Virus record (IMG/VR): IMGVR_UViG_3300030410_000020 | Span: 1-28,533 of that record | Direction: 5' to 3' (one strand) | DNA: 28,533 nucleotides | Source: a virus | In this document: one piece after another, positions 1-28,533 of the stretch | Layout: each line of letters begins with the position of its first letter | How positions within the stretch are numbered: the first letter of the stretch is position 1 | Program-made: the position numbers and the translations under genes | Notes under the pieces: generated by a model | Told to the model about the DNA's origin: nothing | Database searches by the model: none | What the model saw: the letters and a program-made list of their open reading frames with translations, nothing else

Positions 1-3000
1 TGCCTATCTTCTCTGCATATTTATCTAAAATAGCATTGATTGGATCTCCACTCTTATTCTTACCTTTATCAATAATTTCTACTGCCATTGATAGGATTCC
101 TTTTTGCTTTGCGTTTCCTTCTTTATTTAAAATATTGCCTGTTTGTTCGAGCCTTCCACTCTTATTTATTACTTTAGCAAAAGCGTTTTTATCAGATACT
201 AAACTTTGTTTCAATTTAGCAATTAGTTTAACTTTATTTATTGCATTACTTCCAAAATTAAAAGTATCTCCAAATAATCCTGTTTGTGCTGTATTATTTT
301 CAGTTAATCCAGAAGCACTCGCTTTTACCATATCAATAAATTCTTTAAGTTCGCTATTTGTTATACCGTTTTCTTTTTGGATATAATCATATATTGCATT
401 TTGGTTAGCTTCATTTAGTTTATTACCCTTAGGTAAAGCTTCACCTATTATAGAACCCTGGGTGTCATCTAGTGTTTTATTAACTATGTGCATCCATAAT
501 CTATCGTTTAATTGTGCTATATGGTAACCTTGCATTACACTTTTATCCGTATTAGAAAGACCTTTGGATTTAATAGTATCTAAGGAATAATTACCATCCC
601 TGAATACTTGTGCTATATCCTTTGGAGAACCTTGATTCTCTGAAATATTCTGTAAGGCTCCTATCTCTCTTGCCATTTTATCAGTTATGCCATCAGATTC
701 TTTTAAAATCTTAGCATCTATTCTACCCACTTTGTTTCTCTTAGCAAGTTCTAACCTATGATGTCCATTAACTACCCATAGTTTATTTGACTTGTCTTGC
801 CATAAAGTTACTGCATTTGATAATTGATTATCCCACTTATCAGTACCTTTTAATTTATTACTTGCCCCCGTTTTAGTATCTGTATTTTCTTTAAATTGGA
901 ATCTTGTTGGATCTGTATTAATTGAACCTACGCCAACTGATTTTACATTTGAAGAATTAACGATATTTTCTGCTTGTTTAATTTCTTCTTTGGTAGGTAG
1001 AACCTCTTTTACTGTTTTAATATCTGTAGGCTGTATTTGCTCTTTAGGTACATTCTCTGTAGGTTTAGGTTGCTCTAGTGTAGGTTTTATAGAAGTTGCC
1101 TGTATACCATTTATAGCCGGAGCAATAGGCTGATTTGGAGTAGGAGATACATTATTTGCCTTAATTATACTATCACCTTGTGTGGCTTGTATATCTGCAT
1201 TTTGAGGAACATTTAACGCTGTAGGAGTATTTACACCTTCTACGTTAGTTTGCTTCTCTGTGGCAATATTAGGCTCATTAGTTTGCCTTATAGCAAGCTC
1301 TGCATCAACTTGTTTAATTTGGTCTTTAGCGACTTCTTGTACTTGTGGTTTCAACTCGCTCATCATAGAATTTAGATTGTCTTTATGTGCAATTAGTTTT
1401 TCATTTGGTACTTGGTCCATAGGAACAACTATTGAATTACCATTTTGGCTAGTATCCATCATACCAGTAACAAATTGGCTTTTAGGTTGTTGAACTATAA
1501 CCTTTGGTTGATCTACTGTCTGTTGTGTTTCAGGTGTTTGCTGTGCATTTTGAATCCTTGCTACATCATTTCTATGACTTTTAGCCAATGCAGTCAATAT
1601 TGCTTTCATAGCAGGATCATCACTTGCTTGTGCTTCTTTATCGAATCCATCTGCTAAATCTAATTTAACCTGTAATTCTGGCGCAATTGTAACTGACTTC
1701 GGTGCCTTTGTTGGTACGATATTTTGCGAAGGAGTCTTTTCTACTGGTGGAATATTAACATCACTTGTAGGAGTTGTCGCCTTATCCTCTACGAAAACAG
1801 TTTTCTTATCATTATTAACCCATATTCCTGAACTTGGTTGAGTTTCCGTATAGCCTTTTTCGTCAAATTGACTTGGCTTTGTTTCGGTGTTTGTTAAAGG
1901 TTTAATTCCTATTTTGCCCTTTCCGTTTAATAAAACAATATCATAATCATTCGCATTGCCAGTATTTCTAACCCACTTATCGCCTTCATTCCCAAAAGGA
2001 GCATAACCAGCCCTACGCAATGTTTCTTGATAGTTACTTTTTAAGTCTGATGATAAATTTAAAGGTACAACTAAATCGTGAACATTTCTATTTTTTACAG
2101 TATTAACAGTTAATTTAACTGCGTCTATGCCATTATTAAACATATCTTGTACTTTTGGGGTGTTATTAGTGATGCCCTGTTTAACAAACCCTAATGCAGC
2201 GCCACTGCCTCCCCATATGTTACCACTTATATACCCTTCTTTAGCTGCGTTAGCCATTTGAGATAAGTCCCCACCTTGAAGCCCAGTTTGGAAGAAGTTT
2301 AAAAGCCCCATTTCTGTACCGACTTTCTGACCACTTGCAACTATTCTTGCAGGCATACTTTTACCCAAATATTTTTCAACTGCGTTATAAACAGGAGTCC
2401 CAGCTTTACTTAATACGTCTCCAACTTTACCAATCTTAGGGATAGGAATACCCATTTCAACAGCAAACTCTGCTGCTTGTGGTACAAACTCAATTCCTTT
2501 TCCAACAATATTTTTAATCCCTGAATCGTTAGCATGAGTATTTTCTATATTTTTTGCAGTGCTACTGTAATAATCACCAGCTTTATTTAGACTGTTAAAA
2601 ATAGGATCATTGCTTTTATCATACCATGGGTTTACTGTTTGGTTAATTTTTTGGGGAATAGTAAGTAACATCTTAGGTAAATCTGAATAAAATGCTTTAT
2701 CTGCCTTTGCTGCGCCTGCTGTTAAATAATCTGCTACAAATTTAAAAGGGTTATTCGAACTTTGCACAGGTGGATGACTACTTGGTGTATCAATAGTAGG
2801 TGCACTAATAGTCGGTGTTCTAACAGTATTAGTTGGTTTAATAATTGGAATCCATGAATCAACAAAAGGAGCCTTTGCGGGTGTATAGACTTTAGCTTTT
2901 GGTGGGCTAACTAAATTTGATAAATTATTATTAACCGGGAAATTTGAAGAATAATCTGGCGCACTTGTAGGCGCACTAGGTGCTGGCTGTTTATTCCAAG

Positions 3001-3085
3001 CCCCTATAAAAGGCTCTGATGGTGCTTTAAAAACTTTAGGTTGATTAGGTTGATTTGTTTTACCACTTAAACTTATCCAAGCCAT
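1..3085 (-). CDS. Giant virion/ejection polyvalent protein with ParB/Srx-like domain (partial)
   Basis: The minus strand is open from an ATG at 3085 (RBS AAAGGAGAG, 6 nt spacing) to the left edge, giving at least 1028 residues without the C-terminus. The first ~150 residues are Pro/Ser/Thr/Asn-rich; a Gly/Ala-rich, weakly amphipathic stretch and a long Gln/Pro/Thr-rich linker follow. Around residue 770 the motif WVVNGHHRLELAKR and the later ARE-GALQNISENQGSP block look like the ParB/sulfiredoxin-type domain of phage polyvalent proteins (DdrB-like). A TGLFGD motif lies about 160 residues further on. In podoviruses, large proteins encoded after the tail genes are usually packaged and ejected with the DNA, so a role inside the infected cell is inferred. 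The gene is 23 nt downstream of a probable ejection protein. The fold assignment is from motif recognition only. The protein could instead be a purely structural internal virion protein. Confidence 0.75.
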   Translation of the reverse strand, partial: MAWISLSGKTNQPNQPKVFKAPSEPFIGAWNKQPAPSAPTSAPDYSSNFPVNNNLSNLVSPPKAKVYTPAKAPFVDSWIPIIKPTNTVRTPTISAPTIDTPSSHPPVQSSNNPFKFVADYLTAGAAKADKAFYSDLPKMLLTIPQKINQTVNPWYDKSNDPIFNSLNKAGDYYSSTAKNIENTHANDSGIKNIVGKGIEFVPQAAEFAVEMGIPIPKIGKVGDVLSKAGTPVYNAVEKYLGKSMPARIVASGQKVGTEMGLLNFFQTGLQGGDLSQMANAAKEGYISGNIWGGSGAALGFVKQGITNNTPKVQDMFNNGIDAVKLTVNTVKNRNVHDLVVPLNLSSDLKSNYQETLRRAGYAPFGNEGDKWVRNTGNANDYDIVLLNGKGKIGIKPLTNTETKPSQFDEKGYTETQPSSGIWVNNDKKTVFVEDKATTPTSDVNIPPVEKTPSQNIVPTKAPKSVTIAPELQVKLDLADGFDKEAQASDDPAMKAILTALAKSHRNDVARIQNAQQTPETQQTVDQPKVIVQQPKSQFVTGMMDTSQNGNSIVVPMDQVPNEKLIAHKDNLNSMMSELKPQVQEVAKDQIKQVDAELAIRQTNEPNIATEKQTNVEGVNTPTALNVPQNADIQATQGDSIIKANNVSPTPNQPIAPAINGIQATSIKPTLEQPKPTENVPKEQIQPTDIKTVKEVLPTKEEIKQAENIVNSSNVKSVGVGSINTDPTRFQFKENTDTKTGASNKLKGTDKWDNQLSNAVTLWQDKSNKLWVVNGHHRLELAKRNKVGRIDAKILKESDGITDKMAREIGALQNISENQGSPKDIAQVFRDGNYSLDTIKSKGLSNTDKSVMQGYHIAQLNDRLWMHIVNKTLDDTQGSIIGEALPKGNKLNEANQNAIYDYIQKENGITNSELKEFIDMVKASASGLTENNTAQTGLFGDTFNFGSNAINKVKLIAKLKQSLVSDKNAFAKVINKSGRLEQTGNILNKEGNAKQKGILSMAVEIIDKGKNKSGDPINAILDKYAEKIG

Positions 3086-3108
3086 ATAAATCTCTCCTTT
3101 TGTTAGAA

Positions 3109-4290
3109 TTATCTACCATAAAATTGTTGTCCTGGGGTACGATAGAAAGGATCAACCCCCGAAGAACTAGAAGAACTCGAAGAACCTCCATTTGCCATAG
3201 CTGCATTAGTTAAAGCTCCTACAACTCCATCTGCCGTTAATCCGTGAGCGCTTTGGAAAGCCATTACAGCAGCTTTAGTTTGTGGCCCATATGAACCATC
3301 TACTGGAATACCTAAGAAACTTTGTACTTCGGAAACTTGGCTGCTACTTAAACCTCCAGAATTAATAGAAGGTGATTTTGCTTTAGCTTTTGATGATTTT
3401 ACGGCCGCTGCTTGTTGTGTTCTTGCTACTGATGCTCTTGCTGCTGCTGCCGCTGCATTGTTCGCTACTATTTGTTGTGCTTGATTTGCAGCGTATACCT
3501 TATCCCTATAAGCATTATCTACTGCTTGTTGCACTTGATTTGCAGTATATACTTTATCGTTATAAGCGTTTGTCGCTTTAGTATTATTTTCAGTGTCAAG
3601 GATTTGTTTATCTGTTTGAGCCCTTGCATAAGCATTATCGTTTAATTGTTGTGCAAGTGCTGAAATAGCCGAAGTTTGGTCGGTATTTAAAGTATTTATT
3701 TGATTATTTGTATTTGTTTTATTTGTTGCAATTTGGTTATCAACACCTGTTAAAGAATTAGTTCTAGCAGCATTGATACTCGCTAATTGTTTAGTATTAG
3801 CATCATCCATACCCGCAAGCCCACTTGTTAAAATTGTACTTCTTCCAAGTCCTCTGCCTGTTGTAACATTGTCATAGTTATTTTTATTAGATGAGTTTTG
3901 AGTATTTTGGCTTGTAACTTGATTATCAAAGGTTGTATTTATTCCCGATTTTTGATTATTGAGAATTGTATTGTTATTTAAAAGTAAAGCGTTTAAATCA
4001 GATCTTTTTTGATCATATACTGGGTTTGTAGTATTTTGGGCTTGCAGGTTATAATCGTAATTTTTCATAGCGTCATTTGTTGCGGTACTGTCTGCCCCCG
4101 CTAACCTTGTTGCTAAACCTGCATTAACGCTACCTGTTACAGCTGAACCTCCAATTACTAAATCCCCTTTTGCTGCTGTATACTGTCCTGGCTTAGCTCC
4201 TGCCATGTCTACATAATTATACCCATTTGCATTTTTAAGACTTGCCCGTGCATTTGCTAAATCTACTCCACTTGCATATATATTTGGCAT
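3109..4290 (-). CDS. Internal virion/ejection protein with C-terminal peptidoglycan-binding domain
   Basis: 393 residues, ATG with RBS GGAGG 7 nt upstream. Residues ~80-290 are rich in Asn, Gln, Thr and Ala with heptad-like repeats, suggesting long coiled coils. Two near-repeats, AYNDKVYTANQVQQ and AYRDKVYAANQAQQ, lie around 245-275. Residues ~315-365 match PG_binding_1: SSSQVSEVQSFLG, VDGSYGPQTKAAVMAFQSAHG, then TADGVVGALTNAAM. A poly-Ser run and a short Arg/Gln tail end the protein. No catalytic muralytic domain is visible, so it probably anchors to or senses the cell wall rather than cutting it. Its position between the tail genes and the giant polyvalent protein fits a virion ejection protein like P22 gp7/gp20/gp16, which is an inference from gene order. 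Confidence 0.75.
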   Translation of the reverse strand: MPNIYASGVDLANARASLKNANGYNYVDMAGAKPGQYTAAKGDLVIGGSAVTGSVNAGLATRLAGADSTATNDAMKNYDYNLQAQNTTNPVYDQKRSDLNALLLNNNTILNNQKSGINTTFDNQVTSQNTQNSSNKNNYDNVTTGRGLGRSTILTSGLAGMDDANTKQLASINAARTNSLTGVDNQIATNKTNTNNQINTLNTDQTSAISALAQQLNDNAYARAQTDKQILDTENNTKATNAYNDKVYTANQVQQAVDNAYRDKVYAANQAQQIVANNAAAAAARASVARTQQAAAVKSSKAKAKSPSINSGGLSSSQVSEVQSFLGIPVDGSYGPQTKAAVMAFQSAHGLTADGVVGALTNAAMANGGSSSSSSSSGVDPFYRTPGQQFYGR

Positions 4291-4310
4291 ATTTTGGCCT
4301 CCTAACTCTG

Positions 4311-4517
4311 TTATTTGTTAAGAACTGGCACCTCTTTTAAACTTTCTTCATATTGTTTTTTCTCTGTTTCTATTTGTTGGGGTATCTGTGAATTTACATT
4401 TAATAATAATTCATTGAACACCATTGACATAACCGTAAGAGGCATTCCACTCTCATTTATAATTTGAATAAGTTTTTGTTTTGTTTCTATTAATTTTAAA
4501 TTAAACGGTTTTTCCAT
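4311..4517 (-). CDS. Small hypothetical protein in the ejection cluster
   Basis: 68 residues from the ATG at 4517, which sits 8 nt from the RBS AGAGGG. An upstream ATG at 4523 would sit almost on top of that RBS, so I prefer the inner start. The product is predicted mostly helical: an N-terminal amphipathic segment with TKQKLIQIINESG, a hydrophobic LTVMSMVFNELLLNV segment, and a charged Gln/Glu/Lys-rich C-terminus. It lies 20 nt before the PG-binding ejection protein and just after a bidirectional terminator. Similar short helical proteins near portal or ejection genes in clostridial phages are uncharacterised. I do not recognise a family. Confidence 0.6.
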   Translation of the reverse strand: MEKPFNLKLIETKQKLIQIINESGMPLTVMSMVFNELLLNVNSQIPQQIETEKKQYEESLKEVPVLNK

Positions 4518-4544
4518 AATCATCCCTCTTTCTATTTTTTTGCA

Positions 4545-4575
4545 TTAAAAAAGACACCGTTTAAGATGTCTTTTT
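4545..4575 (-). terminator. Hairpin terminator after the metallopeptidase gene
   Basis: Read on the minus strand, AAAGACAT and GTGTCTTT form an 8-bp stem (one T:G pair) with an 8-nt loop, followed by a T-rich tail. The arms are flanked by A and T runs, so it could work in both directions. It separates the secreted peptidase gene from the ejection genes. Confidence 0.7.
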
Positions 4576-4587
4576 GTATATTATATT

Positions 4588-5400
4588 TTAATTTTTGCTA
4601 CTAAGTATTGCACTCATTTCAATGCTTCTATTTGGAAATTGCTTTACAAAGTTTTCTTTGGAGCATAAATATAAAGAAACTGAATCTGCAAAATCCTCAA
4701 CATTACTTTTTGAACTTTGAGAATATGAAGAACAGTATTTGCCATAATCTGTTGATAATAATTTACTACCATTTTTAAACTCTAAATCTTTTGCCATAAT
4801 ATTATCCCATTCTTTGCTATTAGATAGTCTATCAGTTTGAGTTGATAAAGTTACATCTAAGTTGTGTCCTGCTTCGTGTGCCAAAGTTGGAAGTAATGAA
4901 CTATTATTTAGGTCTTTACTTACTTGATCGTTAGCATAGAAATAAATTTGATTATTGCCTCCAGAAGCATAACTTGTAAAGTTTTTAATTTTATAGCCTT
5001 TATCCCAATATGAATTGTATATATTTTTATAATCTAATAATTGTATTTCAGTTATATTTTTAGTTAACATTTTAGGCAATTTTTTAAATTCATTTGCCAC
5101 TTGAACGCAATTAAACTGTTGTTTGCCTAAACCAATGTCTAAAGGTGTAGTCACCTTAAACCCTTCTTTAAATTCCATTATATGAGCATCTCTTTTAACA
5201 CCGAAAACAAAATTATAATTCGGCATATCGTAACCAAACATTCCAAATTTATCCATAGATATAGCTTTAAGATCCATATACTTAAATATTGAATTAACTT
5301 CTGATTTATTATAAGTTTCTGCCTTAGTTACATCACCTATAAGACTTACAGATAAGACTAATACGCACAAACATAAACTAACCTTTTTAAAATACAACAT
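4588..5400 (-). CDS. Secreted HExxH zinc metallopeptidase (ATLF/PPEP-like)
   Basis: 270 residues, ATG with RBS GAAGGG. Residues 1-28 are a clear Sec signal peptide: basic MLYFKK, hydrophobic VSLCLCVLVLSVSL, then a likely cut near KAET. The zinc site is HEAGH at 175-179 in TLAHEAGHNLD. A second acidic site, NVEDFADS (E235), with tyrosines at 222/226, resembles the third zinc ligand and the transition-state Tyr of the anthrax lethal factor/Pro-Pro endopeptidase group. The H-to-E spacing (about 60) is larger than the ~43 I recall for PPEP-1, so the subfamily is uncertain. It has no tail-protein features, ends in its own terminator and sits among tail genes, so it looks like a moron: a cargo gene that changes the host surface or secretome. 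A role in entry or lysis is possible but less likely with a signal peptide. Confidence 0.75.
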   Translation of the reverse strand: MLYFKKVSLCLCVLVLSVSLIGDVTKAETYNKSEVNSIFKYMDLKAISMDKFGMFGYDMPNYNFVFGVKRDAHIMEFKEGFKVTTPLDIGLGKQQFNCVQVANEFKKLPKMLTKNITEIQLLDYKNIYNSYWDKGYKIKNFTSYASGGNNQIYFYANDQVSKDLNNSSLLPTLAHEAGHNLDVTLSTQTDRLSNSKEWDNIMAKDLEFKNGSKLLSTDYGKYCSSYSQSSKSNVEDFADSVSLYLCSKENFVKQFPNRSIEMSAILSSKN

Positions 5401-5512
5401 AATATCCCTTCTTTACATAATCATACTACTACACAATTAAGTAAAATGGAAGTTTTATTTAATTATAGATATTGTTGGGTATTTGCTAGTTTATATTTGG
5501 GCGGGAAAATAA

Positions 5513-5887
5513 TTAAACCAATAATCTTAATTGTTCTCTTAAATCTCTCTTTTGCTTTAATCTGCCTTGCCAAATTTGAGGAAGTTTTGTTTCATCTACA
5601 TTCAGTACAGTCCATGTATCTTCTTGAAATCTGCTTAGCACTAAGTCTAAAATCGAAAGTTGATTTTTAATATCTGATATTTGAAGTTCTTTATCCGTTA
5701 TGTCAACTATATAAAAATTATCGCTTACGGCATCATAAGTATTATAAATATCTATTGAATCGTCATTTATTGTTTTAACTATACATCCTGTTGGTATAAT
5801 ATAATCTGGTGGAAGTTCTCTATCATCTACCCATCCTATTATTGAGTTTATATTGCCACCACCGTCTATAAAAACATATCTTTTCAC
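5513..5887 (-). CDS. XkdW-like tail-associated protein
   Basis: 124 residues, GTG start with RBS GGAGG 7 nt upstream. The N-terminal half begins KRYVFIDGGGNINSIIGW and is predicted beta-rich. The C-terminal half (ISDIKNQLSILDLVLSRFQ ... QGRLKQKRDLREQL) is helical and resembles the XkdW/DUF2977-type small proteins encoded just after tail fibre genes in Gram-positive phages. It follows the fibre gene with a 12-nt gap, so a tail-fibre accessory or assembly role is likely. The family assignment rests on gene order and general appearance. Confidence 0.65.
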   Translation of the reverse strand: MKRYVFIDGGGNINSIIGWVDDRELPPDYIIPTGCIVKTINDDSIDIYNTYDAVSDNFYIVDITDKELQISDIKNQLSILDLVLSRFQEDTWTVLNVDETKLPQIWQGRLKQKRDLREQLRLLV

Positions 5888-5899
5888 TTTTGAACCTCC

Positions 5900-7357
5900 T
5901 TAATAGAAAGAAATTGTTCCAGTCCAAGTATTGTTTCCCGCACTAGAATTATAAAACGTCATTGTGTTTGCATCATCATCTCGATAGGTTATACCCAAAT
6001 TGCCAACAGTTCCACTAAATTTCACAATTGGTTTATACCCCAAATTATGATTTACTTGTACGCTACTATTTGCGGGAATTGTAGGGCTCCATGTTGTCAT
6101 TGGTTGCTTGCCTAAACCGTAAAACCCTCTTTCAGACATATATGTTTTGAAAGTCCCAGTAGAACCCCATAGATATAACCCTGCATCATTAGAATTACCA
6201 TCGTAGCTGCCAGATAAAAATGCTCTAAATGTCTGCCGACTATCAGACAACATTATTTCGCCTGCTCCTGTGCTTCTAGATGTAGTTATATCCACTGTCT
6301 TTTTGCTATAACTATCATTAAAAATTTGTATTGTGCCTCCAGAATAATTAGCATCAGACATATGTCCAATGTTAATATTACGGTCACCATTCTCATTGTA
6401 AAAAAAAAGTACCCCACCATACGTGCTAGTCGTAAATTCTGCTAAAACCTTTGTGCCACTCATTTGTCTAATAGTTGCACCATCTACAGTTCCACCGTTT
6501 ATAGCATTACCACTTATAGTACCTTTTGTAACATTTAACCCTGTATTATCCAAAGTAGCAACTGTAACTCCACTTGCATCTTTTACTGTTATACTACCAT
6601 TGACTGCGCCACCTACCGTCATTGTTCCAGCATTAACTGAATTACCTGTAATTGTAGGACTTTCTATTGTTGTTGAAGTAATTTTAGTTGATGTAATATA
6701 AGAAGGTAAAATATCTTCTGGAGCTGGGATATAACTTGTAGCTATTGAGCCTGCCTCTAATTTTAATTCCGAAACAGTAATATTTTGATTTGTATAAAAA
6801 CATAAATTTGCTTGACTGCCTCTTGTAAATGAAACTTTTTGAGAATAATAAGCATTAGTTCCTACTGGTAATGTTGGGACTAATTCGTAAACCCCGTCAT
6901 AAACACCGTTAGAATCTCCTAGGCTAATTCCAATACCATCTGCCACCGTTATAGTATATTTAAAACTAATAACGTAATCTCCCGTTTTCATTTGATTTGA
7001 TAATTTCCAACTTGAAGTTACCCAACCAGTACCAGCTTTTGTTACTGGCGTGCCTGTATTTAAAATTAGATTTCTTCCAACTATTCCTAGTTTGATGTCA
7101 GGGCTTAAATTCCCCCAACTGATAACTGCATTAGGACCCATAGCTATATTAGTGCCTACTATAAGTTCATCAGTCTTAATATTCTTTGCCGTAACTGTGT
7201 TATAAGCTATTTTGTCGCCTGTTACTGCCCCATCTAATATATCTCCTGTGTCGATATTCCCAAAGACTTTAAGCCAAATATATGAGAAGTTATCATTTAA
7301 GTTTTTTATTGTCATTGGAGAAGTTAAATCTCTAATTATCTGTCTTAAAAATCCCAA
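5900..7357 (-). CDS. Tail fibre / minor tail protein
   Basis: 485 residues. It starts at a TTG at 7357, 9 nt from AAGGTGG and 2 nt after the tail-hub stop; a downstream ATG at codon 15 (MTIKNLNDNF) is the alternative. An N-terminal segment with LTSPMTIKNLNDNFSYIWLK resembles fibre attachment regions. Then DGAVTGDKIAYNTVTAKNI and repeated TxGNxxNxGT motifs suggest a beta-repeat shaft. A jelly-roll-like carbohydrate-binding module is plausible at ~95-215 (NLILNTGTPVTKAGTGWVTS ... LKLEAGSIATSYIPAPED). The C-terminus (NSSVQVNHNLGYKPIVKFSG) looks like a small beta domain for host contact. Its role as a fibre is inferred from repeats and location. Confidence 0.75.
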   Translation of the reverse strand: MGFLRQIIRDLTSPMTIKNLNDNFSYIWLKVFGNIDTGDILDGAVTGDKIAYNTVTAKNIKTDELIVGTNIAMGPNAVISWGNLSPDIKLGIVGRNLILNTGTPVTKAGTGWVTSSWKLSNQMKTGDYVISFKYTITVADGIGISLGDSNGVYDGVYELVPTLPVGTNAYYSQKVSFTRGSQANLCFYTNQNITVSELKLEAGSIATSYIPAPEDILPSYITSTKITSTTIESPTITGNSVNAGTMTVGGAVNGSITVKDASGVTVATLDNTGLNVTKGTISGNAINGGTVDGATIRQMSGTKVLAEFTTSTYGGVLFFYNENGDRNINIGHMSDANYSGGTIQIFNDSYSKKTVDITTSRSTGAGEIMLSDSRQTFRAFLSGSYDGNSNDAGLYLWGSTGTFKTYMSERGFYGLGKQPMTTWSPTIPANSSVQVNHNLGYKPIVKFSGTVGNLGITYRDDDANTMTFYNSSAGNNTWTGTISFY

Positions 7358-7359
7358 TT

Positions 7360-8763
7360 CTAATCGCCACCTTCTATATCAATTTGAGGCTCTTTAAGAA
7401 CAAATTTACTCCCGTTTAGATTCTCAAACTTATAACTAAATTTAACACCTTTGTTTTTTAACTTAACATGATACATTTTTTCATTAGAAGTTAGCAAAAT
7501 AGTTCTTTCGCTAATTCTTGAACCATTATCACAACTAACCTTTATTGAACCGTTCCCACTTGCTACAAAATGAACTAATTTATTTATTTTCTTCTGTTTA
7601 AATTGCATACCAAAATTCATATCCCCACTAAGCCAATAAGAATCTAATTGAACACCGTTCCAATTACTACCCACGTTATATTCGCATAGATTATTATTTC
7701 CATCAGCATAGATTAACTTATCGTCAATCTTTAAGAAGTCTGATACTACAATTCCTCTTTTAATCATGTAATTCTTTAAAACAAAATCAAATTCAACTAT
7801 TAAATTATTAACTGTGCTTGAACCTTCTGGAACTGCTAAAATATATTTATTCTTATACACTTCTGCAACCGCATTTTTCATATAATTTTGGTTAACATTT
7901 GAGAATACATTTTTAACCTTTTCTTTTATATCAATTGGTGAAACTGCATCATATAAATACATTCCTTCATTTGTCGCCCAAAATGCTATGTTGTTAACAG
8001 ATTTAATTGTTTTATCAATTATTTTTCCATTTACTGTATTAAATATTTGCTCTAAGTCGTAGTTACCAGGATAAGTTCCAAATATCTTGAAAACATTTTT
8101 AGTCTTAAATATTAGGACATCATTAAAGAGCGTTTTAAGCCCTATTATAGAGCCTCCATCCCATGTAGGTATTATTATCTCTCCACCATGTTGATTAGCT
8201 TGTATAGCATCTGTAGGCACTGTCCAATCATCAGGCTCAAAAGGAGTTCCAAAGTATAAAGTGTTTTTTGCTCCCCCCGAAATCCATAGCCTCTCTTTAT
8301 GAAGTTCTATAAATTTACCTTTTGGGGAAACATTCAATGCCCCTGCTACACTCGCCGCACCGTTATTTTTTAAATCTCTTATTGTTGTGCCATCATAAAC
8401 CTTCACATTTTCTATTCCATTTGTGAAAATAATTAAATCTATTGAGGCTTCTTGGTAATTAACATAATCGAATGAATCGCTTGTAAGACCAATTAGAATA
8501 GAAACCCATACGTTATTAACAAGTTTATATATTGATCCGTTACTTGCTGCCAAAATATCCACTATATCGCCATGATAAAAAGCCATAAGTGAACCTATTT
8601 TAGTTGAGAGCGTTGCTGTAGAATATAACGTGCTACCGTTACAACTTCTTAATAAACCATCTGATATATCGCAATTTTGAGCATCGTAAGCCTCGTCTAA
8701 AGTTATTAACTGTTTATCTGTCGCTTGGTTAATTCCTTTTAGGAATGTTTTTATCTCTGGCAT
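7360..8763 (-). CDS. P22 gp10-like tail hub / stabilisation protein
   Basis: 467 residues from the ATG at 8763, which shares its A with the TAA stop of the adaptor gene (TAATG coupling). A TTG 9 nt upstream would extend the frame but lacks support. The repeated pattern of hydrophobic beta-strands with D/N-G turns (ADGNNNLCEYNVG, ATNEGMYLYDAV, ERLWISGGAKNTLYFGT, KTKNVFKIFG) is that of a beta-propeller-type podovirus tail hub such as P22 gp10. The order adaptor then hub matches P22 gp4-gp10. It should form the hub that closes the portal and carries the spikes. Assignment is from pattern and gene order, not from a profile search. Confidence 0.7.
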   Translation of the reverse strand: MPEIKTFLKGINQATDKQLITLDEAYDAQNCDISDGLLRSCNGSTLYSTATLSTKIGSLMAFYHGDIVDILAASNGSIYKLVNNVWVSILIGLTSDSFDYVNYQEASIDLIIFTNGIENVKVYDGTTIRDLKNNGAASVAGALNVSPKGKFIELHKERLWISGGAKNTLYFGTPFEPDDWTVPTDAIQANQHGGEIIIPTWDGGSIIGLKTLFNDVLIFKTKNVFKIFGTYPGNYDLEQIFNTVNGKIIDKTIKSVNNIAFWATNEGMYLYDAVSPIDIKEKVKNVFSNVNQNYMKNAVAEVYKNKYILAVPEGSSTVNNLIVEFDFVLKNYMIKRGIVVSDFLKIDDKLIYADGNNNLCEYNVGSNWNGVQLDSYWLSGDMNFGMQFKQKKINKLVHFVASGNGSIKVSCDNGSRISERTILLTSNEKMYHVKLKNKGVKFSYKFENLNGSKFVLKEPQIDIEGGD

Positions 8764-9341
8764 TATAGCCAACCTGTTAAGTCAGTAATAGTAGTAAATG
8801 TCTTATCCTTTATTTGCCTTATCATTGAAAGTTTAGATTGATACATTTGAAGTAAAACGGCAGATACCTTCTTATTATCTGGAAGTGCCAAATAAGCTCC
8901 TACATAATAAGGAACTAATGGTTGAACATCTACATCTATTTCTAAAGGAGTTGTATTTACTGTGGTACTTGTTACCTCTGTAGGGTATTTTATATAAAAG
9001 ATTGTAAATTGACCTGAATAATTTTTGGGAAGAAATAAAGTATCATTTGTTAAAATATAGTCTAAGAACTTAACGTTATTAAATAATATATATTTTAATT
9101 CCTTAAATTCATAATCAGAAATATCATAGGGATTATAACCATCTACATCAACGCCAGATTGCATTAAAATAAAATTTGCTTTTATAAATCTTCTATTCGA
9201 TATTTCCATCTGACAAGCATTTATTAACCCTGGACATTTTAAAGTATAATCGGAAATATCAATAGGTAAAACTGGTACTCCATCGATTGAAAAATCATCC
9301 AAAAGTTGTAAAGAATTATCTATAACATTTTTTATCGTCAT
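8763..9341 (-). CDS. Head-to-tail adaptor (gp4-like position)
   Basis: 192 residues. The ATG at 9341 has RBS AAAGGAGG with 7 nt spacing; an upstream in-frame extension to 9374 overlaps that RBS and is rejected. The sequence pairs a helical N-terminus (TIKNVIDNSLQLLDDFSIDG) with NACQMEISNRRFIKANFILM, a beta insertion (LFLPKNYSGQFTIFYIKYP), and a terminal helical hairpin (YYVGAYLALPDNKKVSAVLL). This is the general layout of podovirus portal-binding adaptors. It is translationally coupled to the tail hub. The function is inferred from size, layout and position. Confidence 0.6.
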   Translation of the reverse strand: MTIKNVIDNSLQLLDDFSIDGVPVLPIDISDYTLKCPGLINACQMEISNRRFIKANFILMQSGVDVDGYNPYDISDYEFKELKYILFNNVKFLDYILTNDTLFLPKNYSGQFTIFYIKYPTEVTSTTVNTTPLEIDVDVQPLVPYYVGAYLALPDNKKVSAVLLQMYQSKLSMIRQIKDKTFTTITDLTGWL

Positions 9342-9360
9342 GTTAAAGCCTCCTTTTAAA

Positions 9361-9389
9361 AATAGAAAAGACACCTTTGCAAGTGCCTT
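9361..9389 (-). terminator. Terminator between tailspike and adaptor genes
   Basis: On the minus strand AGGCACTT and AGGTGTCT pair around a GCAA tetraloop, followed by TTTCTATTTTT. The same arms recur at 16293-16320, so this phage reuses a related hairpin. Confidence 0.7.
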
Positions 9390-9442
9390 ATATTTATATA
9401 TTTAGTTATTACGATTGTTGCGCATTAGAATCCTATTGTGAA

Positions 9443-11920
9443 TTAAACTATAGCAAACAATGGTGTTATTTCTGACCATGTTGTATTAGCCAATATATAC
9501 TCATAATACTTGTTTTCATCCGTTGCATAGTATGTTCCTTTATCGACTGATAATACAGGCATTTGTGCCTTAGTTCCAATACATCTTATCCATTTATCTT
9601 TTGTAACTGTATTGAACCCAAAATAATCTCCTGCATAAGCTATATAATCACTTCCACATGGTGAGTAATATCTATCAATAGCTGGGTCATATAATATAAT
9701 CCCATAATTACCACTAGGGTAAATTTGATTGCTTATTCTTTTTGCTGTCCCTATTCTAATTATATCTAATTGAGAATTGTATGCAGAAGATACAATTTCA
9801 TTGTTGCTATCAACCTTTAACTCACTAAGTGTAGCCCATATTGAATCCATACCCATAACACTATAACTATTGATAGTTAACCCACCTTTTGCTTTATAAA
9901 GTTCATGTGGCATATATACACCCTCTATGTCACTTATTATCCCAGCATTATAAATTATATTCCATCTTAATGTTAAATCCTTATTTAAAGTCTGCATATA
10001 ATTACTTCCATTAGGTGTTTGCATTATTATTCCACTTGGTCTTCTCTCATCATCCCTAAATGTTAAATTACTAGCTGTTATACTTTTAATTGTCTTTAAT
10101 TTGCCCATTTTCCCATATACAACTGGGTCTGTAACTAATTGAACATTACTGTCACCTACAGTTTTTAGAAAGCCTATTTTCCCAGTTCTAGTTGCGCCAG
10201 TACTCCCATAATTAATATACCTAGGATTTATAGTTTCTATACTACCACAATACATTAAATCAAATAAAGCTTCTGAAGGCATAGGCATTGATACTGGATA
10301 AGTATCTGTATCAACACTACAATATTGTTGCATTCCATCTGTTAATACTTCCAGTTGAAATTGTTCATTATTTCTTATGAAATGATTCCCCGAAGATATT
10401 GTAACTTTATTAGAATTACTGGCTGAATTAAATCTACAACCCATTAGTGTAAATGTAGGTATTACTGCATACGTACCTCCTGGTATAGGTTTTGATGAAG
10501 GATATAAAACAACATCATTATTAGCATCATATTTATAAGTACATAATGCTATTGCTTTCTTTGTTATAGCTTCAAAATAAGTTTCTTTTATGGTTAAAAC
10601 ACTCGAATCTGCCCTATTTGTACCATCAACCCAATCAATATTGAAACCTAAAACCCCATAAGAAACGGCTTCAATAATACAACCATCTATCTTAACATCA
10701 AAAACAAGTGAATTTAATTCAAATCCAACACTACCACTTGTTATTCTAATATTACTAAACTTCATAGTATTATTTTCACAATATGTTCCTCTATTAAGTT
10801 GTATCGCTTTCACACAACCAGCAAAATTTACTTCATTTGATACTTCTCCATAAAATGAATCAGATATACACAGACCAACCTTACAACTTTCAAATCTTGA
10901 TTTAGTTATACACCATGTCTGTACACCTGAATATTTTATTCCACCTGACAGTGAATTTCCATTAACTGCTAAACCATCAATAAAAATATTTTGAGGGTTT
11001 CCTGTTGTATTTGTACATTTAAAAATATAATCAACATTAGCCGAAGATGATTTTATAATAGCACCTCTGCCTGTAATTTTGTTAATTGAATCACATTTCC
11101 CAAAACTTTCAGGAATTATTATTGAAGATGAAACTTTATAAATCCCAACTGAAAATACTATTTCATTTGTGAAATTAGGCATATTGGATACAAAATTAAA
11201 TATTTTTTGTATTGCATCTGTATCATCCGTATTCCAATCACCCTTTGCACCAACAAGTGGAGCTGGAGGATTTTTTACATCAATCGCCATATCAGCCAAT
11301 TGCGAATCAGTTTTTTGTAATTTTGTCTTTAAATCAACCTCTCCAAGACGTGCATTAATAATCTCTAAACTTGCATGAGTAGCATCTAAAGCAATAGCCT
11401 TTGTATAATCTGATTTTATAACATTTGTTGTTGTTTCTCTTAATACCTCTGCGTTAGCCCTGCTAATTTCAGCACCAACTCTACTTGTTTCCGAAGTTGT
11501 AACTTGGTTAATTAAAGAAGTTAAAACTGGGTAAGGGGTTGCTAAATCTGGTGGTAAATCCCCAACTATATCGAGAGTTACATTGTAGAAGAATACTGGC
11601 ATAGTAAGGCGTTTATTACCTGCTCCAAAAACTGATATAGAGCAATTATATTTACCATTTACTGCAACTGCTGTTAAAGGCAAAGTAAATGTAATAATAT
11701 TATTAACTACTTTAACGTTATCGCTTCCATAAGTTATAGGGTAATTATCTGGTCTTACTAGATCAACCGTGGCATAAGTTATCCCTGTCATTGGTACATT
11801 CATATCATCAAACATATCAAATTCGATGAAATTGACCTCGGTATCGTTTTGAGCAAACATAATCTTAGGGACATTAGGTTTATATTTTGAAATACAAGTT
11901 ATCACGTATGGTCTAATCAT
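9443..11920 (-). CDS. BppU-like plus pectate-lyase-fold tailspike
   Basis: 825 residues, ATG with RBS GGAGG 8 nt upstream. Residues 1-~125 resemble BppU_N (baseplate upper protein): ISKYKPNVPKIMFAQNDTEV, VDLVRPDN, and a final strand GNKRLTMPVFFYNVTLDIVG. A coiled coil at ~140-205 (SRVGAEISRANAEVLRETTT ... KTKLQKTDSQLADM) should trimerise the protein. Residues ~218-520 look like a right-handed beta-helix of the pectate lyase superfamily, opening with GAKGDWNTDDTDAIQKIFNF and followed by short N/G-turn repeats. The C-terminal ~280 residues end with a small beta domain (KGTYYATDENKYYEYILANT). It is a likely receptor-binding or polysaccharide-degrading spike. BppU_N is best known from siphovirus baseplates, so its presence beside a gp10-like hub suggests modular exchange. 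Confidence 0.8.
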   Translation of the reverse strand: MIRPYVITCISKYKPNVPKIMFAQNDTEVNFIEFDMFDDMNVPMTGITYATVDLVRPDNYPITYGSDNVKVVNNIITFTLPLTAVAVNGKYNCSISVFGAGNKRLTMPVFFYNVTLDIVGDLPPDLATPYPVLTSLINQVTTSETSRVGAEISRANAEVLRETTTNVIKSDYTKAIALDATHASLEIINARLGEVDLKTKLQKTDSQLADMAIDVKNPPAPLVGAKGDWNTDDTDAIQKIFNFVSNMPNFTNEIVFSVGIYKVSSSIIIPESFGKCDSINKITGRGAIIKSSSANVDYIFKCTNTTGNPQNIFIDGLAVNGNSLSGGIKYSGVQTWCITKSRFESCKVGLCISDSFYGEVSNEVNFAGCVKAIQLNRGTYCENNTMKFSNIRITSGSVGFELNSLVFDVKIDGCIIEAVSYGVLGFNIDWVDGTNRADSSVLTIKETYFEAITKKAIALCTYKYDANNDVVLYPSSKPIPGGTYAVIPTFTLMGCRFNSASNSNKVTISSGNHFIRNNEQFQLEVLTDGMQQYCSVDTDTYPVSMPMPSEALFDLMYCGSIETINPRYINYGSTGATRTGKIGFLKTVGDSNVQLVTDPVVYGKMGKLKTIKSITASNLTFRDDERRPSGIIMQTPNGSNYMQTLNKDLTLRWNIIYNAGIISDIEGVYMPHELYKAKGGLTINSYSVMGMDSIWATLSELKVDSNNEIVSSAYNSQLDIIRIGTAKRISNQIYPSGNYGIILYDPAIDRYYSPCGSDYIAYAGDYFGFNTVTKDKWIRCIGTKAQMPVLSVDKGTYYATDENKYYEYILANTTWSEITPLFAIV

Positions 11921-11961
11921 TTAATACACCTCCGAAATAAGCTATTAACTTATTCACTTAA

Positions 11962-12213
11962 TTAACATAATCCGTAAGCCCTGTATGCTATCGCTGTTGT
12001 TATAACTACTGTTGTAAATGGTTCAAAATAGTCGTGAAAAGTTTCTTTTGCTTTTACTGTGAAAGTATCTGTTCCAATAGTGAATGTTAAATCCGCTGTT
12101 GCATCATCGTTTGAAATACAAAATCCATTCATTAAATTTGGGAAAACGTGTGTTACTGTTACGTTTCCTGAAAATGGTTTACTTGCTCTAAGTCCTATCA
12201 TTTGGTTAGCCAT
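11962..12213 (-). CDS. Small beta-rich structural protein
   Basis: 83 residues from the ATG at 12213 with RBS AAGGTG at 6 nt; a GTG at 12222 is part of that RBS. It overlaps the preceding gene by 8 nt. The sequence is a run of predicted beta strands (SGNVTVTHVFPNLMNGFCIS, ADLTFTIGTDTFTVKAKETF, TTVVITTAIAYRAYGL). It resembles small head or tail decoration proteins, and its place between head and spike genes suggests a virion role. No family is recognised. Confidence 0.6.
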   Translation of the reverse strand: MANQMIGLRASKPFSGNVTVTHVFPNLMNGFCISNDDATADLTFTIGTDTFTVKAKETFHDYFEPFTTVVITTAIAYRAYGLC

Positions 12214-12484
12214 TCTTTTCACCTTCCTTAATTATTTGTCTTAGTCTTTCGTTACTAAGTTTTATATAACCCTTAGGCGCATCTTTAATATTATCTTTTA
12301 TATATTTAAACAATTCTGAACGCTTCATACTATCTAGCGAAGGCACAGAAGGATTTTCTTCTTTAATTGGGGTATTTGTATTGCCGTTAATTAAAATCTC
12401 TATAAGGTGGCTTAAATCTTCATGTATTGCATATAAGAGTTTCGTTTCTGTTGAGTTTATATTTAATGAATCTTTATCTAACAT
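12206..12484 (-). CDS. Small hypothetical protein
   Basis: 92 residues, ATG with RBS AAAGGAGG. An N-terminal helix (STETKLLYAIHEDLSHLIEI) is followed by a Pro/Asn linker and a basic helical C-terminus (MKRSELFKYIKDNIKDAP, LSNERLRQIIKEGEKNG). This C-terminus could form a small peripheral-subunit-binding or SAP-like fold. It is the first gene after the HNH cassette terminator. Its function is unknown; a head-completion or connector role is only suggested by location. Confidence 0.6.
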   Translation of the reverse strand: MLDKDSLNINSTETKLLYAIHEDLSHLIEILINGNTNTPIKEENPSVPSLDSMKRSELFKYIKDNIKDAPKGYIKLSNERLRQIIKEGEKNG

Positions 12485-12504
12485 AATTACCTCCTTTTGA
12501 TAAT

Positions 12505-12529
12505 GAAAAAAGGATAACCGAAGTTACCC
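12505..12529 (-). terminator. UUCG-loop terminator of the HNH cassette
   Basis: Minus strand GGGTAAC-TTCG-GTTATCC followed by TTTTTT. The stem is 7 bp with one wobble and a stable UUCG loop. The HNH stop codon lies inside the left arm. Confidence 0.8.
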
Positions 12530-13384
12530 TGTAATTTGCAATGCTAATTGCTGTATTCCATTTTTATAGTTTAGATATTTTAGTATTTTATGCTCCCGTT
12601 GTTTGGAATAAAATTTCTGTTGTGGAAACCATACGAAAAAATCTTTATTGCTCTTAGAACTATTGCAACTTAAACATATAGGAATAATATTTGATTTGCT
12701 TACTTCCCCGCCATGAGTTACCGGGATAAAATGTTCAAAAGTTGCTTTTTCCAATAAGCAATTACAATAAGCACAATGTAATTCACCATTTTTATTTTTA
12801 AAATAGTTTTTACAAACTTCCCATTCTTCAACTGTAAAATTGTCAGGTAACAATTTTGTTCTTTCTCTTCGCCTTTGTGCCCTTATTATGCCGTGAAGTT
12901 GAAGTTTTTCAGGGTTATCAATTCCCCATTGTTTGGTTTTTAAAATATTGGCCTTTACATTTTTATAATATCTTTTTATTCTATAGTCATGGATTTTTTC
13001 TTTATGTTCTAACCTGTAGATTTGATTTTTTATTTTTAGTTCTTCTTTATGTTCATTGTTATATTTTTTATCCATTTCAAGTTTATGGATCCTATTCTCT
13101 TCATTGGAATAAAAAACTTTTCTATACTCCTTTTTTCTTTCCGCATACTTAGGATAATTAGCTTTAGACATAGCGTGCATTTCTTCAATTCTATCTTGGT
13201 ATATAGCTTTTCTGCTTGTGCTTACAAGCTCTTTGTTGCCGTCTGTATACTCTTTAGTCTCTAATGTGTGACAATATTTACATACTGGTAATAAACCGTT
13301 TTTGCATCTTTTGTGGTGAGTGAAATATTTATCTGATTCTTCTAAAATTGCACCGCATCTTTTGCATACTTTAATATTTGGCAT
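12524..13384 (-). CDS. Free-standing HNH homing endonuclease
   Basis: 286 residues, ATG with RBS GGCGGAGG 9 nt upstream. The N-terminus has zinc-knuckle cysteines (C7xxC10, C27, C35xxC38), as in many phage HNH proteins. A long basic helical region (~60-175, with RRRRER-like clusters) probably contacts DNA. The nuclease domain is at ~204-250: C204xxC207, FEHFIPVTHGG with H218, N232, C237xxC240, then NSSKSNKDF. This is a complete HNH zinc-bound nuclease. The gene is not inside the capsid intron but starts 145 nt after the end of capsid exon 2. It has its own consensus promoter and terminator. It may cut intron-less capsid genes and promote spread of itself and possibly of the nearby intron. Confidence 0.88.
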   Translation of the reverse strand: MPNIKVCKRCGAILEESDKYFTHHKRCKNGLLPVCKYCHTLETKEYTDGNKELVSTSRKAIYQDRIEEMHAMSKANYPKYAERKKEYRKVFYSNEENRIHKLEMDKKYNNEHKEELKIKNQIYRLEHKEKIHDYRIKRYYKNVKANILKTKQWGIDNPEKLQLHGIIRAQRRRERTKLLPDNFTVEEWEVCKNYFKNKNGELHCAYCNCLLEKATFEHFIPVTHGGEVSKSNIIPICLSCNSSKSNKDFFVWFPQQKFYSKQREHKILKYLNYKNGIQQLALQITG

Positions 13385-13495
13385 AATAAAAATACCTCCG
13401 CCGTATTTTATTTTCCGTTTTATAAAATATAGGAAGTAAAGTTCGGAAAACTCTACTTATCGGTTAAGGTAATTAATCTCAACCTATCCTATATT

Positions 13496-13524
13496 ATTAT
13501 ACTACTAAATTATGGATAGTTCAA
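13496..13524 (-). promoter_or_regulatory. Consensus promoter for the HNH gene
   Basis: On the minus strand TTGAAC (13524-13519), a 17-nt spacer and TATAAT (13501-13496). The -10 matches perfectly and the -35 at 5 of 6. It lies just past the capsid exon 2 stop and would transcribe only the HNH cassette. Downstream, AAATAC and GTATTT can pair around the GGCGGAG RBS (13391-13409), which could limit translation. Confidence 0.75.
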
Positions 13525-13528
13525 CTAT

Positions 13529-13585
13529 CTAAATAATTTTACTAGCAACTAGCCATTTCCAGTCTACAAAACCTAGTGAAAAACG
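13529..13585 (-). CDS. Major capsid protein, exon 2
   Basis: 18 codons plus TAG: RFSLGFVDWKWLVASKII. It restores the conserved C-terminal pattern of gpT-like capsid proteins (F-x-DW-x-W near the end), which exon 1 lacks. The frame is open back to the proposed 3' splice site after the G at 13586. With exon 1 ending in NRSRYT, the junction reads NRSRYT-RFSLGFVDW. An alternative boundary one codon upstream (Tyr-Met inserted) is possible. Confidence 0.8.
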   Translation of the reverse strand, partial: RFSLGFVDWKWLVASKII

Positions 13586-13880
13586 CATATCGTAATGTTA
13601 TCGTTAGGCTATTTATCCTAACTTCTATATGTTTCCATATAGCCCAGACTATATCATACCTTTCGGTAGTGGTACTCGTGGGAATTTCATCATACTTTCG
13701 TTTAGATTACTTTTCCTAGTCGTTGAACCTTCATCCTTTTTTAAGGAAGCTCGGCTGCTGATTTTCCAATCTTATTAATTTTCAAACATTCACACTCACG
13801 ATTGCTCGTCATGTTGTAGTTTAATAAGCTCTAAGGACGTTCCAGCAATTCTCCACTTTTTCATTCATACCTGCCTAACA
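13586..13880 (-). ncRNA. Group I intron in the major capsid gene
   Basis: About 295 nt separate the two capsid exons. On the minus strand the classical core elements appear in order: P (AATTGCTGGA, 13850-13841), Q (AATCAGCAGCC, 13763-13753), R (GTTCAACGACTAGG, 13728-13715) and S (GATATAGTCTGGGC, 13655-13642). The GACTA of R and TAGTC of S form P7. P1 pairs the exon end TTATACT with GGTATGA, placing a U:G pair exactly at the splice site after ACT. P9-type hairpins (TATATGGAAACATATA, GTTAGG...CCTAAC) precede the 3' end. No endonuclease is encoded inside. Splicing removes the in-frame TAG that would otherwise end the protein. Confidence 0.88.
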
Positions 13881-14783
13881 AGTATAACGGCTCCTGTTTG
13901 AAGCATCTATTAACCAATTTTTAGTGTTGTCATCCTTATGTGACGCAATTTCTAGTTTCTTTCTGTCTATCCAGAAAAGGTTGCGTTTCATATAAGCAGA
14001 ATCAATTAAAAAGTACATATTGGGATCCGTGATCCATCTGCTTATAATGACTTGGTATTTGTCTTGGTAAGGGTTAGCTGCGTTGGTATTATCAGTTGGT
14101 TTCTTCTCTGATTGGGTTAATTCCCAGGCTACATTTCTATTAGCCCAGCCAGTTAATATTGTGTCAGGGAAAATATTGGCTTTTTCTCCAATATCGTCTG
14201 TAAGACTTTCCATTAAATCTTCTGCTGCCTTTAGCCCTGCTTGGGTTAAGGGATTGTTAGTAAGGTAATTGCCTTGAACTGCTGCCTTACCTGTCTTAGA
14301 AGGATGAGCAACGCTTGCTAAAGGCATTTTGTCGTTGCCTAAACAATCAAAAGTTCCACCAGCCATCGAGAATGTAGGTACTGTACAAAAATTAAAAGGA
14401 GCATGAACAAATTTCTCTCTAGTTCTATTAGAGGCATCTGTTAATGTTCCCGCCTGATTTTGCATATCAATAATCCTAGAGTCATCTATGGTTTCTCTTT
14501 TTATTTCAATACCTTTCTTGAAGACTGTGTGCATAAATTGCTTTGGCCACATTTCTTCCATGTCGTCATAAGGTACCGCTCCATCTGTTGCGACAAAATC
14601 ACCTATTCCATTCATTCCTGCAACTGATTCTGAATAATGGTTTGAACTCTTTACGTTATATAAAGTATTTAAAAGTGAGTTCTTTGCAAAGTCACTTTCT
14701 GATTTAGACATATAAGCCATTATTGGGCCTTCATTTCTCCCAATAGCAGCATCAATCTTTCCTACTGTACTTGTTATAATCAT
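13881..14783 (-). CDS. Major capsid protein, exon 1 (gpT-like)
   Basis: 301 codons from the ATG at 14783 (RBS GGAGG 7 nt upstream). It carries the features of the Mu gpT-like HK97-fold capsid group: KRETIDDSRIIDMQ, FNFCTVPTFSMAGG, the DCLGNDKMPLASVAHPSKTG loop, LTQAGLKAAEDLMESLTDD, INIFPDTIL-type strand (ANIFPDTILTGWANRNVAWE), and NPYQDKYQVIISRWITDPN. Without splicing, translation would stop three codons into the intron after NRSRY. The spliced protein is 319 residues. It follows the decoration-like gene by 12 nt and belongs to the scaffold-decoration-capsid block. It builds the icosahedral shell. Confidence 0.9.
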
Positions 14784-14795
14784 TTGTTAAACCTC

Positions 14796-15215
14796 CTATA
14801 CGTTAAATTTTATTCTTGCTTTTCCTTTGACTGTATCTACTGAAACTATTTCTACTTTCCCAGTTGTAAGAAGTGCTGAATCTACCTTTGTACCTGTTAC
14901 ATCTAAACAAGCAACCTGTGTGCCTATTGCTGCTAGAACTAAAGCTGCATTTGCTGCTACTGTTCCTACACCTGCTATATCTGCGAGCCAAACTTGATCC
15001 TCTCTTACTCTGATATAGTTTGTTTTTACGTTTACTCCTGCTGCGGTGTTGCCTATTAAAATAAACTGTGGCAGAGACGTTACAGCACTCTTAGTTAATC
15101 TTCCAGCAGTAGCTATTACTGCCTCACCTTGTGCCCCTGCTTCTGCATCAGCCATTAATATCTTGTTGTCTGTTATTGTTCCAGAGCCATCATATGAACT
15201 TTCTAAAACTATCAT
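14796..15215 (-). CDS. Head decoration / capsid cement-like protein
   Basis: 139 residues, ATG with RBS TAGGAGGAAG. Almost entirely short beta strands and Ala/Gly/Val/Thr-rich: MADAEAGAQGEAVIATAGRL, NTAAGVNVKTNYIRVREDQV, ALVLAAIGTQVACLDVTGTK, VEIVSVDTVKGKARIKFNV. The repeated barrel-like pattern, the size and the position directly before the capsid gene fit a decoration or cement protein that stabilises the shell. The alternate-frame reading of the 3' half is a shadow. Evidence is contextual. Confidence 0.7.
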   Translation of the reverse strand: MIVLESSYDGSGTITDNKILMADAEAGAQGEAVIATAGRLTKSAVTSLPQFILIGNTAAGVNVKTNYIRVREDQVWLADIAGVGTVAANAALVLAAIGTQVACLDVTGTKVDSALLTTGKVEIVSVDTVKGKARIKFNV

Positions 15216-15226
15216 TTAACTTCCTC

Positions 15227-16030
15227 CTAACCGTATAATTTTTTATGAAATCTCATTGCTTCTTTCTTTGATAAGCCCATATCCATGTAATTTCTTAATG
15301 TTTCAGTATCTATTGAAACATCATTTACAGAATCATCTGAACTACTGCTTTCTGATTTGATATGGGATTTACTATCATAGGTATTTTTTATACTTTGTTT
15401 CGCCGAATCTTTTTCTCTCTCGCTAATTTTTTCTCTATTGACAATATAAAAAGCATCTGCAAGATCATAACCTTTGGCTTCTTTAGCCCATACTTCATCT
15501 GGAATATCGTCTGGTGACTTAACCATGTCAGGATATTCAGCTTTAAGTTTGTTAAAGTTATTAACCATTATTTGGTCGCTTGCTTGCTTTTGTATTGACA
15601 ATTTAAGATCGTTATTTTCACTAAGCATTTGCTGGTATTCAGGGTCCATTTGCAAAGCTTGTTTAATCATTTGAGGATCATATCCAGCATCTCTAAGTTC
15701 TTGTTCTTTGGTTACTCTTTCATCTTCATTTTGCTTTTGTTTACTATCGTTTTGAGTTTTGTTATAAGCTTCTTGTTGCTTTTTTAACTGTTCATTTTCA
15801 ACTCGCAACTTTTTAAACGCATCATTTGTTTTGTGAGATTGTTCAGGTTCGACGGGTTCCTTTTCAGCAGGAGCTTCAATAGGTTTTTCAACTTCTTTTT
15901 CCCCTGGTTCACTTTCGTCTGTGGCAACCTCTATGTCATCAACTATTGAAGTGTCATCTGGTTCCTCTTGGAATACTTCTGATGTGTCAATACCTCCAAA
16001 TAATTGAAGATTATTCAATAAATATGTCAT
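15227..16030 (-). CDS. Capsid scaffolding protein
   Basis: 267 residues, ATG with RBS AAGGAG 7 nt upstream. Residues ~15-70 are very acidic and Pro/Glu-rich (EEPDDTSIVDDIEVATDES, EKPIEAPAEKEPVEPEQS). Residues 72-150 form a charged coiled coil (FKKLRVENEQLKKQQEAYNK ... SENNDLKLSIQKQ). The C-terminus has an Ser/Asp run and ends with a basic helix, NYMDMGLSKKEAMRFHKKLYG, which in P22-like scaffolds binds the coat protein. Its place just upstream of decoration and capsid genes is the standard one. It should drive procapsid assembly and then leave or be cut. Confidence 0.85.
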   Translation of the reverse strand: MTYLLNNLQLFGGIDTSEVFQEEPDDTSIVDDIEVATDESEPGEKEVEKPIEAPAEKEPVEPEQSHKTNDAFKKLRVENEQLKKQQEAYNKTQNDSKQKQNEDERVTKEQELRDAGYDPQMIKQALQMDPEYQQMLSENNDLKLSIQKQASDQIMVNNFNKLKAEYPDMVKSPDDIPDEVWAKEAKGYDLADAFYIVNREKISEREKDSAKQSIKNTYDSKSHIKSESSSSDDSVNDVSIDTETLRNYMDMGLSKKEAMRFHKKLYG

Positions 16031-16100
16031 AATTTTCTCCTTGCCATGTTCCGCTATCTGCGTGCGCTAATCTTTCGTCTTTCCGAAGTGCCAACTATTT

Positions 16101-16235
16101 CTATTTTGCTTTGTTTGTGCTATCTCTCAAATCTCCTTTTCCTTCAATAAGGTTAGAGTTTGAAGCTGGCTTGCCTGTTGCTTTACCCATTGTGTAAGGT
16201 CCTACTGGCTGTTGTTTTTTGTTTGTATCTGCCAT
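16101..16235 (-). CDS. Tiny polar virion-region protein
   Basis: 44 residues, ATG at 16235 with RBS GGAAGTG 7 nt upstream, ending 70 nt before the scaffold gene. Sequence is Lys/Asn/Thr/Gly-rich (ADTNKKQQPVGPYTMGKATG, NLIEGKGDLRDSTNKAK) with no hydrophobic core and so probably unstructured. It lies downstream of a terminator. The strong RBS and the conserved place in the head operon support it as a real gene. Function is unknown. Confidence 0.6.
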   Translation of the reverse strand: MADTNKKQQPVGPYTMGKATGKPASNSNLIEGKGDLRDSTNKAK

Positions 16236-16292
16236 CGTTATCACTTCCTTTCAAATTTGCTATATAAAAGAATAATTGCTAATTTAGGGCAT

Positions 16293-16320
16293 AAGAAAAG
16301 ACACCCAGTAACGAGTGCCT
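16293..16320 (-). terminator. Terminator upstream of the scaffold block
   Basis: Minus strand AGGCACTC-GTTACT-GGGTGTCT, then TTTCTT. It shares its arms with the hairpin at 9361-9389. Confidence 0.65.
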
Positions 16321-16324
16321 TAAA

Positions 16325-16417
16325 CTAATATTCAATTGTGGGTAAAGATTTACACTCTACATAAGTTCTGCCGAACTCAGTTATAGGTTTAGTTGTGTCT
16401 ACTTATTCCACCACCAC
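16325..16417 (-). pseudogene. Possible gene remnant
   Basis: The minus strand reads VVVE, a TAA stop, then VDTTKPITEFGRTYVECKSL and PTIEY before TAG. The part after the stop looks like real coding sequence, yet it has no ATG/GTG/TTG and no RBS, and the only upstream continuation is cut by the stop. It sits between two terminators. It may be the tail of a gene destroyed by a nonsense mutation, or chance. Confidence 0.25.
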
Positions 16418-16429
16418 AATTTTAGACAA

Positions 16430-16453
16430 TAAAAAAGAACACTTCTAAGTTCT
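16430..16453 (-). terminator. Terminator after the 74-aa Cys-containing protein
   Basis: Minus strand AGAAC-TTAGAAGT-GTTCT followed by TTTTTATT. The stem is only 5 bp but abuts a T run directly after the gene stop. Confidence 0.55.
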
Positions 16454-16676
16454 ACGTAATAGGATTATCTGTACGTGTTAGGCCACTAATACTATTATTA
16501 AAATATCCAACTCCTGTTTGTTGTTCTGAAAACTTAGAGCATTTAACGTTAATACTAAATGGTGAATATTGTAATATTTTAATACCAAGAACTGCTGAAT
16601 TAGTTTCATCTGCATATTCTTTAAATTTACATATCGACTTATTGTTACACCTTTCACAATTTATCGTGTTATTCAT
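16452..16676 (-). CDS. Small Cys-rich hypothetical protein
   Basis: 74 residues, ATG with RBS AAAGGAT. The N-terminus has INCERCNNKSICKF (C7xxC10, C16) and a further Cys at VKCSKFS, a possible zinc-binding knuckle. The remainder is polar. It overlaps no neighbour and ends at a small terminator. Function is unknown; such Cys-motif proteins recur in head operons of clostridial phages. Confidence 0.6.
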   Translation of the reverse strand: MNNTINCERCNNKSICKFKEYADETNSAVLGIKILQYSPFSINVKCSKFSEQQTGVGYFNNSISGLTRTDNPIT

Positions 16677-16677
16677 G

Positions 16678-16743
16678 CTAACATCCTTTCTTAGTTCCTT
16701 TAGTTGGTTTAGTTTTCTTTGTAGTTTTCTTAGCCATTTTCAT
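16678..16743 (-). CDS. Micro-protein rich in Lys and Thr
   Basis: 19 to 21 residues, too short for normal ORF lists. RBS GAGGGGG precedes two in-frame ATGs at 16743 and 16737; the second has the better spacing. The product MAKKTTKKTKPTKGTKKGC is almost all Lys/Thr and resembles the C-terminal tail of the preceding basic protein. It could be a tiny nucleic-acid-binding or virion peptide, or a degenerate copy of that tail. It ends 1 nt before the next gene. Confidence 0.5.
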   Translation of the reverse strand: MKMAKKTTKKTKPTKGTKKGC

Positions 16744-16776
16744 TTCCCCCTCTTATAAAATTTTTAGAATATCTTT

Positions 16777-17052
16777 TTAGAATCCTGCAAACTTTGGCTT
16801 TTTAGCTACTGGTTTCTTAACTTTCTTTTTAATCGCCGTTTTCTTTGCCACTTTTTTAACAGGAGTTTTCTTAGATACTTTCTTTGCTCCTGTATCAAAT
16901 GGTAATTTGCTCGTAAATGGATTAAACTTAGGACCATTTCCTACATCCATACCTGTTTTCATATCGAAAGGTGAAGGCATATCCTTCATTGCAGGCTTTT
17001 TCTTAGTTACCTTACCTTTATTAAGACTTGGGTTATTTGCTTTTGTAAACAT
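16777..17052 (-). CDS. Basic protein with histone H1-like tail
   Basis: 91 residues, ATG with RBS GGAGG 7 nt upstream. The N-terminal half is polar with a PSPFDMKTGMDVGNGPKFNP segment. The C-terminal ~35 residues are KKxxK/AKK repeats (KKVSKKTPVKKVAKKTAIKK), like eukaryotic H1 tails and bacterial Hc1/AlgP-type proteins. The charge suggests DNA or RNA binding. The location, portal to scaffold, suggests it is packaged with the genome or neutralises charge within the head. No family can be named. Confidence 0.65.
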   Translation of the reverse strand: MFTKANNPSLNKGKVTKKKPAMKDMPSPFDMKTGMDVGNGPKFNPFTSKLPFDTGAKKVSKKTPVKKVAKKTAIKKKVKKPVAKKPKFAGF

Positions 17053-17054
17053 TG

Positions 17055-17279
17055 TTATTCCTCCCTGTTTTTTAATGTTTCTTTTATATCAATAAATTCT
17101 TTTATAACGCTATGGATATCTTTTGCCATCTTATCAATGTTTTCAGGCTTTCTCATTTCATCCAGAGTTTCTTTAAATGCTTTCTTTAAATCCGGATTTT
17201 CTGCAAATATCTTTCTTAAATTCTCTTTTGATTGTTTTAATTGTTCTTCTCTACTTAACATATTAGTTCCCATATCCAT
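17055..17279 (-). CDS. Small helical hypothetical protein
   Basis: 74 residues; ATG at 17279 overlaps the stop of the preceding gene (TAATG). Later in-frame ATGs exist at codons 3 and 7. The sequence is highly charged and helical (SREEQLKQSKENLRKIFAEN, LKKAFKETLDEMRKPENIDK, MAKDIHSVIKEFIDIKETL). It is probably an oligomeric helical bundle. Unknown function in the head operon. Confidence 0.6.
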   Translation of the reverse strand: MDMGTNMLSREEQLKQSKENLRKIFAENPDLKKAFKETLDEMRKPENIDKMAKDIHSVIKEFIDIKETLKNREE

Positions 17280-17689
17280 TACCCCTCAATAAAATTAGTA
17301 ACGGGATATAATTGAGTTATTACTTCTGCAATTCTTTCTACTGTTCTTTCTAGTGCTATTTTAAATACATCATCAACTGCTTCCTGATTTTGTTTACTAT
17401 TCAAGTTATAAACTAAATTTTCACACGTTTCTAAATGGTCAAAATTAAGATGTAATAACTCATGTATCAAAGTCCTATACCAATCATCACTAACATCTTT
17501 ATTAATCGTGATATAGGAACTATTTAATAATCTTGTTGTTTGATTATAACCTTGCTCGCTTTGTCCATATAGTTTTATAAATTCTTCATCAGCCAAAATC
17601 TTAACTTCAATATCCCAATCCTGGATTCTTAATATTTTTTGAAGTTTCTCTACAATTGGTATCAACTCTTTTTCTGTAGGTATATTCAC
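17279..17689 (-). CDS. HExxH-containing putative metalloprotease
   Basis: 136 residues, GTG start with GGGGG 6 nt upstream, 2 nt after the portal stop. Central motif TLIHELLHLNFDHLE gives the zinc motif HELLH at ~75-79 with an adjacent His/Glu, as in small SprT/ImmA-type peptidase domains. The N-terminal IVEKLQKILRIQDWDIEVK with a following beta strand is also typical of these minimal metallopeptidase folds. The place where siphophages encode the prohead protease hints at head maturation, but podoviruses of P22 type lack one and this is not a known prohead protease family. Confidence 0.6.
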   Translation of the reverse strand: MNIPTEKELIPIVEKLQKILRIQDWDIEVKILADEEFIKLYGQSEQGYNQTTRLLNSSYITINKDVSDDWYRTLIHELLHLNFDHLETCENLVYNLNSKQNQEAVDDVFKIALERTVERIAEVITQLYPVTNFIEG

Positions 17690-17691
17690 TT

Positions 17692-19803
17692 TTAACCCCC
17701 GTAAAATTTATTTATCATCGCCTTTTGCTCTTCTGGATTCATTTGTAAAAATTCCTTTTGGAGTTCAGGCGGTAATTGTGCTATTTGCTCTGCTATAAAT
17801 TGTGGATCTAATTGTTGCTGACCTTGTGGTGCTGGACTTGGTTGCTGTTGACTTTGTGGTGCCTGTTGTACCTGTGGTGGTTGAGCATTTTGACCTTGAG
17901 GTAATGTTTCTTCTGCTATTTTTACACTTGCTGCAGCTTGGTTAGTAATTGGCATACTTTGAGGATCAACTTGAATACCTAAGTAATTCAATAATTGTGT
18001 TTGTCCGTCTGCTGTCATATCTTTGTATGCAATAGTAACCCTTGGTGGTGCTTGCATAATTGGGTGAGCCATTCTATCCTCTACAGATTTAAGTATTACG
18101 GCAGCATTAGGAAAGTCTATGCTCTCCATTACCATCCAATAGTCTATAGAATTAATTGCCCCTCTTGCTAAAGCATCGCTCATACTTCTAATTATGAAAC
18201 TCTTATCTTTAGGCATACCCGAATCAGCTTCGACATAAATATCAAAGTCTGGGTAATACCACTTACCATCCTTATCTTGTTTAATCAACATTCCTTTATC
18301 AAACATACCAAACTTAGATTTGCTATCTGGACCTTTAACTCTAAATGGTATTTCTTCATCATAAAATGCTAAAACAAAGTCGTAATAAATTCGGTATAAT
18401 TCTCCGAAAGCCATGTGCTTCTCAAACTTCTTAATTCCCATTTTGTTTTCTGTGTTTTGAGTAAGTGTTTGAAGTGCCGTTCCTGATAAAGCCGAACTCT
18501 CTGCTCTTCCTTGACTTGCCTCTGTAACTCCTATTGAATCTTTAGCAGCTTGCATATAGATATTGTATAATTGAATTAAGCCACCTTCATTGGACTTTAA
18601 ATCTACAACTCTAACATCACTTTGAGGATCATCTGTTTCTACTATTTGGGTTACAGCATTATTATCTAAGGATTCTTTTAACCCTACTCCACTTCTAACA
18701 AGTATCTTTGTAGTGCCTTTCAATTGCTTTTCTTCTTCTATTGAAAGAACTTTTTTAATTCCTTCTTGCTGGTCTGAAATAATATCTACATCGCTTCTGC
18801 CTCTAAATGATTTTTCTTTAGGAATGTTATACCAAATAACAAATGGAAATCTTTTAGGAATATGACATTCTACATCTACCGTTTTAGGGTTTCCGTCTGC
18901 ATCTATTATCTGTACCTTCTCTGTCCTCTGTATTTCATTCTTTAAACGCTTGTAATAGAACTTTGGAGTATCTCTTAAGATAGTTTCTGCCGACCATGTA
19001 AGTAGGCATATATCGCCATCTGAATCCTTATACCAACATTCTATAACGCTTACTTTGTTAGCAAGGTTATCTGTAGTTTGTTCTGTAAAATTATCAAAAT
19101 ATCCATACTCTGCTCCGTCTATGTCTAGTGCATCTCTATATTGCTCTCCATACATTCTACAAGCAGAATCTAATGACTTATTAACTATAAAGAAGCAATA
19201 ATCCATATCTGCAAGTCTGTGTATATTTGTTTGAGGTACAAATAATGTAGGGTGTGGATTTGAAGTTTCTATTCTCCCCCTAAAATTGTGGCTCTTAAAA
19301 TCTGGATTATAATTTACTTTAAATATTGCCATTCCATTCTTTTTAACTATTCTTTCATTATCAGATGTCATTCTTTCAAGTTCTGCCCCAGCACTTAAAT
19401 ACGTGAGCATACCTTCTAACATTTCTCTTTTCCCTAAGTCCTCTGAACCTTCAACTGCTTTAACTGATGGTGTTGGGATATCTATATTTATTTGAGATTC
19501 TATTAACTGGGATGTTATGTTAACTACTTGCCTGGCACTTTTAATTTGTTGTCTATCTGTCTTAGAGTAAGACATTTCATAACCCATAGCCCCACCAACT
19601 GCATGAGTACCGTTATAAATATTATCCCAAGTTACACAATTAGATCTAAAGTTACTATGTTCCGAGAGAGATATACTTAGTCTATCTTTCCACTTTCTTA
19701 ATCTTAAATAGTCTTTATTTTCTTGTTCCATATCTTTTTTAATTGTGTCTATCTGCCCCAAAACTCCTTTCACCTTCTTTCCAATTGTATTTAAGATTCC
19801 CAT
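17692..19803 (-). CDS. Portal protein (P22-like)
   Basis: 703 residues, ATG with RBS AGGTG, directly after the stop of the 65-aa gene. Length and the core (FRSNCVTWDNIYNGTHAVGG, RQVVNITSQLIESQINIDIP, ERIVKKNGMAIFKVNYNPDF, KRFPFVIWYNIPKEKSFRGR, ISDQQEGIKKVLSIEEEKQL, SQGRAESSALSGTALQTLTQ) are those of podovirus/P22-like portals. The dodecameric ring holds terminase and is the DNA channel. The C-terminal ~80 residues are Gln/Pro-rich (QPPQVQQAPQSQQQPSPAP) ending in a helical ELQKEFLQMNPEEQKAM tail, perhaps the barrel region. Confidence 0.9.
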   Translation of the reverse strand: MGILNTIGKKVKGVLGQIDTIKKDMEQENKDYLRLRKWKDRLSISLSEHSNFRSNCVTWDNIYNGTHAVGGAMGYEMSYSKTDRQQIKSARQVVNITSQLIESQINIDIPTPSVKAVEGSEDLGKREMLEGMLTYLSAGAELERMTSDNERIVKKNGMAIFKVNYNPDFKSHNFRGRIETSNPHPTLFVPQTNIHRLADMDYCFFIVNKSLDSACRMYGEQYRDALDIDGAEYGYFDNFTEQTTDNLANKVSVIECWYKDSDGDICLLTWSAETILRDTPKFYYKRLKNEIQRTEKVQIIDADGNPKTVDVECHIPKRFPFVIWYNIPKEKSFRGRSDVDIISDQQEGIKKVLSIEEEKQLKGTTKILVRSGVGLKESLDNNAVTQIVETDDPQSDVRVVDLKSNEGGLIQLYNIYMQAAKDSIGVTEASQGRAESSALSGTALQTLTQNTENKMGIKKFEKHMAFGELYRIYYDFVLAFYDEEIPFRVKGPDSKSKFGMFDKGMLIKQDKDGKWYYPDFDIYVEADSGMPKDKSFIIRSMSDALARGAINSIDYWMVMESIDFPNAAVILKSVEDRMAHPIMQAPPRVTIAYKDMTADGQTQLLNYLGIQVDPQSMPITNQAAASVKIAEETLPQGQNAQPPQVQQAPQSQQQPSPAPQGQQQLDPQFIAEQIAQLPPELQKEFLQMNPEEQKAMINKFYGG

Positions 19804-20001
19804 CTAATCACCTACTTTATATTTAGTAAATCCTTGGCATGGTGAATAAGAATAAACCATATTAAATAATTTTAATTTAACCCACCATTCTCCACAGTCT
19901 GTAAAATAGAACATATATATATTTCTAAAGCCTATTTTAAAATGCTTTTCCTTACACCCACATTTACATTTAGTTTCCAATATCATTAAATTGCATTTCA
20001 T
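19804..20001 (-). CDS. Small Cys-rich protein
   Basis: 65 residues, ATG with RBS CCGGAG, followed without gap by the portal gene. ETKCKCGCKEKHFKIG contains a CxCxC cluster; Cys also occurs at DCGEWW and SPCQG, suggesting a zinc ribbon-like fold. Function is unknown; it may help portal or terminase assembly. Confidence 0.6.
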   Translation of the reverse strand: MKCNLMILETKCKCGCKEKHFKIGFRNIYMFYFTDCGEWWVKLKLFNMVYSYSPCQGFTKYKVGD

Positions 20002-20005
20002 TTTC

Positions 20006-20173
20006 TCACTCCGGTTTTCTTAAAGGATTTAATACGCAAGTGCCTTTATCCTCAGGGTAAAATACAAGGTTAGTATATCCATCGACTAATTTACACCTGC
20101 CTTGTTTTAAATGTTTATTAGTCCTTAGATACCATATATAATTACTTATTTTAAAATATTTTAGTAAGCTCAT
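20006..20173 (-). CDS. Small hypothetical protein after terL
   Basis: 55 residues; the ATG at 20173 overlaps the terL stop (ATGA), with GAGG 8 nt upstream. Sequence SLLKYFKISNYIWYLRTNKH, then GRCKLVDGYTNLVFYPEDKG and a Cys, is basic and aromatic. It has no recognisable family. Tight coupling on both sides argues it is translated. Confidence 0.65.
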   Translation of the reverse strand: MSLLKYFKISNYIWYLRTNKHLKQGRCKLVDGYTNLVFYPEDKGTCVLNPLRKPE

Positions 20174-21568
20174 TTAGTTACCTCAACTTTTTTATGATGT
20201 TCTATCCAATGTTTCAAAGCACCTTTATTCTCTAACAGATCGTGTCTTAGATCTTCTGATAAACCTTCTGGAAACTTAGGCAATGCTACTCTCCCCGCAA
20301 GTGGTCTGCTCATAGTGCCGTAACGTAAATTTTCCGCAGTATGTGTGATATCGTGTGGCGAATCAGATATATCTTCTAAGTTTTTATCGTCGTATTGAAG
20401 TAAAGGTAAGTCGTGTATTGTGTTTGTGCAATTAGCAAAGAATTTAATTCTAGCAGTCTTTTCTCCTATATCACTTTCTACAACCTTTAAGTACTCTCTT
20501 AACGCTCTCCAACCCATTAGCCTATTACTGTTGGCTCTTATTAATCCCATAAGACCAGCCTTACGCATTATCTCATATCCGCTCTCTCCTGTTTCCTGTC
20601 TTTTGTTCCACAAATCAGGGGAAGCAACTGTATAAGTTATTTTCTCTCCTAAGGGCGTAACTTCATTTATTCTTTTAGCCGCAGCACTTAGAATTAATCC
20701 CGCTTCGTGAAGTTCTCTATAAATATAACAATTACCATTCCCATCTACAGCCCACCAACTACATGAAGTCATATCCATCCCATAGTCTAAACTTCTAAAT
20801 CTTTTCCATCTTTTATCAATCTCAAAAGGCACAATAACATGAATATTTCTATCCCATTCTGAAAAATATTGCCCTTCAAAAGCATCCCAATCTCCATAAA
20901 GCATTGCCCTCTTTCTCATTTCAGGTAGGTTCTTTAAATTCTCTACATATTCTGGATTATTTTCCATTAGAAATTCATTCTCAAAAACGGTAGAAGGTAT
21001 AAACTCGTAATTCTCTGCCTTCTCGCTGTTCCTATATACTTTATCTATAAAAAGTCGCTTAACCCATGAATGACCGATTCCTCCGGGATTGCATGTGAAG
21101 TAAAGTCTTGGAGTAAATTTAATATCCATTATTCCACTACTTCTATTACACTCTGTAAAAATATCTTTCTGAAACTCTGTAAACTGTGTAGCTTCTTCTA
21201 AGAAAATAACGTCGTACGCTTGACCTTGAAATTGAAGTACATCTGATTCAGCAGCACAATATCCTAGTTTAATTCTGCTTCTATTAGGAAATGTGAACTC
21301 TTTATTTTGTGCGTCGTACTTTGCAAATCCTTTTAATTCTGTTTGAAGTATTAAAATATGATTCTCTCTTAACTCTTGGAGTGAACGCCTTACTATTAGT
21401 ATCTGTATTCCTTTATAATGAAGTGTTAATAATACAGCTTTACGCCTTGCAGCCCATGATTTCCCGCCTCCCCGACTAACTACCACCATACGCAACATAT
21501 CTCTTGTTGCTCTTAAAGAATACTATCTGTTTAGGATAAGGTAACCCTTTTAAGTTTATGGAAGCCAT
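20170..21568 (-). pseudogene. terL: Terminase large subunit, frameshifted in Walker A
   Basis: The start at 21568 (ATG GCT, RBS GGGGG at 8 nt) gives 30 codons ending KRYVAYGGS and a TAG at 21478-21476. The rest continues in another frame as SRGGGKSWAARR to the stop at 20170. A tandem duplication of 4 bp (plus-strand ACTA ACTA, 21475-21482) accounts exactly for the shift; removing one copy restores a terminase of about 465 residues. The remaining motifs are intact: Walker B YDVIFLEEA, coupling TCNP, nuclease Asp residues in RSLDYG, ASPDLW and SPHDITH. The downstream frame could restart at ATG 21498 (MLRMVVVSRGGGKS), but that lacks the first Walker A Gly and a good RBS. TerL is the packaging ATPase/nuclease. 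Confidence 0.85.
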
Positions 21569-21583
21569 TGGCATCACCCCCTT

Positions 21584-21615
21584 TAAAATAAAAGAAGATG
21601 TATTTCTACACCTTC
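21584..21615 (-). terminator. Terminator between the moron gene and terL
   Basis: Minus strand GAAGGTGTA-GAAA-TACATCTTC followed by TTTTATTTT. A 9-bp stem with a GNRA-like loop. It would isolate the 175-aa gene from terL. Confidence 0.8.
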
Positions 21616-21625
21616 TACCATCTCT

Positions 21626-22153
21626 TTAATCTCTTTTACTCATTTCTAAATACTGAATTGATTCTGCTGTTGCTCTTAAATTAGTAATTAGCATTTTATA
21701 ATCTGAATCAACTTCGCTACATTCTAATCTTTGGCTTAATCTTAAAGCATCCTTTTTAAGGCTTTTAAGTATTTGGTCTGGATAATTAGTTTCTTTATCT
21801 ACAGGCTTAATATTGGTGAATCCAGTTATAATGTTTCCATCGTAGAAAGATTCTCCTACCGTCACACCCTCTTCAATAACATATTTCTGGTTAGTTATGC
21901 TTAATCCCTTGCTACAACAATTTATATTTTCATACTTGTATTTTTCTATATACTCTTCAACTTGGGATAGGGAACTAACTAAAACCCCATATCCATGTTT
22001 CTTGGCAAATTTAATCAAATCATATGTCTTGCCTATCTCTTTTAAATTATTTGTATAAATTAGAGAGTGACTTTTAGCACCTTCCTCTAATCTTTCAGTA
22101 ATGCTAAATTCTGGACAAAATACTCCCTCGTTTAATAAACTAATTGTATTCAT
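21626..22153 (-). CDS. Hypothetical protein inserted between terS and terL
   Basis: 175 residues. The ATG at 22153 has RBS GGAGG at 6 nt; an in-frame extension to 22183 is discarded. The N-terminal half looks like an alpha/beta unit (SHSLIYTNNLKEIGKTYDLI, then IKFAKKHGYGVLVSSLSQVE) but lacks a proper P-loop. The C-terminal ~60 residues are helical and charged (QILKSLKKDALRLSQRLECS). No family is recognised. It has a 20-bp palindrome 38 nt upstream and a strong terminator just downstream, the layout of a moron, a cargo gene expressed on its own. Confidence 0.7.
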   Translation of the reverse strand: MNTISLLNEGVFCPEFSITERLEEGAKSHSLIYTNNLKEIGKTYDLIKFAKKHGYGVLVSSLSQVEEYIEKYKYENINCCSKGLSITNQKYVIEEGVTVGESFYDGNIITGFTNIKPVDKETNYPDQILKSLKKDALRLSQRLECSEVDSDYKMLITNLRATAESIQYLEMSKRD

Positions 22154-22190
22154 AATATCCTCCGGCTTGACAGTAAGCCACACTTTTTAT

Positions 22191-22210
22191 TTGTGAAATA
22201 ATATTCACAA
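22191..22210. promoter_or_regulatory. Perfect 20-bp palindromic operator candidate
   Basis: TTGTGAAATAATATTCACAA has perfect 7-bp arms with a 6-bp centre. It lies 38 nt upstream of the 175-aa gene start. This is a typical size for a dimeric repressor site. No strong -35/-10 pair is visible beside it, so it may act as operator or transcript hairpin. Confidence 0.6.
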
Positions 22211-22599
22211 TTTAATCTACTTAATAGACTAAGTTCTAAATACATTGTAGACATAGAAAAAATTTTGTAGGATTTCCAGAAAATAAGGTTTTAAAGGAAT
22301 TAGGTTTTCCTAGGGATTGATTCATAAGAGATATTAAAATAAGGATATGGGAAGCACACAGATGTAGATATATCACCTTTACCCGACACCACAACGACAA
22401 GGACATACGTACCCCCTGGTGAACTCATTGAAAGGTTTCGTCTTATCGCGTTCCAGGTTGCTCGTGCCTGTCTGTCGTGTCGTGCTGCTGACTGATTGGA
22501 TGTATGTATTGCTACATTGTGTATGTGCTTGCTATGCTGTTACGTTGTTACTATGCTTGTGTATGTGTGTGCTCGTGCTAGATCATAGCAGAACTACAC
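22211..22599. other. Long non-coding stretch with a GC-richer repeat island
   Basis: No gene with RBS is visible on either strand. The right two thirds (about 22380-22600) are near 50% GC and strikingly rich in GT/CT words on the plus strand, unlike the flanking DNA. TTGTGTATGTG occurs twice 40 bp apart (22517-22527, 22557-22567), and GCTATG/ACTATGC words recur between. The plus-strand frame through it is a low-complexity shadow. Possible roles are a packaging (cos/pac) region, a structured RNA, or an imported spacer. Confidence 0.5.
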
Positions 22600-22631
22600 A
22601 TAAACAAAGCACCCGTTATAAAGCGAGTGCT
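22600..22631 (-). terminator. Terminator after the TM-peptide gene
   Basis: Minus strand AGCACTCG-CTTTATAA-CGGGTGCT followed by TTGTTTATG. An 8-bp stem with one wobble. Confidence 0.65.
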
Positions 22632-22745
22632 AACTATCTGATTATCCTTAATGCATCGTTGTTTACTTGAGCATAAGGTATATTGTAACTAAGAAGAATA
22701 CAAGTGATACTATTATGCCAACGATACCAAATGTAAGAGTGAATG

Positions 22746-22835
22746 TTAGATTGTATTTTTTGCTAAGAATATGCTAACGCTAAATATAATACCCATTATT
22801 ATAAACCATAACCCAACTTCTATTAATCCAGGCAT
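22746..22835 (-). CDS. Single-TM micro-protein with possible -1 frameshift extension
   Basis: 29 residues, ATG with RBS AAGGGGG 7 nt upstream. MPGLIEVGLWFIIMGIIFSV is one membrane segment followed by SIFLAKNTI. Just before its end is A AAA AAT, a classic slippery heptamer (about 22754-22760). A -1 shift there continues as KYNLTFTLTFGIVGIIVSL and a second membrane segment to a TAA at 22663-22665, giving a 57-aa two-TM protein. This could be a programmed shift, a broken gene or a homopolymer sequencing error. A holin-like or immunity-like membrane role is possible. Confidence 0.6.
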   Translation of the reverse strand: MPGLIEVGLWFIIMGIIFSVSIFLAKNTI

Positions 22836-22926
22836 AAGTTTACCCCCTTTATTATTTCTATCGGCTCGGTGTCGTACCCCCATTTGTTCAGCCTATACAC
22901 TCATTGTTGATTCTGATATTGCTACA

Positions 22927-23028
22927 TTAATCATTGTTATCTATGACTTCAAACGTACATTCAACGTCTTTGCTATCATCACGTGCCTCAGTTTCGTAAT
23001 AATTATCCATAATTTCTATCATTCCCAT
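22927..23028 (-). CDS. Micro-protein, acidic
   Basis: 33 residues, ATG at 23028 with RBS AGAGAGG 7 nt upstream. MGMIEIMDNYYETEARDDSK continues to a TAA at 22927. Acidic, no known family. The RBS is good and the frame does not overlap anything else, so translation is plausible. Confidence 0.45.
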   Translation of the reverse strand: MGMIEIMDNYYETEARDDSKDVECTFEVIDNND

Positions 23029-23164
23029 GTTTTTTACCTCTCTTTGTGAACAAACTATGAACAAATAAGCTATAAATCACTGTTTTTGATGGATAAGTTG
23101 ATACTCCACGGTGAGCATATGCCATTTTATGAGGCTATAGGCTAATGCTTTAGTTGAGTAACTC

Positions 23165-23188
23165 GTCGTGAAATCTGCATTTCGCGAC
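23165..23188 (-). other. Imperfect inverted repeat behind terS
   Basis: GTCGTGAAAT and ATTTCGCGAC pair with one mismatch around CTGC, 20 nt past the terS stop. No T tract follows, so it is not a standard terminator. It could be a packaging or RNA-processing structure. A 37-codon frame starting within it has no RBS. Confidence 0.4.
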
Positions 23189-23208
23189 ATGTTTATTAAT
23201 TTCTTTGT

Positions 23209-23604
23209 TTATTTGCTCCAACTTTCCACTTCCGGCGACATTGTGACTTTAATATCTGCGTCGACTTCGGCTTTAACTTCCTGCTTGTCTGTATAAAGGC
23301 TTGCCATCGTAAGAAGGACCTTGCGATCTGATCCACATCTACTATCTGTTTTTGCAAATTTGATAGTCGCTCTAACTATGTCAGAGACTTCACTTTTTAA
23401 CATATCCATTGTAGCCTTATTTAAAATAGCCACAAACGCAGGCTTAGCCATGGCTTTATACCAGGTGTCTTTAGCTACATTAGCAGCTTTACATCTATCT
23501 TTTATGTTCATATTGAAAGATTCTGGATTGATTGAGAGCTCTATTATTCGCTTCTCTGCCTCTGTTGGTGTGTAGCCGTCCGTTTTCTTCGTGTTATCTT
23601 CCAT
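23209..23604 (-). CDS. terS: Terminase small subunit
   Basis: 131 residues from ATG 23604 (RBS AGAGGTG, 6 nt); a GTG at 23613 is part of the RBS. The N-terminus has an HTH-like arrangement (EKRIIELSINPES, IKDRCKAANVAKDTWYKAMA, KPAFVAILNK). A helical oligomerisation region follows (MDMLKSEVSDIVRATIKFAK, RKVLLTMASLYTDKQEV), and a short acidic tail ends it. This is the phBC6A51-like small-terminase pattern. It recognises the packaging site and hands DNA to TerL. It is separated from terL by an unusual 1.6-kb insertion. Confidence 0.8.
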   Translation of the reverse strand: MEDNTKKTDGYTPTEAEKRIIELSINPESFNMNIKDRCKAANVAKDTWYKAMAKPAFVAILNKATMDMLKSEVSDIVRATIKFAKTDSRCGSDRKVLLTMASLYTDKQEVKAEVDADIKVTMSPEVESWSK

Positions 23605-23647
23605 GTTCTTCACCTCTTTTATTCCTAATTATTTCCATTAATCTATA

Positions 23648-23682
23648 TTTTAAATCTGTTTATTGTTTTAAATCTGTTTATT
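23648..23682 (-). repeat. Tandem 17-bp direct repeats upstream of terS
   Basis: TTTTAAATCTGTTTATT occurs exactly twice (23648-23664 and 23666-23682), an 18-bp period, about 45 nt upstream of terS. Iterated sites next to terS can be TerS-binding or regulator-binding sites. No other copy was noticed in the window. Confidence 0.7.
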
Positions 23683-23697
23683 AATATCTTTATGCTC

Positions 23698-23895
23698 TTA
23701 ATTTGGCACGTAGGACACTTTGAGTATACCTTTGGTGTATTTATACTTTGAGTTACTAAGTGCTTCTATCGCCATCGTAATCTTAGCATAATGCCTTAGC
23801 ACTCTTTGCATTGATATTCTTTCTTTTTTTGTATTAGGTTCAAAATAAGGGTATTGCTTATACTTATATAGATCTCTTATTGTATTAGTGCTCAT
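23698..23895 (-). CDS. Small basic hypothetical protein
   Basis: 65 residues, ATG with RBS TAGGAG 7 nt upstream. Basic and Tyr-rich: NTIRDLYKYKQYPYFEPN, RISMQRVLRHYAKITMAIEA, LSNSKYKYTKGILKVSYVPN. The helical middle could bind nucleic acid. It follows the 46-aa gene by 10 nt and precedes terS, so it probably belongs to the terS operon. No family is recognised. Confidence 0.6.
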   Translation of the reverse strand: MSTNTIRDLYKYKQYPYFEPNTKKERISMQRVLRHYAKITMAIEALSNSKYKYTKGILKVSYVPN

Positions 23896-23905
23896 AGTTT
23901 TACTC

Positions 23906-24046
23906 CTATTTATAGGGCTCTAATATATCTCTTGTTATTGTCCCTGCAATTTGGTTAGCATCTATTGGCTTTAAGATATCCTTAAAATACTCTAATTGTC
24001 TCTTATATTCATTTGATAGTTTTTTCTTGCTGCCTCGGCTTGACAT
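23906..24046 (-). CDS. Small basic hypothetical protein before terS
   Basis: 46 residues, ATG at 24046 with RBS GGAGGG at 7 nt. SSRGSKKKLSNEYKRQLEYF continues KDILKPIDANQIAGTITRDI and LEPYK. A charged helix with a basic N-terminal tail. It is in a short operon with the 65-aa gene and terS. A 14-codon frame with its own RBS (around 24113-24072) lies just upstream and could be a leader. Unknown function. Confidence 0.55.
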   Translation of the reverse strand: MSSRGSKKKLSNEYKRQLEYFKDILKPIDANQIAGTITRDILEPYK

Positions 24047-24216
24047 CGCTTATCCCTCCTACACTACAGTAGCTTTGCTAACATCTTAATAGTATCTTTG
24101 TCATTCATTCTTTCTCTTCTCCCCTCCTTGGCTTCGCCAGTATTGCACTAGACTTAGTTGACTTTTCTTTCTTTATTTCTCCCCCAATTTTAACTTGGTG
24201 GCTTTTTAAAGCATAT

Positions 24217-24244
24217 AAAAAAAGAGCAACCTTTAGGCTACTCT
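24217..24244 (-). terminator. Terminator of cassette C (RHH)
   Basis: Minus strand AGAGTAGCC-TAAA-GGTTGCTCT followed by TTTTTTTA. The 9-bp stem is at the stop of the 43-aa RHH gene. Confidence 0.85.
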
Positions 24245-24375
24245 TAAAACTCTTTTAAATATTCCTTTAAAATCCATCTTGCAAGTTGTGATACTGTCAT
24301 CCCTCGCTTATCTGCTAACACTTGCAGTTGTTCTTTTATCTCTTTCTCTGCCCTGATGTGTAACATATCTTTCAT
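24244..24375 (-). CDS. RHH (Arc/CopG-type) DNA-binding protein
   Basis: 43 residues; its ATG shares an A with the stop of the upstream gene (TAATG). MKDMLHIRAEKEIKEQLQVL ADKRGMTVSQLARWILKEYL: a beta strand, helix, turn, helix of the ribbon-helix-helix fold, with the conserved turn around GMTVSQ. Second gene in a bicistron with a 97-aa unknown protein, ending at a strong terminator. Likely an autoregulator binding the inverted repeat in the cassette promoter, by analogy with antitoxin- or Aca-type partners. Confidence 0.75.
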   Translation of the reverse strand: MKDMLHIRAEKEIKEQLQVLADKRGMTVSQLARWILKEYLKEF

Positions 24376-24671
24376 TACACCCATACCTGCTTATACTTCT
24401 CTAATTGATTCTCTCCATTGTCTCTCAGTTGATAGCCGTTTAATAGATCGATGCCAACTTCTTGCACATATAAATCGGATCTAATGTAATGATCTGCAAC
24501 TTCCCAACCTTTCCTTTTTGCAAACTTTATTGCTTCTTTCGCACTGTCAAAGAGTATAGCGTCATTTGCGTATGGAGTATGTGTTGTCTTGCCCTTTGTC
24601 ATCCTCTTTACATATGTTAATGTTCCTCTTAATACGGTTAAACCATAAGTCTTAGCTATTGCAAATTTCAT
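24375..24671 (-). CDS. Unknown small protein, first gene of cassette C
   Basis: 98 residues from ATG 24671, with RBS AAGGGG 9 nt upstream. A longer reading (24701) begins inside the -10 box of the promoter and is rejected. Sequence begins MKFAIAKTYGLTVLRGTLTY; a central NDAILFDSAKEAIKFAKRKG EVADHYIRSD region looks like a small alpha/beta fold. No known family. It overlaps an RHH gene and is driven by its own TTGACA promoter. Candidates by architecture are an anti-defence protein or a toxin-antitoxin component; nothing in the sequence decides. Confidence 0.7.
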   Translation of the reverse strand: MKFAIAKTYGLTVLRGTLTYVKRMTKGKTTHTPYANDAILFDSAKEAIKFAKRKGWEVADHYIRSDLYVQEVGIDLLNGYQLRDNGENQLEKYKQVWV

Positions 24672-24703
24672 ATTATCAATCCCCTTTTTTATTTGATACA
24701 CTC

Positions 24704-24732
24704 ATTGTATCTCAACGTATCTCGTATGTCAA
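24704..24732 (-). promoter_or_regulatory. Near-consensus promoter with inverted repeat, cassette C
   Basis: TTGACA (24732-24727), 17-nt spacer, TACAAT (24709-24704) on the minus strand. An A/T tract with AAATATATTTTT lies just upstream, like an UP element. GATACA-ATGAG-TGTATC overlaps the -10, and GAGATAC/TTGAGATAC repeats occupy the spacer: likely operator. Confidence 0.8.
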
Positions 24733-24770
24733 GGGGTTTTAAAAATATATTTTTATTTATTTTTCCCACA

Positions 24771-24805
24771 TTAAAAAGGCACTAGCTAAATGACGCTAAC
24801 ACCTT
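24771..24805 (-). terminator. Terminator after the 42-aa gene
   Basis: Minus strand AAGGTGTTAGC and GCTAGTGCCTT form an 11-bp stem (three wobbles) with loop GTCATTTA and a TTTTTAA tail. Confidence 0.75.
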
Positions 24806-24817
24806 GAAAGGGGCTAT

Positions 24818-24946
24818 CTATATGCCGTTTTTACTGCTGACACATTTATCTTTGTCCACGCAGCCGTCGCTTTGCATTATTTTTCTGATTATCTCTAATC
24901 TTAATTCTTCTTTTAGTTCTTCGATCTCTTGTTTTTCTTTATCCAT
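24818..24946 (-). CDS. Micro-protein with CxxxxxC
   Basis: 42 residues, ATG at 24946, AGGTG 6 nt upstream. MDKEKQEIEELKEELRLEII is a coiled-coil helix, followed by MQSDGCVDKDKCVSSKNGI with two cysteines. It is enclosed by two terminators, so it is read either from readthrough or its own weak promoter. Unknown function. Confidence 0.5.
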   Translation of the reverse strand: MDKEKQEIEELKEELRLEIIRKIMQSDGCVDKDKCVSSKNGI

Positions 24947-24957
24947 CGTTTCACCTA

Positions 24958-24991
24958 AAGCAAAAAGGCGCCTGCTATCTGCAAGTGCCTT
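24958..24991 (-). terminator. Terminator-like hairpin
   Basis: Minus strand AAGGC-A-CTTGC-AGATA-GCAGG-C-GCCTT then TTTTTG. Stem of 10 pairs with one mismatch. It has no protein gene directly upstream; see the sRNA candidate. Confidence 0.7.
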
Positions 24992-25023
24992 ATATGAGGG
25001 GATAAGGGGATTAATAAATGTAT
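24962..25023 (-). ncRNA. Candidate small RNA with CCCCUU motifs
   Basis: A promoter-like pair, TTGTAA (25058-25053) and TATAAT (25035-25030), spaced 17 nt, is followed by about 60 nt without a gene and a terminator. The single-stranded part reads AATCCCCTTATCCCC, which is complementary to the AAGGGGAT-type RBSs of the neighbouring cassettes. On the opposite strand the same bases form an RBS before a 15-codon frame, an alternative reading. Confidence 0.35.
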
Positions 25024-25101
25024 ATACTAATTATATTTTCCAACGTTAATTTTTACAATAGATAAAGTGTGCAATTATAGGCAGAATCTGTGTAATAATA
25101 G

Positions 25102-25124
25102 AAGAAAAGCTTATTTCTAAGCTT
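25102..25124 (-). terminator. Terminator of cassette B; copy of the hairpin at 25681
   Basis: Minus strand AAGCTTA-GAAA-TAAGCTT then TTCTT. The 23 bases are identical to those at 25681-25703. Confidence 0.7.
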
Positions 25125-25292
25125 CTACGTTCTTCCTTTGGTTCTATCTATAACGTCGCACCTGGTTATTATCTCAAATCTTTTTTCTATTAATTGTATT
25201 ATCTCTTTGGTTATACTCCTGTTGTCTTTGTCTGCTATCTCTATAAGCTTATCTTTTACCTCTTGTGGTAGTCTTACATTTAAGGTTTGCAC
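25125..25292 (-). CDS. RHH (Arc-type) DNA-binding protein
   Basis: 55 residues; the GTG start at 25292 shares a G with the TAG stop of the upstream gene, with AGGA 8 nt upstream. MQTLNVRLPQEVKDKLIEIA begins the strand and first helix, DKDNRSITKEIIQLIEKRF the turn and second helix: a clear Arc/MetJ ribbon-helix-helix. A short basic tail follows. It is coupled to a 95-aa protein and ends at a hairpin. Probable autoregulator of its cassette. Confidence 0.8.
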   Translation of the reverse strand: MQTLNVRLPQEVKDKLIEIADKDNRSITKEIIQLIEKRFEIITRCDVIDRTKGRT

Positions 25293-25579
25293 TATTTGTT
25301 CCTATAACGTTCTGCGTTATCTCTTTCGCCTTGTTTTATAACTTCTTCTATAGCTTCTATTAATTTATAACTATAATCTATTATATATCTTTCCTCTTGT
25401 CCTAATCTGCAACCTTTTAATTCTAATAATTTGCTTCCGCCGACTTGGTTTGCAAATCTGTCGCTACCTGCGTGCGCATATACATATTCTTTATTGTCTA
25501 TTGTGGCAACTGCTACAGAGTGTTTGTATTCAATTTTTTCTACTTCAATTTCTTTGCTTTCTAAAACTTTATACTTCAT
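25292..25579 (-). CDS. Unknown small protein, first gene of cassette B
   Basis: 95 residues from the ATG at 25579, 9 nt after AAGGGG; an ATG two codons upstream is too close to the RBS and the longer frame contains the promoter. It starts MKYKVLESKEIEVEKIEYKH, has a beta-rich half (SVAVATIDNKEYVYAHAGSD) and a helical C-terminus (ERYIIDYSYKLIEAIEEVIK). No family recognised. Same RBS, spacing and layout as cassette C, but no sequence similarity between the products. Confidence 0.7.
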   Translation of the reverse strand: MKYKVLESKEIEVEKIEYKHSVAVATIDNKEYVYAHAGSDRFANQVGGSKLLELKGCRLGQEERYIIDYSYKLIEAIEEVIKQGERDNAERYRNK

Positions 25580-25623
25580 ATTCATAATCCCCTTTTCGAA
25601 GCTGTTTCCCAACCTCTGAATAT

Positions 25624-25653
25624 ATTGTAACGCATAATACATTACAATGTCAA
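25624..25653 (-). promoter_or_regulatory. Promoter with operator-like inverted repeat, cassette B
   Basis: TTGACA (25653-25648), 18-nt spacer, TACAAT (25629-25624). ATTGTAAYG arms, 8 of 9 matching, face each other across the spacer (about 25624-25649): an obvious repressor site, plausibly for the RHH protein. Confidence 0.8.
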
Positions 25654-25680
25654 TAGATATTTTAAATATTTTTTTACATA

Positions 25681-25703
25681 AAGAAAAGCTTATTTCTAAG
25701 CTT
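25681..25703 (-). terminator. Terminator of cassette A; duplicate hairpin
   Basis: Minus strand AAGCTTA-GAAA-TAAGCTT then TTCTTTATG. Exact copy of 25102-25124. It overlaps the stop codon of the HTH gene. Confidence 0.65.
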
Positions 25704-25869
25704 TCTCCGGTCCATATAGCTCTATCATCTTCCATTCAGAGATTAACCACACCTTGCCGGACTTTCTTAGTCCTTCTACTGCTTGTAGCTTTCCTCTTTG
25801 GATTCTTTTCCTTATACTCCCCGGATTTATTTCCCAGCGTTCCGCTGCTTCTGCTAAAGTCATTTCCAT
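25696..25869 (-). CDS. Small HTH DNA-binding protein
   Basis: 57 residues; ATG at 25869, RBS AGGAGG overlapping the stop of the upstream gene. MEMTLAEAAERWEINPGSIR then KRIQRGKLQAVEGLRKSGK and VWLISEWKMIELYG: a helix-turn-helix with the W-L-I-s-e-x-M-x-x-x-Y-G ending of a common Gram-positive HTH family. The third small DNA-binding protein placed second in a bicistron here. Probable local regulator. Confidence 0.75.
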   Translation of the reverse strand: MEMTLAEAAERWEINPGSIRKRIQRGKLQAVEGLRKSGKVWLISEWKMIELYGPEKA

Positions 25870-25881
25870 GTTTTTATCCTC

Positions 25882-26346
25882 CTATTCTTCGTGAGTTTCG
25901 TATTCTGTTTCGTTTTCTATTCTTCCATCTATCAGCATATTCGCAACTTCCCTGAACTCGTCAACTTCGTAATCTACTGTATCATCTTCCCATTCTTTGT
26001 ATATTTCTGGATATTTTTCTTGTATAAATTTGTAAGCGTACTCATAGCCTTCTTCTTTCTGCCCCAAAAATTCTTTATACAGATCTTTATTATCTTTTAT
26101 CATACCTTCATAATCTGTGTCTATCTCCCAGGAATCAACCCCCATGACGATAAATGTTTCTCCCTTGTAGCTACTAATTGATTGGCTTCCAGAACTTTCT
26201 AACCCTGTTACCCAGCACTCTCCGTTTTTGTTCATCTCTACATCTACGTGCCAACCCTGCATTGTCCCATAGGTATCTTTCTTTGCCTGTACTGCGCAAT
26301 CGAGTATTCTTTCTCTGCTTGCTTCAATAATTTCTATCCAATTCAT
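25882..26346 (-). CDS. Unknown acidic protein, before the HTH gene (cassette A)
   Basis: 154 residues, ATG with RBS AAAGGGG 7 nt upstream. Very acidic. N-terminal RERILDCAVQAKKDTYGTMQ GWHVDVEMNKNGECWVTGLE; then many E/D/Y (EEGYEYAYKFIQEKYPEIYK EWEDDTVDYEVDEF). Such DNA-mimic-like acidity is seen in some anti-restriction and anti-CRISPR proteins, but that alone is weak. It precedes the HTH gene with its RBS over the stop codon. No family recognised. Confidence 0.7.
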   Translation of the reverse strand: MNWIEIIEASRERILDCAVQAKKDTYGTMQGWHVDVEMNKNGECWVTGLESSGSQSISSYKGETFIVMGVDSWEIDTDYEGMIKDNKDLYKEFLGQKEEGYEYAYKFIQEKYPEIYKEWEDDTVDYEVDEFREVANMLIDGRIENETEYETHEE

Positions 26347-26362
26347 TTAATACACCCCTTTG

Positions 26363-26383
26363 CACGGTTTAAGGATAACCGTG
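26363..26383. promoter_or_regulatory. Perfect inverted repeat upstream of the 154-aa gene
   Basis: CACGGTT-TAAGGAT-AACCGTG, 7-bp arms. No T tract, just before the RBS. It could be an operator or a transcript hairpin controlling the acidic protein. Confidence 0.55.
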
Positions 26384-26393
26384 AACCACTATT

Positions 26394-27155
26394 TTACCAG
26401 GTATGTGTTCTTGTTTCTTTGGTCTCTCCGTCAGGCATTGCATAACCATATATCATGTCTAGGTTGCATTCTTCGCTAGGATCATTACATTCGTCTGTAG
26501 AGTGGTATAATTCTTGCTTTACCCCTGTCAACTTTGCTTTTGCGAATATTGCTATTCTCTTAGCTTCCTTTTCGGCTTTCTTTATTTCAGCTTGTTTTTC
26601 TTTTTCAGCCTTTTCAATTTTGGCTAACCTTTCTGCTTCTACTGTAGCTATTGCTTGCTCTGCTACTAATTCAGCTTCTTGCTCGTCTGTTATTTCATAG
26701 GCCATTCCAGCCATCCCAAATTCAACATAGTCACTTCCGTTGTTTAATTTCTTAATTTTTTCAGTAACTTGTGGTAATTCGATTTTTTTACCTGCAAAAT
26801 ATTTTGCTCTATACGCTATGCCTTTATCTGTTAATTCTAAAGTTTCTATGCTCCAATCAATTTCCATGTTCTCTCCATGATAACAAACTAAATATCTTTT
26901 CAAATTAGCAGTTTTGATATATTCAGCTTTCAGTTTTTCGGTTTCAATTTCTCTTTCTTGATTTTCAACTAGCCTTTGTTCCTTTTTTATTACTTCGATT
27001 TTTTTAAGTTCTTCGATAATTTCAGCTTTAGCAGATTTTATTTCTGTGATTTGCGCTGGTGTTGGCTTTGCACTAGAATTAAGTCTTATACCCTTCTTAC
27101 CATCCTTTTCCGCAAGTTCAAGTTTAAACTTTTTAATCATTTCATTGACTGTCAT
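26394..27155 (-). CDS. Coiled-coil hypothetical protein
   Basis: 253 residues, ATG with AAGGGGTG 7 nt upstream. An N-terminal helix-rich region (VNEMIKKFKLELAEKDGKKG, then ITEIKSAKAEIIEELKKIE) leads into a coiled coil (~50-80), a globular beta part (YLVCYHGENMEIDWSIETLE, GIAYRAKYFAGKKIELPQV), a second Glu/Lys/Ala-rich coiled coil (~165-200), and a Cys/Asp-rich tail (STDECNDPSEECNLD). No known domain. Transcribed from the promoter at 27208-27236, and likely the first gene of cassette A. Confidence 0.7.
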   Translation of the reverse strand: MTVNEMIKKFKLELAEKDGKKGIRLNSSAKPTPAQITEIKSAKAEIIEELKKIEVIKKEQRLVENQEREIETEKLKAEYIKTANLKRYLVCYHGENMEIDWSIETLELTDKGIAYRAKYFAGKKIELPQVTEKIKKLNNGSDYVEFGMAGMAYEITDEQEAELVAEQAIATVEAERLAKIEKAEKEKQAEIKKAEKEAKRIAIFAKAKLTGVKQELYHSTDECNDPSEECNLDMIYGYAMPDGETKETRTHTW

Positions 27156-27207
27156 TTTCTACACCCCTTTTTATTTATTTAAGTCTTTGTTTCGTGTCTA
27201 TAATCCA

Positions 27208-27236
27208 ATGTTACTCTTGTCTTTTCTTCGTGTCAA
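27208..27236 (-). promoter_or_regulatory. Promoter of the coiled-coil gene/cassette A
   Basis: TTGACA (27236-27231), 17-nt spacer, TAACAT (27213-27208). An A/T tract ATAAAAATATATTTTAAAAA lies upstream, nearly the same as that of cassette C. Confidence 0.75.
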
Positions 27237-27264
27237 TACTTTTTTAAAATATATTTTTATTGGC

Positions 27265-27399
27265 TTAAAATATTGGTCCATACATACTATTGTTTATTCC
27301 TACCATTAACCCTGCTGCTAACATTAGCCCCATGAGAAGGAGGATTGCAGTCCCTCCGATTCCTTCCCAAAATAGCTGTTTACTAAATCTGTATCTCAT
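27265..27399 (-). CDS. Single-TM micro-protein
   Basis: 44 residues, ATG at 27399, AAGGGGG 6 nt upstream. MRYRFSKQLFWEGIGGTAIL then LLMGLMLAAGLMVGI is a positive-inside single membrane segment, ending NNSMYGPIF. It starts 11 nt after the preceding gene. A small membrane protein of unknown function; holin, superinfection exclusion or regulator are options. Confidence 0.6.
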   Translation of the reverse strand: MRYRFSKQLFWEGIGGTAILLLMGLMLAAGLMVGINNSMYGPIF

Positions 27400-27409
27400 T
27401 TCTTCCCCC

Positions 27410-27640
27410 TTAATCTAACATTACTTCGTGAACTACTTCGTATTGTTGTTTTATCTTTTCAAAAGCTAAATCGGTTGACCTGTAGAAGTTAAAACCATCG
27501 TTAGACTCTACAAGTTTTATCCCTCTACCTTTTAGTTCAAGTTTTGTTTCCAGGTAGTAGCCGCCATAGTGTCCGATAGACATTTTAATTTGTCCTTTTA
27601 ATCTTTTTTCTCCCATTTCAGGGCAATAATTTTTAACCAT
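27410..27640 (-). CDS. Small hypothetical protein
   Basis: 76 residues, ATG with RBS AAGGGG 9 nt upstream. VKNYCPEMGEKRLKGQIKMS, then GGYYLETKLELKGRGIKLVE: a predicted beta-rich start, followed by a helix (STDLAFEKIKQQYEVVHEVM). No family recognised. Probably co-transcribed with the TM micro-protein. Upstream lies a 160-nt gap holding an 8-bp inverted repeat (27728-27769). Confidence 0.6.
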   Translation of the reverse strand: MVKNYCPEMGEKRLKGQIKMSIGHYGGYYLETKLELKGRGIKLVESNDGFNFYRSTDLAFEKIKQQYEVVHEVMLD

Positions 27641-27806
27641 TTTTTTACATCCCCTTATTTTTATTAGTCCTCTTTACGTGTCTTATTAATCTTAGTATAT
27701 CCCTATGTCGCACAAAGTATACACGCTAATTCCACTGTTTTAGGGTTTATTTCTTCGTTTTGTGGAATTTATCTACAGTTATCTCCCTATCTCGCAGTTT
27801 CTTAGA
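27641..27806 (-). promoter_or_regulatory. Intergenic region with long-range inverted repeat
   Basis: AATTCCAC (27728-27735) and GTGGAATT (27762-27769) face each other 26 nt apart. TATACT and TATACT-like boxes exist but no good -35 pairs with them. Likely the control region for the 76-aa gene. Confidence 0.4.
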
Positions 27807-27838
27807 AAATAAAAAAGAGAAGGTCACAGGCCCTCTCT
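27807..27838 (-). terminator. Terminator after the ArpU-like regulator
   Basis: Minus strand AGAGAGGG-CCTGTGA-CCTTCTCT followed by TTTTTTATTTT. The 8-bp stem overlaps the end of the gene. Confidence 0.8.
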
Positions 27839-28240
27839 GAAAAAATCATCTAACTTTTTAATTGCTTTATCGCACACGTATTTACAATGGTCCGTGTTGT
27901 TGTTTGTGCATACTGCTATGTCCTTAAATTGTGTGTGCTCAATATATCTCTTTTTCACAATGTCCTTTTCCTGTGGTATTAATAGAGTGTCCATAGCGTT
28001 ATCTATGCGGCTCAATATAAAGATAAGATCACATTTTTCTTGCTTTAATTTAGTCGTTTTAGCAGCTATGTTAATTGCTGTGTTTTCCGTTATGCTGTTA
28101 AATTTATTTGTTCCCTGGATCCTTTCCTCGTAACTTATCCCTCCGCAGCTTACGTTCGTATATATATCTTGTAATTGTATTTCCACATCTGCAATCTTAG
28201 TTTTCATATCTCGGTATTGACGTAAAAATGCTACTATCAT
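27824..28240 (-). CDS. ArpU/RinA-like phage transcription regulator
   Basis: 138 residues, ATG with RBS GGAGG 7 nt upstream. Helical N-terminus (VAFLRQYRDMKTKIADVEIQ), middle IAAKTTKLKQEKCDLIFILS RIDNAMDTL. The C-terminus matches a sigma-70 region 4-like HTH: IPQEKDIVKKRYIEHTQFKD IAVCTNNNTDHCKYVCDKAI KKLDDFF. This is the pattern of DUF1492/ArpU/RinA proteins that activate late genes and are encoded shortly before terS in Gram-positive phages. It likely drives the packaging-head-tail operon. It overlaps none of its neighbours. Confidence 0.8.
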   Translation of the reverse strand: MIVAFLRQYRDMKTKIADVEIQLQDIYTNVSCGGISYEERIQGTNKFNSITENTAINIAAKTTKLKQEKCDLIFILSRIDNAMDTLLIPQEKDIVKKRYIEHTQFKDIAVCTNNNTDHCKYVCDKAIKKLDDFFREGL

Positions 28241-28241
28241 T

Positions 28242-28533
28242 TTAAACCTCCAGCTGTGCTGCTATGTCGGCTACTACCTCGGCAAATTTCTTAAATGTTT
28301 CGTTATTAAAACTCATGGAAACATATGCACCATGGTTTTTATCTTCTAAAGTTATTGTTTGACTGTAGACGGAAAGTTCCTTCCTATTTTCGCTAAAGGT
28401 AGCTTTGCGTATAGGTCTTACTGTTGTACCATATTCTATTTTAATATCCACTTTGCCATTCTTTGGTTCCCAAAATGGGTAACCGTCTAAACCAGGTCCG
28501 TAGCATCTAACACATTTTAAATATGGAAGAACA
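28242..28533 (-). CDS. Hypothetical protein (partial, upstream end outside window)
   Basis: The frame stays open from the right edge: VLPYLKCVRCYGPGLDGYPF, then WEPKNGKVDIKIEYGTTVRP and on to QLEV with stop at 28242. The CVRC motif may bind zinc. A GTG at 28451 could serve as an internal start but the upstream part looks coding (aromatic and Gly/Pro-rich in a plausible way), so I take the gene as partial. The C-terminal half is beta-rich, then helical. No family recognised. It ends 1 nt before the regulator gene. Confidence 0.6.
   Translation of the reverse strand, partial: VLPYLKCVRCYGPGLDGYPFWEPKNGKVDIKIEYGTTVRPIRKATFSENRKELSVYSQTITLEDKNHGAYVSMSFNNETFKKFAEVVADIAAQLEV

Follow-up and report, generated by a model that had tools for sequence, protein, structure and literature searches.

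An ORF-less group I intron lying beside a free-standing endonuclease gene raises the question of whether the two elements move together as a dedicated pair. Free-standing endonucleases are common in phages, and they are potentially toxic selfish genes. Here, we examine such an arrangement on the minus strand of a virus record that was analyzed in full (28,533 bases, hereafter the window), in which a group I intron interrupts the major capsid gene and an HNH endonuclease gene follows (Table 1). The arrangement had been described in an earlier note as a candidate for collaborative homing. We favor a different explanation, to which we assign a probability of roughly 0.68: the HNH gene is an autonomous cassette, the intron is a separate element, and translation of the endonuclease is probably controlled by a structured leader RNA.

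Group I Intron in the Capsid Gene

The interrupted gene is of the Mu-gpT-like capsid type (PF10124, E = 5e-7; phrog_371, E = 2.9e-12) and shares 28–61% identity with the capsid genes of other phages. The conserved catalytic core of its intron (P3-P9 region) is present. In a restricted scan, RF00028 matched positions 13890–13625 with 50.7 bits (gathering score, 50; E = 1.8e-11), and by blastn the core resembles introns of 533 phage records. No ORF of at least 60 aa was found on the coding strand of the intron interior. This intron was caught by the scan of a short stretch and missed by an Rfam scan of the whole window at the gathering threshold; zero results of gathering-score scans on other loci are therefore weak negatives. 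Group I introns like that at 13625–13890 can be missed by gathering scans of phage contigs.

Judged by the protein match to 11 intronless capsid rows (L014–L017, L007, and L032–L037; eight different sequences over the stretch compared, L034–L037 being alike there), the capsid reading frame is restored by intron removal. When splicing is placed after ...GCTT, the C-terminus predicted from the joined exons is NWLIDAYMRFSLGFVDWKW, and its alignment with all 11 rows needs no gap; the intronless C-terminus of L016 is NWLIKGYMRYSLGFSDWRW. The first P1 model, with splicing after ...ATACT, was rejected because it gave extra residues relative to the intronless relatives. A second intron-bearing capsid gene was not found among 12 close relative rows, of which the twelfth (L008) ends before the intron site.

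Table 1. Features of the capsid gene, its intron, and the HNH cassette in the window.
Feature	Position	Strand	Basis or remark
Exon 1, major capsid gene (ATG at 14783)	13901..14783	-	PF10124, phrog_371
ORF-less group I intron, 310 nt	13591..13900	-	RF00028; boundaries from intronless relatives
Exon 2, capsid gene, 62 nt including stop	13529..13590	-	Spliced frame matches C-termini of intronless relatives
-35 box TTGAAC, HNH promoter	13519..13524	-	Sequence; 17 nt spacing to -10
-10 box TATAAT, HNH promoter	13496..13501	-	Sequence
Three-way-junction leader RNA	13428..13493	-	Fold z-score, model R1, covariation
Leader outer stem	13493-13487 / 13434-13428	-	Predicted fold
Leader hairpin 1, loop AUUAAUUAC	13484-13462	-	Predicted fold
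Leader hairpin 2, loop 13450-13442	13458-13434	-	Last pair competes with outer stem for 13434
Decoy CGGAAAA	13411..13417	-	7/7 Watson-Crick with hairpin-2 loop UUUUCCG (13450-13444); pseudoknot
Shine-Dalgarno CGGAGG	13395..13400	-	Alternative partner of hairpin-2 loop; sequence, swap test
Free-standing HNH endonuclease gene, 286 aa	12524..13384	-	PF01844 E 1.1e-8; phrog_1035 E 3.2e-16
Intrinsic terminator GGGTAAC-TTCG-GTTATCC-T6	12506..12529	-	Sequence and fold
Next gene, 92 aa	12206..12484	-	Order and sequence, by eye

The HNH Gene as an Autonomous Cassette

The HNH protein has an N-terminal CxxC...CxxC and a C-terminal HNH domain, and it retains H218, N232, and N241, which we take to be the catalytic residues of that domain, in alignment A6. 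The anatomy given in the earlier note was largely confirmed: an intron free of endonuclease (no ORF of at least 60 aa within the RF00028 element) adjoins a PF01844 gene with its own TTGAAC-17-TATAAT promoter and a UUCG terminator, the hairpin of which sits at the HNH stop codon and is followed by a T run. The gene is free-standing and close to exon 2 as described, at a distance of 144 nt and not 145 nt. The 92-aa gene that comes next is, by eye, the positional counterpart of small post-capsid genes in L014, L015, L016, and L032; no family match below E 0.1 was found for it among Pfam and PHROG-type profiles.

The intron ends only 89 nt from the TATAAT box and only 206 nt from the HNH start codon. 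At such a distance the intron may be a passive hitchhiker, in that the HNH protein would cut at another place close to its own site, with co-conversion of the intron in the absence of any specific link between the two. Flank co-conversion is reported as established for T4 homing endonucleases (PMC2988022), and these precedents make hitchhiking of this type reasonable, although no phage pair was found in which the transfer is visible. As an account of the locus by itself, we put it somewhat short of an even chance. It is compatible with, and forms part of, the explanation by an autonomous cassette and a separate intron.

A Structured Leader RNA Upstream of the HNH Gene

The earlier note had placed the ribosome binding site (RBS) of the HNH gene in a possible hairpin. 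A structured leader was found, but the small hairpin around the RBS, with the Shine-Dalgarno (SD) sequence in its loop, is by itself a weak fold (z = -0.79), and the significant fold lies upstream at 13493–13428. Compared with shuffled sequences, the stretch 13497–13423 folds at z = -5.46. The region upstream of the HNH gene in the relative L032 has the same folding plan, and further HNH genes likewise. We built a covariance model (R1) from the leaders of L063 and L032 only and searched 100 loci (562 kb). Beyond its own two sequences, the model matched L066 (E = 3.3e-11), the window (0.015), and L070 (0.066), with lower matches in L016 (0.29; at a place that no HNH gene follows), L064 (1.2), and L044 (1.4). 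In L066, the window, L070, L064, and L044, each match is immediately 5′ of an HNH start.

A second model (R2), built from seven leaders, found five leaders that were not in the model, namely, L070b (E = 0.0058), L068 (0.059), L178 (8.7e-6), L180 (0.0019), and L184 (0.17). Among the 14 R2 matches with E up to 0.2, 12 are directly 5′ of the start of an HNH-family gene (seven of these 12 being in the model), and the remaining two represent one place (L102/L245). The R2 matches that are not before HNH genes are those in L102/L245, L016 (two), L131, L056, L047, L042, L217, L186, and the window (two). L073 also gave a match (E = 0.88) in front of an HNH start, and loop and decoy match there by eye; it does not enter the counts. 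The leader thus precedes 12 of 149 HNH-family genes, in 11 records, and is not essential to the family given this low frequency (family membership, E of 1e-15 or lower against a profile of 25). The leader-bearing records are virus contigs from a public collection and, as far as could be seen, without isolates. On the HNH tree, in which most branches are open, the leader-bearing genes show no more clustering than expected by chance (a value as low was reached in 79 of 500 shuffles). L070 carries two HNH-family genes separated by 0.7 kb (1060–1824 and 2404–3271), and each has a leader of its own.

The fold was evaluated in an alignment of 11 leaders fitted to the model (A16), from which L184 was dropped with an E-value above the cut-off. 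Pairing is found in 91.4% of the cells, compared with 62.8% after shuffling, and 57 cells changed on both sides, compared with 18.6. The covariation score is 0.816, compared with 0.280 for shuffled and 0.074–0.185 for slid alignments. Changes on both sides occur in 15 of the 17 pairs and none is invariant; the outer-stem pair 8-74 is unpaired in seven of the 11 rows. Covariation in this alignment provides strong support for the predicted outer stem and both hairpins.

A TATAAT or TATACT box precedes nine of the 12 leaders. Such a TATAAT-like box is absent where expected in L070b and L184, and L070a has only a TATTAT further upstream. In the window, a transcript beginning some 7 nt past the TATAAT box would retain only about four of the seven outer-stem pairs (counted by hand), and the outer stem may be truncated by the transcription start site of the leader. 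A different style of expression is seen in L041, L048, L065, L071, and L072, where a TATAAT- or TACAAT-type promoter is located almost at the HNH start with no folded leader.

The leader RNA itself is probably new, while control of phage endonucleases at the RNA level is already known. When the leaders of the window, L032, and L063 were compared with Rfam 15 (E up to 10), no family reached its gathering score. The best match of the L063 leader was DUF805 RNA (RF03081), which is likewise a cis-regulatory RNA, but its 12.2 bits (gathering score, 51.1; E = 5.6) are at chance level. A gathering-score scan of loci L044, L063, L064, L066, L068, and L070, which is a weak test, gave no leader match; the leaders of L178, L180, and L184 were outside the Rfam scan. 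By blastn, the leader had only short matches in phage records, with E of about 1 or worse among the rows listed. At an E-value cut-off of 0.1, R2 gave 19 matches in bacteria, spread over 18 of 398 genomes, and these are regarded as chance matches because none of the 19 is beside an HNH-family ORF (loci of 1.6 to 3.1 kb). A loose descriptor scan was not specific (148 matches in 1.66 Mb on both strands, compared with 58 in 0.83 Mb of shuffled sequence on one strand). A full-text literature search found no report of such a leader, within a coverage that leaves out many subscription papers.

Predicted Pairing of the Leader Loops

The region from the outer stem to the start codon contains, in each of the first nine leaders, a stretch of 5–7 nt able to form Watson-Crick pairs with the hairpin-2 loop (combined p = 1.9e-5; taken singly, four of nine are below 0.08 and two above 0.18). 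These leaders were partly chosen by eye on the pseudoknot, and the boundaries of loop 2, decoy, and SD were set by hand. The longest partner in L044 and L066 is the SD itself, and their decoys match by 5 and 4 nt, respectively. When loops and decoys were swapped among 11 leaders (L184 was left out for its short spacer), the observed match was never reached in 100,000 trials (p = 1e-5). Swapping loops and SDs gave p = 4e-5 for 12 leaders and 0.0018 for the nine leaders that had not been used when the idea arose; the smallest held-out test, with six leaders, is weak (p = 0.011). The direct sharing of words between decoy and SD reaches only p = 0.014. The predicted duplex energies of loop:decoy and loop:SD are similar (-7.9 and -6.5 kcal/mol, respectively, in the window), as a switch would need. 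The L063 loop matches its own SD by 3 nt only. The first idea on this leader, that loop 2 pairs with the SD only, was replaced by decoy plus SD. Co-variation of the hairpin-2 loop with both decoy and SD suggests a two-state translational switch.

Alternatively, the leader could be only a stable conserved 5′ UTR, acting in mRNA stability or in protein binding for autoregulation, with the SD pairing as a by-product. The deep covariation supports the three-way junction alone, and pyrimidine-rich loops that face a purine-rich decoy and SD are prone to match, as any UUCC-like loop fits any GGAGG (summed match with swapped SDs, 42.6, compared with 54 observed). The swap tests, however, favor each leader's own partners, and in L068 and L180, which have an AGGC-type SD, the same change is found in both loop and decoy. 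We consider this alternative rather unlikely.

Ten of the 12 hairpin-1 loops contain a palindromic hexamer (TAGCTA, TCATGA, TAATTA, TTGCAA, or GTGCAC). Counting distinct loops, seven of nine are palindromic, a number reached in one of 20,000 shuffles. These palindromes suggest kissing dimers or a palindromic binding site. We tentatively propose, at below even odds, that the leader represents a new class of phage cis-regulatory RNA, in which a dimerizable, pseudoknotted three-way junction with an anti-SD loop toggling between an SD-mimicking decoy and the real SD would set the timing or amount of free-standing HNH endonuclease.

Relationship Between the Intron and the HNH Gene

Among the capsid relatives, an HNH gene directly follows the capsid gene in L032 and is absent there in L007, L014–L017, and L034–L037 (the stretch from L033 ends 849 nt past the capsid stop). 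By this pattern of presence and absence, it is an optional gene between conserved genes. L032, which has a capsid protein 55% identical to that of the window, has an intronless capsid gene and an HNH gene 138 nt past the capsid stop. Because the HNH protein of L032 is only 30% identical to that of the window, for which the best match is L070b (41%), the post-capsid slot was probably filled independently in two invasions. Across the family, the HNH genes have varied neighbors, including terminase, portal, tail, tail terminator, major tail, and helicase genes, often with packaging or virion functions. Profile searches of genome contigs found no relatives of the capsid (A2) and one of the HNH (A7), and the single match of the HNH profile A6 among 398 bacterial genomes (E up to 1e-20) came from the centre genome. 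In L046, three Pistol ribozymes (4866–4940, 5177–5245, and 5550–5620) are found inside 1 kb, with an HNH-family gene upstream of them.

A clear group I intron was found near only one of the 149 distinct HNH-family proteins, namely, that of the window. This search combined blastn with four introns and a core regular expression over 256 sequences, with flanks of mostly 2–3 kb. Blastn matched the window (with its copies L002 and L148) and three controls (L038, L039, and L040); the regular expression found only the window with its copies and L040, and missed L038 and L039. One doubtful match of 58 nt (E = 0.003) in the HNH-family bearer L060 would make a strict count two of 149.

True collaborative homing would mean that the HNH protein cuts intronless capsid alleles at or near the insertion site, and that the intron protects from cleavage and travels with the gene. 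The anatomy fits the known case of cyanophage S-PM2, in which F-CphI, an endonuclease with an Endo VII motif, adjoins the intron-containing psbA and cleavage of intronless psbA was reported (PMC6083498); both are phage ORF-less group I introns beside a free-standing endonuclease gene. In addition, the intron of the window is inserted within a conserved capsid stretch (Y-x-R-x-SLGF), as expected of a homing site. Unlike F-CphI, the endonuclease of the window has HNH as its best Pfam match, and in the present system an HNH gene also fills the same slot without an intron (L032). Furthermore, an intron accompanies one of 149 family proteins, and the closest HNH gene, L070b, has a terminase small subunit gene and a DNA repair exonuclease gene nearby, whereas a capsid gene is absent from the stretch examined. 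The comparison of intron and HNH presence among relatives that the earlier note had proposed thus yielded an HNH gene without an intron, but a distant one. The interpretation in that note is partly supported, in that the pairing holds as a layout; a dedicated partnership is not supported. Such a partnership is unproved and not needed to account for the layout, proximity of the HNH gene to the intron is weak evidence for collaborative homing, and the homing reading gains little from these comparisons. We regard collaborative homing as improbable.

Comparison With Other Endonuclease Systems

Free-standing HNH endonucleases are reported in Skunavirus phages (PMC12724721), which resemble the window in having HNH genes between phage genes and outside introns. 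They differ in that no mention of a leader RNA was found; the main text of that paper contains none of the terms "promoter", "ribosome binding", or "secondary structure". The closest parallels for the leader are mobE, segB, and I-TevI of Aeh1/T4, for which sequestration of the RBS by an RNA hairpin is reported (PMC3014915; PMC2988022), and trans homing of the nrdB intron is described for mobE (PMC2988022). These systems and the window share a 5′ leader RNA of a phage endonuclease that is able to hide the SD. The reported structures are hairpins pairing with the RBS, whereas that of the window is a pseudoknotted three-way junction plus decoy, located after its own promoter. A stable local RBS hairpin of the mobE/I-TevI type was not found in the window, where the SD is complementary to a distant loop and the local hairpin is the weak one mentioned above.

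HEARO (omega RNA) is the guide-like RNA of IscB, and a comparable role for the leader is very improbable: a structured RNA is located directly 5′ of an HNH-domain ORF in both cases, and the relative L016 has a real HEARO with an IscB-like ORF in a nearby interval, but the HNH protein of the window has no RRXRR or RuvC-like part (Pfam) and no IscB architecture, the leader has no match to HEARO or to any Rfam family, and it extends into the SD of the ORF that it precedes. In L016, the HEARO RNA (6912–7121; 163.7 bits) overlaps the IscB-like ORF (7057–8433), and the two occupy the interval from the capsid gene to the conserved small gene that comes next, which represents another nuclease in this neighborhood. 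An IscB-like ORF (by eye) also surfaced in L058 (1733–3244) as a distant HNH relative.

Proposed Mechanism and Implications

In the explanation that we favor, a housekeeping-type promoter, a structured 5′ leader RNA, an HNH ORF, and an intrinsic terminator would form one cassette. The HNH gene belongs to a phage family whose members are often lodged between virion and packaging genes, and this one would have settled behind the capsid gene. The ORF-less capsid intron would be a separate element, with any co-movement due to proximity: if the HNH protein cuts a phage that lacks the HNH gene close to where that gene inserts, the intron nearby would often be co-converted during repair. The leader folds into the three-way junction, with the hairpin-2 loop as an anti-SD. 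Pairing of this loop with the decoy would leave the SD free, and pairing with the SD would hide it, such that synthesis of the endonuclease is probably controlled at translation. Through their palindromic hairpin-1 loops, two leaders could form a kissing pair.

To our knowledge, dose control of phage endonucleases is known mainly for a few T4-type hairpins. If the proposed switch is true, a leader sensitive to copy number would signal that enough genomes are present for safe homing. By possibly timing or metering endonuclease translation, this recurrent and covarying RNA would offer a directly testable control mechanism.

Follow-up and report, generated by a model that had tools for sequence, protein, structure and literature searches.

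A Group I Intron near the 3' End of a Mu-gpT-Like Phage Major Capsid Gene and Its Best-Supported Splice Junction

Phage capsid genes with group I introns are already known. In the mycobacteriophage LittleE, an intron of the major capsid gene has been demonstrated by RT-PCR together with sequencing of the virion protein (PMC3706429), and the lactococcal phage Tuc2009 also has a group I intron in its capsid subunit gene, as cited in the same paper. Another late gene, the tape-measure gene of Lactobacillus phage JCL1032 (EU409559), is described in a citation of Riipinen and Alatossava (2004) within PMC6669764 as containing a group I intron; that intron has no ORF. A clade of gut phages is reported to carry on average 18.5 group I introns per genome (PMC12363816).

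The locus presented here lies in a stretch of 28,533 nucleotides that we call the window (positions 1 to 28,533 of IMG/VR record IMGVR_UViG_3300030410_000020). Its intron resembles that of LittleE, which is most likely of group I too, in residing within a phage major capsid gene, with a U before it and, as we place its sites, a G at its end. It differs in size and content, since the LittleE intron has about 820 bp and an endonuclease ORF whereas that of the window has 310 nt and no ORF, and also in location: the LittleE junction lies just past the N-terminal processing site, while the present one lies near the C-terminus of a Mu-gpT-like capsid protein. With the intron of JCL1032 it shares sequence similarity in the 3' part, the same P9, P9.1 and GAUAACA tail, and a P1 followed by a P2 hairpin, but the host gene is another and the 5' half is dissimilar at the DNA level. 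Its core is similar in DNA to the introns of Staphylococcus Twort-like phages, Yersinia phiR1-37 and Listeria LPJP1, whose P7 strand is GUUCAACGACUA or close to it and whose P9 is similar; these introns lie in other host genes, and some have an endonuclease ORF inside or next to them. In bajarodcaudo virus 2 (PQ006093, hereafter L023; region 667-1850), a group I-like segment lies directly past the annotated major capsid protein, and an in-frame continuation, MLAIRAVMRIGWEVPNP, follows; its capsid sequence is different, the score of 48.5 bits is just under the Rfam cut-off and the segment is not annotated as an intron, but this is probably one more capsid gene whose intron, close to the end, has gone unrecognised. 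As a separate observation, the region 1402-1901 of MW202615 contains a group I match of 67.2 bits, which stops about 60 bases upstream of where the major capsid gene is annotated, and a second, weaker match at 1402-1531.

The interrupted capsid gene and its intron-less relatives

The gene is divided as follows, the boundaries being those of the junction preferred below:

13901..14783, minus strand: exon 1 of the major capsid gene, comprising codons 1-294 and one further base, the first of a Tyr codon
13591..13900, minus strand: predicted group I intron of 310 nt without an ORF of its own, recognised from RF00028, blastn similarity to phage introns and the profile-ranked junction
13529..13590, minus strand: exon 2, AT ATG CGT TTT TCA ... 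ATT TAG, which completes the Tyr codon and continues with MRFSLGFVDWKWLVASKII and the stop codon

In the ORF list of the window, the capsid ORF (14783-13875, minus strand, 302 aa) ends prematurely after ...WLIDASNRSRYTC, and a downstream tail, RFSLGFVDWKWLVASKII, is encoded on the same minus strand with its stop codon at 13531-13529. Profile hits of the ORF are PHROG 371 (major head protein, E 2.9e-12) and the Pfam family PF10124, Mu-like_gpT (29.8 bits); the genes for the large terminase and the portal precede it, in the usual order. The structure predicted for one intron-less relative has a mean pLDDT of just 52, residues 1-121 being of low confidence. In the PDB it best matches phage capsids, including those of SU10, JBD30 and Mu, the match to Mu and JBD30 extending over ~80 residues; most of the top matches among viral proteins are models of phage capsids. 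The interrupted gene (13529-14783, minus strand) is a Mu-gpT-like major capsid gene. Elsewhere in the window, positions 3112-4290 encode a predicted protein with the peptidoglycan-binding domain PF01471 (50.6 bits) and a match to DUF7934.

How does this protein end in phages that lack the intron? Pattern, profile and tblastn searches gathered 11 contigs with an uninterrupted homologue, several of them near copies; these searches found no relative closer than about 59% identity, the closer ones having 52-59% identity to the exon 1 protein. The capsids of the close relatives are 312-315 aa long, and all have at their C-terminus W-x-I-K-[AG]-Y-x-R-x-[SA]-[LI]-G-F, of which two distant relatives show a divergent form. 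Exon 2 matches the C-terminus of all 11, and the NRSRYTC-type ending of the window's ORF is found in none, each having Y-x-R-x-x-x-G-F or its divergent equivalent. This comparison, which the original prediction had named as one that might refute it, therefore speaks in its favour. Because the relatives continue with the sequence that is encoded downstream in the window, that downstream piece represents the true C-terminus.

Identity and structure of the intron

That a group I intron interrupts the major capsid gene near its 3' end, as originally predicted, is established at the level of sequence by the covariation of helices P4-P9 and by a match to RF00028, the Rfam check that had been proposed. 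The match, obtained in a focused scan with permissive filters, spans 13890-13625 on the minus strand and the full model (1-253) with E 5.9e-12, and its 50.7 bits barely exceed the curated cut-off of 50 bits; a repeat search of the segment matched again, with E 6.8e-14. The first Rfam scan, of the whole window with default filters at the gathering threshold, returned no match, which we ascribe to a filter effect because laxer filters found RF00028 at the focused segment. An Rfam match to rhtB, with 21.6 bits against a cut-off of 55, was dismissed as chance.

A blastn search with a loose limit detects similar DNA in 820 phage records, with best E-values of 3e-28 for a Listeria phage and about 1e-22 for Bacillus and Staphylococcus phages; several of the matched segments sit inside split genes, and the similarity extends to the introns of Twort-like phages. 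Exact DNA patterns from the 3' part of the intron had no match among viral contigs, and neither RF00028 nor HNH searches gave a match in the records of five relatives, most of which are fragments. Two of the phages that have related introns deserve a remark of their own. In a huge-phage ribonucleotide reductase gene (L014, LR756504, 1189-1760), a related group I intron comes within a few codons after an intein-like C-terminus (...LVHN). In Listeria phage LPJP1 (L015), the segment 1460-3003 combines a split gene, interrupted by a related group I core, with an adjacent ORF; close by, at 2811-3003, is a group II D1D4-5 match of 94.1 bits.

The principal helices are these:

13890..13904, minus strand: P1, 13904-13900 GCUUC with 13894-13890 GGAGC, loop AAACA, including the wobble U13901-G13893
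13866..13886, minus strand: P2 hairpin, UAUACUUGU-UAG-GCAGGUAUG, which Rfam puts in the first helix
13668..13857, minus strand: P3, 13857-13853 AGUGG with 13672-13668 CCACU, from the Rfam alignment
13755..13848, minus strand: P4, 13848-13843 UUGCUG with 13760-13755 CAGCAG, P5 and P5a lying in between
13647..13721, minus strand: P7, the guanosine site, 13721-13717 GACUA with 13651-13647 UAGUC
13625..13642, minus strand: P9, CUAUAUG-GAAA-CAUAUAG, with a compensatory change in five of six tested pairs
13591..13622, minus strand: P9.1, GUUAGG...CCUAAC (13622-13603), a hairpin in the fold, then GAUAACAUUAC and the terminal G13591

The P7 pairing, already read as GACTA with TAGTC in the original prediction, stands, and it forms in all eight aligned introns, with one compensatory change. 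P8 is present but very short, and 44 nt (13716-13673) are inserted between the 5' strand of P7 and the 3' strand of P3, the place of P7.1/P7.2 in subgroup IA. P2 is a nine-pair helix lying three bases past P1 and about eight ahead of P3, as in the Rfam layout, and its loop is the TAG (13877-13875) that closes the unspliced reading frame. The covariation test covered eight aligned phage introns and helices P4, P5, P5a, P6, P6a, P7 and P9. Across these, 90% of cells are paired, a percentage that favours the window since the structure was drawn on its sequence, and 16 of 33 pairs have changes on both sides; the covariation score, which this choice favours less, is 0.396 against 0.135 after shuffling (reached in 0 of 500) and at most 0.13 with partners slid. 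Compensatory changes thus preserve helices P4-P9 across related phage introns, and the element looks like an ordinary, intact intron.

The splice junction and competing explanations

We ranked 475 in-silico U|G junctions, in a space of ~100 by 90 bases, against a protein profile built from the intron-less relatives only. The top rank belongs to T13901|A13590 with 436.5 bits, followed by a runner-up with 426.1; the originally predicted junction, 5' T13881 with 3' G13586, has 425.4 and the unspliced product 405.9. The product of T13901|A13590 has 314 aa and no gap at the junction (WLIDA-YMRFSLGF, to be compared with WQIKG-YMRYSIGF in the intron-less relative L003), the insertion falling in phase 1 of the Tyr codon, 20 codons ahead of the capsid end. 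In DNA letters, ...GATGCTT would be joined to ATATGCGTTT, and the junction peptide would be NWLIDAYMR.

The layout of the 3' tail was compared with that of introns whose splice sites derive from exon homology; the ends in L014 and L019 are set by ribonucleotide reductase KRKGSFAVYLEPWH and by tape measure RAGTGL, respectively. The distance from P9.1 to the terminal G13591 is the same in the window as in the related introns of L014, L017, L019 and L023. Past P9.1, the window reads GAUAACA-N4-G; L014 also has N4, L019 and L023 have N5, and L017 has GUAACA-N5-G. Aligned with the window's GAUAACAUUAC-G13591, the tails are GAUAACAAACUG in L014, GAUAACAUUUUUG in L019, GAUAACAAAAUUG in L023 and GUAACAUAACUG in L017. 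A P1 of GCUUC-AAACA-GGAGC, with U13901-G13893 at the splice site, is present in the minimum-energy fold. Tail layout and P1 fold both stand outside the profile ranking, and both agree with T13901|A13590. This is the best-supported junction, with an intron at 13900-13591 and SNRSRYTC as intronic sequence, and the originally predicted sites are very probably wrong. The NRSRY that had been taken for the end of the first exon would then belong to the intron, and the hairpin formerly called P1 (13886-13866) is most likely P2. The original prediction was right that a 3' site at G13591 calls for a shifted 5' site, which is T13901 with a P1 of its own; its preference for G13586 does not survive the tail layout and the profile. 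The 5' sites T13886, T13880 and T13877, combined with G13591, were rejected for extra residues and a poor P1.

From the sequence, the structural family, the covariation and the protein homology we infer both the splicing of the RNA and its exact sites, and consider it highly probable that the 310-nt intron 13900-13591 splices out at T13901|A13590 to give a capsid of 314 aa. By analogy with the intron family, the transcript would fold into a ribozyme in which U13901 is held in P1 through its wobble pair with G13893 at the 5' site, and a guanosine bound in P7 would attack the bond after U13901. The freed exon 1 would then attack the bond after the terminal G13591, so that the exons join inside the Tyr codon and encode the 314-aa capsid ending in ...NWLIDAYMRFSLGFVDWKWLVASKII. 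On unspliced RNA, ribosomes would halt at the TAG of the P2 loop, giving a capsid without its last 20 residues and with eight foreign ones. In the T4 td intron, splicing is reported to be reduced when translation runs into the intron core (PMC2988022); here the TAG in the P2 loop would keep ribosomes out of the catalytic core, which may or may not matter for splicing. A capsid ending in ...DASNRSRYTC, or one containing DASNRSRYTRFSLGF, would be at odds with the proposed sites.

The same intron might instead be spliced at the originally predicted sites (P1 UAUACU/GGUAUG), joining ...TATACT to CGTTTT and giving a 319-aa capsid with SNRSR ahead of YTRFSLGF. That P1 is the longer one, with six exon pairs and a U-G wobble at T13881 against only four exon pairs in ours; the join is in frame and restores the conserved Y-x-R, and the introns of L014 and L015 seem to have P1 right before P3, without P2. 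We nevertheless rejected T13881 with G13586 on the protein profile, the tail layout and the fold, and regard it as very unlikely: its product has five residues that are absent from all relatives, it scores 11 bits below the best junction, G13586 lies five bases past the end point of related introns, and a join of T13881 to the better 3' site, G13591, would break the reading frame. The notion that splicing sets the amount of capsid, also part of the original prediction, is compatible with T13901|A13590; regulated splicing could limit or time the capsid supply or make both 302-aa and 314-aa forms. The insertion does split a structural gene, translation of its unspliced RNA would yield a protein of nearly full length, and the td intron offers a parallel for regulation (PMC2988022). 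Yet a segment that all relatives conserve is missing from the 302-aa form, and intron-less relatives make the capsid protein anyway. Because efficient splicing has been reported for introns in the capsid and tail genes of cluster J mycobacteriophages (PMC3706429), efficient splicing would be the simpler expectation here too, and we hold regulation to be unlikely.

A dead intron or a misassembled contig, with the 302-aa protein serving as capsid or the phage being defective, might be suspected from an Rfam score that scarcely passes its cut-off and from a single record with no second copy; but all core helices are intact, and so is exon 2, in frame and with conserved sequence, when decay would be expected to strike exon 2 or the core, making this reading highly improbable. 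Two coding pieces on one strand could also be bridged by translational bypassing, as in T4 gene 60, without RNA splicing. The gene 60 hop covers roughly 50 nt and would be far exceeded by one of ~310 nt; the gap here is, moreover, filled by a complete group I ribozyme, and we give bypassing hardly any credence.

The neighbouring HNH gene and the meaning of the finding

Exon 2 is followed, 144 bp past the capsid stop, by this gene:

12524-13384, minus strand: free-standing HNH endonuclease gene, 286 aa, with Pfam HNH (35.5 bits) and matches to PHROG endonuclease VII / HNH families

Its product shares 31% identity across 169 aa with an HNH-like protein of the relative L005, whose gene comes directly after a capsid gene without intron. 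In L006, which has the same capsid C-terminus as L005, no HNH-like gene stands at that place. The capsid neighbourhoods of L005 (2286-3371) and L006 are similar, so that the free-standing endonuclease shows a presence/absence polymorphism. At 12484-13529 the window seems to lack the gene found after the capsid gene in L002, L003, L006 and L007; the HNH gene takes up its place.

In collaborative homing, free-standing endonucleases share their target site with an intron without an ORF (PMC3984707, PMC2988022). The ORF-less intron and the adjacent HNH gene might form such a pair, targeting the conserved Y-x-R-x-S-L-G-F site of this capsid family, a tentative suggestion that we deem rather doubtful.

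The finding adds another capsid family to those known to have group I introns, with exact and testable splice sites, while leaving the knowledge of such introns and of phage biology unchanged. Automatic annotation would truncate this capsid: its last 20 residues would be missing, replaced by eight incorrect ones. If the homing pair were real, the phage group may display different stages in the assembly of a mobile capsid intron, because a related HNH-like gene sits beside the intron-less capsid gene of L005.
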